NCBI GenBank assembly: GCA_002786025.1
Contig: NHNW01000048.1
Location: 248,001-312,000 of the forward strand
Length of the DNA: 64,000 bases
From: Zasmidium citrigriseum
Taxonomy: Eukaryota > Ascomycota > Dothideomycetes > Mycosphaerellales > Mycosphaerellaceae
Reading direction: 5' to 3'
Part shown: one piece after another, positions 1-64,000 of the stretch
Position numbering within the stretch: position 1 is the first letter of the stretch
Layout of the letters: each line of letters begins with the position of its first letter
Program-made: the position numbers and the translations under genes
The notes under the pieces: model-generated
Seen by the model: the letters and a program-made list of their open reading frames with translations, nothing else
Told to the model about the DNA's origin: nothing
The model's database searches: none

Positions 1-945
1 ACAGGAGTGCTGTCAAGCAACATTAAGCCACGACCAGCCGCTCCCAATGCGGAATCGAAGATTGTTCCCCGGGTCGACAGTCGCGACTTGGACCTGATCC
101 AGCAGCGCGATCCGCTGGCTGGTACGCAAGACCCTTTCAACTTGTCCCAAGAAGAGAGGCAAGCTGCATCGAACGATTCGGCGGATGCATTCCCTCGCTG
201 GCCTGCGTTTGCCAAGCAGTCCGGTTTCTTTGGCGGCAAAGTCGACCACCAAGACCCAGTCAAGAAGAGTCGTGGTGTATTTGCGAAAGCTCCAACTCCG
301 CCGAATAAACCGCGTCCTGACACCACGAGCGTATTCAGAAGTACGCAACGTCAGATTCAGAAGCTGCGGCGCATCAACGCACCACGTCAACGAGAGGTGC
401 AAGTCGAAGACCCGGACAAGACGCTGGTGAATGAGGAGGATGAAGACCAAGGCAACAGCTTGGCAGATGAAGGCGCTGAATCCGAAGAATACGATGAGGT
501 CGATGAGCATGCGTTCGATGCTTCAAGGGCTGAAGCCGACCATGAGCTCTCCGACATTGACCAAGACCACATGATGTCGTGGTGCAACACCCTGAAGCCG
601 CATCAGCTGGACATGTTCGACGAGCTCGTCAAATGCTCCTACCGCATCGCCGCCTTCTTCACCGAGCGCGAGAACAACATCGAACGCACTCTGGAGCGAC
701 AACACCGAATGGGTCTCCATGTCATCCAGCAAGACGAGCTCCTCCGCGCGAAAGAGTATGAGCAGGTCAAAGAAAACCTCGCCCGTGCCAAAGACGAGAT
801 TAAGCAGGAATATCAGCAGAGCCTCAAGCAGTATGAACAGCAGCGCACTGATCGGAGACTTGAGAGATCAAGACGCATTGTCGAGAAGGGCAAGAGAGAT
901 GATGAGAATAACAAGTTGGAGGCCTTGATCGCTGGGCTGGCGTAA
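1..945 (+). CDS. C-terminal part of an unrecognised coiled-coil protein (5' truncated)
   Basis: The frame is open from base 1 to a TAA at 943-945, so the gene begins outside the window and about 314 residues are visible. The first half is polar and rich in Pro, Asp and Glu with an acidic stretch near residues 130-185, so it is probably disordered. From about residue 190 a compact segment (MMSWCNTLKPHQLDMFDEL) leads into a long charged helix rich in Glu, Gln, Arg and Lys that should form a coiled coil up to the end. No catalytic motif, signal peptide or membrane segment is visible, and I do not recognise the family. The downstream neighbour converges on it. That it is coding is fairly sure from length and codon bias; its function is unknown. 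Confidence 0.75.
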   Translation, partial: TGVLSSNIKPRPAAPNAESKIVPRVDSRDLDLIQQRDPLAGTQDPFNLSQEERQAASNDSADAFPRWPAFAKQSGFFGGKVDHQDPVKKSRGVFAKAPTPPNKPRPDTTSVFRSTQRQIQKLRRINAPRQREVQVEDPDKTLVNEEDEDQGNSLADEGAESEEYDEVDEHAFDASRAEADHELSDIDQDHMMSWCNTLKPHQLDMFDELVKCSYRIAAFFTERENNIERTLERQHRMGLHVIQQDELLRAKEYEQVKENLARAKDEIKQEYQQSLKQYEQQRTDRRLERSRRIVEKGKRDDENNKLEALIAGLA

Positions 946-1977
946 TGAGTGTATATGCGTGCGATGGTTCTGACTATGGCTGGCATCGAATGTTCAGCAG
1001 CTGCTGATAATGTTTTGGAAGATGGATTTCCTCATCGCTGTACGTGCGATGTGCGGCCGATATGGCCGGCAATAACGAATAGCTGTTCTACATGTAGCTC
1101 TCGCTTGATAACAATAATGCAAATCAATGATTCAAAACCTCCTTCCCCTGCTCTCGTTTAGATCCCCTCCAACCCATCCTCATCCGATTGAGCCACCTTG
1201 GCACAACCTTCAAACGTCACCATCACATCGAAAATCCTCCACCGCAGGCATTCCAAGGCCCAAGTGGAGGAAGTCCCACTCATAATCTTGCAGTCCACGC
1301 AAGCCAAGGCGCCATCAACTGCGCAAACAAGCAAGAGAGAAAAAGTAGCTGAAAGATCTGAGATCAAATTATCCATGTTCTTCCAAATTACTTATTAACA
1401 CAAAGGTTGTCTAAATCCGCCCAACTTCCTCCATCCTCCTCCATCCTTCCATCGGCCACGGCGCCCACGTCCTGGTCAACCAAGACGCCTCGCCATACCC
1501 AGAACCCATTTTTCCAGCAGATGCACCCAATGTCTCGTGCACCGGTTTCCCCAAACAAACAAGAACAAGCTAACCCAGTTTCCCTCCCCTTTTGTATCCA
1601 ATCGCAATGCAGAATATTCACAAGTTTCCAGGTCGGTGGCACGGCATCATGTGCCTGCCCTTCCCTGGCAAATAAAAAAGACAAACAGGATGAGGATGCG
1701 ATGCAACTGACAAAGAGGACAGGTTCCCTCTTCTTCCGCCAGAATCATAACCCGCTCGATCCCATATTCTATGCAAAGATCTCTTCGCGAACGCGCGCCG
1801 AATTCATAATCGACGATACCAGGTCTCTTTCGTTGCCAATGGAGGCATTCAAAACATTACATCCTGCGTCGCGTTAAATGCTCGGTCGTAACAGATATTC
1901 GTTCTTCAGATCCTTCTCCTGGATCAACACCAGAACCGGCTCAAATCGACAGACACTCCTCGAGGCTTTCTGGACTT
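946..1977. other. Convergent intergenic region
   Basis: This lies between the 3' ends of two convergent genes and should hold both 3' UTRs. Open frames here are short and lack protein-like composition. I see no RNA gene, repeat or further exon. Confidence 0.5.
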
Positions 1978-4900
1978 CTAATCCATCGATCTGTAGAGGT
2001 CCTGCAGCGAAGGCTCCGGTTTCTGGCCGGTGCTCATGCTCTCCGTCCTGGATTTCGAGCCCCACTTCGATTTCTTTTTGTTCTCGCGCTTCTTGCGCAT
2101 CTCTGCCCAGCCATCATCCTCATCTTCGTCCACTGGCCGCGATACCGCCTTCGGAGCGCCCTTCGGCTTGTCAACGATCCGGATAGTCGACTTTGGAGTC
2201 TGTACTTGGCTGGCGTTGAACGGCGTTCCTGGCAGATTGGGCGAGGTCTGCTGTTTCTGGAAAGCCTGCAATGTGAGCGAAGAGGTCATGCTTTGCGATC
2301 GCGAGGTCTCGCCGTTCTGTGTCACTGGGCGATATCGAGATGGCATGCCGACGTTGCTTCGCTCGCTGGGGGCAATCGATGGCGTGTATCCGGGTCCAGG
2401 TCCACCTCCAGAGATGTTCAGGCCAGACACCGAGGGTGCGTACGATCCATTGCTGAGCGGCATCGCACTATTCGGTCGAGGAGCACCAGGTTGTGGTGCT
2501 TGATTCCAGCTGGCGGGAGGATTCATCATGGTCATGGCTCGTCCTTGGTTCGGAGCTGGTGGCTGCAGCTGCGATTGCTGACTTGCCACAGACATCGGCC
2601 TTTGCATGTTGGTGAAGTTGACTCCAAGGTAGTCTCCAGCCTGCTGCTGTGGCTGTTGCGGCTGTGGTGTCTGTCCACCACCCATTTGGGCTTGTTGCAT
2701 GGTCAACATGTTCTGCATAAGTTGCATCTGCATCTGCATGAACTGCTGCATTTGTTGCTGACCAGGATCAAGCATTGGCTGCTGTGGCATTTGCGGCATC
2801 ATCGGCATTTGACCCATGCCCATGCCCATGCCCATTGCCCCCATTTGCGGCATGGGAGGGACTGGAGGCGCACCATACATGGAAGGCGGGGGGAGGTTGC
2901 CCATCGACATTGTTCGAGGCATCTGAGGCATCGACATGTTGGATGGCAACGGCGTACTGCCCATGGGGTTGTACATGCCCGTCGCCGGGTTGGGACTTCC
3001 TCTTCGCGCTGCTTTGGCCCGTTCCTCTCCAGCAATGATGCCGACTAAGCCGCCTGGATGTCCATTACCCTGTGGTGGCATTTGGGGAGGCATGGGACCT
3101 GTTGGTACGCCGACCACCGATCCGCCGGAGCTGTTCATTGCCAGTGATTCCCGTGTACTTTGGTTTACCAGACCGGCACCGAAGTACGGGTCTGCTGGCA
3201 GCCTTCGAGCAAAGGGCGGTAGGTTGCCCTGACCAGCGCCTCCGTTCATCAGGGAACCTGCCATGGATGTCCGCCTTTGGTGTGCCATGTCGTTCGCGTC
3301 CTGTCTGGTTGGAGGCCGCGAGCTACTGGGAAATCCATGCGCTTGCAAGATTCCGAGTGGAACGTCATCGTCTTCGCCGTCATCCTCCTTGCCCTTCACG
3401 GTGTCTGCAGGTGGTGTGCCGCTAATACCGCCAAAGTGAAGTCCAACGCCGCCACTTGCTGGAGGTGCGCTTGAACCTCGATCTATCGAAGGCCTCACGG
3501 TCGAGGCAGAAGACGAGGGCAAGTCGGTCGGTCCTCCGCCAGTGACTTTCTTCATCTGCTGACGGTAGACCGACATGTTGGCCTCCTGCTTTTGTCTCTG
3601 CTTTGCCATGTTCCTTGCTCTTTCAATGTCATCGTCATCATCATAATCATCGCCAGACAGGTCCTCCTCTTCGCTCTGCTCGGCGCTGCTCTGCTCGTGT
3701 CTTCGCAGTGCATTGAATTCGTCCTTGGTCATCTTCTTAAGCGTGCCGCTCTGGGTACGCTGGTGGGCAGGCGGCCGGATGGCCCGAGAGGGAGGACCGA
3801 CAGGCGACGAGTCGAACATACTGTTGTCTGCACGACCTTTGCCTTTCAAGTCCACCCTCGCGGCTCGAGGGGTTGTGGTGTTGGATTCGGCCGCCCAGGA
3901 CTCGCCGGCGGAGCTGTTGGGGGAGATTGCACCAGCTCGTGATGCACCAGGCGTCACGGAGGTGTTCAGTGCTTGTCGTGTATTGGTCGACCGCGCAGAG
4001 GCCGTCGCGTTGCTTGACTCGGGGCTCGCTACGGAGTTGGATCCCTGATCATCGCGCAGCTCATACCTCCTGATCCATCGGTCATCATCATCGACATGGG
4101 TTTGCCTGTTCGGGTACTCTGGCTCTTTCTCTTTCCCATCATCCATCACAGAGCTGTAACTGTCCACTGACGTTGCACGTTGTGGGCCAGGAGAGTTGTA
4201 GCGTTCAGGAACACGAGAGTAGCCTGACTTGGAATTGCCAAGGAAAGCTTGGGTAATTCCATTTCCAACGGCTGGCCCCGGCGCGTTACCGTCGAGTGTA
4301 TTTGGCGAGCTAAGGGCGGAACTTGACACCAGAGCTTCGTTCGAGCTGCGTTCGTCATATGAGTATGGCGACTCGGTGTCTTCGCGGTTCACTTTGATGG
4401 GGTTGGGAGAGGACGAAAGGGCGTTTCTGGAGAGCGTTCTTGGCGGGAACATGGGTTCGGATTCCTGGGAGGAGTCAGCACTGAAACTTCTTGATACTTG
4501 CAGATTGCATACCGTCCGGTGGAATGAGCCCACTGTTGGTGGAGGCGGAAGGGGATGGTCTCGCTTCAGGCTGTCGAACATGCTGCTAAAATCGTCGTCC
4601 TTGCCAAAATCCCCGTTGAGTGTCAGTTCGGTCTTGGGCGGCACCGCAGTGCTTGCATAACTGCTCGTCGTCATGGCGCGTTCTCTGTACGGGCTGTGAC
4701 TTCGAGTTGGGTTGACAGGCGCACCATTGGCGACGTGTGGAGGCGGTAGTGGAGGGACGTCCTGGGGCAGATCTTTCGAGCTTCGTGCGTTCTTGTTCCC
4801 GAAGGACAGGGCGCGCGCAGCACGTGTTGTGAAGGAGGGAGGAGGTGGTGGTGTTGGCTCGTCCGCATTGGCGGCGACGGTTTGGTACATGCCCGTGGTC

Positions 4901-5346
4901 TGGGCTCGTTTCGGCGGGTAAAGCTCTTCGTCGTCAAGGTGATGATCCTGGTCGAGGGAAGAAGGCAGCGTCGAAGTCGAACTGTGACGGGCCGACGCCG
5001 ATGAGCTCTCGTAGTATCCGCTCGAGCCTGAATTGGTGGTCCCACCGCTGCCCCTAGCGCCGCTAAGAGGCCACCCTGGACGGCTTCTAGAGGAGTCTAC
5101 CGATTTATTCGTCGAGGCCAAGCCCAGGTCGTCTGCCGACTTGCCTCGCAGTGCGTGGAGAGGCGAGATGAAAGGTCGGCCTACAGCGCTTTCGCGCGAG
5201 CCATAGGTAACTGACTTCTTATCCGGTCTCTCGAGTACGCGAAACGACGACTGGCCAGTGGCGGCGGGGGCTTCTTGCTCGAATTCGAGAGCGTTGCCGG
5301 AGGACTTGCGCCGGCCGAAATTCTTGAGATTCAGACCCTTGGGCAT
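1978..5346 (-). CDS. Large disordered Met/Gln/Pro-rich fungal protein
   Basis: A single uninterrupted frame of 1122 residues starts MPKGLNLKNFGRRKSSG. Nearly all of it is low complexity: Ser/Pro-rich N-terminal half, an acidic block (about residues 555-580, several consecutive Asp), and a Pro/Met/Gln/Gly-rich segment around 780-900 with Met-Gly dipeptide runs and poly-Gln-like stretches. Short motifs look conserved in fungi: DDDVPLGILQAHGFP, PPFARRLPADPYFGAGLVNQ, and a C-terminal DDGWAEMRKKRENKKKSKW. There is no signal peptide, membrane helix or enzyme motif. The composition suggests a scaffold, RNA-associated or condensate-forming protein, but this is inference and I do not assign a function. 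The start is the first Met of the frame, followed by a basic segment. Absence of introns over 3.4 kb is notable beside intron-rich neighbours. Confidence 0.85.
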   Translation of the reverse strand: MPKGLNLKNFGRRKSSGNALEFEQEAPAATGQSSFRVLERPDKKSVTYGSRESAVGRPFISPLHALRGKSADDLGLASTNKSVDSSRSRPGWPLSGARGSGGTTNSGSSGYYESSSASARHSSTSTLPSSLDQDHHLDDEELYPPKRAQTTGMYQTVAANADEPTPPPPPSFTTRAARALSFGNKNARSSKDLPQDVPPLPPPHVANGAPVNPTRSHSPYRERAMTTSSYASTAVPPKTELTLNGDFGKDDDFSSMFDSLKRDHPLPPPPTVGSFHRTVCNLQVSRSFSADSSQESEPMFPPRTLSRNALSSSPNPIKVNREDTESPYSYDERSSNEALVSSSALSSPNTLDGNAPGPAVGNGITQAFLGNSKSGYSRVPERYNSPGPQRATSVDSYSSVMDDGKEKEPEYPNRQTHVDDDDRWIRRYELRDDQGSNSVASPESSNATASARSTNTRQALNTSVTPGASRAGAISPNSSAGESWAAESNTTTPRAARVDLKGKGRADNSMFDSSPVGPPSRAIRPPAHQRTQSGTLKKMTKDEFNALRRHEQSSAEQSEEEDLSGDDYDDDDDIERARNMAKQRQKQEANMSVYRQQMKKVTGGGPTDLPSSSASTVRPSIDRGSSAPPASGGVGLHFGGISGTPPADTVKGKEDDGEDDDVPLGILQAHGFPSSSRPPTRQDANDMAHQRRTSMAGSLMNGGAGQGNLPPFARRLPADPYFGAGLVNQSTRESLAMNSSGGSVVGVPTGPMPPQMPPQGNGHPGGLVGIIAGEERAKAARRGSPNPATGMYNPMGSTPLPSNMSMPQMPRTMSMGNLPPPSMYGAPPVPPMPQMGAMGMGMGMGQMPMMPQMPQQPMLDPGQQQMQQFMQMQMQLMQNMLTMQQAQMGGGQTPQPQQPQQQAGDYLGVNFTNMQRPMSVASQQSQLQPPAPNQGRAMTMMNPPASWNQAPQPGAPRPNSAMPLSNGSYAPSVSGLNISGGGPGPGYTPSIAPSERSNVGMPSRYRPVTQNGETSRSQSMTSSLTLQAFQKQQTSPNLPGTPFNASQVQTPKSTIRIVDKPKGAPKAVSRPVDEDEDDGWAEMRKKRENKKKSKWGSKSRTESMSTGQKPEPSLQDLYRSMD

Positions 5347-7541
5347 GTAGCCGGTGTTGTGTGTGTGTTCCGGGTGGTTTTGGGATTGTGGATGGCAACG
5401 GCAGCAGGATCAGGCGCGCCCGGTAGCCGTGTTGCCCGGTGTATTGCTACCGTCCCATATATCTCTTCGACGTTCTCACGCGGCGCGATCGTATTAGAGG
5501 AAGGGGTGTATGTACAGGTCGTCTCGCGGGTCGTGTCACGGGCGCTGGGGAGCAGACGGCGCAAATCTCAGCGTTGCAGGGAGCGTGCTACGGGTCTGGC
5601 AGGGCCGAGTGTCAGCGGGCGGTGCACAATTCTCTCGTAAGAGCGAGTGAAGGCGTGAGCGAGCGGTATTAGTGGTGTTGGTATAGAGCAGAGGGCGGTC
5701 GAGGGGTGTTGATGGAAATTGAGTCGTCAGCTCGCAGCGTCCAGCATCCCAGCCAGGCACAATCGACTAGCTGGCCGCCTTCCCCGCCTGCTTGCCAGCG
5801 CTGCTGCTGAACACACGGGACACACTCACAGCGAACGGTCGAGGCGCGGGTGCGCAGAACAATGGGCTGGGCGTCAATCAAAACGAGCGTGGCAATTGAT
5901 GGACGAGGCTGTAGAATCACGGTGACGATGGATGGACTCTGCTGGTCGATGGATGTGTGCGATGCTGAGGCAGCCGGCACGGCGGAGAGGCTCACCACAG
6001 GCTCAGGAGAGTTCGGGCGTGCCAGAAATACGACGGCAACGGGCCAGCTGCTGAGCCTCACCCTCACCTCAGGCGCATGAATTCGCTAGCATCCATGCTC
6101 GGCGTGTACGATGTCCACCGCTGCCATTGGCCGGCTCGTCGACCTCCTCACCAAAATTTCACTGCATGCAAGCCACGGCCTTAATCAATTTGCCTTTCTG
6201 GTCGACATTGCCTATACCGCTCGCTCGATCGTCCTCTTGCCATTCCTGCGTGAGAGCTGCTCGCTCCTACAACAGCTGCTCAAAGGACCCGAGGCATTGT
6301 GTTGCCACCCAGCGACTTTGTTGGGCGCATCCACTCTTGTTCTGCCGTGCGGCTGCACGCAATATTGCGCCGCCACACCCATCCATGCAGACACGAATCC
6401 AGTAATCAACTTCCTAGGCCAGTCTGTGCGGCGCCTCTGTCTTTTTCTTTTGCTCTGCTCCAGCCGCCTCGTTTTGTCCGGCCTTGGCTGATCCGCTCCC
6501 GTCCGCCGCCATCGCGCCTATGCATTTTAGTGCTTCTCGATGCTGTCATCTTTCAACGTTTATATCGAGTACGAGAGTGCTGTCAAGATCGCCTGGACGA
6601 CAATTGGGAAAGCTGGACAATGATGGCAGCTGAGGGTGTGGGACACAAGTCTCATCATTGTGTGCCGCCGGTTCACTGGGTACAACGTCGTACCAGCACC
6701 CTGCCACGAGGTCCATCGGCCTCGTGCGGACATCAACTGCAGTACCAGAGCAACCGTAACGTGTGTACACCCAGCCCTCTGACCTCATCCCCAATCCCCA
6801 TCGCTCTGGATGAGACAGAAGCCAAAGTCGTGCAAATTGGTATCGTTATAGCGGAATTGAATTGACTTTCACATGCACGCGTCGAATCGTTCGCCTCGAT
6901 TGCGGCTAGAAGAAATCTCGATCTTGTTGAAGGGAAGCCGGGCGCCGTTCTGCAGGTGCAGAAACCTGAAACGCGTGCGGAAACCTGCTTCGACGGCTCG
7001 CGCACACACCGCCGCCGAACCATTCTTTCCCGCTGCCGCGCCGAGCGGAAGAGGCAGGAGTGGCTTGTTTCCTTCAGCCACCGGAGACTTGTTTCGAGAT
7101 GTTTGAGACATCAACACGCCTTTTCATCAGTCGCATCGTAGAACCGAGAAGATGTCTGGAGTCTTCATGGATCGAACTGGCTGCAGTGAGCGCGTCGTTT
7201 GGTGAGAGAACAGAATGACGCGTGAAGAAACGAGCGCTAGCGAACTCAATGTCCAACCCCATCTCGTCTTCAGAACGGCCTTTCCCCGACCAACATCACC
7301 TCATTCAAGAGCAGAAACAGCATTCCCACCGACCAGAGCACAGAAACACAGCCAACTCGCCAGTCTGAACGGCGACATCGGCCAATTCCAAAATCCCATC
7401 ACGACATCCAAAAGACGCCATCAGCCGCCCGCATCTAAGACCTGCATACTACTGCACTCCCTCCCTTTAACCGCCTCAGGAAAACGCAAAATTTGGCCAA
7501 CATCGCCAGACTTCCCCTCACACACCGCCTGCACCTGCACA
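5347..7541. other. 2.2-kb divergent intergenic region
   Basis: This separates the start of the minus-strand disordered-protein gene from the plus-strand methyltransferase. It should carry both promoters and leaders. Open frames here (up to about 190 codons) have no recognisable motif and look like chance frames. I see no repeat or RNA gene. Confidence 0.4.
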
Positions 7542-8558
7542 ATGGCCGGAAGCATCAACACCCACGCCCAATCCTCCTTCGCCGCCTCCGCCGCATACGA
7601 TCAACATCGCCCAACCTACTCCCCAACCATCGTGCAATTCCTGCTCGAGAAATTGGGCGTCGCGGGGAAGCATGGCGCGAAAATCGTTGATCTCGCGGCC
7701 GGCACGGGAAAGCTGACCGAAGCGCTGGCATCCCGCGAGGAAGAATTCGACATCACGGCTGTTGAACCCCACAACGGCATGAGAGATGTACTCGTGGCGA
7801 AGAATTTGCCGCGCGTTACTGTTGTCAATGGCACTGGCGAGAGCATGCCAAGCGTGGCGGATGGGAGTGTAGATGCTGTTTTGGTTGCACAGGTAGGTCG
7901 CTTATTGAATTCCTCGTGTTTCATCCGCTCGTATCGCTATCATGAAAATTCTTGGGCTTGAGAACTTCAGTCAATATTTACTTTCGTATAGGCATTCCAT
8001 TGGTTCGCAAACATGACTGCTCTGAAGGAGATTCATCGAGTCTTGCAACGACATGGTGGTCTGGGTCTGGTCTGGAACGCAGAAGACTACAATCACCCCA
8101 GAGATCACAAGGCCAGTACACCTGGAGAGGCCAAGTTACACGATCTTACGTGGAAAGTCATTTCAGAAGCTGGAGATCAGGAGCCTCGCTTCCGAAATCT
8201 GGAATGGCAAAAGGTCTTTGACGAGCAGGTCAAGAAGACGCCGCTATCATTGATCAAGGCCAGCGATGACCAGCTCTTCTCTCTTCCCATCGGACAACAT
8301 TTGGAGCCATTCGAAGTGACTCTGTCAGTAGAGCAGGCATGGCAGCGGTATAACACACTCGGCCACATTTCCACTTTGCAGGTCGAGGCGAAGGAGAAGG
8401 TGTACAAGGCATTTATGGATGCTTTGACTGAAGGCGTGCAGCAAGACGACAAGGGCAATGTGATCATTCATGGCAATACGTGGGCTGTCTGGACGATGAA
8501 GATTCCTGCCGATGGTGTGGATGCTCTTGGTGATGTCCAAGTCCAGTCAGGTACCTGA
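7542..8558 (+). CDS. SAM-dependent class I methyltransferase
   Basis: Two exons, 7542-7892 and 7992-8558, joined in phase 0 across a 99-nt intron (GTAGGT..TATAG), give 305 residues. Motif I (VDLAAGTGKLTEAL, about residues 49-62) is the SAM-binding glycine loop of a Rossmann methyltransferase. The acidic end of beta-2 is ITAVEPHNGM, and SVDAVLVAQ followed by AFHWFAN spans the splice, matching the beta-4 AFHW signature of the Methyltransf_11 type. The rest is a substrate-binding cap that cannot be assigned. The start is the first Met in frame after an upstream stretch with no protein character. It resembles fungal relatives of yeast crg1/tmt1-like enzymes; the substrate is unknown, likely a small molecule. 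Confidence 0.88.
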
Positions 8559-8714
8559 TTCCGTTGCGACGACTTTGGCGGCGTGTGCGTGGCAAGAGCC
8601 TCGCTGGCGTGCTCGTGCTTGCTTCTTCGCCGCTTCTGATAGCTCATAGAGTAGACAGCCTCCCATCGTAGAGCTTCGTATTCAGATCCGCATTTCCTCT
8701 CATCGCATCCTATC

Positions 8715-9150
8715 TCACTGCGCCGCAGCGTCCGCAGAAATGTACATGACTACAACACCACCAAGTCAGCAAACGCGCTTCATCTCCAACGTAACCCCAA
8801 CGGTCATGCCACCCCAAAAGTAGGGAAAAGAGTACTGACCGTTATTCCCCCTCACAAACGCATCCCCATAACTCCGCCTCAACTTCCCATCCACATACTC
8901 CTTGGTGTCCTCGAGCGCAATGTTCATGTAGCCGTCCACCGATTGCAATTCGCCTGGTACATAAGTCAACTCCCATCCCGCCCTCAACACTGTAGTACCT
9001 GGATGACTGACCTCTGTACACGACTCCGGAATTGAGCTTCACCGTCACAGGCGCGCCGATGATTTCGCTCAGGAAGCCACTAGGATCGCGAGCGTCGCCG
9101 GCTTCGCCGTTGGCTGATGCTTGGGGTGGAGTGTCCGGTTCGGCGGACAT
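8715..9150 (-). CDS. LSM6: U6 snRNA-associated Sm-like protein LSm6
   Basis: Three exons on the minus strand (9150-9012, 8953-8840, 8749-8715) with introns of 58 and 90 nt encode 95 residues. After an acidic N-terminus the Sm fold is complete: PSGFLSEIIGAPVTVKLNSG and VYRGEL form the Sm1 motif, DGYMNIALEDTKEYV completes it, and YGDAFVRGNN is the Sm2 motif, ending VMYISADAAAQ. LSm6 is part of the LSm2-8 ring that binds the 3' end of U6 snRNA in the nucleus and of the LSm1-7 ring acting in cytoplasmic mRNA decapping. The last exon is only 35 nt; its acceptor TTGTAG with branch GCTGAC restores the typical C-terminus. It is transcribed head to head with TRM112. LSm6 is preferred over SmF because of the ALEDTKEYV and RGNN sequence. 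Confidence 0.93.
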
Positions 9151-9366
9151 TTTTGTCTGGTGTGATGCTGGAGAAGATGTTGGCGGTGATTTGTTTGGTG
9201 ATGGCAAGGAAGGCGGAAGCGGCGAGTGAAGAAAGTGGTGGGATTTGATTGGTTGGCTGGAAATTCTTCGAACCACCACCTCCAAAGAAAAGCACCAACA
9301 CCTCAAACTCAATCACGATTTCCGACAACGACAGACAAGCAGACTTCACAAGACTCGGCCGACAAG
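9151..9366. promoter_or_regulatory. Shared LSM6/TRM112 bidirectional promoter region
   Basis: Only 216 bp separate the two start codons, so both promoters and leaders must lie here. I see no clear TATA box. The segment beside TRM112 is rich in CA and CAAC, as is usual for fungal leaders. Confidence 0.6.
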
Positions 9367-9819
9367 ATGAAGTTGCTCACCCTCAACTTCCTCACCTGCG
9401 CCGTCAAAACCTGCAAATCCTCCCCCTCCGCCTTCCCGCTCCATCCCAAGGACGCCGAACTCGAACAAATCGAAGTCGACCTCAACCCGCTCTTTGTCCA
9501 AAACATTCTTCCAAGGCTGGACTGGGAAGCTATGAAGACTCTCTCCAGCGAAGTAAAATATTCGTCCCTCTCAAGTCCCCTCCTTCCTATATACTAATAT
9601 GATGTCTAGTTGGGCCTCCCCTCCCTCCCAGCCGACATGCCCGACCCTGAGGACCTCCTCGATGGTGAGGGAGAGCCTACGCAGACGCTCAAGGACTTGC
9701 ATGTGTTGTTGATGGAGACGAGTATTGCGAGTGGGCGGTTGTGTTGTGGGAATTGCGGGCATGAGTATGCGGTTAAGGAGGGGATTGCGAATTTTTTGTT
9801 GCCGAGTCATATGGTCTGA
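9367..9819 (+). CDS. TRM112: Trm112, activator subunit of methyltransferases
   Basis: Exons 9367-9552 and 9610-9819, joined in phase 0 across a 57-nt intron, encode 131 residues, close to yeast Trm112 (135). The N-terminus MKLLTLNFLTCAVKTC carries the first cysteine pair of the zinc-binding domain and LCCGNCGHEYAVKEGIANF the second pair. LGLPSLPADMPD continues the central helical part across the splice, and the protein ends in the usual LLPSHMV. In the family, Trm112 stabilises Trm9, Trm11, Mtq2 and Bud23, thereby serving tRNA, eRF1 and 18S rRNA methylation. The 5' neighbour LSM6 is divergently transcribed. All diagnostic residues are present and identification is firm. Confidence 0.95.
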
Positions 9820-10851
9820 GGAAGGACTATGTGAGAGATGACGAGGAATCTGCTGCTACTGATTACGATTGACGACGGGGTTTGGCATGCGATCGCTGGC
9901 CTGGACTCGAGAAAGGGAAGAGAGATCGAGTCTTCACCAGATATGACCTGCGATATTGGTCTTGGCATGTCACGAAGGAGATGCCCTTTCACATGCTCGA
10001 GTGGAATGGACTGGACTGAACTGGCTGGATGAAACCATCTGATGGTACCCGCCTCGAGAATTGTGGCTGGAGCGATCGAGTTTGGCATGGTCAAGGAACC
10101 ATGTGTTTCGGCGAGACCACCACGAGGGACGCCGGTCTTCAAAGTCGAAGTCAAATCCAAAACCAAAGAACGAACGTCAACAACACACATGAAGACTTGC
10201 TCTCAAGATGAAGATTCTCGCACGAGATCTCGAATCAGACTGTGACGACACGCTGGAGCCGGGTGGAGATGATCAAGTGGAGGAGGAGGGTCCTGTTCGT
10301 TTCAAGATCCATCATCCACGCGATGAGGCTGGCTGCGGATGTCGTCCCGAGAGAAATTACTCCAGGATGCCCGTCCAATGACCCATTTTACTCCCCAATG
10401 TCTCACTTGGAACATCCCTTAGCGTTGCGAGTATTTCGGCCAGTAGTATTCAAGTGAATACTCCTCTTCAACACAATTTTCATGTGATCATGTCTGGTCT
10501 TCACAGTTGAAGTTGTGCAACGGTCGAGTCTCTCGCTTGTGAGCCAACGCCTCGGGCCGTCAAAATCCTTGCGCTCCCGTCTTCCTACGTCACCCCCGAA
10601 TTGGAGGCCGATGCGCCGAGATCTCATCACGTCTGGACTTTTCTTGTGCTAGTCGGCGTCCGCTTCCCATTTCCACGCCTAGCATCACATCATTCACCTC
10701 ATGACCGCCGCCGACAGCAGCTTCTAAGTCTCACCAATCCACCGCGCCCTCCCGCCGGTGCCACTCGGCCGCTCCTCACCTATATTTCGCCCATCTCGAC
10801 CCCTCCGACATCCTTCAATCTCCACGACCCTCGCAGCCCCACGTGCCCACC
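9820..10851. other. Intergenic region
   Basis: It holds the TRM112 3' UTR and the promoter and CT-rich leader of the next gene. Several frames of 60-130 codons exist but none shows motif or codon bias. Nothing else is seen. Confidence 0.45.
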
Positions 10852-11761
10852 ATGCCCCTCCAAAAGCATAACCACCACAACTCGCGATCCTCGCCTTCTG
10901 GTTTTCACCCCTTCGGCGGCCGTGTGAGCAGATATCTCGGCGACAACCTCTCCCCCGACGACGCGTACTTGAGTTACTACGACATCCGACTCACACGCGA
11001 AGATGTGGACTCTATCAGGGGAGACTGGCTCACGGACAATGCGATCTCCTTCTGGGAGGAGTACCTGGAACGGGAAAAGCTCAAGTCGTATCCCAAAGCG
11101 AATATCGTCCTGCTGCGACCTAGCATGAGTTTCATGCTGCAGAAAACTGCCGATCCGCTGAGTCTGAAGAGCGCGCTACCGGACTTCGAGAAGACGACAC
11201 ACGTATTCCTACCCGTCAACGACTGCCGGAGTGTAGATGTCGCAGAAGGCGGGTCGCATTGGTCGTTATTACTGGTCTCCATTATCGATGGCGTGGCATT
11301 CCACTACGACTCCCTCTCCCCTTCGAACTTCAACGACGCGAAGCTGGTCGCGTACAAAATCTCACAGCTCCTGGGCAAGCCGCTGCGGTTCATCAATCTG
11401 GAGGACTCGCCGCAGCAGGACAATGGCATGGACTGTGGAGTGTACGTTTGTCTCTTGATGCAGCACCTGCTCATCTCGCGCCTACTACGCGCGCATGCTC
11501 AGGACAAGATCTCAATGTCTATGCGCGGTAAGGAGGTCGACGCGCGCGGCGGGAGGAAGGAGATCATACGCGTTATTGAAGAGCGGAGAAAGGAGGGCGA
11601 AAGGCGGCGATCGTGAGTGATGTCAAAATGAAGCTGCTAGAGATAGCGCTATGAAAACTAACGAAGTACGTAGCCGGAGCCATAGTCCCTACGGCAGACC
11701 GCAGTCCCAGTCAAAGTCGAAGAGTCCACCGCGCATAGGCGCCGAGAATGAGGATCTATAG
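10852..11761 (+). CDS. DEN1/SENP8-like NEDD8-specific cysteine protease (Ulp1 fold)
   Basis: Exons 10852-11612 and 11674-11761, joined across a 61-nt intron, encode 282 residues. The C48 catalytic set is complete: His136 in GGSHWSLL, Asp153 in HYDSLSP, Gln189 in SPQQDNG and Cys195 in MDCGVYVC. The short N-terminus and compact length fit the deneddylase branch (DEN1/SENP8, fungal Nep1/DenA) rather than the longer SUMO proteases Ulp1 and Ulp2. Such enzymes process the NEDD8 precursor and remove NEDD8 from cullins and other targets, acting in cytoplasm and nucleus. The second exon adds a short basic Ser/Arg/Pro-rich tail that the catalytic fold does not need. The start lies in a strong CCCACCATG context; an in-frame GTG nine bases earlier is not needed. 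DEN1 rather than SUMO specificity is inference. Confidence 0.88.
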
Positions 11762-12347
11762 AAGATAGATCGGACAGGACAGGGATCTTGCTTTTTGGAG
11801 AAAGTGTTGCTTTTCAGCGAAGGCGTTGGGCAAGGATATCATTGCTTTGCAGCGGGCATCGATCAGGGTTGTATGGTTTTTATGCATTGCTTTGCATTAA
11901 GCGTGAAGCGAAGATGTGATACAAAATCTGAGACGGGAAAACCATTGCTACAACAACGTCAGCCTTTCTCGAACAACCCTACAGATCTCGCGTCTCGCGT
12001 GGGTGGTTGCTGGTTGTTCTTTCTTCGCAAACCGCGGATTCCGTCCCAAAGATCGGCCATCGGGTCGACGTGGGCTGGCTGGAACGAATGCGAGGTCGAA
12101 CTTACCCCGAGGTCTTCACAAATTGGTGCCTACTACTTGAGACTTGTTTAAAACCAAAACGCGGCAAGTCACAATGATGCTGATCTCGAATCACTCGCCT
12201 GGAGCAATCCTATTAGGCATCCAGCGATGCTTATGAGAAAATCTCACTAGATCGGCCGCAGGGATACAAATTGACCCGTCTGTCAGCTGAAGTCAAGAAC
12301 ATCACACAAGCTTCGCAACATCTTGGACTTGCTTGCAGGAGATCAAT
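11762..12347. other. Intergenic region
   Basis: This is the 3' UTR of the protease gene and the upstream region of the acetyltransferase gene. I see no gene or repeat. Confidence 0.45.
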
Positions 12348-13427
12348 ATGGCTGAGAATGGAGAGTTGAAGATCACGAGTGCTGGGAAAGGTAACGACTT
12401 CGATGGAGTGGTGATGCTTTGGACATGTATGCTGATGAAGGGGATTTGACAGAGTATAAAGATGAAGCGGCGGAGCGGTTGGCAGAGATCTTTCGTGATG
12501 GTCAGTCTGGACCAGTATCAGAAGGCTATGGGCGGTTGATGCTGATGTGTTGGTACAGATCCGGTGATAAGGTATATGCTCTGCTCGTTGAGTCCAGAGG
12601 CACGGAGTGGATGTACGTCCCCAACTTCCAACCCTCTGCAACCCCCAACATCCCTAACCGTCCTCTTATCAGACATGAAAGAGTACTTCCACACCCTAAT
12701 GAAAGCCGCCGCTCTCTCCCAAGCAACCGTACGTAAACCAAAGGGCAGAAGCCCAGCCCGCGACATGTCTGAGACATCTACTGACCTTCTACCCTTTACT
12801 TCCAGTTCCAAGAAGCCTCGTCCTGGTCCTGCATCGCCATCTGGTTACCCCCAAATCAACATCTCGATGCACCTCTGACCGTCCTCCGCGCGGGCTTCAT
12901 CCCTTGTATCCTCAAATTGGGACTGGGAGGCGCGAAGAGGATGCTGCTGGATTTCCAGGCGCAAAGCGACGGCCTGAAGAAGAGGCATTTGAAGGGAATT
13001 AAGAAGTTCTGGTATCTCTTCTTTATTGGCACGGACGAAAAGGCGAGGGGCAAGGGCTTGGCGAGGGGTGTCATTGCGGAGTGGCAGGAGAGGGCGAGGA
13101 GGGAGGGGTTGCCGGTGAGTCTGATCTTCTGGTGCGCTTCTGGGGGTGTTTTGCTGATTGCGTCTGCAGATTTGGCTGGAGGCCACGACTGAGCATTCGA
13201 AGAAGATCTATGAGAAGTGTGGGTTTCAGTTCTTGGAGGAGATTTCGATGGGGAAGGGGACGCATGCAGCGAGTGGAGAGAGGGAGAAGGGAGGTCCGGG
13301 TGTGAAGTTGTGGGCTATGGTGAGTTGGAGACATGAACATGGTTGTGAAGTTTGCTAACGAAGACTACTTTAGATATGGAAGCCTGAGAGCAACGGTCCG
13401 GAAACGAAGACAGCAAATGGAGACTGA
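12348..13427 (+). CDS. GNAT-family N-acetyltransferase (seven exons)
   Basis: Splice signals and frame give exons 12348-12390, 12453-12500, 12559-12612, 12673-12728, 12806-13114, 13170-13319 and 13374-13427, 237 residues. The product runs LKITSAGKE, then FRDDPVIRYML, WSCIAIWLPP, KFWYLFFIGTDEKARGKGLA, IWLEATTEHSKKIYEKCGF and a VKLWAM|IWKPE end. RGKGLA (about 148-153) is the acetyl-CoA pyrophosphate-binding loop (R/Q-x-x-G-x-G/A) and the LFFIGTDEKARGKG strand-turn is typical of fungal GNATs. The substrate is unknown. The first intron is the least certain: an alternative acceptor at 12440 would add four residues and keep frame. Six introns in a 714-nt coding sequence is dense for this window. 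Confidence 0.85.
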
Positions 13428-13550
13428 CCACAGACCTCTGTCTCAATGCCGACACGAGCGGCGACGACAATACCTGTCTCTTTAGCAGTCTCTAACTCTA
13501 ACATCCGAGATATACCCAACCCTCTCGTCCCTAGCAGCTGAAACCCTTCG

Positions 13551-14335
13551 ATGTTTCAATTTCGAGCGATTCTCAGGCACGTTTCTGCTCAGCTGCTCGC
13601 TTCCGTGTTCGCCGCAGGCTCCTTGACCATCACCGCCGTCAATGCCCCGGAAGCCAGCGAGGCCATTGTCGTGCACGGACAGACGCTCAGCGAGGGAGGC
13701 TCCGCTGCTGTCATCGATGGACAGATTGTCAGTCAAGGCTCTGCCGAACCTGTTGTGATTGGTGGCGGGAGCACGCAGGCTTTTTATCGCGTTGACGATG
13801 GTGGTCCTGGCGTCTTCGCCGCCGGCAGTCTGACGCTCACGGCCTTCCAAGCCGGATCTAATGCGATGGTCATTGACGGCACGACGCTCTCGCAAGGAAG
13901 TTTGCGGTTGTCATCGAGGGGTAAACCATCAGCGACGGATCTGGTAGTCTCGTTATCATCGGGTCCCCCGGGACCTCCGCTCTCAGCCCAGTCACCTCAG
14001 GGGAAGTCGTTGCCTTGAGAAGCCTTACCATCACGGCGATGCCGGTGGCCGACAAATCAGGTGCGTTTATTGTGGATGGCACGACGCTCTCGCCTGGTGG
14101 GAGTGCGGTCGCCGTGATCGATGGCACGACGGTGAGCGATCGCTCGGGAACGTTGGTCGAGGTCGGTCCTAGCACGACGGCAGCGTTATCGACTGTAAGC
14201 TCTGCAGGTCCGACAAGAAGTCCGCCAAGTGATGCTGCAACGACATCCAGTTCCGCTGCTGTGAGGGGTGTAGACGTTGGTGTAAGCTTTACATTCGCTG
14301 TGGCTCTGCTAAGCTGCATATGTCTCGTCATGTAG
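13551..14335 (+). pseudogene. Broken extracellular/GPI-type repeat protein gene
   Basis: The frame from 13551 and the frame ending at 14335 encode parts of one repeat series of about 57 residues: AAGSLTITA..VVHGQTLSEGGSAAVIDG..VSQGS, AAGSLTLTA..MVIDGTTLSQGS, and RSLTITA..FIVDGTTLSPGGSAVAVIDG. This motif is typical of large extracellular fungal repeat proteins. Unit two breaks: a frame shift falls near 13895-13905, after which the second frame reads FAVVIEG and meets an in-frame TAA at 13922-13924 where the repeat expects Gln of GQTIS. The rest then stays open to a hydrophobic tail (VSFTFAVALLSCICLVM) resembling a GPI-anchor signal. The N-terminal MFQFRAILRHVS is not a clear signal peptide, so the 5' end may also be lost. 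GTAAAC at 13921 could act as a splice donor, but coding repeat continues beyond it, so decay is preferred. Confidence 0.6.
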
Positions 14336-14512
14336 GCGCAAGATCGATAGATAGATCGACATCTAGAGTCTGTTATACATCTGTCATTTGGGTATCTATT
14401 TGCTCTATCAGTAGTCTCGCTGGCCAGCAAGTCTTTCTAGACTGGCCGTTGGGCCTACCATGCGGTCATGTATTTGTACAAGTACTGCACAGTCCAACCC
14501 TCACCTACTCCT

Positions 14513-15472
14513 TCACGGCACCTTCTCCGCTTCTTCCAACAACTCTTCCACCTTGAAGTTCTCATCTCCCCCGCTGAACTGCTCCATCAGCTTCCTCCTG
14601 TTTGAAGCATTCGTCTTGGCTGTATCTGTATGCGCCTCAAATCCGTAGAACTTCTGCAGGGTCATGAGCAGGAATTTGCCCTCGTCGACTGTAATACCCT
14701 TGTTTTCCATCACCTTTCCTTCCAACAGCACCAATCCCTTGTCTTCTGCGAGATCCAGATGATGCGTGATGGTAGTGTGCGGTTGCGCGTATTCTCCTCG
14801 CAGCTTGAACTCGGCCAAATGCGTGAAGAGCACCGTGGCAGTCGTCTCCGAAGGGAATGTCCACTGCAAAAAGTGGATTTCTGCGCCTTGCTCTTCCCTT
14901 GGCAATGGCAAAATGAATTGAGGATGCTTCTTCGCAGTTGCAGCTATCCGTCGAAACGTCTCAGTCTCCATTACTGCGCAGAGACTCTGCCCATCCCGTA
15001 CATGTCGTAACCGCCAAATCGTCTCGATCTCTTTCTGAGGCAACTCCGCTGTCTTCTCCACATCGATGAAACTACTCAAAGTCTTCACTGGGCTGTCGCT
15101 TTTCGGTACTGATGGTGCCTGGGCAGGCTGTGGCGGCGGAGGCGGTTGGAAAGGGATCGTCTGCGATGCATTCTCGGGTGTTGGAGGGGGTTGCGAGCTC
15201 AATGGAGCATTGACTCCAGGCACTATCGCCTCCTTCTTCAAAGCATTGATCTTCTCGGCGTAGGCGTTTCGCAATTCTTCGGCATCTTTGAGGCCTTTCT
15301 GCCGGGCTTTCTCATCAAGCTTTTGCTTGTACTTGTCCTGGACTTTGGAGGGGTTTTGATGGGCGGCGTAGAATCGGACATCGTGGACTTGGGCCCAGCG
15401 TTTTTGGTTCCATCGTAATGGAGCGGGCGATCTTCCTGCACAGCGGCGGAAGAGGAGAGATGAAGGGTTCAT
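14513..15472 (-). CDS. ATP11: Mitochondrial F1-ATPase assembly factor Atp11
   Basis: One exon of 319 residues. The N-terminus (MNPSSLLFRRCAGRSPAP) is Arg/Ser-rich without acidic residues, as in a mitochondrial presequence. It is followed by a charged helix, a Pro-rich linker (about 90-125) and the ATP11 domain: LSSFIDVEKTAELPQKEIETIWRLRH (listed here only as key parts: the Leu-Pro pair, EIETIWRLRH), then FILPLPREEQGAEIHFLQW, and TVLFTHLAEFKLRGEYAQP. In the family Atp11 is a matrix chaperone that binds unassembled F1 beta subunit until it joins alpha. Length matches yeast Atp11 (318). It is divergent from the CoA-ligase gene, 275 bp apart. Identification is firm. Confidence 0.93.
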   Translation of the reverse strand: MNPSSLLFRRCAGRSPAPLRWNQKRWAQVHDVRFYAAHQNPSKVQDKYKQKLDEKARQKGLKDAEELRNAYAEKINALKKEAIVPGVNAPLSSQPPPTPENASQTIPFQPPPPPQPAQAPSVPKSDSPVKTLSSFIDVEKTAELPQKEIETIWRLRHVRDGQSLCAVMETETFRRIAATAKKHPQFILPLPREEQGAEIHFLQWTFPSETTATVLFTHLAEFKLRGEYAQPHTTITHHLDLAEDKGLVLLEGKVMENKGITVDEGKFLLMTLQKFYGFEAHTDTAKTNASNRRKLMEQFSGGDENFKVEELLEEAEKVP

Positions 15473-15747
15473 GTTGGTGATGAAGGATTGATGTCGCGAA
15501 GAGATCCAAGAGATGTGCTTTCATCGAAGCTACAATGGCAGGTCGGCCGAGACTCACGTGCTGAGCTCCACACGGCCCCACACATCCCGCATTTCGCCCC
15601 GATTTTCGGATCCAGCCGCGCAAGAAGTGAATGCCTCGGTGGATTACCTCTGTGCCTCGCCGAGGGAACCGCGTGCGTTGATATGGCGGCCATGCTGCGT
15701 CTTTCGTTGCTTCACTGGGCCTTTGCCGTTCCTTGACACCAGTGAAA
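15473..15747. promoter_or_regulatory. Shared ATP11 / CoA-ligase promoter region
   Basis: The two start codons face away from each other with 275 bp between. No clear TATA element is visible. Whether the two genes are co-regulated is not shown by sequence. Confidence 0.5.
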
Positions 15748-17584
15748 ATGCCGACTTCATCCACATACCCACCCATTGACATCCCCAATGTCGGTCTCTT
15801 CCAATTCCTCTTCGAGAGGAAGGATCGAGACTTTCCAGACGACAAAGGTGAGCCGGTTCCTCCGAGCCTTCCCAATGGTAGCCAATGCTGAATGCTGTGT
15901 AGTAATTTACGTCGATCCGGATACCAATCGCTCGTATACCTTCGCCCAGGTCAAGTCCACAGCTATCGATTTCGGCAAGGGACTGAAAGGTCTCTGGGAT
16001 TGGCAGAAAGGCGACGTTCTTGCTCTCTACACGCCGAATTGCATCGATACTCCTGCTGTGACATGGGGAACGCATTGGGCTGGAGGCATTGTATCGCCAG
16101 CGAACCCTGGATACACAGAAGAGGAGCTTGCATATCAGTTGAAGGACAGTGGAGCAAAGGCACTTCTCACGCAGTTGCCCTTCATCGATATCGCTATGAA
16201 GGCCTGCAAGAAGGTGGGAATCTCTGAGGAACGCATTGCTTTGATTGGAGATGGGCGACATCCGGAGGGAAAGTACAAGCACTTTACGTCTGTGAGGAAT
16301 ATCTCTGGTACGCAGCGATTCCGAAGGGCGAAGGTCGATCCGGACAAGGATCTTGCGTTCCTCGTCTACAGCTCTGGTACCACTGGGCTGCCCAAAGGTA
16401 TGGAGAACATGTTGCTCTTTCGAAGCATTCGCTGACTATGTCTCCCTTCAGGTGTCATGCTGAGCCATCGGAATATCGTTGCGAACACTCTCCAGATCAC
16501 TGCCGGCGAGGAACCACTTTCATGGAAACCAAACAAGTCCAGTCCAGAGGGCGATGCTATTCTGGCTTTCTTACCCTTCTTCCACATTTACGGACTGACC
16601 TGCCTGATCCACCAATGCGCCTATCGCGGATTCAAATGCGTCGTCATGCCCAAATTCGAAATCGAGGCCTGGTGCAAGATCGTACAAAATCAGAAAGTGA
16701 CGATGTCGTATGTTGTGCCTCCTGTCGTCCTGCTCCTCACGAAGCATCCGATTGTCGACAAGTACGATCTCTCCTCGCTCCGCATGATGAACTCTGGCGC
16801 CGCTCCTCTCACGCGAGAGCTGGTCGAAGCGACATATAAGCGGATCAAGGTCCCGATCAAGCAAGGATACGGTCTCTCTGAAACCAGCCCGACGACTCAC
16901 ACGCAGCCATGGGACTTGTGGCAGAGCACTATCGGCAGCGTTGGAATTCTGCTGCCAAACATGACAGCAAAGTACATGTCTCCTGAGGAGAAAGAGTTGC
17001 CGCAGGGTGAGGTCGGAGAACTTTGGCTGGCCGGGCCAAACATCTTCAAGGGATATTTGAACAACGTCGAAGGCACGAAGAACGCACTCACCGACGATGG
17101 ATATTTCAAGACTGGAGATGTTGGCTACCAAGATAAGAACGGAAACTTCTACATCACGGATCGGGTGAAAGAACTCATCAAGTACAAAGGTTTCCAGGTC
17201 AGTATATCCATTCTCAAAGCTTGGAAGAAAGACTGCTAACGTTGTTTCTCTCTGTAGGTCCCACCCGCCGAGCTCGAAGGTCTTCTGGCATCGCACGACA
17301 AGATCGACGATGTTGCTGTTCTTGGTGTTCAGCGTGAGGATCTGGCTACCGAAGTGCCGCTCGCTTTCGTGGTTCCCAAACAGGGCAACGATCCAAGCCC
17401 CTCGTTGGAGAAGGAGATCGTGGACTGGCTGGCGGCCAAGGTTGCAAATCACAAACGGTTGAGAGGAGGGGTCAAGTTCACGCAAGAGATTCCAAAGAGC
17501 GCAAGCGGCAAGATCTTGAGACGGCTGTTGAAGGCAAAGTATCAAGAGGAGGTGGCCAAGACTGCATCCAAGGCGAAACTGTAG
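15748..17584 (+). CDS. 4-coumarate-CoA-ligase-like acyl-CoA synthetase with PTS1
   Basis: Four exons (15748-15847, 15903-16397, 16452-17197, 17258-17584) encode 555 residues. The ANL adenylating motifs are intact: P-loop-like YSSGTTGLPKG spans the second splice, GYGLSETSPT is the A5 motif, YFKTGDVGYQD holds the ATP-ribose Asp, RVKELIKYKGFQV is the hinge, and PKSASGKILRR carries the catalytic C-terminal Lys. The enzyme should activate an aromatic or fatty acid as acyl-AMP and transfer it to CoA. The last three residues, AKL, are a PTS1 variant, suggesting peroxisomal import, so a role in beta-oxidation-type side-chain metabolism is likely. The exact substrate cannot be read. The start (MPTSSTYPP) is the only Met placing the first intron correctly. 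Confidence 0.92.
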
Positions 17585-17807
17585 TCTATGGGAAGAGGTA
17601 TACAACCGTCATTTTTCACCAGATCCCAACGTCCCGAGTGCCTGGATATCAATTGCGCCTTCCTTGTCAACTCACGGGAAGCTGCGTCTGTCACATGCAG
17701 CTTTCCTCTTGCGGAATTAAGCTCGACGCGCTTGCCGCTAGCGCGACGCGGGCTTCTATCTTGTCGCGGGGCAGTTCTGTTTGCACTTGACAACACTCCG
17801 TTTGGAC

Positions 17808-19118
17808 ATGGATCGGAAGAACATGTTCAACAACGGCCGCGGCAGACGCATGGAGTCTGTCCAGCGGGCACAGGCAGAGATGGCCCGCAACGATCTCGTG
17901 GTAGGCCGCAACCGACTTCGCTACCAGGAGACCCCACCGACCAGCCCGGACAGCGTCCGACCCTCTCTTCATGACACTCGCATCCAGCGTGTTCAGCAGC
18001 GTGGCCAGCAGAATGGTCAGCAGCGCCGTCGGGACGATCGCCGCCAGGATCGGCAGCATGGTCCAAACCGCCAGGTCGATCAGAACCAACATCGTGGTCC
18101 AAACCGGCAGCCCGATCAGAATCGGCAGCGTATTCAGATCCGACAGCGTGACCTCATTCGAGAGCGTCTCCAGAACCCGGAGGGTGATCAGATCCCACAA
18201 GTCGACTTCGAGCTCCGCGCCATCATCTCCGGCTTCAAAGTCCCTCCGTCCATCTTCGATAGGCTCGAATCGCGCTGGTTGCATTACAAGACGAGAGCCT
18301 TGAGAGCAACGTCCACGGAGGAAGTCGAGGAGGTTGCGCGCCAAGAGATGAGCCAACTCGATAATACGAACCGACAGCTCAGGGCGTCGAACGACAACAA
18401 GGAGCTCGAGATCGCGAGACTCTGGGCATTGAACGAGGATATGATGGGTCAGATAGAGAAGCTTAGAGCTGCCAATAGTAGCTTGAGGAAGCCCAAGGAG
18501 AAGTTTGCGCCTGCCAAACAGGACCGGGCATCGATGGATCTCAAGGCCGAGAGAGCCGCCAGAAAGGAGGACACACAGCTCATCAAGGATCTGAAGCAAG
18601 AGAACGAGAAGCTCGAGCGAGAGAATGAGGGGCTCAAGCAGGACTGTGACATGGCGGCTGGACTTCTTAAGTTCAACACCAAGGCACATCAGGATAAGAA
18701 GGTACAGATGGATCGGATGTCTCAAGAAGTGGCGTCTTTGCGTGAGATGGTGGATGCTAAGGATAGGGCCATCTCGACCATGGACAGGAACATCAATGCC
18801 ATGGCCGAAGCGTCTCCGGACGATACGCTCCGCTTGGCTCTCGAGGCACAGGCGCAGCGCACTCTGGGTATGGTCCAAGGGCTGCAGACCGAGGTTGCCA
18901 ACATGGATACCATCATCGGCAACCTTCATGAGTCGATCGTGGAGCGTGATGCGACCATCGAGGCTCACAAGGAGCAGCTCGATGCCATCAAGGAGATGGA
19001 GGAGCGTGCCACAGCCGCTGACCAGCGTGCTTCAGAGGCTCAGGCCCTGGCGGAGCAGCAGCAAGAGATCATCAATCAGTTGATGTCTCGTCAGGGCAGC
19101 AACACGCAGTTCTACTGA
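17808..19118 (+). CDS. Unrecognised coiled-coil protein with Gln/Arg/Asn-rich N-terminus
   Basis: One exon, 436 residues from MDRKNMFNNGRGRR. Residues about 65-125 are almost entirely Gln, Arg, Asn, Asp and Pro, with imperfect repeats of RQPDQNRQ type, so probably disordered. From about 130 there is a folded-looking segment (PQVDFELRAIISGFKVPPSIFDRLESRW), quoted only to mark its place, and from about 165 to the end heptad-like Leu/Glu/Lys sequence predicts a long coiled coil. No membrane or catalytic motif is visible. A second coiled-coil gene lies next downstream in the same orientation, but the two show no evident sequence likeness by eye. An antisense frame of 425 codons is its shadow. Function unknown. 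Confidence 0.75.
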   Translation: MDRKNMFNNGRGRRMESVQRAQAEMARNDLVVGRNRLRYQETPPTSPDSVRPSLHDTRIQRVQQRGQQNGQQRRRDDRRQDRQHGPNRQVDQNQHRGPNRQPDQNRQRIQIRQRDLIRERLQNPEGDQIPQVDFELRAIISGFKVPPSIFDRLESRWLHYKTRALRATSTEEVEEVARQEMSQLDNTNRQLRASNDNKELEIARLWALNEDMMGQIEKLRAANSSLRKPKEKFAPAKQDRASMDLKAERAARKEDTQLIKDLKQENEKLERENEGLKQDCDMAAGLLKFNTKAHQDKKVQMDRMSQEVASLREMVDAKDRAISTMDRNINAMAEASPDDTLRLALEAQAQRTLGMVQGLQTEVANMDTIIGNLHESIVERDATIEAHKEQLDAIKEMEERATAADQRASEAQALAEQQQEIINQLMSRQGSNTQFY

Positions 19119-20067
19119 CTGCATCTACGCACATGAGCCCCAAACTCGACTAACTCACAGGTTTACGTGGCATCGGCTCTTCAGGGGTGCCGAAGCTGGA
19201 ACACATCCAAGAAGGGATGCTTTAGGATAGCGTCTAGATTGTAGTTTCATATGGTAGACAGGAAGTGAGTAGATGAAGTTCACTAGACCACTCAATCGTA
19301 CCCGCCTCAGTAAGTATACGCTTCTCATTGGCTCACTCATTGTCATATGATAGCGACTGATGCCGCGCAGCTATTTAAACGTCTGATCTTCGCCTTCCTT
19401 TCTTCCACTCGACATCCACTTTGACATTGCAAGTGTCTACAGTCTCAACAACTACTCATACTCTGACACTTTACGGAAACTTGACCCCCTGAGATACCAC
19501 TAAGCATCCACTGCCAACCGATTTTCATCAACAAAGTGAGCGCCACCAGCGGCGGCGATCATATCTGCCAGCCATACCAAGGCATCCTGTCCGAGCGTCA
19601 TTATCACAAGCTGACCGAGCGCTTCGTACTGGATAAGGGTCTCCAGGGCGACATCACTGAAGATCTCAAAATCTACTCATCAGTCTTCGCTCAGCAACAA
19701 CTCTGACAACACCTATTCTCCATCTCCGGACAACACCCACTTTACATTCTCTACAATACCCGCGAAGCACAGCTCGTTCGGCGACATCGAGCCACCTGCA
19801 TTACATCTACTGGAACACAACCCGTTCGACAGGCCTGTGATCGGAAACTGGAGCACACCTCGATCGACCAGCCTCCACCTTTCCGACCTTGAAGTCTACA
19901 TCTATAGTCTTGCGGCAGGCTTCACAAGACTATCGAGCTTGTGACCAATATCAACTTGGACTGAATCACATTCATTCCGTCCAAGCTACCTCGAATCTCG
20001 CCTCCGATCGGCATCTATTTCGCCACCTCACACCATCACCACCCTTTGCAGATCGCCATCAGCAAGC
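19119..20067. other. Intergenic region with a long 5' leader
   Basis: After the 3' UTR of the preceding gene, a TATTTAAA element at 19372-19379 is followed by about 690 bases rich in CA, CT and ACT up to the next start codon. This composition is typical of a fungal leader. It may contain a UTR intron, but I cannot fix its ends. Confidence 0.5.
19372..19379 (+). promoter_or_regulatory. TATA-like element (TATTTAAA)
   Basis: This is a good TATA match directly upstream of a CT/CA-rich stretch that resembles a transcribed leader. It would place the start near 19400-19410 for the gene at 20068. Confidence 0.45.
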
Positions 20068-22302
20068 ATGGCGGACGAGAAGAATGAGATCCGACGTGCT
20101 CCTACCTTCAGCCCATTGCCCTTTGAGGACAAGAAAGAAGCCGCCGATCCCGAGGATCAGCTGTCTCTCACCGTCAGTTCAAGTCCTCTCTCGGACCCTC
20201 CGGGCGATGGCAACTACAAACCGCCTGGCGGAATCAAGAAACAGGTTGCTGATGAGCCCAACATGAGAACTCTACGTTCTAGAAAGACAATCGATGAAGA
20301 GGTCGAGCGGTCCTCTGGCAAAGTGTTTGGGCAGAACTTGGAGACCAGGAAGCGCAAAGCGTCGAGCCCACAAGTGCAAGCCCCGGCGAAGAAGGCGAAG
20401 ACTCCCGCTGCTGAGAGCGTGGATGATGACTCGGTAATTGAGGTGGTGCCGCCGCCAAAGATGAACGATGTCATGGAAACCACAGAGACTGAGGAGCCTT
20501 CCGACAACAACCGCAACGATCGGCCCGTTGAAGTCCTGAGCTCCCCTGTCACCGAGAAGACACAGCAGGACGAAGTCAAGACCACCACTGGCGGTTTCAT
20601 TTCGACAGAAGAGCATGAAAGAATACTCCAGGAGAAAATCCAAGAGAAAAGGGACCAGTGCAATACCATACTCAAGCAGCGCAGGAAAGAGAACAAGGAT
20701 CTCCAGGCAAAGTATGACGAGCTCGAGACTGAGGCATTCAAGTACAAGAACAAATACGAGCGCATGGAAGCACAAGAAGACGAATGGTACGCTCAGTCCA
20801 TGCCCAAATTCCGAAAATGGAAGAAAGGAGAGATCCAAGACATTACCGACGAGATCAAAGCAGACTATGACCATGACTTCGACAAGCACAAGAAATCCAT
20901 GGATAAGAAGTTCCAAACTCAAGACAAGCGAATGGCCGAGCTGAAAGAAGAGTGGAAGGGCAAAGTTGCGAGTTCAAAGAAAGAGGCCTCGGATGCAAAG
21001 AAGTACTACGACGCTCTCGAGAAGACCCTGCGGAAGGAGACAGAGGAGAAGATCAAGAAGTTCAAGCCGGAGAACACGAAGGAGATCAGAGCCAAGAACG
21101 AAGAGATCCAGCAACTGCTAGCCCAGAACGACAAGTTGAACAATGAGCTCATTGGTCTCAAGAATAACTTCAACGACAACCACGAATGTATGAAGCGGCT
21201 CCGAGCAGAACGTGACGAGTACAAGCACCAGTCTCGCAGCAGAGAGAGTGAGAACAGAAAGCTGAAGGACGACGTCTCAGCTGCCGAATCCAAGAAGCTC
21301 AAAGCATATGAGCAGGTGAAAGGTCTAGAGCAGCATTACAAAGGCCTGCTGTATAAGGCCCAGCAGCAGTTGGCGATACAGACCAGGAACTCTGAAGAGA
21401 GCCAGCAGAGTCGTGTGCAGCTGCAGCGAACGCAGTTTGCGATGAACAACGCTAATGCGAAGAATATCGAGACCGTCAAGACGCTCAACGAGGAGAAAGC
21501 CAGCCTGGAGAGCAAAGTGAAAGACCAGCACAGATTGATGGAGTCTCAAAAGGCCGACTTGGAGAGCCAGAAAGACCAGATGCAAACCGTCGAAAACCGC
21601 AACCAGGTTTTGAAAGTGGTACTCGCATTCTTCCTGGCCACCTGGAGGAAGGCTTCGTCATCCAAGAAGCAAGTTTCATCATCACCAGCTCCAGCAGTCT
21701 CTTCTTCCACACCGCAAGAGCAAAACCTCGACACGCAAGCGAGCCCCAGCGTGGGCCACGACCAGCAGCCGGGGAACGCTCCGCGACCGAACCCCACGGA
21801 CCAGGGGGTCCACGACCAGGGTGTGAACGATACCGCCAGTCAGGAACAATCGATCTTGAGGGAGCCTGCGAAGGATTCCAAGCTGGTGGAGTCGCTCCAG
21901 GAGAGCGAGATGGCTGATGCGCCGTCTCAGCAGCAAGCGAAGGAGGTCATCGATTTGTCAGTCGAGGACGGAAAGGAGGATGCCTTTGCTGTAGCCGATG
22001 GAGACGGTGTCGCCAACGGTGGTGATGCGATGGAGGGAGTGCTCCTTGATGGATTTGTGGACAGTGCTAAGGGTGTGACTCGGGGGGATTCGGTGGGCGT
22101 AGGCGAGGAGGGCAAGGGAGATGCTGCGAAGATGGCCGACGGCGCTGAAGTTCCGATCGATACGGCGGCGAGCATGCAGCAAGAAGATGGCCGCGATAAG
22201 GCTGCAGAGGAGGTGATTGCGGCGGACGGAGGGCAGCAGCCAGACGTGCCAGCTGGACTCACCTCGATGTCGTGGAAGGCGTTCAATCCTTGGACCAAGT
22301 GA
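20068..22302 (+). CDS. Unrecognised long coiled-coil, probably nuclear, protein
   Basis: One exon, 744 residues. The N-terminal 160 residues are acidic and polar with basic clusters (TRKRKASS, APAKKAKTP) that resemble nuclear localisation signals. Residues about 175-510 form a nearly continuous Glu/Lys/Gln-rich coiled coil, e.g. EEHERILQEKIQEKRDQ. A short hydrophobic segment, VLKVVLAFFLATW (about 512-524), interrupts it and could be an amphipathic or membrane-contacting helix. The C-terminal 200 residues are acidic and low-complexity and end MSWKAFNPWTK. No enzyme motif is visible. Architecture resembles SMC-like or structural nuclear proteins only in general form, and no family is claimed. 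Confidence 0.75.
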   Translation: MADEKNEIRRAPTFSPLPFEDKKEAADPEDQLSLTVSSSPLSDPPGDGNYKPPGGIKKQVADEPNMRTLRSRKTIDEEVERSSGKVFGQNLETRKRKASSPQVQAPAKKAKTPAAESVDDDSVIEVVPPPKMNDVMETTETEEPSDNNRNDRPVEVLSSPVTEKTQQDEVKTTTGGFISTEEHERILQEKIQEKRDQCNTILKQRRKENKDLQAKYDELETEAFKYKNKYERMEAQEDEWYAQSMPKFRKWKKGEIQDITDEIKADYDHDFDKHKKSMDKKFQTQDKRMAELKEEWKGKVASSKKEASDAKKYYDALEKTLRKETEEKIKKFKPENTKEIRAKNEEIQQLLAQNDKLNNELIGLKNNFNDNHECMKRLRAERDEYKHQSRSRESENRKLKDDVSAAESKKLKAYEQVKGLEQHYKGLLYKAQQQLAIQTRNSEESQQSRVQLQRTQFAMNNANAKNIETVKTLNEEKASLESKVKDQHRLMESQKADLESQKDQMQTVENRNQVLKVVLAFFLATWRKASSSKKQVSSSPAPAVSSSTPQEQNLDTQASPSVGHDQQPGNAPRPNPTDQGVHDQGVNDTASQEQSILREPAKDSKLVESLQESEMADAPSQQQAKEVIDLSVEDGKEDAFAVADGDGVANGGDAMEGVLLDGFVDSAKGVTRGDSVGVGEEGKGDAAKMADGAEVPIDTAASMQQEDGRDKAAEEVIAADGGQQPDVPAGLTSMSWKAFNPWTK

Positions 22303-22494
22303 GCTCGGAGCACCTGCAAACCCAGGCTAGGATTCGACTGCTTGACGATGGCGGTTCGGCACCCATTCCATTTGAGATTTGTTTGATTTGAAGCTCAACA
22401 TTGGAGATCGAGACAAGCGAAAGGGGAATATCTTGGGTGCGGCTTCTAATGATTCTTTCTCTGTACGTGTATTCTATTAGCGATCAGATATCCT

Positions 22495-24039
22495 CTATAA
22501 TTCATGTTTTACCTGAACATCGACGCCTCCCTCATCAACCAGTACTCGTGTCATTCCAATTCCATCGGGCAGGTCATCCTCCAAAGGATCCATCTCCTTT
22601 TGAAGTCGAGCAGCGACTTTGTCCGCCTCATGCCAAACGCGAAGAACATTCCTGCCTGCGACCTTTGCGGCGTCTTTCTCACTTACGCCCTTCTTGAGGA
22701 GCAGATTGATGAGGTCAGGGTACTTGGATACGTCGTCAAGACCTCGAGGAGTGTTCGGAATGCCGTCGAAGTCGCTTCCGAGACCCACGTGGTCGTAGCC
22801 GATCAAGTCACCGATGTGCATGATGTGCTCGACAACATGCTCGATGGTGTTCGTCTCCTCGACGAATTCAGGCAGGCCATTTGAGGCGCCAACATCTCTG
22901 CAGCTGATGAACTCCGGTGCGAAGTTCACCATGACAACAGAGTTTCGTTTCTTCACCAGCTGGAGGATGTCGTCCGGGACGTTTCGTGGATGCGGACAGA
23001 GCGAGTATGCGCTCGAGTGGCTGAAAATCGGTGGTGCTATGCTGCCTTTCCAGCCCTTCTCCGGAGAGCCTCCGAGGACATCACGCATGGTGTCTTGGCT
23101 GACATGGCTCAGGTCGACGAGCATGCCCATTCTGTTCATTTCGCGAATGAGTTTCCTTCCCTCCTCACTGACGCCACCCCAGTATGGCTTCGAGCGTTGC
23201 GATTCTCCATCGATAGATACGACCGCCGCATCCGAGTACCTATTGTGGCAGTTCCAGTTGAGCGTGGCATACCTCACACCCAATTCGTAGTACAATCTCA
23301 GCGTTGCGATCGAGTTCCCAATCTGATGCAATCCTTCAATAGCAAGTGGCGAAATCAACTTTCCCTTCTTCTCAAAGTTCCGCTCTGCCTCAGCAGCATT
23401 CTTCGGCAGAGTGAAGTACTTCGGATGCTTCGCCGCAATCCGATTGAAAAGATCCAATTGCTCCAGCGTAGACCTTACATACGGCGCATACGCCTCATCC
23501 GAGAAATCAAAGCCATCCGCAGGGCAAGGCACCCAAGCCGACCAAAACGTCCCACCCAACTGTCCCTCCTCCGCCCGCACAAGATCGAAGTGGCCAGTCA
23601 AGTCGCCGTGCTCAAATGGCTTCGTGAAATTCTTGCCGTAGATCTTGTTTCCATACAGCGCCCGGATAAGAATAAGAAGATCATTATGGCCATCAATCAA
23701 GGGATTTTCCTTCAAGATCTTCTCAGCGCCGGATAGCTTCGGCTGCGTGAAGTATTCGTAGTATCGTCCCGGATCAAAGATACCCGTAAAGAAGGCCGTG
23801 ATCACTATCGACAAGATGAAAACCAGTTGTGCGAAAGTCTTCCAATTGCTCTCCGAACTGGCAATAATCAGTCGTGGGTCCTCGCCAGGAGGTCGTGTGC
23901 GCTTCTTGGGCTTCTTGTCGTCATCCTGTTGTCTGGGCGGCTTCTCGGAGGCCATTTCCTCGTCGTTGACGGTGCGCAAGTAGGACGGCGGTGTCTTGTC
24001 CCACCGCGAAGTCGAGAACCAGGATGAGGCGTTGGACAT
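22495..24039 (-). CDS. Membrane dipeptidase, peptidase family M19
   Basis: One exon of 514 residues. A cytosolic tail of about 68 residues with a basic patch (KKPKKRTRPPGE) precedes one membrane helix (about 69-88), giving a type II anchor with the enzyme outside the cytosol. The binuclear zinc ligands of renal dipeptidases are present: His and Asp in LIDGHNDLL, Glu in AIEGLHQIG, His in VDLSHVSQD, His in FSHSSAYSL, and the Asp-containing VGLGSDFDG. M19 enzymes hydrolyse dipeptides, including those with a D-residue or cystinyl-bis-glycine type substrates; which one is used here is unknown. Length exceeds the approximately 400-residue catalytic core because of the anchor. It is head to head with ILM1. 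Confidence 0.93.
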   Translation of the reverse strand: MSNASSWFSTSRWDKTPPSYLRTVNDEEMASEKPPRQQDDDKKPKKRTRPPGEDPRLIIASSESNWKTFAQLVFILSIVITAFFTGIFDPGRYYEYFTQPKLSGAEKILKENPLIDGHNDLLILIRALYGNKIYGKNFTKPFEHGDLTGHFDLVRAEEGQLGGTFWSAWVPCPADGFDFSDEAYAPYVRSTLEQLDLFNRIAAKHPKYFTLPKNAAEAERNFEKKGKLISPLAIEGLHQIGNSIATLRLYYELGVRYATLNWNCHNRYSDAAVVSIDGESQRSKPYWGGVSEEGRKLIREMNRMGMLVDLSHVSQDTMRDVLGGSPEKGWKGSIAPPIFSHSSAYSLCPHPRNVPDDILQLVKKRNSVVMVNFAPEFISCRDVGASNGLPEFVEETNTIEHVVEHIMHIGDLIGYDHVGLGSDFDGIPNTPRGLDDVSKYPDLINLLLKKGVSEKDAAKVAGRNVLRVWHEADKVAARLQKEMDPLEDDLPDGIGMTRVLVDEGGVDVQVKHEL

Positions 24040-24253
24040 AATTGATGATTACACGGTTCTCGGCGCTGGGTTCCCGAAGTGAGGGCGTAATATGGAGTGA
24101 ATTACGGCACGCGACACCAAACGATTTTGCGGCTACGCGCGGATCCCTGCAGCCGGGACTTGCCATTGGGATTTTGGGTGGCAGTTGCACGTGCTGGGCG
24201 ACTTTGCTGCAAACATTCACTTCACTTTCGACAAGACCCTTAGCGTGGTCACG
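24040..24253. promoter_or_regulatory. Shared M19 dipeptidase / ILM1 promoter region
   Basis: There are 214 bp between divergent start codons. No TATA box is evident. Both leaders and promoters must fit in this interval. Confidence 0.5.
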
Positions 24254-24889
24254 ATGGCGCTCATATCGGCTTTTACGCTCATCAGAGCCATTTCGCTCTT
24301 TCACATCACCACGGCGTACTTCTTCCTGACGGCTCCGCGCATCATCGCTGATCAGAATGTGGTCTTCATTTTGGGAGAGTCTATGAGATTGGTATCGGAC
24401 GTATGCTACATGATGAACGCACCTTGCATGCTGACATTTTCTAGCCACACGCATCTTCTCTCGACAAACCTAGTGATGCTTCAGCTTTCATTGGAGTCCT
24501 GCTGGCATTCCTTGGCATCGCAGACTTGACTGCCGCATCCATGGAAGAGGCCACGGCGCTCCATTACTGGCTGTCCAACGTGCCAGTCCGATTGGCCTTT
24601 CTGTTCGGTCTCACCGCATATGTGTACCTGTTCAAGGAAGGCGGGGTGTTTGGCGCCGCTGCTGGATCTTATCGCAAAGCCTCCATTGGCGAACCCCTCC
24701 AGAACAGTCTCGTCTTCACCTTCGGCTTCCTCGAAGTGGCCACCTGGTTCTGGGTATGTATATCCTTCTTCTTCATACATCTTACTTCCTCCTAATCAAT
24801 GGCAGATCTTCACCAGCCTGAGAGAGGAGAGACGCGAGATGCTGCGCAAGCGAGTCGAGGACGCAAAGGCAGAACAGGACCGGCTGTGA
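24254..24889 (+). CDS. ILM1-like membrane protein (increased loss of mitochondrial DNA)
   Basis: Exons 24254-24391, 24445-24753 and 24806-24889 encode 176 residues. The start reads MALISAFTLIRAISLFHITTAYFF, a hydrophobic helix; quoted in parts, MALISAFTLIRAISLFH and APRIIADQNVVFILGESM are the conserved N-terminus of the fungal Ilm1 family. Three more hydrophobic segments follow (AFIGVLLAFLGIADL, RLAFLFGLTAYVYLF, LVFTFGFLEVATWFW), then a short charged cytosolic tail (REERREMLRKRVEDAK). Four membrane helices and the length match the family. Yeast ILM1 mutants lose mitochondrial DNA more often and the protein is associated with the ER; its molecular activity is unclear. The start follows from the family N-terminus. 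It is divergent from the M19 gene. Confidence 0.85.
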
Positions 24890-25810
24890 GCGCACACGAT
24901 CGATAGCGACAGCACTGAATATGGAGCCCCAGGCGTATAGTGGTATTGTGGTCATGATATCCCCACTCTTGTCTGATTACCACCTCTTCCGGTGTATGGT
25001 CTTCCCGGTCTCATTCTCGATTTAGCACGCTTCTGTCGCCGACTCGCTGTCTCTGCGAGATGAAAGCATCGAGCACGTCAGCCGTCCTGTCACAACGATC
25101 CAGGCAGCGATCATGCGGTTCGGACGGTGGTGAAACTCGGTTTCTGTGCTACGTCAGAGCGTACGTCAAGGCCATGGCCGTAAAAACGAGGCAGTTCGAG
25201 CGACTCGTGCAAGCTCCCATCGCTGGGCTCCCTGGGCAACGGCTGTGCTACGCGCCAGGCGCGCCGCCAAGCCAGCTCGATCTTTGCACAGCCGACATGT
25301 CTATTGAGGGCTTGCCGCTGGTATTGCTGCGCGCGCTGCAAATTGGAGCAATTTCAAAGCTCAGCCCCGGCAGGTTTGACCCCAAAACGCACGAGCGATG
25401 GCCTCTTTCGCGTGATTGCAGTAGCACAAAGAAAAAGACGGGTGGTGAATCCTCCAAAGATAGATCTGGCCCTCGCTTGATCCCTTTCTGGCCAATCACA
25501 TGCCTTTGTCTCCTGCGCCTCCGCCATAGTGCACCACATTAGAAGGATTCAGGAAGGATTCACCATTGAGGATCGCCTTCACTGTATTTGAGCGTCGCGA
25601 GCCTTTCAACTTTCTCTCCTTCATCACCGCAACGCTCGCTCACAACCGCATCAATATTGCTCGGGCAGAACAGCGAGATTGACGGCAATCAGCGCCTTGT
25701 GATTGGTGTCCAGGAACCGCACGCGACCAGCCGACGACAGCCCTGGCGACAAGGAGACCACCGACCAGCATCTGAAAACTACACAAGGGTCCCTCTAGCA
25801 AATCGCGGAG
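24890..25810. other. Intergenic region
   Basis: An open frame of 160 codons at 25060-25542 has no motif and is not convincing. The last 200 bases are probably the leader of the next gene. Nothing else is seen. Confidence 0.4.
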
Positions 25811-26682
25811 ATGTACGACAACATCTGGTTGAAGCGAGTCTGGATCCCATTCTGGGTGATTCAGCTACTCTTCGTCGCCCTCCTGCTCGCCTCCGTTGCC
25901 CTAGGCTTTTCATTGATCCGTGACAACAAGGACGACATCCAAGACGACCTGCAAGATGCGGGTTACGACTCCGACGACTTCCACACTGCATACTCAGCGG
26001 TCAGGTAAGTGAGACATGTCAAGTATTGCCGAACAAATACAGCAGACTAACAGGGTACATCGTAGCGCCATCCTGGGGGTCTGGATAGCCATCTGCGCCG
26101 TCACCATCATCTTTGACGTCGTCGAGATCTTCCTGTATGCGCGGAAGAGGCTGAGTCCTGTCGTGGCCACCGTATTGAACAGTCTGACGACGCTCGTGTG
26201 GGGCGTCTTGTTCATTATGGCTTGCGTTGGCGCCGGGCGTGCTGGAACTGGACTTGGCATCATCTGGCTGGTCGTTATCTTGTGAGTACCGTACCTGAAA
26301 GCTAGGACACGGAGGGTGCCCCGTCCGTGTCGGAGTCTCGCTCCTGCTGACCCCCTGATAGCGCGACCAGCTTGGGCAAGCTCATCTACAGCTCGGTCAT
26401 CTTGCACCGATTCCGTAGGAGTCGAAGCCGTGGTGCTTACACGCCGGCCCAGGCAGAATCTGGGTTGGATCCTGGCTATACCGCATACAACCCAGCAGGC
26501 GCTCCGCCAAATCCGTTCCGGTTCGTACTGAGCAAATATGTATCCGTGTCTATGCGAACGCGCTAATCACATTTTGCAGAGATCCTTCGAGGGACGCTTC
26601 GCCGATGCCTCACGGCCACGGCGCAGCAACCGAGTACTACGGCGCCCCCACATTCGAGATGCAACAGCAGCAGCGACATTGA
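25811..26682 (+). CDS. Four-helix integral membrane protein (MARVEL-like topology)
   Basis: Exons 25811-26004, 26066-26281, 26362-26520 and 26580-26682 encode 223 residues; every junction is GT..AG and keeps frame. Membrane helices fall at about 11-35, 66-89 (AILGVWIAICAVTIIFDVV), 97-120 (TLVWGVLFIMACVGAG) and 124-147 (IIWLVVIFATSLGKL). A short acidic loop (DNKDDIQDDLQDAGYDSDD) separates helix one and two. The soluble C-terminal tail is polar with Gln/His runs (MQQQQRH). Four helices with a small loop and cytosolic tail resemble fungal MARVEL or tetraspan proteins of the plasma membrane or secretory vesicles; this is topology only, without a signature. The start precedes a basic-aromatic N-terminus (MYDNIWLKRVW). 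Confidence 0.8.
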
Positions 26683-28290
26683 GAGGGGCCCCGCCGATGG
26701 CATGATCACCGTCTTCCCAGCAGACAGGTACCTGAGTACAGGTCCCAGACGCCGCACATGAGATACCCCATACTTTTACCCGGATAGAACCGGGTTGCCA
26801 GTCGGTGTGTAGAGTTTTTGCAACGAATTCAGTTTCAAGTCCAGTCTCCCGATCTTTAGCAGAGAACGAGCGCGATGCAGCACCCAGTACCAGTGCGAAG
26901 GCGGCCGTTCTTTCTCATCCAAATGCCGCCGAGTATCGAGGCGATTTCACATTGGTGTTTCAGGTGACGTCTGTTGGCATGCAAGATATGCTCGGCGATT
27001 CTGTCGATCCATCGGATACTGAAGGAAGTGAAAGGGTATGCTTTGACACTCTCACGTGCGCAGGCTGGCAGTGCACACAGCCGCCGCCGGTTCGAACAAT
27101 GGAGGCTGCCGAGTCAGTGTAGTCTGGCAACGCAATCTTACGCCGTTGCCGGTTCGGGCAAGGCGTTGGAGCCAACGGCAGTCCTCACGTGGCTGACGGA
27201 CGTCGCTTCATCGATGCTGAGTCGGTCGTCTTCCAGCGCAGAGGCTCAAACGCCGCAGCACTCAAATGTTGTTTGAGCTTGGGCAGCATTATTCGTGATC
27301 CGAGCGAGACCGCGTTCTGAGGGGATGGGAGGAGGGCAGGTCGAGCAGTGCTGCCCAAGACTCGCGCAGATCATTACCGCACGTGCATTGGCAGGGCAGA
27401 ACCAACACCCATGATCCTCGACCTCCCCCAAGAAATTTCTCGAAATACCTGCCCGTCCTCAGCGCCCAACCCCCCTCTGCCACAGCCTCGTTTCGGCGGA
27501 CAGGCAGCAGATCACGGCGCCGTCTGCTGCGGGATGGCGAGACGCCCCGATGGCAGACACATCTATGGCCGCAAAGAAGCAGGGCGAACGTTCTCGCCTT
27601 GCGATTTGAAAGATCTTCAGACCCCTGCAGCACCACCGATATTGCACGCGCAGCGCATTCTCGAGGCTGCAGCACAGACTTGCGTCGACGGGCCGTCCTC
27701 AGGCAAATGCAGGGCGGGCAGAGTAGCCTTTCGGCACTTGCAACGACCGTTGGATGTCAAGTGATGTCAGCATCGACCGCGGACGCTGGCCTCGCGAAGG
27801 TTCATCCACCTGGGCTGGCGGTACCCATGTGCGGATGGGCACTAGCAGGGCCTGCGACCCATGCCCCAAGCAGCGCCCGCGACCTCGTCGACCGCCGCTT
27901 GCTGGCGTCCGTCCGCCCGCCGGCGGGCAGCACGAGGAGCACGAGCTTGATGCTCCGTCCCATCGCGACGGCGATGCTCACCGGGTCATCCTTGCACCGC
28001 GCTCGTTGGCTTGGGCAGGCACGTAGGGACCGCGTCACAAGCTGCACAGCGAAGATCCTGGCGTACCGACGAGAGCCTTGTGTTTCTTCATGCTGCATGG
28101 TTCGATCGCTGCACGCCCCAAGGGCCAAATGGCCATGCGCTGGTTGGCGCGTTTGGCACGCCTCACGTAAGAATGGGCTTGACCGTCACTCGTCGTCAAT
28201 CTCTGTACCACAGTGATCTGCGAGCACTAGTCTCCCACAGCAGCTTTTGCGTTGTCGTGCTCCTGCAGCCACGTCTGCCGCTCGCACATA
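26683..28290. other. 1.6-kb intergenic region
   Basis: GC-rich in its second half, which produces long overlapping open frames on both strands (up to 277 codons). Their Arg/Ser/Cys/Pro-heavy translations have no motif and look spurious. I see no RNA gene or repeat. Confidence 0.4.
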
Positions 28291-29515
28291 ATGACCTCCG
28301 GCGCTCCAGCTGAACCTACGACTACAGGTTACGCTCCCAACGAGTCACGACGAGCGGCGGCCCTGCCTTCGCGCATAGAGGAGCCGTTCGCCAGACAGTA
28401 CGCCCTCTTCTCGAAGCTTGGAGGATGGAACATCATACTGACTACCCACCAGGCAAAGACTTCAAGATAGAGACCCTTGGGCTTCCTCTCGGCCACCAGC
28501 TACCCTCAGGTATGCTCACACCTATCCCGGATCCGTTCCAACGACGAATACTCAGCAATTCAAAAGTTTTCCGCCGCCTCCCGGCTTAACAGGTAGCAGC
28601 CGGACGCCCGCAACATACCCTCCCTTTTCTACAACCCAAGCACAACGTTGGGCGCGAGAGGAATGGTCCAGCCGACCCGCCGCGCCTTTTGGAGAAATCC
28701 CACTGCTCTCGGGCTGGGGGACATCGCCGCTAGCCGCCCAGTTCCCGACCTCATCGACCCCGATGCCTCCAGGAAGTGATCGCAGCCCGCGATCTGGCTA
28801 CACAGCTTACCAAGGTGCCTGGCCTGGCCCACCTCTCCGCCGCAGCTCCTCAGAGGAGGCACGTGTGAGCTTGGGAGGATACTACGGAGGTGACGCTTCC
28901 TCCAGCACTGCCAGCCTTCAAGGCAAAGCGTTTCCCCAGAGACGACCTTCTAACAGAGACGAATTCGACGGACCATCACAGCTGCTCGACAAGCCCGATG
29001 ATGGAGGCTTCGAGCCCAAGGAAGAAGACTTGCCCCAGTTGCCCATCACATTATACGCTCAGGAACAGGACGAAATTCTATCGAAAGTGAACGACAGACT
29101 GTCACAGTGCGCATTCGACTTCGTCGCGAAGTACCAGTTTCCTATCCCCATCGAACCCGACAAACGACCAGTACGAGTACCAGGCGATCGCGAGTGGTCG
29201 GAGTGGGTGTATCTCCTCAAACGCCTCGCAACCAAACGACGCATCCCGGCGCGGGTGCTATACAACGGCCAGATCAAGCAACTCATCACGATTTTGGAAA
29301 ACAGCTTGGAAATGAGACATGCGGCCAAGCATCAGTCCCGGCCGCTGAAGGACGACAGGAACATTCTCCAACTCATCAGCTCCGGCCTGCAGGTGGCCAA
29401 GATCCTCAAGGACGCACCGGCGATGCAGTATCTCGACAGTCTGTACATTCAGACGGAGCGGTTGATTCAGAGTCGCAGGGCGCCCGCGCCTTCATCGACT
29501 TTTACGTCTATGTAA
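28291..29515 (+). CDS. Unrecognised fungal protein with helical C-terminal domain
   Basis: The frame ending at 29515 is open back to 28442 without a Met before 28763, and the upstream part still reads as protein (DRDPWASSRPPATLRYAHT), so a spliced 5' exon is likely. A possible model is ATG 28291, exon 28291-28343, intron 28344-28452, exon 28453-29515 (371 residues), but the donor GTCACG is weak. The first 180 residues are Pro/Ser/Gly-rich and disordered. From about 200, QDEILSKVNDRLSQCAFDFVAK starts a compact helical domain with WSEWVYLLKRLATKRRIPA, LYNGQIKQLITILENSLEM and DAPAMQYLDSLYIQTERL; each is quoted only in part. No catalytic motif, signal or membrane segment is visible. It looks conserved, but I do not know the family. 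Confidence 0.65.
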
Positions 29516-30999
29516 GCCATGGGATCCAGGTCATACAGCCCGCCTCCAATCTATCCTCGGGTCGAGAACGCATCCAATTTCTGCCCGACCCATCGTCACA
29601 CAAGAGAAGATCTTCCAGGCCGCTGCAGCCACGATGCGCAGAGCTGTCCATGCAGAAGACGGGAACAGCTCCTACGAAAGCAAAGACGTATCGTCGATCT
29701 TGACAACTCACAACACCACGACCCACAAACCACCAACCACAAAAATTCTCAACCAACCGACCAAAAGTAATGTGTATTTCTACCAAGCAGAGTCCACACC
29801 CAACGCAGTTCGACCTGTGGACAGACCGAGGAGTCATTTTGGACTCAAGCGAGAAGGCGGCGTTTTTCAATTGACGGCGACAGAGCGAAAAAGGAAAGCA
29901 AAAGGAATTCCATCGGAGGACCGGAAAGAAGCGATGCGAAGTCAGCATTTTCATCAGATTACTACTACCTTTACCCAGTCAACCTTTCGGGTTTGGCAAT
30001 ACGTGTCCATGCACGCGGAAAAGAAGGCGAGCGAACGAGCGAGCGGCAGCGGGCATAGAGTTTTGGATAAGGGGGTTTTCTTCTTGCTCTTTCCCAACAA
30101 GTGTTGTACTTGACGAGCACAGCGGGGAGGTGTTTGGGGGTGGACGTTTCATAGAACATTTTCTTCATTCTCATTTAGGGTTTTCTCAATGCAAGCAAGA
30201 CAGCTGAGTTTTGAGAGAGAACAGCGCATCATACATGATCTTGGCAAAGGCAAAGCAAGCAGCAGAGAGGACAAAAAGGCAAAGCTATTTCGACAGTGGA
30301 TGGTCTGTGAGCAGCAGTCAGGAAGGTTCCTTGGGTTGGGAAGGAAAGAGATATCTTTAGTCTTTTGATTTGGTTTAGATATGCTCGAATAGGGCAGAGC
30401 AGGCATTTCATGTATTTGTTTAGAGTTCACGATTCTTTCCTGTGTTTCTCTTTGATGACTTTGAAGAAGCGTTTCCGGTTGGTTGGTTGTTAATCTCAAC
30501 ATCCAAAGTTCAGAGGAAGGGTTTCCCGCGGGTTTCATTTCGATTTCTTTTGACGAAAATTAGTCGTGAGTTAGTTCCTAGCTAATAACAAATCTCTGGT
30601 GGTACATGGCCGTCTGTTCACTCAACAACAACATGACAGCTTGTCCTTCGCTGTTGACTCCGGACCCACTTTGTATAGCTTCCTGCAGCCATGACTCTGT
30701 AGACTTTCTCGCCTCCTGTCCAGTCATCGTTCATGGACGTTCTGCGTCTGCGACACTCCGATCCCAGTCTAAACATTTGACGGGAGAACGAACCTTGCTT
30801 CCTATTGGTATTTCCCGGAAGACAGACCGGGCCAGGGCCAGCGACAAGCAACAAGCACTTTTTGACAGGTGCGCAGATCAGCTGAGATTTTCTTCTTTTT
30901 TCGTATCGTCGGAAGGAAGGAAGGGTTCATTCGTTGGGGGTTTTGGTGTTTCAGGCACCCGCGACACACGACAGCTGCCCGGGAAACTTGTGACTTGTA
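29516..30999. other. Convergent intergenic region
   Basis: It lies between the 3' ends of two converging genes. Short frames only. The sequence is somewhat A- and G-rich on the plus strand at 29700-30100 and 30150-30550. Nothing further is recognised. Confidence 0.45.
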
Positions 31000-32011
31000 T
31001 CAGATGTGTTGCCGTAGCCAGTCAAGGCTTTTGGCTACATGTTCCCACCCCGGCGAGGTGTCGTTGAGGGACATGTCAAACATGTGATTTGCGCCGGGGA
31101 CGGTGAGGAGGCAGACTTCGCTCACGCCGGCAGTTTGCAGGTCACGTTCGGCGCGCTTTGCGAGGTTGATCCCGGAACCTGGGATGTGGTCCTCGTCGCC
31201 TTGGATGATGCAGATGGCGGGCCAGTCGTTTGCTGATGAGGTGGATGGGAGGTTGGCGAGTGGATCGAGGGCTCGGGTGTCTCCATCGGGACAGATGGTT
31301 TGCATCCATTGTCCGCTTTTGAGGAGATGGGCCTGCCAGAGGTTGCGTGGCGCCGGGAGAGTTCCCGGTGTTGGGAGCTGGGCTTCGCTGATTTGGGGGT
31401 GTGAGGGGTTGATGGAGTCCCAGTCCGCGTCTGTCGGTGAGAAATCCGGCAGGACGGAGAAAGGGGGGATGGAGCATGGCTGGTGAGCGGTGGTCGTTTC
31501 GTCGGATGCGTAAAGAGTAGGGTAGAAGGCTGTTACGGCCGTAAGGCGTTTGTGGGTTGCGATGAGAAGAGCTAGGGTTCCACCTGTGCTATGGCCTGCC
31601 GCTACGACTTTCTGTGTTGCCAAGAAGATGGAGTGTTGGGATCGCATGAGGGCTGGAAGCGTGTTCACCGCCCAGTCATGGGCTTCATGGCAGTCTGCGA
31701 TTGCGGTTGAGGCGGTGACTTGGGCACAGAGGCGATAGTTTGGGGCTACGACTACGAAGCCGGCCGTGGTAAGGTATTCGGTTTGAGGTTTCGGGATCAT
31801 TTCTGAGCTGCCGACTATGAGACCCCCGCCATGAAATATCAGAGCTAATACGTGTTAGCAGAAATCGTATTAATCAGTCTGGTCTGTGGAATGTCGAATA
31901 CGTACCGACAGGTCGAGGCGATAGTGACGGCTGACCAGAATTCCAGCTCACACGAGCATACATCGGGTTGCCAAAGTCATCGTTCTTGTATGGTATACGA
32001 ACGGATTCCAT
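31000..32011 (-). CDS. Alpha/beta hydrolase of the HGGG (esterase/lipase) type
   Basis: Exons 32011-31906 and 31844-31000, with a 61-nt intron containing GCTAAC, encode 316 residues. FHGGGLIVGSS is the oxyanion-hole HGGG motif of the hormone-sensitive-lipase-like group, VVAPNYRL follows as the second strand, and AAGHSTGG is the nucleophile elbow with catalytic Ser. IIQGDEDHIPG carries the probable acid, and PGANHMFDMS the catalytic His, after which WEHVAKSLDWLRQHI ends the fold. No signal peptide is seen, so cytosolic. Such enzymes hydrolyse small esters or act in detoxification and secondary metabolism; the substrate is not readable. The 5' exon is needed for the HGGG strand, so a start at 31800 inside the fold is wrong. 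Confidence 0.88.
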
Positions 32012-33446
32012 CTTGAAACTGGACAGGTACCAAAACGCTACCTACCTCTTCAACGTTGGCGTCTCTCACTGCCTTTAAGCAACACATCGGCCACTCATGA
32101 CGGCCGAAAACAACAAGAGACTGGCTTGAAGCAGACGGCCGACCGCATTACACGATTGGCCTGCATCGTCAACGGCTGGAAAAATGCGAGGGATTGACAC
32201 AGTGTTCAGCTGAAGAAGGCGTGCGGTCGTTACCAACGCCGATATCATCATTCTCCCGGCTCCGATGTCCGATGGATCGACATTCTCATTGTTCGAAGTT
32301 GGGCTAGCGCAAATTAAAGGGCCAGCTTACAATTCACTTGACCTCGGTCGCTCCTGCCTGTGCTGTATCCACTCGGCTTTGCAATGACCTCCACTGCTGT
32401 GACCACGACTGATAACGGAACCACTACTGCCGCAATGCAGAGGCATGGATGTAGTAATGTGGCTGCTTCGGGGTCATGGTCCGACGCGCTGGAGCAGATT
32501 GAGGAGGCAAACCGAAGACCAAAGCCATAGGGATTGATCGAGTGGCGTCGAGGAGGAGCAGTCTTGGCTCTCACTTTCAGCGTTACTGTGGTTCGAGAAG
32601 GCACAATGGAATCGTCGAGAGATCCTGAGGTGTATCCGGCGCCACGGCACGATGTCGCGAGCCCTCGATGCCGACCAAGGCATTGAAGGAAGCCTGTCTC
32701 GAGCCGGAGTACTGAGCAGCACGAGATATCGAAGGAGCAGTTGGTATGCTTTGTTGTGCGCCTTTATTTCATGACGGATCTCCTTGTCCTCCCGGCCTAG
32801 GCCTTTGTTGTCGAAGCGGGTTCTGACGCGCCATGTGAGCTTTCCAATGGACCTCCTCTTCCTCGTTGCAGGAGACGCTGCTCCGCATGGTCGTGTTGAT
32901 TGCTGGTCTGGTCGGTCGTCTCGAGGAGATTCTGTTCGATATCGATCGATGGACAGGTGGAAGTACTGCTCGCAGGTGAGCGTTCAGAGGACGTAGGGGG
33001 CAATGAGGGCTGGCGGACGCGGAGGAGCGATGCTGAGAGCCTGAGACGCAGTAAGTGATCTCGTCTTCTCGTATGTCTGTTGGTCATTTCATTGGCCGGG
33101 TCAACACTCGTCCTGTAACAAGAAGGAATCAGATGTGACGAGCAGTTGTTATTCTGCTCTGGCTGGCTGTCTGCTAGCAGCCTATGGCTTCTGTTTCCTT
33201 GCTGAAGTCGCCGCTTCCTCACGTGGACGTCGCCGTGGCTGCTTCCGCTGCTGCAGAACATCTCCCTTCGTCTGATCTCTTCCCCCTCCTTCTCCTACTC
33301 CTCGTCCTTCACCACACCATACACACCAGCTTCTTCCCTCGATACAGCCCCTCGACATCGTCCCCTCGAACACGGTCCAAACGACCAGCCCACTCTCACT
33401 CGCACGAAGTCCCTCGCCTTCGGCAGCGACGTCAGCTGTGTCAACC
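32012..33446. other. 1.4-kb divergent intergenic region
   Basis: This should hold the promoters of the hydrolase (minus) and of the modular secreted protein (plus). The last 150 bases are strongly CT-rich, like a fungal leader. Frames of up to 154 codons here show no motif. Confidence 0.4.
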
Positions 33447-36400
33447 ATGACGGGCGTCCTTCGCCTCGTCCTGGCCACGCTCGGCTTTCTCGCCCTCTCC
33501 TCGTACTCTGCACCTACCGATGGCAACGTCGCCAGCATCGAGGCAGCTTTAGGCAGCCTTGCTCCGGCCGACAACAGCGTCCAGCACCTTGACAATGTCG
33601 TCTGCTATGGCAATTGCTATGGTGAGGATCGTACATGATACTACTCTTACAAGCCCGCTGACCGTTTCGCAGGAGTCAGCAGGGATGTTGCTGTCAAGGC
33701 CATCGACTGGTTCTGCCACGCCGTCGAGGGTCATGTATTCAGCGATCCATCAGACAACTACATTGGCATCTGGACCTACCCCCCAAACCCCGAGCCATTC
33801 TACCCTGGCTACTACGAGGAGGGAAAGATCGTCATGACCATCAATGTGACCGCCGGTGGAGCATGCGATCCGATTATCATAATGGACTATGATGGTTGCT
33901 TTCTCAACTTGATACCGGGACCGGTCGACAGGTATCATGCCGCATGAGCCCTTACCAGCTCGTTCATCCGCTGACACGGAGACATAGCTGCAACACGGAG
34001 TCCACCGAGGGTAAGCAAGGCGGCACCATCGTCACGGGCTGTCTCCAGTACGAATTCCAGCCCAATCCGAAGCATTGGCCCGAGTGCCAGTTCGAGCCCA
34101 ACGAAGCCAAGACCATCGAGAACGAAGGCAAGAGCATCGACAACGAAGGCAAGAGCATCGACACTCGAGCAGAGTCAAGCGTGGCCACCGCGGGTCTGCA
34201 ATGCTTTGACAAGTGCTACGGTAAACGAACAACCCTCTTCTGCATTCGCCAGCCCACTAACAAGCTGCAGGTATTGGACGTTTCGTAGCAATAGCTGCGG
34301 CCAACTTCTTTTGCCCCAAAGTGGACGGTCACACCTTCTACACATCGGCAGACGACTTTGTCGACCACTACACATACGATGTCACCGGCGAATGGCAGTT
34401 CAACAATGGCTATGAGGAAGGCGACATCCGGATGAGCATCAACGCTTCTGAAGGTACTTCATGCTCACCAGGGATCACCATGACCTACCAGGACTGCTTC
34501 GATAGACTCATATTCGACATTGTCGATAGGTAAGTTTATCTTCCCTTGGAGGTGAATAAATGACTGACACAAGCGTAGCTGCGACACATTTGGTGAAAAT
34601 GAAAAGCAGGGTGGGACTCTTGTCGACGGATGCCTCACTTACGAGTTCCACCCGAATCCAAAGTATGTTCATTCTACTCCATGCTCCAACCTCCACTAAC
34701 CTTACCTTTCCATTGTAGATTCTGGCCTGACTGCTATTACGGACCTGGACCACATCATCCACATCATCCACCTCGAGAACTCGAAGCGGCTGAGAACGAC
34801 ACCCGCGAACCGGCTGTCAAGCATCGTGCAAACCCATCGACATCGCTCGCATCGTCAAATCGCGGCCTAGCTCCGGTGATGGAGTCACCGCCTGTACGCT
34901 CAAGTCCCACCAACACCTCTCTCAAGGACGACGTTCCGTCACCAGAGTGCTTCGACCATTGCTTTGGCATCACGAGGATGAACGCGGGCCTTGCAATCCG
35001 CGCTTTTTGCGACCAGGTTGGCAATGCAGAGTTCTACACTTCAGAGGACAATCAAGAGATGACCTGGTGAGTTGAAAGGTTTGCACGATTCATTCGAAGC
35101 TCAATCTGACTCTTCGTAGGACCTATCCGCCAAACACAGAGCAGTACCAAGGCCCGGGTTTCTACGAAGAAGGTGCCATTGGCATGTGGATTGAAGTCTC
35201 TCCCAACGAACCCTGCGATCCTGGCAAGATTATGGATCCCGACGCATGCTACGGCTGGCTGATGTACCAAACGATCGACCGGTTCGTTGTCCAAGATGTT
35301 GGAATACCTTGAAATGTTTGCTGACCCATTCTCAGGTGCGACACGGAGACTGAGAACTACAAGCAGGGCGGCAGCATCACCCACGGCTGTCTCAAGTACA
35401 CCGTCAACCCGAATCCTCTCTACTGGCCGGACTGCTATTACAAGCAACCTCCACCTCTCCATGCGGCTGCAGAAGTGGACTCACTGACCAGCGGTCCTGT
35501 CGCGGTCGTCGAGACACCTCCGGTCCTGTCAAATGCCAGCGATGTCAGCCTTCAAGACCTGCCGACGCCCGAATGCTTCGATAGATGCTTCGGGGTGGCG
35601 AGAATTGTCGTAGGGAACGCGAGCACCTACTTTTGCAATTGGGTCGGCAACGCAGTATTCACCGACCCGGAGAGTAGCAAATCTATCACCTGGTGAGTGT
35701 TGACCCGTCTGGAATGAGAGCCCTGATTCTGACTGGTCGTAGGAGCTATGAATCCACCGATCCTAGATTCCAAGGCCCGGGGTGGTACGAAGAAGGCGCG
35801 GTCGGCCTATCAATTGAAGTCATGCCAGGCACGCAATGTGATCCTCCAATCGCGATGGAACCGGGAGCATGCTACGCCTGGCTGATGTACCAAACGATCG
35901 ACAGGTTGGTTTATCTTACGCCAGATCTTTCCACATGTGTTGTGTATGCTGACCTGATCTTAGATGCGACACCGAGGGTGAGAACGGCAAGCAAGGCGGC
36001 AGCATTATACACGGCTGCCTCAAATACACCATCAACCCAAACCCGCTCCTATGGCCTGATTGCTTCACGAAACCAGACCGCCTGTCCAACGACGAGGCAG
36101 AGCCTGTCGCGATTGACGCCGCCGAGCCCTCGAGCCCCTCCAGCTCGATCCACCAACCCGCGACTACCACCATGCCAATTCAAGAAGAGACGCAGAACGC
36201 CCACAACGTTGTTGAGAGCTCGCTAGATACTGCCGTATCATCCCTAGAGCCTTCAGCTCCCAGCCTCGGCATCAGAGACGACTTCCCCAGCCCTCACTGC
36301 TACGGCGACGGAAATGGCTGCTTCGGTACGAGCAGATGGAATACCGTCGAGGCAACAAAGGCCTTTTGCAATGCATTCCAGGGCTGGACATACGATGCTG

Positions 36401-36812
36401 ATCACAACTATACGGAGATGAAGTGGTTTGTGAGATCCTCCATTCCTTAGACTTCTTTGCTAACCTCTTCAAGGTGGCACCGCAAGGAGGTTTGCCTAAA
36501 CGAGGACGGAATGGTTCAGGTACGCATCGACATGGCATGTGAACCGAGCGATGTGCTTTCGTACGACGAGTGCTTTGACATAATCATGCACCAAATCGTT
36601 GACAGGTGGGTCTCTGGGAGTCTTCCATGCACTGGGATCAGGCGAGCTAATCACACCTCAGATGCGACACCGAGTATGAGAATAGGAAGCGGGGAGGATC
36701 GCTCGAATACGGCTGCCTCACTTTCAGCATCAACCCAAATTCTATTCACTGGCCGGATTGCCCGACAGTGTGTGAACCGATCCGTCCTCCAGTGGCACCG
36801 CCGGCGGAGTAG
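33447..36812 (+). CDS. Secreted protein of five tandem eight-cysteine modules
   Basis: Twelve exons (33447-33621, 33673-33931, 33988-34220, 34271-34529, 34579-34662, 34719-35066, 35120-35281, 35336-35692, 35743-35904, 35964-36425, 36474-36605, 36662-36812) encode 927 residues. Residues 1-21 (MTGVLRLVLATLGFLALSSYS) form a signal peptide. Five modules of about 150 residues follow, each running CFDxCFG, FC, YxxxGPGFYEEG, CDPxIxM, CYxWLMYQTIDRCDTE, KQGGSIxHGCLxY, INPNPxxWPDC: eight conserved cysteines, probably four disulfides. Linkers of 25-75 residues are Ser/Pro/Glu-rich. In every module a phase-2 intron splits the Arg/Ser codon before CDTE, and modules 3-5 share a phase-2 intron in the Trp codon before the central strand. 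No catalytic motif or GPI signal is seen. I do not recognise the module; an extracellular or wall-associated role is inference. Confidence 0.88.
33603..34088 (+). repeat. Module 1 of the five-module secreted protein
   Basis: Runs from CYGNCYG to HWPEC. It is the most diverged module at its N-terminal half and lacks the intron before the central strand, where modules 3-5 have one. The DRC position reads DSCNTE. Confidence 0.8.
34121..34162 (+). repeat. Two exact copies of a 21-bp coding repeat in linker 1
   Basis: AACGAAGGCAAGAGCATCGA plus C occurs twice back to back, encoding NEGKSID twice. A third, partial copy precedes it. It lies in the flexible linker between modules 1 and 2. Confidence 0.85.
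34202..34733 (+). repeat. Module 2 of the five-module secreted protein
   Basis: Runs from CFDKCYG to FWPDC. It has a unique extra 56-nt intron (34663-34718) between NPK and FW that the other modules lack, and no intron before the central strand. Confidence 0.8.
34948..35434 (+). repeat. Module 3 of the five-module secreted protein
   Basis: Runs from CFDHCFG to YWPDC. Its central exon (35120-35281, 162 nt) has exactly the length of the matching exon of module 4, and the two modules are the most alike, suggesting the most recent duplication. Confidence 0.8.
35574..36063 (+). repeat. Module 4 of the five-module secreted protein
   Basis: Runs from CFDRCFG to LWPDC. Shares WLMYQTIDRCDTE and KQGGSI.HGCLKYT.NPNP with module 3. 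Confidence 0.8.
36298..36761 (+). repeat. Module 5 of the five-module secreted protein
   Basis: Runs from CYGDGNGCFG to HWPDC. The first cysteine pair is spread by an insertion, and the GPG(F/W)YEEG segment is replaced by a shorter sequence, so this module is partly degenerate, but all downstream cysteines are kept. Confidence 0.75.
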
Positions 36813-37189
36813 AGTAGCGAGAGTGCAGTACATCACAGCCCACAACCGCAGGGGAAGATGAAGAGAAGGTGGCGTGTGATGATGAACGAAGGCGTCAAGC
36901 AAAGACGACCACGCGATTGCTTTGATAGACTCTAGATTTGATACACCGCGGTTTGAATGCCACAGAGGTGTTCAATAAGTCTACATGTGAAACGAACGCG
37001 AGCTCCTCGATCTTTTCCCTCTTCCACTCAAGCATCAGACCAGCTCTCTCCGACTTTGGCGCTACTCCAAGCTATGCAAGTGCACCTTCAAAGCCTGCTC
37101 ATTGACGAAATGCGGGGAATTGATGCGCACGTCTTCCAGTAAGATACTGAGGCAGAAGCTCGCGAGCAAACGAGCATCAAACAGCATGC
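36813..37189. other. 3' flank of the modular gene
   Basis: This is a probable 3' UTR. A stretch near 37031 (CCAGCTCTCT) weakly resembles the repeat array that follows and may be its outermost, worn copy. Confidence 0.4.
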
Positions 37190-38850
37190 TTCTCTTAACC
37201 CCACGCCTGCCCAAAGTCGTCAAAGACGGATCCGTTAGCTCAGTGCTGCGAGGAATTGACGGAATAGTCGAAACCGGACGCGAGTCAGCTCTCTCTGGAC
37301 GAATCCCAGCCACCATGCTGCCCGAGGCCTTTCTACGATTATGGCACCATTTGAGATTGCTGGGGACGTCTTTGAATTGACCACGGGAGTAGGAGTTCGC
37401 GGCGCTGCATGCGTCTCTGCAGATTCACCGCTATCGAAGCCACCGATCGTTCATTCGTTGGCGCAGTGCTGTGAGAACTGGATAAGATTGTTGAAGAGAG
37501 TGCAGATCAAATCTCCCCGGAAGAGAACGTAGCTTAAGCTCTTGAATGGCTTGTTCGTAGCTTGATATTGTGGATGGCGGTAGAGATTGTTGGGGATGGC
37601 CTTCAGTCCCGTTGAGCTCCTCTGAGATCCAACTAAAAGAAAAGTCACTGAGAGCAGCTCATTAGTTCAGCCATTGGAGGATCGAAAGAGATCCATCATA
37701 TCGGACTTAGATAAGCTCTCCTCAAGGAACACGTAACTCGGGCACTTCAATGGCTTGTTCGTCGCTTTGTCCTTTGAACTCCGGTGGAGATTTTTGGGAA
37801 GATCTCCCCGTCTCGCTGAGCTTCTCTGGGATCTCAACACTGTCTAAAGTCGCCGATGGCCAATTGCTTGGCTCGGTAGCATGAGGATTGGGCGAGAGCG
37901 TTTACAGAATAGCTCTCCTTGAAGAGCTCGTTACTCATGCTCTTGATCGACTTCTTAGTAGCTCACCCCTTTCGGGAGCTGTTGGGCATTGCCAGAGATG
38001 ACTTCCGGTCCTGTTAGGCATCTCTGAGATCTCGCGACTGTTTGAAGTCATCAATCATTCATTCGTTAGCTCGGTGCCGTGAGAGCGGATCGAGATAGTT
38101 GAAATTGGGCTGGGATCAGCTCTCCTCGAAGCAGTCGCTCTCAAGCACTTGAACAGCCTGTGCGTAGCTCAGTCCATCTGAAAGTGGTTGGGGTTCGAGG
38201 GGGATGGCTTCCAGGACATCTCTGAGGTCTCGACTCGTCCATGCGGCCACATAATGATCCGTTGGCTTATTAAATCTGTGAAGATGGGAGAGATCGATAA
38301 CATTGGGCTCAGATAATCTCTCCTGAGGAGTAGATTACTCATGCTTCTCAACGGCTTGTTAATAGCTTGGTCCTTCGAATTCTATTGGGGATCGCTGCGA
38401 ACACCCAGTCTAATCTACCATCTCTGAGATCCAACTGCTGCCCAAAGTCGCCATGAATCGAGCTGTTGGCTGAGCGCTGTGAGGACGGGACGGGACGGGA
38501 CCATCTGGGTTTCTCTGATATCTCTCCAGTGCCAAAACGTCATCAAACACCGATCCGGTTGCCCAGTGTCGTGAGGAAGGGAGGAGATGATCGATATCGA
38601 ACACAGGCCAGCTCTCCTAGAAGAATCCGTAACTCAAGCTCCGGAACGGCCTATCCGTGGCTCAGTTCTTGATGAAGCCATTCGGGATCGCTGGAAATCG
38701 CGTGAGGCCTGGACGAGATAAGGGGCTTCTCCAATATCTCTCAACTGCCAAAGACAATCAAACACCGATTCGATGGCTCGGTATTGTGAGGACGTGATGA
38801 GATAGTTGACGTGGCAGGCGCGATGGCAGGGATCCCATCTCCTGCAGAGA
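37190..38850. repeat. Diverged tandem repeat array, unit about 200 bp
   Basis: An anchor like AGCTCTCCT recurs near 37287, 37509, 37713, 37911, 38119, 38315, 38610 and 38829, i.e. every 196-222 bp, except one gap of 295 that contains an extra truncated unit (38458-38550). Around each anchor the same order returns: GTTGGCTCGGTGCTGTGAGG, then the anchor with GAAGA, CGTAACTCAAGCTCTTGAA, GGCTTGTTCGTAGCTT, GGGGATCGCTGG, and CATCTCTGAGATCTCAACTG with CCAAAGTCGCC. Copies differ by many substitutions and small indels. No frame is open across several units, and no transposon protein or terminal repeat is visible. This is an old satellite-like array of eight units plus one partial. Its role is unknown; it begins about 380 bp past the end of the modular gene. 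Confidence 0.85.
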
Positions 38851-39405
38851 GAGGAGTGGCATTCGGCTTTGCATGCGGTGAGGGAACGAGGGAACCTTTA
38901 CACCTGCCGACGGATCTCGCATATGATCTTGGCGTTGTTAGTGATGACGAGCACGTGAAAGATGGGGATTGAAGAGTCACATGTTTAGTGCCCAAAATCT
39001 CTCATCCTGATGAGTGAAGGAGAACAGGCCGAGGCCGAGTGGCTGGGAGAGGGCGGGATCTAGCCCAAAGGGGCTTTATTGATGCGAGATGGCTCGTCCC
39101 GTCGCGGAGATTCTGGCCGAGCGCAGGCACTCTGTGCACGGGCACCCAAAATTTCATCACTACGTAGTCAGCGCCGCCGGCCGACCTCACTTTAGTTCCT
39201 TCCATTGACTCTGAATATTGCTCATTGCTCCTTCCCTGACTCACCCGTGCCTGCCTTCTTATAGTCGCTGCACTGAGCCAGACCTTCCCTCACTCGATCC
39301 AATCCTATCCCCGCCACGCTCTCGATCCCCAAAGTGCTCAATAGAGCTGTCAAAGGCCTAGTCGCTCTCGCCGATAACGGGGATTCATCCAACCTCACAT
39401 CCACA
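38851..39405. other. Upstream region of homocitrate synthase
   Basis: This 555-bp stretch should hold the promoter and leader of the following gene. The sequence directly upstream is CT- and CA-rich. No binding site is claimed. Confidence 0.45.
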
Positions 39406-40967
39406 ATGTGCCCTGCGCCAGAGGAGGCCAATGGCCACACGAACGGCCAGGTGAACGGCACCAACGGCGAGCATAACGGCTACAGGTACGCCTCTTAATT
39501 GCGCTATTTACTTACCTATTTATCTATTGACACACCGCCAGAGCGTTCAACACCCACCAAGCCTCCCGCCCGCAGTCGAGTAATCCTTACGCACCCGTGC
39601 AGGACTTCCTTAGCAATGTGTCCAACTTCAAGATTATCGAGTCCACGCTGCGAGAGGGAGAGCAATTCGCCAATGCCTTCTTCGATACCCAGACCAAGAT
39701 CAAGATCGCCAAGGCGCTCGACGAGTTCGGCGTCGACTACATCGAGCTCACATCGCCCGCCGCCTCCGAGCAGTCAAGACTGGACTGCGAGGAGATCTGC
39801 AAGCTGGGATTGAAGGCCAAGATCCTCACACACGTGCGATGCAATATGCAGGATGCCAAGCTCGCTGTTGCGACTGGTGTGGACGGCGTGGACGTGGTCA
39901 TTGGCACCAGCAGCCATCTCATGGAGCACAGCCACGGCAAGGATATGACATACATCAAGAACACCGCCATTGAAGTCATCGAGTACGTCAAGTCTCAGGG
40001 CAAGGAGATCCGATTCAGTTCGGAGGACTCTTTCCGAAGCGACCTGGTCGATCTGCTCTCCATCTACAGCGCCGTCGATAAGATTGGCGTCAACAGAGTC
40101 GGTATTGCCGACACAGTTGGGTGAGTGCAGGCTCAAAGACTGCTGCTAGAAGCCAGACTAACACCTTTCAGCTGCGCAACTCCTCGCCAAGTCTACGACC
40201 TCGTCAGAACCCTCCGCGGCGTTGTCAGCTGCGACATCGAGACGCACTTCCACAACGACACTGGATGCGCCATTGCCAACGCATACTGTGCCCTCGAAGC
40301 CGGTGCGACCCACATCGACACCTCCGTGATCGGTATTGGCGAGCGAAACGGTATCACTCCTCTCGGCGGTCTCATGGCTCGCATGATCGTGGCCGACCGC
40401 GACTACGTCAAGGGCAAGTACAGGCTCGAGAAAATCAAGGAGATCGAGGACTTGGTGGCTGAGGCCGTTGAAATCAACGTCCCATTCAACAACCCCATCA
40501 CAGGCTTCTGCGCCTTCACTCACAAGGCCGGTATCCACGCCAAGGCCATCCTCAACAACCCCTCGACCTACGAGATCATCACTCCTTCGGACTTTGGCAT
40601 GAGCAGATATGTACACTTCGCGTCAAGACTCACTGGCTGGAACGCGATCAAGTCGCGTGCTGAGCAACTTGGTCTCCAAATGACCGACACTCAGATCAAG
40701 GCCGTGACTTTGAAGATCAAGGCACTTGCCGACGTCCGACCGCTTGCCATCGATGACGCAGACAGCATCATCCGAAACTTCCACTTCAACCTGAGCGCCG
40801 ACAAGGAGCGCCCACTGCTCCAACTCAGCAGCGAGGAGGAGAAGAAGTTTGCCAAGGCAGAACAGGACCTTAACAAGGAGCAAGAGAAGAGAGAACTCGA
40901 CCAGACGGCGGATGCGCAGGCCGACGTGCCAGCTGCCAAGAAGACCAAGACGGCAACAGTAGCATGA
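39406..40967 (+). CDS. Homocitrate synthase
   Basis: Exons 39406-39485, 39542-40120 and 40172-40967 encode 484 residues. It condenses acetyl-CoA with 2-oxoglutarate to homocitrate, the first committed step of fungal lysine synthesis by the alpha-aminoadipate route (yeast LYS20/LYS21, Aspergillus lysA-type). The DRE-TIM metallolyase signature is present: [12 protein letters not shown] with catalytic Arg and metal-binding residues, [22 protein letters not shown], the metal HxH in ETHFHNDTG, and [24 protein letters not shown] is the second conserved histidine region. The N-terminal 26 residues are an Asn/Gly-rich low-complexity leader ([13 protein letters not shown]) on a separate exon, not required by the fold. 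No PTS1 is visible. In the family, lysine feedback inhibition acts on the TIM barrel. Confidence 0.96.
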
Positions 40968-42090
40968 AGCGACGACGTTTCTCCATTACACAACAGGAAG
41001 TCAGGCGTTCATTGGTATGGTTAGGGGCTTGGTCGCTCGTGGTTTCATTGGAATTTTCTCTAACCCAAAAGCAAGCTTTCGCAGCGAGACACTGTACAGA
41101 TTAGCACGACATCCATCATCAGGTAGCAGCACGGTATGAACTGCAGCTGTAATACGTCTACCCTGTTTCCGCTCACCTGGCCAGCCCGCTCTCCGGGCGA
41201 TTGCGAGAGTCCCACGCTCTCGAAGGACTTGCTAGGAGCTTGGTCCTTTGCGACAGCATTGGGGATCGCCAGGTACGTCTTCCGTATTCACGTTGAGCAG
41301 AACAACGAGGGCGCCTTTGAATGTCGTCGGCCGCAAGCGAGATATCTCCGAGATGGCAACCCCGAGCTTCAAAGCAGTAGTAAGACCCCCATTCATCACG
41401 CGGTGCATTCGTACCATATTGGAGCGCACCCGAGAAGGTCCTCCAGTATTCATTAATCGTGTCCAAACCGCTCGAACTCTGTTCAAAGCCGACATTTCTC
41501 CCGGCCCAATTCCGCTCGACATGCGCCTGTCTGCACCCCAATTCCCCACTTTCTGATTCCCCACGCTTCCCCATGGGGAGCTGCGATTGAAGTTTGTTCT
41601 CAAGGACGGGTCATGTGAGAAGTTTTGAACGAGGTCAGTACTGATAGGAAGTTGTAGGCAACGCAAGCAAGTCGTAAAGGCATTAGCAACGCACGAAGAT
41701 ACTACAGCTCAACAATTGCTTGTAGCGGTCGAGCTGACGCGAGTCTCACGCATTGCACAGTCAGGCCGAGCAGGCCCCCCGCAAGGATACCGCTCGGCAC
41801 GCACACGAAACATGGAAACCAGGCTTTCAGCTCGGCGACATCTCGTGCGGATTCCAGACAATGAGTGGCTTGCGGACGGAAGGACACCAAACTACTCGCT
41901 TGCCTAGCCATTAAGGTGGGGGTGTCATTCGTCTTCTCAGCTGTAAGCTTCGGCCCTGCATGGTTCTGGACGAGGAGCATTTCCGCTCTGGGCTGAAGAG
42001 CTATAAAGACGACCACCTTGCTGAGCTGGTGTGGTACTGAGTGTGCCAGCTCTCTTCTTCTCACAGCGTCTTGGTATACGATTGATCAGT
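40968..42090. other. Intergenic region
   Basis: This is the 3' UTR of homocitrate synthase and the promoter of the GMC oxidoreductase. Frames of 60-144 codons on both strands show no motif. Nothing else is seen. Confidence 0.45.
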
Positions 42091-44157
42091 ATGGCGACTA
42101 ACGGCGTCAATGGAACGGCCAATGGCCACAATCTTCCTGCTCTGCATACATCTGCTGAGGACTTCCTCAAGCATGAGTACGACTACATTGTCTGTGGCGG
42201 TGGCACAGCTGGTCTCGTCGTCGCGGCTCGCTTGACGGAGAATGAGGATGTTACTGTTGGTGTTCTTGAGGCTGGCAAGTGTCGATTGGGGGACATGCTT
42301 GTCGATTCGCCGGTTGCGTTCATGCAGATGTTCATGAACAAGAACTACGATTGGTGCTTCATGACCGAGCCACAGGTCAGTCTCCCCTATCAGCGTCTAT
42401 GAGGATTCAGTCATGACTAACGATTGATCAGGAACACAATAAGAACCGCCGCCATCACATCCCCCGCGGCAAAGCACTCGGCGGCTCCTCCGCAATCAAC
42501 TACATGATGTACGTACGCGGCTCTCTCCAGGACTACGACGACTGGGCCATCATCTCCGGCGACAAGAGCTGGGACGCCGAGAACATGATGAAGTACATGA
42601 GGAAGCATCAGACTCTCGAGCCCATTGATGAGAGTGTCACGGATCGATCGACGATGCCTTTTGTTGGCGAACACCATGGTACTTCGGGCCCGGCCAGGAC
42701 TTCCTTCAATGACTTCCGGCTTCCAATTGAGGATGACTTTATTAAGGCTTGTGATGATGCTACTGGTATGTCGAAGAAGCCGACTGATCCGTGGAGTGGA
42801 GACCATATTGGATTTTAGTGAGTTTGCTTTGTCTTCGTAGTATGGAAGGTCGCTTTGGCTAACTTTTCGATTCTAGCAACACCCTGGGTCTGGTAGCTCG
42901 ATCTGGACCAAACAAGGGCATGCGATCCTACGCCGCTCGAGGATACTTCGCTGCCAACGCTCATCGTCCCAATCTCCACGTTCTCACTGATGCCATGGTG
43001 CAGCGCATCGAACTCAACGGTGATACTGCTACTGGTGTGACGTTCAAGACTGGTGGCCATAATCACACTGTCAAGGTCAAGAAGGAGGTCCTCGTCGCAG
43101 GAGGCGCCATTCAGAGCCCTCAGATTCTCGAGCTTTCCGGTATTGGTGACCCAGAGGTTCTGAAGTCTGCTGGCGTCGAGCCAAAGATTGAAAATAAGTC
43201 TATTGGAAACAACTTCCAGGACCATGTTCTGACAGCCGGCGTCTGGGAAGTTCAGAAGGACATCATGACTTTGGAGGCGATCCACAATCCACAGGTCATG
43301 GAGGCTGCTCAGAAGCAACTTGCCGAGACTGGCGGTGGTCCGTTGACTTCTATCTGCACCATGCAGGGATTCTTCCCTTACAAGGTACGATTTCACCCAA
43401 AACTCATCCTTTTATGTTCATGTATTCTAACGAACTGCTGCAGCTCTTCGCCACCCAAGAAGAACAAGACCGCGTGGTCAAATCCATCGAAGCCGACCTC
43501 CCGAGCCTGTCTCCCTACCAGCGTAAACAATACGAGCGGACTCTCGCTCACCTCAAAGACGACAAATCCGCCAATCTCCAAGTCGTCCTCATTCCCTCTC
43601 GCTTCGGAATGGAGGCCGGGATCGAGGACCAAAGCGGCGTTTTCCCTCCTCCAGCGTCGCCCGACCAAACTCCTGCCATTTCAGGGGCCATGTGCCTCCA
43701 GTATCCACTAAGCCGCGGCAGCGTACATATTAAGACCTCCAACGCCGACGACCACCCAGCCGTCGACCCAGCGTTCCTCAAACACCAAGCCGACGTCGAC
43801 GTCCTGGCCGCAGGTCTCAAGATGCTGGGCAAAGTCGAGCAGTCCCAGTACCTCAAGCCAAAAATCACATCTCGTGTCTTCCCACCGCCGGAGGCGGATA
43901 TGAACGACACCGAGCAGATGCGACAGGCTGTCAGAGATATCTGCATGTCCGAGTACCATGCTTGTGGATCAGTGGCAATGGGCGAGGCGGTGGATAGCAA
44001 GTTGAAGGTCTACGGCACGAAGAATATTCGTGTTGTGGATGCGAGTATTTTCCCGAACCACGTCTCTGGTAACATCGTATCGAGTGTATACGCTGTTGCG
44101 GAGAAGGCGGCGGATATCATTAAGGAGGAGAATCTTTATGCGCCGTTGAAGGCTTAG
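42091..44157 (+). CDS. GMC-family FAD oxidoreductase (choline dehydrogenase/alcohol oxidase-like)
   Basis: Exons 42091-42375, 42432-42817, 42877-43384 and 43444-44157 encode 630 residues. YIVCGGGTAGLVVAARL is the FAD dinucleotide motif and VGVLEAG the ribose-binding acidic end. GKALGGSSAINYMMYVRG is GMC signature 1 and GAIQSPQILELSGIG signature 2. The C-terminal catalytic His lies in YHACGSVAMG and the second His/Asn in NHVSGNIVSS. No signal peptide is present, so it is probably intracellular and oxidises an alcohol or polyol. The N-terminus (MATNGVNGTANGHN) is an Asn/Gly-rich leader like that of the homocitrate synthase upstream. The end LYAPLKA is not a PTS1. Substrate not readable. Confidence 0.92.
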
Positions 44158-44633
44158 AGGATGCATGATGAGGAAGAAGCGCTTTCTGTCGTTCCTGCAA
44201 GCTGTGGCTGTCTTATATTCATACCTGAGTGTTTTGCAGATTTCGAAGCTCTTCACATGATTGCCAAGACTTTTTGGCGCTAGCTATTTCAGCAAGGGCA
44301 GGAGCTGCTGCTTGGCGAGCATCTACTGCACAAACTCCCAAGCACAGGAGCTATGTTTGAAGTTCTTTGTCTGTACGAACGAATACAATCGTCGTTGTGT
44401 GCAAGGACAAGGCAGCTTTATCGCAGTGCCTCGCCAACAAAGCGCACTTGTTTCCCTCGAGAGCGGGACAATACTGCCACATTTACATGGCCGATCGCCT
44501 CGTCCCTGGACGTATGCCATCCATCCAACCCTTGTTGCAAGTTTCCAGGTCAGATCTGGTATCTGACAATCTTCTGTTGACCAGAAGATTCGGTAAGTAA
44601 TCCCCCCGTTGCTGACCACCCTCAACAGCAACC
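44158..44633. other. Intergenic region
   Basis: This is a short spacer between two genes in the same orientation. Frames of about 75-100 codons have no motif. Nothing further is recognised. Confidence 0.4.
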
Positions 44634-45356
44634 ATGACCACCTTCAACAGCACAGCCCATATCGGCCCGGTGCCACCTGAGCTCCTCCACTACCTCACCG
44701 AGCAAATCAACCACCTCCAAGCAGACATCGACCAACGAAACCAGACCCTCCAAAACGCCGACCAAAAAGTCGCCGAATCAGAAGCCCACCTCCACAGACT
44801 CCGCGCCGAGATCCCCATCCTCACGGAACGAAAGCGCCAAGCATTCGAACACCTCGAGTCCGTCCGTCTGCTCGTTGCGACAAGGATGGAGACAAACCCC
44901 CACCCAGACCTCACGGAAACCGAGACCAAAGACCTCAACACCAACGCTTTCTTCTTCAACCAAGTCTCCCACACCCTTCAACAACACACCGAACTCGTCG
45001 AGTACCACGAGCGCCTCATAGCCTGGTACAAAGTCCAAAAAACCACCCTCCAGCGTCGTCAAGATATTCTTGAGTGGCGAAGAGAAGTCCTCGAGGCTAT
45101 GGCTGATCCCGCGAGGATGACGTCGTTTCCTTTGCCTCCGGTCGTGAGGGCTTGTCGGAAAGGACATCATGAGCCGGTTTGTGTTTGTAGTTTTGAGGCG
45201 GCGTATTACTTGTTATGGGGTTCTACGCCGACGGATTTGGGGAAGGAGATTTTGATGTTTTGGCCTACGAGGTTTGAGGGTTGTCGGGCTGAGGTTAGGG
45301 GACGGTTTATGTGGATGGCGGAGGGTGTTTGTAACGTCCTGAGGAGTATGCAGTAG
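44634..45356 (+). CDS. Unrecognised 240-residue coiled-coil protein
   Basis: One exon, start in a good CAACCATGAC context. Residues about 15-75 and 100-150 are Leu/Glu/Gln/Arg heptad-rich (LTEQINHLQADIDQRNQ), giving two coiled coils. The C-terminal third is different: compact, with RACRKGHHEPVCVCSFEAAYY, including Cys/His residues that could bind metal, and aromatic-rich segments (LMFWPTRFEGC, GRFMWMAEG). Codon usage shifts as well: the first two thirds are strongly C-ending, whereas the last 200 bases use more T- and G-ending codons. No signal or membrane helix is visible. Family not recognised; function unknown. Confidence 0.7.
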   Translation: MTTFNSTAHIGPVPPELLHYLTEQINHLQADIDQRNQTLQNADQKVAESEAHLHRLRAEIPILTERKRQAFEHLESVRLLVATRMETNPHPDLTETETKDLNTNAFFFNQVSHTLQQHTELVEYHERLIAWYKVQKTTLQRRQDILEWRREVLEAMADPARMTSFPLPPVVRACRKGHHEPVCVCSFEAAYYLLWGSTPTDLGKEILMFWPTRFEGCRAEVRGRFMWMAEGVCNVLRSMQ

Positions 45357-45589
45357 GTTCCCTGTTCGTCATGGCCATCGGGCCTGGGAGGAGAAGGTAG
45401 GGAGGGAATGGCTGGCTGGGCTGGCTATTCTTGCGATTTGGGCAATAGGTAAGTACATGTAACAATATGGGTTTCTTGGGTCAATGCAGTCCTCTTTTTG
45501 TTTCTTTCTCTTGGTTACTGAAATTTGATACAGCAGGAATGACACTGACATTACCTGGAGGCTCCGATCTCGGTCAGCTGCCCATCTCT

Positions 45590-46952
45590 TCACGATCTCC
45601 CACCTTCAGGTGCAAGTGCCGTCGCCTTTCTCGCATTCTCATAGCAAACATCCAAATCTTCATCCCAAACCCACCTCATTGCCTCCGAAATCCTCTCACC
45701 AAGAATAGGGCAGCATTCATCAAACGTTAGATGAATCAAGTCCTCCGTTTGACAATCGTACGTATTCCCCACCATTCGGCTGGCAGCTTGTGTTTTTTGC
45801 GCTCGTGGTAGCCGGGCAGACTGGTATAGAGCCGCGACTGTCTCCAAAGTAGGCGTATGTGGTGATTCGGTCTGGCGTGGAGAAAGGTAGTCGGACAATG
45901 CACGGCCGATGACCCACCCATCCTCCATTGATGAGCTAGCGCCTGCTCCCAGATGCGGTACCATGGAGTGGGCGGCGTCGCCGAGCAACATGACCTTGCC
46001 GTTCATGAAATACCATCTATCCAGAGGCTCCCTGTCATTGATGCGCCATCTAGAGGGTTTATCTCGCATGGATTGAATGATCAGTTGAACCGTTTCCTCG
46101 TGTTCGCTGAAATCTCGCTGGACATCCGCGCGGTCGCAAGTCGTCGTCCAGCTTTCTTCAACGCTGTGTGCTTCAGTATCTGGCTTGTTCAAAAAAGCAA
46201 TCACATTGAATGCTTCTCCCCGGGACATTGGATAGGAGAGGAAATGGCTGTGCTGCCCTAACCAAACGCTGGGCAGCGTCCCGGGCTGCAGACTCGTCAA
46301 GGATGAGGCGGGAATGACATCGCGGTATGCGATTTGACCGGAATACCTCGGTTGATCGGAGACAAATTGACCTCTGATTGTCGAATGAATGCCATCACAT
46401 GCGAGAACCACGTTGGCTTGTCTTGTCGTTCCGTCTGAGAACCGCATTGTGACCTTGTCGCCGGCATCCTGTGCTTGTGGTAAGCAACTTGTTCAAAACA
46501 AGCCAATAACGACCAACCTCAACGCTCTGACACGCTGCCCCGTTATGCAAGCTCGCGGCTCCTCTCTCCTCTATCGCCGCCAGCAGTAAATCCAACAAGT
46601 CGCTCCTCGAAACACCAGCCATTCGTATCCGACCCAGCTTCGGCGTCGGCCATCGAAAGATCTCATCTCCGTTGTCGAATTGTCGAACAGCAGGAGGGCC
46701 TGTGGTGCCGTCTGGATTTCCTGACAGGGCATAGAGCCGGTCGACCAGACCAAGCTCGTCCATGAGACGGACAGCATTGACGCCAACGCCAATGCCGGCG
46801 CCGATCTCTTTGTATTCTGCAGCTTGCTCGTAGACATCGATCTCGACGGATACTGGTGCGGAACTGCAATGATGATGGATGCATAATGCAGCGAAGAGAC
46901 CGCCGATGCCGCCGCCAACGATGGCGACGGAGAAACCAGGTTTGATAGACAT
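45590..46952 (-). CDS. FAD-dependent monooxygenase, salicylate-hydroxylase-like
   Basis: Exons 46952-46518 and 46468-45590, joined in phase 0 over a 49-nt intron, encode 437 residues. VAIVGGGIGGLFAAL is the N-terminal GxGxxG FAD motif with IDVYEQA as its acidic end. LACDGIHSTIRG contains the DG motif that touches FAD and NAD(P)H, and MLLGDAAHSMVPHLGAGAS is the second FAD-binding GD motif. Length and order fit the aromatic hydroxylase group (UbiH/salicylate 1-monooxygenase) with a single-component flavin enzyme using NAD(P)H and oxygen. No peroxisomal or membrane signal is evident. The substrate is unknown. No aromatic-degradation neighbours are present, so a pathway cannot be inferred from context. 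Confidence 0.9.
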
Positions 46953-48402
46953 GTTGCCGAAATGTAGAAAGTGAAGTCAGTGCACTTACAGTAGATGTAA
47001 AAGGCGGCTGACGAGATTTTGCCCTCGCGGGCTTCTCCGTCTAAGGGTCGTAGGCACATATCGTTCATTTACCTACTCGTGGCCGAAGGATCGATCCACT
47101 GCTGATTGGTAAGGTCGGAACCTCACACCACATTTCATCAGCTGGGTTTGGGAGTTGATCCGCGGTCATTTTCATAAGAGATGACCCGCAGCGGTATGTC
47201 GAGGGCAACGTGATGATGGTTGTAGTCTGGTTGTTGGAAGCAAAGATGGGACGGACTTGAAGAAGCGGAGGAAGTGACGTTCCTCATCGACGGTCACGTG
47301 TCTCCAATATCACGTGGCAGTCTCGGCCATTCCCGTCGTCCGAGGTGAATGGAAAGAAGTCGCGAAGATCTTGGCATCGACCTCACCTCCTCCTTAGCGC
47401 TTTTATCTTCACATTTTCTTCCATGCAATGACAACAAGACGAGAACTTGTTGAGATCACTACCTGTGCTCGAACATGTCCCAACTCGACACAGTTCGCCG
47501 CCAGATTCTATCGAAACCAACAGATCCCACGACTTTCACCCTCTCCCAATGCGGCTCAAATGCTGACCCGACCGTCTGGGCGGCCCCAAATCCTTCGCCC
47601 ATCCTTCGACATCACTCGCATTCAACAATGCCGTTCGCCCTCTCATTCGCCCAGAGGCGCAGGCCGGCAAGCACCTGACGTCGCCGGGACGTCCATAAGC
47701 CACCTCACACTGCTTCCGGGCCGCCGACAAGTCGAGAGGGTGACTCGAAATGTCTTGTCCCGGTGTCGACACCGCGGAGTGGAGTGTGAGTCAAAGATTT
47801 GGAGTGTGAGAGTGCAGCGTGTGGTTGCGTGCGAACGCTCATGTTTGTGATTCATGATTGTGTCTAAACTAAATCGTGAGGAAACAGAGAGATCTATTCC
47901 CATCGTCAAAAACATTCAATGGCCACATGTTTAGCGGCCAATGAGCCACCTGCCAGTCCCTTCAGCGCTTGATGAGATCTGTTCAAACGCCTCCCTTCTA
48001 TCCGCCGTCGCTATGCATCATCATGTAAAAGCAGAAAACTCCGGTCGCTTGCCATGCATGTAAACTCAGACATCAAAATTGAATCAAACATCAAGAGTTG
48101 CGTGAGCAGGATTCCTCTTTCCAACGCCGTTGTATGCCGTGCAGTCCCAAATCCAGTCAAGTAGATATCCGCCGTGATCATCGTCGTCAAAGAGCGCTCA
48201 GATACTTTCGTTGCCAGCAAGGAGTCATGCCGCCTTCGCCAGCGAGTGCGGCACGACAACAGGCATCTGAGTCGCCGGTAAGAAGTTGTTGGTTTGCCTT
48301 GGTAGAGTCATCGTGATAGTCGTCCAAGGCAGCAGTCCTTCCAGTATAAAGGACTGCGTTGTTCCTCATGTCGTGTCGTTGAGGAAGTCGATGGAAGCAG
48401 TC
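46953..48402. other. 1.4-kb intergenic region
   Basis: It contains the promoter of the monooxygenase on the right side of its start. A 67-codon plus-strand frame at 47475-47678 (MSQLDTVRRQILSKP) starts in a plausible leader and could be a small gene, but nothing confirms it. I see no repeat or RNA gene. Confidence 0.35.
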
Positions 48403-48756
48403 TTAATTGCCTGGGTCCCTTGGCTGGGGCCCACGGCGAAGTCGTCGTGTGCGGTGCGTTCCATCATCACGCGGTTGGGGACCCATTGCGAAATGTCGTC
48501 CTGTACCTGGATCTCGGGGTTGAGGACCCATGGCGAAGCGTTGCCCATTGCCTGGATCCCGAGGATTTGGGTCGGCTCCTTCGACAATGAAGCCATTCGG
48601 AGGATCGCGAGGGTGAGGATCCCACGCGGTCGTACGGCCACCCAGGCTCATTCGTGCGAATGCCATTTGCATGTTCATGGTTCGGTGCATGCCGTCGTCT
48701 CGTGGTTGAGGGTCCTTTGGTGGTCGGTTTGGAGGAGCGGCGTAGTTACGGATCAT
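48403..48756 (-). CDS. Small protein with repeated PxPRD motif
   Basis: 117 residues from MIRNYAAPPNRPPK. The motif PQPRD, PHPRD or PNPRD followed by DG or PG occurs six times, and two units share GxGxxFAMGPQPRD, so the body is a short tandem repeat of 15-20 residues. The protein is Pro/Arg/Asp-rich and probably disordered, with a basic stretch (RTRRLRRG) near the end. No signal peptide or membrane segment is seen. The start is chosen because the 190 bases upstream are a CA/CT-rich leader after a TATA element at 48958-48965. The open frame continues upstream through this leader to 48942, but its Ser/Thr/Gln translation looks like leader sequence. Function unknown; a chance frame cannot be excluded. 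Confidence 0.5.
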   Translation of the reverse strand: MIRNYAAPPNRPPKDPQPRDDGMHRTMNMQMAFARMSLGGRTTAWDPHPRDPPNGFIVEGADPNPRDPGNGQRFAMGPQPRDPGTGRHFAMGPQPRDDGTHRTRRLRRGPQPRDPGN

Positions 48757-48957
48757 ATTTGTATGGATAGTCTTGGTGTTCGGCAGTGAGGTAGGCGTGG
48801 TGGTGGCTTGTAGGAGCTGAGTGCTGTTGGTCTGCAGGAGCTGGATGCTGGTCGTCGATGAGCTGAAGGATTGTTGTTCTGTGTTGGTCTTGTCTGGGCT
48901 TGTTGAGGTTGAGATGTTGTTGAATGAAAAACAAATGACCAAGAGACTGCAATGAGA

Positions 48958-48965
48958 CTTATATC
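48958..48965 (-). promoter_or_regulatory. TATA-like element (GATATAAG)
   Basis: It lies on the minus strand about 200 bases before the start codon at 48756 and is followed by a CAAC-rich leader. This supports transcription of the PxPRD gene. Confidence 0.45.
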
Positions 48966-51900
48966 ATTGAACGGATAGAGGGAAATCAGGGAAAGGCAGC
49001 ACCTGGATGCCTTCTTACACGGGTAGAGTTGAGGAATGGCTATGCAGCAGGTGACTCTGAAGCGGCCTCAGGACAGCAGGGCTTAGCCTCCTCTCAATTG
49101 TGACTACAAAGGACGGTCGTGCATCGGCCAGTGGAGTGTCACACGCAGTCGTGCGCCATGCCGGACAGACCTCTGTCGCAATGCTGTTGGTCTGAAGAGG
49201 TGGCGAACGAGTCCAGAGGCTAGCAACGCTTAGGGGAATAGGTGAAGGATCAGGCAGAAAGAGCCAGGGCGACAGTGAAGGCCGGCCACAGGAAGGGCCT
49301 AGCGTCGAGGAAAGGGATCCGTGCGAGCAGTCTGCAGTCATTGCTGGCGGCGGAAGAGTATCATGGTACCTGCTCACCGGTGCCTCAGGCCGAGGAGACC
49401 AGTTGGTGCCTAGGGTTACCAGCGCCGGCGCCGAAGATGCCTGGAGGACAGAGAAATCGATTCAGAAGCCGAAATGCATGTCAGCCAAAGCTGGGAACGA
49501 GCGTAGCAGCAGCAATGAAAGACCAACGAGAAAATGAGCGTTGTGCCGTGCTGCGGTTGGAGCTGAGGAAAGAGAAGAGGTCTTGACCGGAGCAGAGCAG
49601 TTGGGAAGTGGGGTTCAGCTGAAATGTGTGAAATCGGCTTGTAACGGGAGTATCCTTTGAATGTCCCAAGGCAGACTGAATTCGCGTGTGCTTCTCAATG
49701 GCCATGCAGCGAGGTCTAGAAAGTGGTTGTAGTGACTCCATTAGACGTGTCGTTGATGCAAATTGTTGCCATACTTCTCAACATTCACTTGCAATAGGAA
49801 ACATATCGAGCAAAGTCACGTGTGCCTTCAACGGCATCTACGCTAGTCTGCTTTCCATATCGTCCGCCAAGTTGGTCAATCTCTCCCCAGCAACCGAATC
49901 CCGCGGCTGTGCCACACCTCTTCTCAGCTCGACGTCCAATCGTCAGACCTCTCATCCACACTCGATCTTGACACTCTGCACATCTGACGCAGGTACCAAA
50001 CACCAACCCGATCTTCTCCAGTGTTCTGAGAATAATTGTTTTACCTTGAAACCTGTCAAGCACAGCATTGCCGAACTCTTCGGCTCTGGCTAGAACAAAA
50101 CAACAATCTTCAAAACTCGTGTTGGTCCAATTCAGCCCCCACAAGATACCCGAAAAAGATACTGCGCCAACCCAAGCGCGCGGGAGGTCCAGTCCGCGGT
50201 CGCACAGGATAGACGGCATGGATCCCAGCACGAAGCCTCGCCATGATTGCCGGAAAGACTCACTCACAACACGCGATTTAGAACCCACGTTGCTGCCCTG
50301 CCGACTTGTTCGCGCTAGTCGCCGCCCACTTGATTGACAGCGAGGTGACAGGCGCCACCGAGGTGCTGGGTGCCTTGATGACCTACAGTGCCGAGAAGGA
50401 GCTGGATGTGCAGGAGCCGCTGCATCCATCCTCCAACAGCCAGGTCGGAACTCGGCTGCCAGCTGGACTCATGAGCTGCTGCAATTCATGCAGGCCGGCG
50501 TATGGGCCGCCCACTGATGGATTCGTTGCAGCAGCCACCTCAAAACATGCAACGAATGCCGTCAAATTCTGCTGCAGGGCGGGAGGTCGGCAGGGGAAAG
50601 AGGTCACGCTTGAGCGGCCTTTGGAACCTTATCTCGCAGAGGGCGATTGCCAGCTCGCTCATGTCCGTGAACCTTTGGAGTTTTGATTCGCGAGCAGAAA
50701 TCACTCATGAACAAGGGCGAATTTACTCATGAAGAGGAATCGATGACTCGGTCCAGCATGGCCGCCTTCACTTGGCCGCCGCCCAGTATCCGCCTCATAG
50801 CAGAGCCACCTCCCGAGGACTTCAGCATGACCAGAGGGACAAGGGTTGAACGTCGAAGCCCAGCAACCGGGCGGCAGTTCTTGCGTCTCAAGCCCTACCG
50901 CGCGCTACGCGGAGGTGGCCTCCTCCTTGTGCGACCTCACAGCTCGAGGACAGCTCGCAGAGCCTCAACTTTCACTCAAAGTCCACCGTCGCTAGCCGAG
51001 AACAAGGCAAACGCTTGGGCACCGATCGAGAAAAAGGTATCCTGTATCTCTGTACTGCCACGCAATGCCTCCCTTCGCGATGAGCAAGAAAGAGTCACTG
51101 CAGAAAACCCTCGATCGTACCACTCGAAGACGCAAATTCCCGCACGCCGAGAGAACGACATCATGCTGCACGCGACACGACAGACGCCTTACGCAGCTGA
51201 CCGAAAGGCAACCCGACCACGTTGAAAGTCACAATCTCAGGTACCTCCAGTCAGAGTCCTTGTGCCTGTCTCGTAACGACACACAGCAGCGCATGTATTT
51301 TGCGATCGGGGTTTCTGAATGAAACATCACACAACCGCATTGCTCTGTCACTGCCATGCTCAGACCACGCTGCAAAGCCATGCTCTGCGACACCACCGAA
51401 AAGGGTCAATGGAAAGGTCCCAAAAGAACCTCCAGCCCGTGTGCGACGTTTGTGTTTCTATCCTTGGGCCCGAGGTTTCAGTTACGCTCGATCCCACGAT
51501 CCTTCTGGTGCGACGACGCCAAGAGAAGGACATCCTCCGCGACAGCGTCTCCAAACGTTTCTTGCCGGCCTACGTATATCAACATCGGCCTCTCCAACAA
51601 AGTGTCGACATGTCAAATCATGATCAGGCAGATGCGTGCCTGAGGTTGCGGTTGCCTTACTGGACTGCGTCACATGTTGACAGTGCCAAGACAAAAGTGA
51701 AATGGGCCACGTACACCTATTCTCCAGAAGTACTGACTTGATGATGCCTTGTACGGCCTCAATGCCACCGTTGCAGTGGGACTGCGTTGGAAGACGAGGC
51801 CGCAAAGTAAGAGCCCGGCATCATTGCTCAGGATTTGACGCATCAGAGCAATACGAGTTGTACTGGTCTACGTATACCGAAAGTTGCGCGGGTCTGATGT

Positions 51901-52112
51901 CGTCTGACAATGCGTACGAACGCTGAATCTCGACCGTGAAGTCCGGCTATGGTCGCCTCAGCAAATCGAGTCGCCGGGACACTCTCTTCAAGATGGAAGA
52001 CGTCGAGAAGAGAACAGACATGCCTTGTAAGTCTTCCATGTTGCGACATTCATACAGCTAGGTACGTACGTCTCGTTTTCGTCAAGAGAGTCGTGCTCAT
52101 GGTTTGTTTGCT
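48966..52112. other. 3.1-kb stretch without a confident gene
   Basis: Both strands contain frames of 60-214 codons, but their translations lack motifs, hydrophobic cores or clear codon bias, and stops interrupt every attempt to link them by introns. No tandem repeat, terminal repeat or transposase is visible. It is the largest region of this kind in the window and could hold non-coding transcripts or worn-out sequence. Confidence 0.4.
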
Positions 52113-55100
52113 CTATTCCTCATCCTCGTCACCCTCATCATCTTCCTCATCTTCCTCATCTTCCTCCTCGTCATCGTCCTCGTCATCATCCCCTTCTGGC
52201 TCCTCCAATCCATAGTCGTCCTGGAAGAACTCGAGTGGCTTCGCATCCACCTTGAAGCCTGCCTTTCCGAAATTCTCGACCATCTTCTCCTGCATCCCTG
52301 TCGCACACGTAACCACCAAATTCGATCCTTTAGGATCAAACAGCGGGACCAAATACTTCTGAATCGCCGCCTGCACCTGCTCTGGACCAACTTGCATGAT
52401 CTTCTTCAACGACTCCTTGGGGTAATCTTTGCCGACACCTCGCAAAACTTGGTTCGTGAAAGACTCATCCGCGGCGATGCCCATAGTGGGTGCATTATCA
52501 GCCATTTCGTAGACGATCTCGCCCACGGCAGCTTCAATGGAGAGTTTCTTGAGGGGCTTGGTGCCATTCGCATACCCCTCGATCTCTTCTTTGCCAGCCA
52601 TGAAGGCTTTGTAACAGTCCGGCGAACGGTCGATCCAGAAATTGATCTTACCGTTCTCGATCGACTTGCGGATCGTGGCGCCGTAGGCGAGACCTGTGCC
52701 GCGAACGGAACTCCAGAGGGGTCCCTCGACGGCGCTGACGAAGGCGATGGCGACTTCAAGGGCGGGGACATCGGGGTGGTCGAAGGTGTCGGGGCCGTTG
52801 GTTGTGATGAGGCCGTAGGAGCCGTCGATGGCGGCGATGGGGACGATGTAGGCTGCCGAGCCAGTCTTCTTGCCGATTTCGGATCTTGTTGCTTTGACGT
52901 CGTCGAGGGGCTCGAGGGGTTTGCTGAGGTCAAGGCCTTCAGTGAGTTTACGCCAGGCGGAGATAGGGTTGGGGAGTTTAGTCAAGTCTGCGGCGACGTA
53001 AGCGCGGAAGTTCTCTGGGCGATGGAGGGTTTCGCAGAGGGTTTGAAGTTTGGAGATGACGGCTTCTGGGTCTTGTTTGAGGAGCTTGCGGAGGCGCTTG
53101 AGGTAGAGGGTCTTGGTGAGGGTGCTTGTTGCTCGAGTGTTGCCCTTCCGGTTGGCGTTGATGACGGTGTTGACTGCGAAGGCCATGGAGTCTCCTGCTC
53201 GCTTCTCTGCTGGAAGGTCTGCCAGCAACTTCGTCAAGGAAGCGTGTAGGCGGACTGGGTCGTGGATGGCGTCGAACAAGACGGTTCGAATGTATGAAAT
53301 GACGTTCTCGTAAGACTCTGGCTCGGTGCGGACACTCAGGCTCAACATCTGCTGATTGCCGCGGGCACTATACATCATGTATGAGATGGTCTCTCTCTCA
53401 AGCTGAAAGACCAGATCTTCGAACTCTATACGCTTGCCGTCGCGGTTGACTGGCGTGGTGAAGAGGTTGGCAAGGTAGAGGCTCAAAACGGGTCGCAGTT
53501 CGTCGGGGATGGCAGCAGTACCAATAAGCAGGCGGATCTTGACGAAGTTGGAGGGAATGTGCTCGAAGTGTATGAAGAGAGGTGATCCATCGTCTGCCTT
53601 GTCGATGATCTTTTGCATGTCGTTGTCGAGAGACCCCATCTTCCGTGCCGCGCCAGATCGTGCTGTCACTGTATCAATGAACGGGACTGATTCGGCTCGT
53701 GGGACTGGGAACTGTTCTAGGAGCGAGTCGGGTATGACTTGTCCGTTCTTCGCTTTGGCTTGATCAAGCGCTTCTGCGAGTTTCTTGAGGCCATCTTCGC
53801 CAAGTCGCTCCTGTTGTGCCTTGACTCGGGCTTTCTCGTCGGCGGTGTTCTTCTCTTGAAGCTCTTTGGAGGGCACGCCCAGCACACAGACGTGGTGGTT
53901 GTCGACGAAGAGCTTGATGAGCGTCTCCTTCCATTGCTGTTCAGACCAGGCAGCAACAGTGTCAATATCTCGAAGACTCTCCAGGTCTTTCAGATTCCGG
54001 CCATCTCTGCTGCTGAAGCAGTGATCCTCGATCAGGGGTTGCGTGAAGAAGTCTTCAGCAGCTTCGGCCCGTTCCTTGAGCTGTCTCTTCTCCCGCTTGA
54101 TGCAGTCTTGTAGGTAGTCCATGTCGAGTGGCTTCTCCGCAGTCTCTTTCAAGACTTCGATCAAGCGCTTGTAGACCTCCTCGAGACGCTCAGTCTCTAC
54201 AGATGCTAGATCGAACCAGATGACCACGTCTGGGCGAGTCTCTGTCTCGTAGTAGACCGCACTGCAAAGCTGCTCTCGCTCGACCAAAGTATTCTCCAAG
54301 ACACCCACAGAGCTGTTGGCCAGATAGCTCAAGAGAACGGCGAGGGCGGCGTTGCCAACGGAATCGTCACAGTTGGGTCCCAGGAAGCCTACAGTGATTT
54401 CGCCCATTGATTCATCTTCTTCAGGAAATTTGATGGTGTCGACTTTCGTTTCCGTAAGACGTGGAGTGGGCTTTGAATCAACCCACGGTCGTCGGAATGG
54501 TGCTTCGAGAGGTGGCACATCATCAATGATTGTCGACTCAAAATCATCGAGGATCTGTAGTAGCTCGTCGTGATCAATCTCGCCTGTAATGATGACTCTC
54601 AAGTTCTTTGGTTGATACATCTCCTTATGATAGGCTCGAATGCGGTCAGCAGTCAGAACTCGCAGTTCTTTGGTCATTCCACCGGTCTCAGACCTGAAGC
54701 CGTTGCCTTCTGGATACATCAGGATTCGCCTCTGCAGCTCCATCAAATCTGCCGAGCTGTTCTCTCTTCCTTGCATCTCTGAATAAACCACACCAGCATC
54801 GTGCCCAGTGCCATCGATATGGTGGACCTCAGTGTAGCAAGCAGCATCCGTCATAGTAGGCACAATGAGGTGTTCGAGATAAACAGGAAGAATGTGTGCA
54901 AATCCTTCCCACCCAGCAGTCTTGAGTGAGTATGAGGTGTAGTCGGTCGCAGTCCCGGCATTTGTAGTACTAAATGCTCGTGATGAGAGTCGATCTAGCA
55001 GGCCCGTGTATCTATAAGTTTTTGATCCCATGAAGACCAGATGCTCCAGGGTGTGTGGTGATCCAGAATTGTCATTGATCTCGGTAGCCAGTGCGAACTC

Positions 55101-55247
55101 TCCCTCCACCTTGGGCCCCTTCCTGTCCACCACTGCAACTCGCATGCCAGTCCTAGTAGACTCATATTGGGTGATCTTGACCGGTGCATAGTCGATCTGC
55201 AAATTCTGGATGGTTTTGAACCGTGGCTGCATCTTGGAGGCCGGCAT
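52113..55247 (-). CDS. M16 (insulinase/pitrilysin) family zinc metalloprotease with acidic tail
   Basis: One exon of 1044 residues. The inverted zinc motif HxxEH is present as HTLEH at 65-69, with the distal zinc-ligand Glu in VVYSEMQGREN. The order of domains follows the large single-chain M16 proteins: an active N-terminal half and an inactive homologous C-terminal half. It most resembles the fungal cytosolic group of yeast YOL098C (SDD3) and S. pombe SPAC3H1.02c, which lack a targeting signal; none is seen here. The last 30 residues are almost all Asp and Glu, an extension beyond the catalytic fold. Substrate unknown. A plus-strand frame of 381 codons inside is an antisense shadow. The next gene, IES1, is divergent, 594 bp away. 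Confidence 0.93.
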   Translation of the reverse strand: MPASKMQPRFKTIQNLQIDYAPVKITQYESTRTGMRVAVVDRKGPKVEGEFALATEINDNSGSPHTLEHLVFMGSKTYRYTGLLDRLSSRAFSTTNAGTATDYTSYSLKTAGWEGFAHILPVYLEHLIVPTMTDAACYTEVHHIDGTGHDAGVVYSEMQGRENSSADLMELQRRILMYPEGNGFRSETGGMTKELRVLTADRIRAYHKEMYQPKNLRVIITGEIDHDELLQILDDFESTIIDDVPPLEAPFRRPWVDSKPTPRLTETKVDTIKFPEEDESMGEITVGFLGPNCDDSVGNAALAVLLSYLANSSVGVLENTLVEREQLCSAVYYETETRPDVVIWFDLASVETERLEEVYKRLIEVLKETAEKPLDMDYLQDCIKREKRQLKERAEAAEDFFTQPLIEDHCFSSRDGRNLKDLESLRDIDTVAAWSEQQWKETLIKLFVDNHHVCVLGVPSKELQEKNTADEKARVKAQQERLGEDGLKKLAEALDQAKAKNGQVIPDSLLEQFPVPRAESVPFIDTVTARSGAARKMGSLDNDMQKIIDKADDGSPLFIHFEHIPSNFVKIRLLIGTAAIPDELRPVLSLYLANLFTTPVNRDGKRIEFEDLVFQLERETISYMMYSARGNQQMLSLSVRTEPESYENVISYIRTVLFDAIHDPVRLHASLTKLLADLPAEKRAGDSMAFAVNTVINANRKGNTRATSTLTKTLYLKRLRKLLKQDPEAVISKLQTLCETLHRPENFRAYVAADLTKLPNPISAWRKLTEGLDLSKPLEPLDDVKATRSEIGKKTGSAAYIVPIAAIDGSYGLITTNGPDTFDHPDVPALEVAIAFVSAVEGPLWSSVRGTGLAYGATIRKSIENGKINFWIDRSPDCYKAFMAGKEEIEGYANGTKPLKKLSIEAAVGEIVYEMADNAPTMGIAADESFTNQVLRGVGKDYPKESLKKIMQVGPEQVQAAIQKYLVPLFDPKGSNLVVTCATGMQEKMVENFGKAGFKVDAKPLEFFQDDYGLEEPEGDDDEDDDEEEDEEDEEDDEGDEDEE

Positions 55248-55841
55248 GATGAAGAAACTGAGTCCGAACAGACTCAGAAGCTTTCGTCTCGCAGATACTA
55301 TATTGCCGGTTTATCCAGGCCGATTCGATGGTGATTGTCTTGAAGATAGATGGTGTGCTGACTGATTGCTGGGTGAAGACTTCGGCAAACGAATAGCAAC
55401 GCCGCCACCTTGTCAGCTGCGTCTCGGCAGGCTGGTATCTCGACCAACGTGTGGTTCTCAGAATTAGTCGTGGTCAGCTGGCCGTATCAGAGGGAGGTGT
55501 GGTTACGGGAGAAGAGTTTGTAGCCATCTGGTTGGGTCATTGGCGAGGACGGGCGTCGTCTAGGTTTCTATACAGGACCCACTTTGTCGCTCCAGATCGG
55601 CATCGGAAAGCTGGAAGGCACGAGCGAACAGCCACGTAAGGTGGGCAGGAGCGAGCATTGGCGACTTCCCATCTCGTGCGCCTCTTGTCCTTCTCACCTG
55701 CCACCGCCATGCGCAATTGCCCAAACATCTTCACTGCCCACAATCGATAGCGACGGCGATGAAGGAACGACCACGCGACGCTTACTTTATCTGATCATCT
55801 GAATCGCCTGGGTGCGTTTGAAACACGATTAACCTTGCGCC
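55248..55841. promoter_or_regulatory. Divergent M16 protease / IES1 intergenic region
   Basis: This 594-bp interval holds both promoters and leaders. No TATA element is clear, and no other gene is seen. Confidence 0.4.
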
Positions 55842-58407
55842 ATGGCCTCCCTTTCGAGCATCTTACACCCGGAGGACGCCGACTCCTCGTCCGCTCCTCC
55901 ACCGCCTGCACCACCGCCCGCCGCCGACCAAGACCCAATGCCCCCGCGAAAGAAGCTCGACGAGCCCGCCGATGACGATGCTGTCGCGACCCCCAAGGCC
56001 GAGAGCTCCAAGGCCCCGGACAATGGCGATGGCGACGAGCCTGCGTATACCTCGACCACCACCTCGACCCGCCGCAATGCCAGTGGAGCAACATCGTCTG
56101 TGTATTCAGGAAACAAGATACGGCATCTGAAGAAGGAAGATGGCATTCCTCTGTGGAGGAAGGATATCCAGTTTGACTTCTTGGAGCTTGTCTTCCACGA
56201 CAAGACCAAGTGCTTCACCAAGTACAGCGACAATTCCAAGGGACACACGTTTGCAGACATCTACATCGACGCCATGGCCAAGAGCAGCAAGTGCAGCAAG
56301 ATCTTGAAGGAGAAGCTGCTGCAGGATCAAGATGGCGCTATTAGTATGGCCATGGTGTGCCTGCTGGTTAACGTGGGCCGAATGAACACCACGTTGAATT
56401 GTGAGAATGCGTATAGAGGGTGGAGGAGGAATTGCAGCTAACATGTGGGACAGTCTTCCCTGAGATGCGCGCTCAGCTTCGAACATACCACTCGATCCCA
56501 GCATTACAAGCCCACCAAGATCCGAACGCTTACAAGCAGCTCCAGGACGCTCCTCGACTCAAATCCATCCTCAAAGGTGCCACTGAAGATGAGCCTCAGC
56601 CGAGTACGATGGAAGACATCAAAGCCGCATCCATCCCACGCACCAATCCCGTCAATCTCATCTTCGTCATGAGTCAATATGCCCCAAAGATCAGCGAAGT
56701 CCATTTCCCACCTCCGCGAGATTTCTTCGATCTCGTCATGAGGTCGAGCTTGAGCAGCGCGAGCAGAGCCAAAGCTTTCCTCTGGCTGATCTGGTGGTAT
56801 CTTGAGAGTGATTTCAGCGCCGCAGACAGCGAGCGGAATCCATTCGGTCCTGGACAGTACGGCGAGGGCGAGGAAGGAACGGACGTCTTGCCTTTGAAGG
56901 TGCCCACTCTGGAGAGTCTTACTGAAGAGCAGGCAGATCTGGAGAACGTGGACACTGAAGAGGAGAAACATTTTGGAGAGGTCAAGAGGAAAGAGCGGAT
57001 AGCCATATTGGCCAGCGAGCCTAGTCCGGCCATGACTGCCCTCAAGCGCGCTCGTAAGGAGAAAGGCTTGACAACAGGCCATGGCGTGCATGCTAGTGAC
57101 GATGAGGGTAGTGAGGCTGGATACTATAGAGGGATTCGTAAGTCCAGAGTCGAGCACCTTGCTGGTCCCCCGCTAAGCCATATTTTGTAGCCACATCTGT
57201 TGGAAGAAGCGGTCTGCAGCACGAGACAGGCAGCGAGTACACTCGGTCGCCTTCGCCAGTGGCATCGAGGGGCTTCCATGCGGTGAACACGAAGCCGGTA
57301 GGTGACATGCGCATCAACAACCTCCTTAATAGCGACGACTACGGGCTCGACCAATCCCCGCCCCACCAAGCTCAGCCAGCACCTCCTCCAGTCAAGAAAG
57401 GACCTGGTCGAGGGAACTGGCGACGTCACAAGAAGACGGACAATCAGGCCCAGGCAAGTGTATCACGCACAGGCCAAGATCATGTCCCACTTTTGCCAAA
57501 CACTGGCCAGCTCAGCTTCGTTAGTGACGGGCCGCCGATGATGACACAGTCGGGTTTGAATTCAGGCAACAAGCTGGCTGCTGCAACAGGACTGTCACCG
57601 GGCTCGAATCTTTCTTTCCAAACACCGGCTACTCGAGATCATGTACCGACTCCTTCATACCAGGCACAGAAGCGGCACCGCGGCATCACACAGCACCAGT
57701 CTGCGGTTATCAACCACCGCAAGCTTCAGATTGACTACACGCTCGACAGACAAGTACGGAAGGCTCATGAGCGGGCTCGAGATAAACGCATGGCGGAGAG
57801 TCCTATCCTCAGAGCTTGGAAGCGCGTTCGATACATGCCGGCAGATTACGACTCCGAAGAAGAGGCCATCAAGGTCCGCAAAGCCAAAGACCGGGCCGAG
57901 AAGAACGACGACGAATGGCGAACCTTCCATCGTGGGAAGGAGAACGATGACTTCTTGGAGAACGTTGACCTCTGGCGGCGGCCGCGTCTGCTGTATGCCG
58001 GGTTTGCTCGTGTCAATGGCGAGCCATCGGATGTTGGCGAAGAAGCCAAGTCACTCGCGCAGACGTTTAGGCGCTGCTCGAGACGAATGGAGAGATGGCT
58101 AGATGTGGACCTACCGGGTGCGCCCATCATAAGACGGAGGAAGCTTGCACAGGAAGGACGCTTGAAGCCGAGCCATCGTAGGAGCGCGCCAACGATTGAT
58201 CAAGACGGGATGGAAGTTGGCGAGACGAATGCCCGAGGCAAGATGCATCGGCGGAGGAGTGCCAAAGGAACAATCAAAGCGGATCCTGACCCTGATGGTG
58301 ATGAGGACGAGGAGATGGGAGAGCTGGATCAAGAGGATAGAGATCTGCTTGGGGAAGTGGATGCCGATGAGAGTGAAGAAGACGAAGACGAAGATATGGA
58401 TGATTAG
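55842..58407 (+). CDS. INO80 chromatin-remodelling complex subunit Ies1
   Basis: Exons 55842-56400, 56454-57137 and 57191-58407 encode 819 residues. After a disordered N-terminus, IRHLKKEDGIPLWRKDIQ, FLELVFHD, FADIYIDAMAKSSKCSK and MAMVCLLVNVGRMNTTLN|FFPEMRAQLRTYHSIP match the conserved domain of fungal Ino eighty subunit 1, the intron falling within it. Further conserved parts are RTNPVNLIFVMSQYAPKI and FLWLIWWYLE. The C-terminal half is basic with ILRAWKRVRYMPADYDSEEE and a long acidic end (EDEDEDMDD). In yeast, Ies1 associates with the INO80 ATPase that repositions nucleosomes and exchanges H2A.Z. It is therefore nuclear. Divergent from the M16 gene. Identification rests on the first 250 residues and is good. 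Confidence 0.85.
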
Positions 58408-58799
58408 GGGCCGCTTTTCTGGGACTCAGGACCAGGACTTGTGGAGATCGGGAGATGCATTTCTTGGATGTATCTCTAGAGCACCATTGTACAAGACGAA
58501 AGATGGGAAAAGCGATTACGACTGCCTGACTGTTTCCGGTGCGTATTAGGAATGAAGCACGAAGCGGCGGTGAAATCGGCATCAGTGGAACAGCATCACG
58601 ACTGCCCCTGCGGCTTGTAATCGCGACTGCTCTACCGTCTGCCCTCAGACTTGCGCACGACAACAACAATTTCGCGTCCACGCCTAACGCTGCGCACGCC
58701 ATTCGTTCGTCAACAGTCCTACAACTCCATCACTATCGCCCTCGAACCCCATGCCTCTGGGATTCCGCTCCGTGCCCGTTCCCACGATTCATCAAACGA
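58408..58799. other. Downstream region of IES1
   Basis: This is a probable 3' UTR and spacer. No separate gene is recognised. Confidence 0.35.
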
Positions 58800-59669
58800 G
58801 CGCACGTCAGATCCTGGCAATGCAGGCAGCAGATCGTCCGCCACATTCTCGTTAATATCGATATAGAGCCTCTTCTACTGGAAAGGGTAGACCGAGTTAA
58901 CTCAATCAGTCTGCCCGTGGAGCAACTTTCGATTGACATGGAACCTCGCGAATACAACTTTCCTTCGCTCGGCGTCAACTTGGAAGTTGGCGTCGCCCTC
59001 GAGATTGTGGAGAGCCTGCGAACGGGGACATTCATAGACCTGCTTGCATAAGAGCAAGACGGCCTGATTGTGCGCACACTGCTTTCCGTCGGGCATGCTG
59101 TCGCCGAGTCGGAAAGGGTGAGGAACATGCACCTGCCACGTATCGCCTTCTGCGGACATCTGCCCGACGACTTTGGACTCGTTGGAAGTAATTCAACAAG
59201 AGCTCGCACAGATCGCACGTTAAGTGCCATAAGGAGATACGGAGCGGCAGTCGGACTGCAACAATACCCCAGCCGGCTCATCTATGCGTCAGTGGAAGCA
59301 TGCAGCGCCAGACGCTTTTGTAATCCAGATCCGCTATCAGGGGTCGTCTTGCCCGCTTTTTCAATTCCGGGTCATGCCATCGATCACTGTCCTGGAGCTT
59401 AAGCTGCATCCGCCTGAATGCTTCTGGTATCGTCACCTGAGCAATATGATTCTTTGGCTGGCTCGGCCCGGTGAGAAGGACGTTTGGCGCTTGTGGAGTC
59501 TCTGTGGGATGAGGCGCTTTTGCTGCCCCTGCAAGACTTGCGGAGGCTTGGACAGGTACGTAAACGCGGAGAGAGTTATAGGACTTCACGGTATGAGATT
59601 GCTGACCTCGTCATGCAGTGTGGACTCCGAGAAGGGGATGAGCTGGTTTTGGAGCCGCTTGAGCCTTGA
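58800..59669 (+). pseudogene. Possible decayed gene with ubiquitin-like (SUMO/Rad60-like) C-terminal domain
   Basis: Protein-like plus-strand fragments occur in order but in changing frames: HILVNIDIEPLLLERVDRV up to FIDLLA, broken by TAA at 59049-59051 and continuing EQDGLIVRTLLSVGHAVAE; then TTLDSLEVIQQELAQIA; then WKHAAPDAFVIQIRYQG and LFQFRVMPSITVLEL; then SLWDEALLLPLQDLRRLGQ joined over a clean intron (59556-59618, GTACGT, branch GCTGAC, GCAG) to CGLREGDELVLEPLEP and a stop. The last pieces follow the strand-helix-strand order of a SUMO-like beta-grasp fold, ending in the usual GL-x-x-GD-x-L turn. I could not join the fragments with consensus introns without a frame error, so this is either decayed or has a splice pattern I missed. 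Low certainty. Confidence 0.35.
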
Positions 59670-60363
59670 GTCGATCGTTTCGCTATCTCAATCGATCTTG
59701 ACTTCCGAAAGCTGCGCCCTGTGACTCGCTCGGGGCTTGTTGTAGGGACGATTATCAAGATCTCATCTGTATGGGAATACCAGGCGTTTAGAAATCTGAG
59801 TCTCACTTACCCCTGATGTTACAGCCTGCAGGTATTCGATGGCCGCCACTATCACTCCGTTTGCACAGTCAACGATCTGTATCTCGTTCAGAATCTGCTC
59901 CCCTTTCCACAAAGATCCCATCTCTTCGGACCCAAATAAGTACGTCAACCTCAAGACCTCAATCAGCCATTCATTTCCGGAGAACAGTCCACATCCCCAT
60001 GGATGCCACGAGCACCATGGGATAACGAGCGGCATCAAATCCGATCCCTCCCACGACAGTCAATGACACTCTTAATGCTACTACTATGACCGAGGCCTTG
60101 CAGGCTGTGACCATCATCCAATTCATGGTGGCCGTCCCGCCCGAAGTCATGGCATGCGTGAAGGGCTGCGGCCTCCTGGCTTTTTTCTCCGGGACTCCAA
60201 ACATGACCTCCACGATCGGCGCTGCGATTAGAGCTATGGCCGACAGCATCTCCATGACGCTGAGCGCCTTGCAAGCCGTTTCTGTTATACAGGTACGCAA
60301 GCTTGAAGAGCATTAGTCTTCCACGCTGGGGAACGAGGTCAAGCGTTGCTATGGCCTTCCCTA

Positions 60364-60515
60364 TCGTGCACGTCCACCGGGAGGGACCGCGCACGATCAC
60401 GTGACGCCTTCGCTAACTCCACCTCCATAGCCAAGTAAAAGGCTCCACTTTGTGCTCCACCTCTTGTGTGCACGTCCACCGGGAGAGACCGCGCGGCCTC
60501 TCCCGGTGGACGTGC
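60364..60515. repeat. Repeated GC-rich hairpin sequence
   Basis: GCACGTCCACCGGGAGAG at 60470-60487 and its exact reverse complement at 60498-60515 form an 18-bp stem around a 10-base loop (ACCGCGCGGC). A near-identical copy of the left arm with part of the loop lies 102 bp upstream at 60368-60392 with one mismatch, flanked by ATCGTGC and GCACGAT (60364-60370, 60391-60397), which are themselves inverted. It may be a remnant of a small inverted-repeat element. Confidence 0.85.
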
Positions 60516-61498
60516 GCAACGCACTGATCATCGGCGCGGATTGACTATATTCCGAGAGCATTGTGGACCAGTATAAGGTCCCGTGCTATAGCTAATTCCC
60601 TGGCTGCTTTTTACGTTGTTCGCTGTGCATCAAACTGCTTCAGAAATTGTATAGGCAGGCAGTCTAGTGCATACGTAAACGCCGCTGAGCTTGAAATTCC
60701 TTAATTCAACTTACCAAACCAAGATCTTTGTCGCTAACACCACTCAAATTTTGAGTGGATGAAACACAGGTCCGAAGCTATGTTGGCTTGTTCAAACATG
60801 AGCATTACAAGACTGCGTGACTGTAGCGCCTAATAGTGATGAGCAACATCATTTCCTTCCGTCATGTCCGTTAGAACAAATGCAGATCATTCCCCGGGCT
60901 CCAAGAGGTAGGAGTAAGATCGTCTATTATACGCAAGCAGGACTGACCAATTCTGTGTAGCCCGATTTTACTGCTCATCTGTGGAACCAATGACGACTTC
61001 AGGTTCGAGCTCCATGTCTGATGAGCTTGAACGCATCTTAAAGAACGAGCCAAAAGGTGAAAAGCGAAGAGTCTCGTGGTATAGAATGCAAATTACTGCA
61101 TCGGCGAAGCTTAGAAGCATAAGTGGACGACAAGGCTACCGAGGTCTGTGCGCGGCTGGCACTTGTCGCGCTTTCTCAAGCACTAACGAGCCTGATGGCC
61201 TCGTCTGCTCTATGCAGAATACTGGACACCAATGCACACTTACACCGCTTCCATTCTTTGCCTTTCGGTCTCTTTCCAACCTCAATCAACAGCATATCAC
61301 AAAGGACCGAAACGGCGCTAAAGAGCTCGGCTATGCCTCTATCCCTGCCACATCCTGGTCACTCATCCCTGTCACAAGTCGCAGCACCTTACTGACAGCC
61401 TAGAGAGCAGTGTATCTTCAACTGTTCGACTGACTTGCCCGATGGAAGTTCTCGATGGGGCTAGTTTCCTGCACAGACCAGGCAGTCTCGTCTTCCCA

Positions 61499-61506
61499 TA
61501 TTTAAG
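61499..61506 (+). promoter_or_regulatory. TATA-like element (TATTTAAG)
   Basis: It is located 117 bases before the start codon at 61623, with a CT-rich leader between. Confidence 0.45.
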
Positions 61507-61622
61507 AACCTACTCTCCGCTAGACTTGTTTGCTTTCGTCCTTCTCTACTTCCCACTCTCTTATTACTTGTCTGCTCAACATTTGGATCTCTCAAATTGC
61601 ACACCATCTCACTTCATCGACG

Positions 61623-62688
61623 ATGACGATGCTCACAAAGGCGGTAGGCCGTCGCCCCGATGGCGGATATACACTGTTTAACAAGAACCTGTACGATAGA
61701 TTTGGTCGGAGATTGTACTGTGCTGAAGCGGAGCGATGGGAACCTGGCCGATCCCACCACTTCACTACTAACGTGGGTGGCTCGATGAACCTGCAAGGAC
61801 AACGAACGCAACAGTTTAAATCAAGCCGTCGCTGCCGGTTTCACGGACCCAAGGTTACGAACGAATGGTTTGCGGCTAATGCGAAAGACGTATTGCCCAC
61901 AGAGCTTCTGTTGCCGGTGCTGGATGAGACCATTGAAGATCTGAGAAGCAATGACATTGACTGCAGCAAGCTTGAAGATTTCAAACGACAATTGGAGGAC
62001 GCTTCTACCGGACCACTTTCACTTTCACGAAGAGACAGTCCTGCGAGCGATGCAGAGCAAGCTGGAGATGTGCATGAGCATGTGGATGAAGAGAGAGCAG
62101 AAGGTTCGAACACAATGGACGCTGGACGCACAGCGCCAAGAGGCATTGTTATAGATCTTGGCGACGCGGACGATTCAGAGGAGTCCGACTCAGGAGAATC
62201 AATCCGACGCGTTCTAAACGAAGAGCCCGCCATGGACTGCGAAGGCCGGAACAATCAAAGAACAGGTGTTGTATGTGCGAGCATTGAGCCCAGCTATGCG
62301 CAAGTGCACTCCCGAGTTGAGACGCCTAGCAGTAAGTCGATCCATCTTAACATGCTTGGTCGGACGCTGAAAGCTAGCAACAGACAAAGCGCTCAAGCCC
62401 CGCTCTTTCCATGTCAATGTTAGAACCTGGAACAACAAGGATTTTGGAGTGACCGGTGGCCTTGTTGTCACGAACCGTACTACCGCGAGAGCCCTCGCAG
62501 CCATCATTAAAGAGCGGGTTCCATTCTTGGATATCATGAGCTTTCATCTTCGCGTCAAAGAGAAGTATATTTGGAACGGAAATTTTTCGAGCATAGATAC
62601 CGGCGTCGATCGGCCGATCTGTGAAGTACATCATCGCCATCTGAATTGCGACTGGGTTTCTGACCTCTCTATAGGCCGGTATACTTGA
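61623..62688 (+). CDS. Unrecognised orphan-like protein
   Basis: Exons 61623-62331 and 62384-62688, joined across a 52-nt intron (GTAAGT..AACAG), encode 337 residues. The N-terminal 110 residues look folded (GGYTLFNKNLYDRFGRRLY, RCRFHGPKVTNEWF), the middle is acidic and Ser-rich, and the second exon encodes a compact domain with KPRSFHVNVRTWNNKDFGV, TNRTTARALAAIIKERVP, FHLRVKEKYIWNG and HRHLNCDWVSDLS. No signal peptide, membrane helix or catalytic motif is visible. A TATA-like element sits 117 bp upstream. An in-frame upstream extension to 61530 exists, but it reads as leader. The splice restores one continuous frame and favours a real gene. Family unknown. Confidence 0.6.
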
Positions 62689-63350
62689 GGGAGCCGAGAT
62701 ACAACTCGACTACGCGAACGCTGACTGCAAGATCTACAATGGGGCCAATTAGTTTAGACGGTATAGGGCTGTCGATCAGAATCGAAGAGTGTCCGCAGTC
62801 GGACTAGGGAATGTGAGGGAGGTTAGCACTCGACAGCTCTGGACACCGGAACATGGATAGATAAGACATTGGTAGTTCGCTTAGTCTAGGTAACACATCC
62901 AAGCCAAGCCACTCTTCATAGTAGTTTTGTATTTCCATAATAGAGATCCGGATGGGTGTACTAGAGCATGCTATACAGGGCTCCTTACATATCGAGATAC
63001 TATCGTATAACCTTTCCCGTCATTCTGCAAGCCCTGCTGCAGAGTCCCACCAATGGGTCAAAGCTTTCAGTGGTCAAGCAGATTTCAGAGAGTCGCCTCG
63101 CGGCCTCCCGTACTATCGTGTAACTGCGAGTCTGTGTCCATGCACAGGTGTAGTCTTGGCGCCTGGTCTCCACCCTCTGGCTATAAATTGTCCTTCCTCG
63201 TTTTACTCTCTTTTGCGTCCATATTCTCACATCGATTTCCCTCTTACCCACATCGCCTCTTGCAAATGCTCTTGAGATTACTCTTCCTCTCCTTGGTTGC
63301 CTTGCCTTGGAAAGTCCTCCTTTTCCCACCGCAGCCGTTCGAAGGTCGCG
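62689..63350. other. Intergenic region
   Basis: This is the 3' UTR of the preceding gene and the promoter plus CT-rich leader of the next. A short frame at 63265-63409 starts MLLRLLFLSLVALPW, which looks like a signal peptide but leads nowhere; it may be an upstream reading frame or part of an alternative first exon. Confidence 0.4.
63182..63188 (+). promoter_or_regulatory. TATA box (TATAAAT)
   Basis: It is followed about 30 bases later by a strongly CT-rich leader, typical of a fungal start region. It lies 163 bp before the Met at 63351. Confidence 0.5.
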
Positions 63351-63866
63351 ATGTACAATCTCCAGCTCGAGAAAATCGTACCAGAGCAGGGAGCCTTCTA
63401 TTACGCTGAAATGATTCAACTGCTCCTTTCGCACCGTTTCTACTGCCTCTTTTGTTGGCCATACCCCCGCGACGACCGTGCGATACATACGAATTCAGGG
63501 CCAGCTGGGTTACTTCATGGCTTCACTGGAAGTCAAGACGGTGTATACAAGGGACTCTTCTTCTGGCACTGGTACGGCTCGCACAAAGAACGCCCCTGTT
63601 TCAAGCTTTCCAACTCAGGGTTCATCCACAATGCAAATCTGCTTGCTCTAGGCGACCCAGCCGTCAGGAGGACGATGAACATCATTTTGGTCGTGCTTGT
63701 GAGGATCATGAAGCGATACAATCTGGACTGCCGATATCTTGAAGCCGAATTAAAGAACTTGAACATCAACTACGCGACATATCTACCTCCCAAGTCAGGC
63801 GCTCCTCCAGCCGCTTGCCTAACTCGGTTTAGCCTCGTTCGGCAAGCTCTCTTGCGGAGCGCCTGA
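63351..63866 (+). CDS. Unrecognised 171-residue protein
   Basis: The frame from ATG 63351 (MYNLQLEKIVPEQG) to TGA at 63864-63866 encodes aromatic- and His-rich sequence: SHRFYCLFCWPYPRDD, GLLHGFTGSQDGVYKGLFFWHWYG, quoted in part, then RRTMNIILVVLVRIMKRYN and a basic tail. The pattern GFTGSQ..YKGLFFW looks protein-like. No signal or known motif is evident. The TATA box at 63182 and CT-rich leader support transcription. The true start could be upstream in a spliced exon. The last codons lie inside an inverted repeat. Function unknown. Confidence 0.5.
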   Translation: MYNLQLEKIVPEQGAFYYAEMIQLLLSHRFYCLFCWPYPRDDRAIHTNSGPAGLLHGFTGSQDGVYKGLFFWHWYGSHKERPCFKLSNSGFIHNANLLALGDPAVRRTMNIILVVLVRIMKRYNLDCRYLEAELKNLNINYATYLPPKSGAPPAACLTRFSLVRQALLRSA

Positions 63867-63867
63867 G
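63796..63867. repeat. Imperfect inverted repeat over the end of the last gene
   Basis: TCAGGCGCTCC at 63796-63806 is exactly complementary to GGAGCGCCTGA at 63857-63867, with an inner pair GCTTGCC/GGCAAGC. The stem includes the stop codon and could act in the RNA. Confidence 0.7.
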
Positions 63868-64000
63868 GACAAAACGTGCGACTGTGTCACTATCCACCCT
63901 ATTACTAAATCTTAGAAATGCGATATTACAACAACCACCGGGCGTATCGCTATCAAAGTTGGCCTTGTACCCGGAGACAAGGTTAATAAATATTTGGTTT

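Follow-up and report, generated by a model that had tools for sequence, protein, structure and literature searches.

A secreted-looking protein of five cysteine-rich modules in Zasmidium citrigriseum, a candidate multivalent relative of Y3-type glycan-binding domains

The locus described here raises the question of what a cysteine-rich module repeated five times in one protein is related to, and what it might bind. The gene lies in a stretch of 64,000 nucleotides of the Zasmidium citrigriseum genome (contig NHNW01000048.1, positions 248,001 to 312,000), which we call the window and whose numbering is used in Table 1. A sequence-only reading of the window had described a secreted-looking, multi-module cysteine-rich protein and had left its role open.

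A predicted secreted protein with five homologous modules

The reading frame of the gene is uninterrupted across its 12 exons, and each of the 11 introns in this predicted gene model is 48-59 nt long and has the form GT...AG. The exon structure first proposed therefore holds at the level of sequence. Of the eight 15-mers with the highest hydrophobicity, seven fall within residues 1-22 of the protein, and the eighth comprises residues 223-237, within module 2. By hydrophobicity the N-terminal stretch is signal-like and fits a putative signal peptide. No membrane anchor was seen among the most hydrophobic stretches. This start, together with the five homologous modules behind it, bears out the earlier description of a secreted-looking modular protein.

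Table 1. Features of the five-module gene, in window coordinates
Feature	Position	Strand	Description
Whole gene, ATG to end of stop codon	33447..36812	+	one open frame, 12 exons, 927 aa
Exons 1-4	33447-33621, 33673-33931, 33988-34220, 34271-34529	+	
Exons 5-8	34579-34662, 34719-35066, 35120-35281, 35336-35692	+	
Exons 9-12	35743-35904, 35964-36425, 36474-36605, 36662-36812	+	
Signal-peptide-like start, residues 1-22	33447..33512	+	7/8 most hydrophobic 15-mers
Module 1, residues 52-178	33600..34087	+	8 Cys; introns after CYG (phase 1) and at VDS/C (phase 2)
Linker between modules 1 and 2	34099..34163	+	21-nt unit, 3.1 copies
Module 2, residues 216-342	34199..34734	+	8 Cys; the two introns of module 1 and one before FWPDC
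Module 3, residues 413-540	34945..35435	+	8 Cys; introns in Trp codon of TW (phase 2) and at IDR/C (phase 2)
Module 4, residues 586-713	35571..36063	+	8 Cys; introns as in module 3
Module 5, residues 791-911	36295..36761	+	9 Cys; introns in Trp codon of KW (phase 2) and at VDR/C (phase 2)

The modules measure 121-128 residues, less than the roughly 150 first estimated. Aligned, they share 25 invariant columns, of which 8 are cysteines. The expected set of eight cysteines describes modules 1-4, whereas module 5 has nine. Residue 915, beyond module 5 (window 36474-36812), is also a cysteine, and it could form an extra C-terminal bond with the ninth cysteine of module 5.

When module 4 was searched against the whole 44.4-Mb genome, every other module was found through its best-scoring exon: module 3 at E 2.0e-17, module 1 at E 1.0e-12, module 5 at E 2.3e-9 and module 2 at E 1.3e-6. 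The initial part of module 5 reached only E 0.24. Judged by these values, the likeness between modules is greater than chance, and the proposal of five tandem modules stands. At 62.5% identity, modules 3 and 4 are not "nearly alike" as had been stated; the remaining nine pairs share 34-47%. Five motif signatures attributed to all modules occur as written in modules 3 and 4 and not in the others. Codon position 3 is the most divergent position in all ten module pairs, and for modules 3 and 4 dN is 0.31 and dS 1.41.

Linkers of 37-77 residues separate the modules. Between modules 2 and 3, a His/Pro run is encoded by a 9-nt repeat (window 34750-34771). Directly downstream of the gene (window 37200-38800) is a degenerate direct-repeat array with spacings of, for example, 204, 197-198 and 404 bases; its copies (families D1-D8) are 60-83% alike to the reference, and Tandem Repeats Finder does not list it. 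Among six neighbouring open frames, five match families (M19 dipeptidase, alpha/beta hydrolase, homocitrate synthase, GMC oxidoreductase and FAD-binding protein) and one matches none, which provides no functional clue.

Paralogous domains and the growth of the repeat

Two further copies of the domain are encoded elsewhere in the genome, here called C116 and C57 after their contigs. With module 1 as query over the whole genome, C116 was found at E 1.8e-6 (residues 2-120, 40% identity) and the C57 domain only at E 0.12; module 4 reached C116 marginally (E 0.028). C116 in turn found C57 at E 2.0e-7, and the reciprocal search gave E 5.7e-8. Scored with a profile built from the five modules, C116 gave 51.0 bits and the C57 domain 33.5 bits, and for neither did any of 3000 plain or 3000 cysteine-fixed shuffles come up to these values. 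Aligned by hhalign, the modules and the paralogue domains gave E 9.9e-13. These sequence comparisons show the modules to be homologous to the domains of C116 and C57.

C116 is a single-domain protein of 131 aa (near 859758-860078, minus strand), encoded by a gene with one 61-nt intron; after a signal-like N-terminus comes an LEKR site of processing type, and what follows is the domain alone. A single-domain product of this layout, together with the length of the linkers described above, would suit a precursor that is cleaved in its linkers into five single-domain, C116-like proteins. However, when KR and RR pairs, and only these, were counted, the sole pair lay inside module 5 and none in the linkers. 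We consider such a precursor very improbable.

The C57 domain is found in a different setting. At C57:151500-158000, on the minus strand, are glucanase frames, the last of which (509 residues) ends in the module-like domain as its C-terminal 111 residues. The 509-residue frame itself has no Pfam family match, and the enzyme was assigned because of the matches of the frame upstream, namely PF12708 (E 2.3e-72) and, in the PDB, glucan 1,3-beta-glucosidase 3eqn (E 3.9e-94), beta-1,3-glucanase 5m5z and MnLam55A. We take the enzyme to be a beta-1,3-glucanase of family GH55 and the frames to be one putative gene. Domains appended to such glucanases are often carbohydrate-binding. The C57 C-terminal domain is thus a candidate carbohydrate-binding appendage.

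Alignment of all seven domains separates two sets of cysteines. The first, third, sixth and seventh occupy identical columns in every domain, and the fourth and fifth have paralogue counterparts in the same column or 1-2 columns away. The second and eighth are present in all five modules and in neither paralogue. This joint distribution makes a bond between the two probable.

The introns and a tree bear on how the repeat grew. A phase-2 intron between VD(S/R) or ID(R) and the following cysteine is in the same column in all five modules. Modules 1 and 2 alone share a phase-1 intron behind CYG, modules 3, 4 and 5 alone share one of phase 2 within a tryptophan codon, and module 2 has one additional private intron. 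Automatic alignment placed the tryptophan-codon intron of module 5 at column 58, not 44. In a piecewise alignment anchored on this intron, where the coincidence of the sites arises by construction and is a consistency check rather than proof, the part before it is gap-free except for three extra residues of module 5 near its first cysteine. Downstream of its first intron, module 5 is shorter than the other four. The shared and class-limited positions point to two intron classes, one of modules 1 and 2 and one of modules 3, 4 and 5. Neither paralogue has an intron inside the domain.

In a tree of the seven domains, the modules and the two paralogues are split with support 97, while support within the modules is 60-66: modules 3 and 4 group together (63), module 5 joins them (60), module 2 joins these (66) and module 1 lies outside. 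Modules 1 and 2 are not grouped. The CYG intron may therefore be an older state retained by modules 1 and 2 rather than the mark of one lineage. It had been suggested that the expansion ran through the centre of the protein. Modules 3 and 4 are indeed the closest pair, but the introns form two classes and the tree recovers the group of modules 3, 4 and 5 weakly (60) and that of modules 1 and 2 not at all, so this scenario is supported only in part.

A bridge to Y3 and the likely ligand

C116 is the candidate link between the modules and a known structure. Over positions 4-88 of the 92 in the Pfam profile GBD_Y3 (PF22803) it scored 27.1 bits (E 6.4e-6); a query that began several residues ahead of the domain gave 26.8 bits. 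A GBD_Y3 search of the genome returned it at 26.2 bits; the same search was silent in all 14 control genomes. The curated cut-off of the family is 28 bits, so that C116 falls below it each time (26.2-27.1 bits), by 0.9 bits at best. In the PDB, its sole match at E up to 10 was Y3 of Coprinus comatus (5v6i_A, E 0.0028), aligned over residues 2-87 of the 112-residue chain. A local comparison of C116 with Y3 gave 20.0 bits; when the Y3 stretch was shuffled 5000 times plainly and 5000 times with its cysteines fixed, no shuffle scored as high.

The other domains do not make this connection themselves. The five-module profile scored 4.4 bits against Y3, equalled by 25 and 46 of 3000 shuffles, and single modules scored 0.0-5.3 bits, values that 23 to 1205 of 5000 shuffles equalled; the best, module 1, was equalled by 34 plain and 23 cysteine-fixed shuffles. 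Direct similarity of the modules to Y3 is at or close to noise. For the C57 domain there was no match to Y3 (its score was equalled by 3772 and 4125 of 5000 shuffles) and, in Pfam, none to GBD_Y3. Since C116 has the direct match that the modules and C57 lack, the link passes through one bridge sequence, and the sequence data support kinship of the modules with Y3 by way of C116.

Searches of other collections placed the modules in no family. At E up to 10 in Pfam, none of the five matched GBD_Y3, Fungal_lectin_2 or DUF26, and DUF26 (PF01657) was absent from the matches of all seven domains. For LDL / Fungal_lectin_2 (PF18647), no domain was above the Pfam cut-off; C116 scored a non-significant 14.4 bits (cut-off 26.5), and a search of the genome with this family found no match, the controls being likewise silent. 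The modules, and profiles of five, seven and two domains, matched nothing in the PDB, and NCBIfam returned nothing for the seven domains. In a protein database, where a null result does not imply absence of orthologues, module 4 alone gave no candidate and the full protein gave 3297 candidates with none at E up to 1. The profile search that had been recommended, run there with the five-module alignment, gave 83 candidates with none at E up to 10, and no well-described family was assigned. A scan of viral contigs with the five modules found no relative. Matches of the full protein to PF04248 (13.3 bits, cut-off 22.1), and matches to PF01537, PF19408 and PF20433, were set aside as chance. The modules themselves are therefore without a Pfam, PDB or NCBIfam family, in keeping with the sequence-only reading, which knew of none, but they have two relatives in the same genome, one of which leads to Y3.

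AlphaFold2 was run on the 85-residue exon-encoded part of module 1, about two thirds of the module (mean pLDDT 46.5), and on this part together with the same part of module 2 (mean pLDDT 35.9); both models were unusable. With direct similarity to Y3 near noise and no usable structure model, we infer the fold and the sugar binding, as well as the disulfides and the coating, proposed below.

Gnk2, LDL and Y3 are sugar binders (PMC6368629 and PMC10927120, both in excerpt). Five domains akin to a glycan binder, and a sister domain behind a beta-1,3-glucanase, suggest that the gene product is secreted, pentavalent and related to Y3-type glycan-binding domains. We prefer to see in it a multivalent protein that binds the wall or glycans, a reading to which we assign about even chances. 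The fold of Gnk2, LDL and Y3 consists of helices packed on an antiparallel sheet. The product would be a soluble secreted protein with five divergent domains of this type (Y3/LDL/Gnk2-like) on flexible linkers. Each domain would probably fold around the six core cysteines that have counterparts in the single-domain paralogue, and the added pair, the second and eighth, would probably tie the module ends together. The ligand of the domains may be a glycan, with a polysaccharide of the cell wall as the likeliest; five sites would confer avidity, and the protein could coat or cross-link a wall or glycoprotein surface.

The ectodomain of plant PDLP5 has the same Gnk2/LDL/Y3-like fold and bound none of the sugars tried, according to the consulted part of PMC6368629, which counts against a glycan ligand. 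The fold may instead be a scaffold for protein binding, in a secreted effector or matrix protein whose targets belong to a host, to a competitor or to the fungus's own proteome. For DUF26 domains, roles in contacts between proteins have been discussed (PMC6368629, in excerpt), and the divergence of the modules outside the 3-4 pair suggests that their binding surfaces may differ. However, the homologous domain on a beta-1,3-glucanase points to a polysaccharide partner, and we regard protein binding as rather unlikely.

A toxic function has also to be weighed. In the portions of the literature consulted, killer toxins and LDL/Gnk2 lectins form one fold grouping (PMC10927120, PMC13211469), beside which Y3 is set (PMC13211469); nematotoxic CCTX2 has a C-terminal domain that is similar to KP4 and LDL (PMC13324453), and Y3 itself is called cytotoxic (PMC11043172). 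As lectins and toxins are grouped in one fold, sequence alone cannot separate the two readings. The product could thus be a multi-domain antifungal or anti-animal protein from the killer-toxin side of the group (KP4/Klus/KHR), with a role in defence or competition. Against this, Pfam listed no killer-toxin family for any of the seven domains (E up to 10, most matches above 0.1 being filtered out), the six adjoining open frames include no toxin or immunity family, and five tandem copies on linkers would seem to fit binding better than poisoning. We hold a toxin to be improbable.

Comparison with single-domain and tandem relatives

The preferred reading, a multivalent glycan-binding protein, can be set beside several known systems. 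Y3 (PF22803, 5v6i) is a cysteine-rich domain of about 100 residues, over most of which C116 aligns; the modules differ from GBD_Y3 in lacking a Pfam match, in two cysteines absent from both paralogues, in their greater length and in their tandem arrangement. With LDL (Fungal_lectin_2) they would share a fold group (PMC10927120, in excerpt), the fold here being a presumption; the match of C116 to that family is weak, and the modules have none. The C57 protein, a GH55-type glucanase with a homologous C-terminal domain, combines an enzyme with one domain, whereas the five-module protein has five domains and no enzyme.

A parallel in architecture is found in plants. The DUF26/Gnk2 proteins (CRRSPs, CRKs and PDLPs) have domains that are extracellular and disulfide-rich, the fold of these domains has been compared with those of Y3 and LDL, and CRKs and PDLPs carry two domains each in tandem (PMC6368629, in excerpt). 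The protein described here carries five, and it has no DUF26 match, kinase domain or visible membrane anchor. Tandem DUF26-type lectin domains seem plant-specific, according to the same excerpt (PMC6368629). Among the open-licence papers listed in our literature searches, none reports a tandem Y3-type fungal protein, and other tandem cases may exist.

We suggest, at somewhat less than even odds, that this protein corresponds in fungi to the tandem-DUF26 proteins of plants. It would be a secreted lectin, pentavalent through internal duplication of a Y3-type domain that had gained an extra cysteine pair, and tandem arrays of this lectin fold would have arisen outside plants too. Five Y3-type domains in one fungal protein would be a new arrangement. 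If the fold and the binding hold true, a lectin fold described as single in fungi and as paired in plants would extend to a five-domain fungal protein, contradicting the remark on plant specificity as it stands in the excerpt of PMC6368629. The comparison would then also suggest a ligand class for an otherwise unannotated secreted protein, and a single genome offers a series for tests of valency, from one domain (C116) through an enzyme with one domain (C57) to five.
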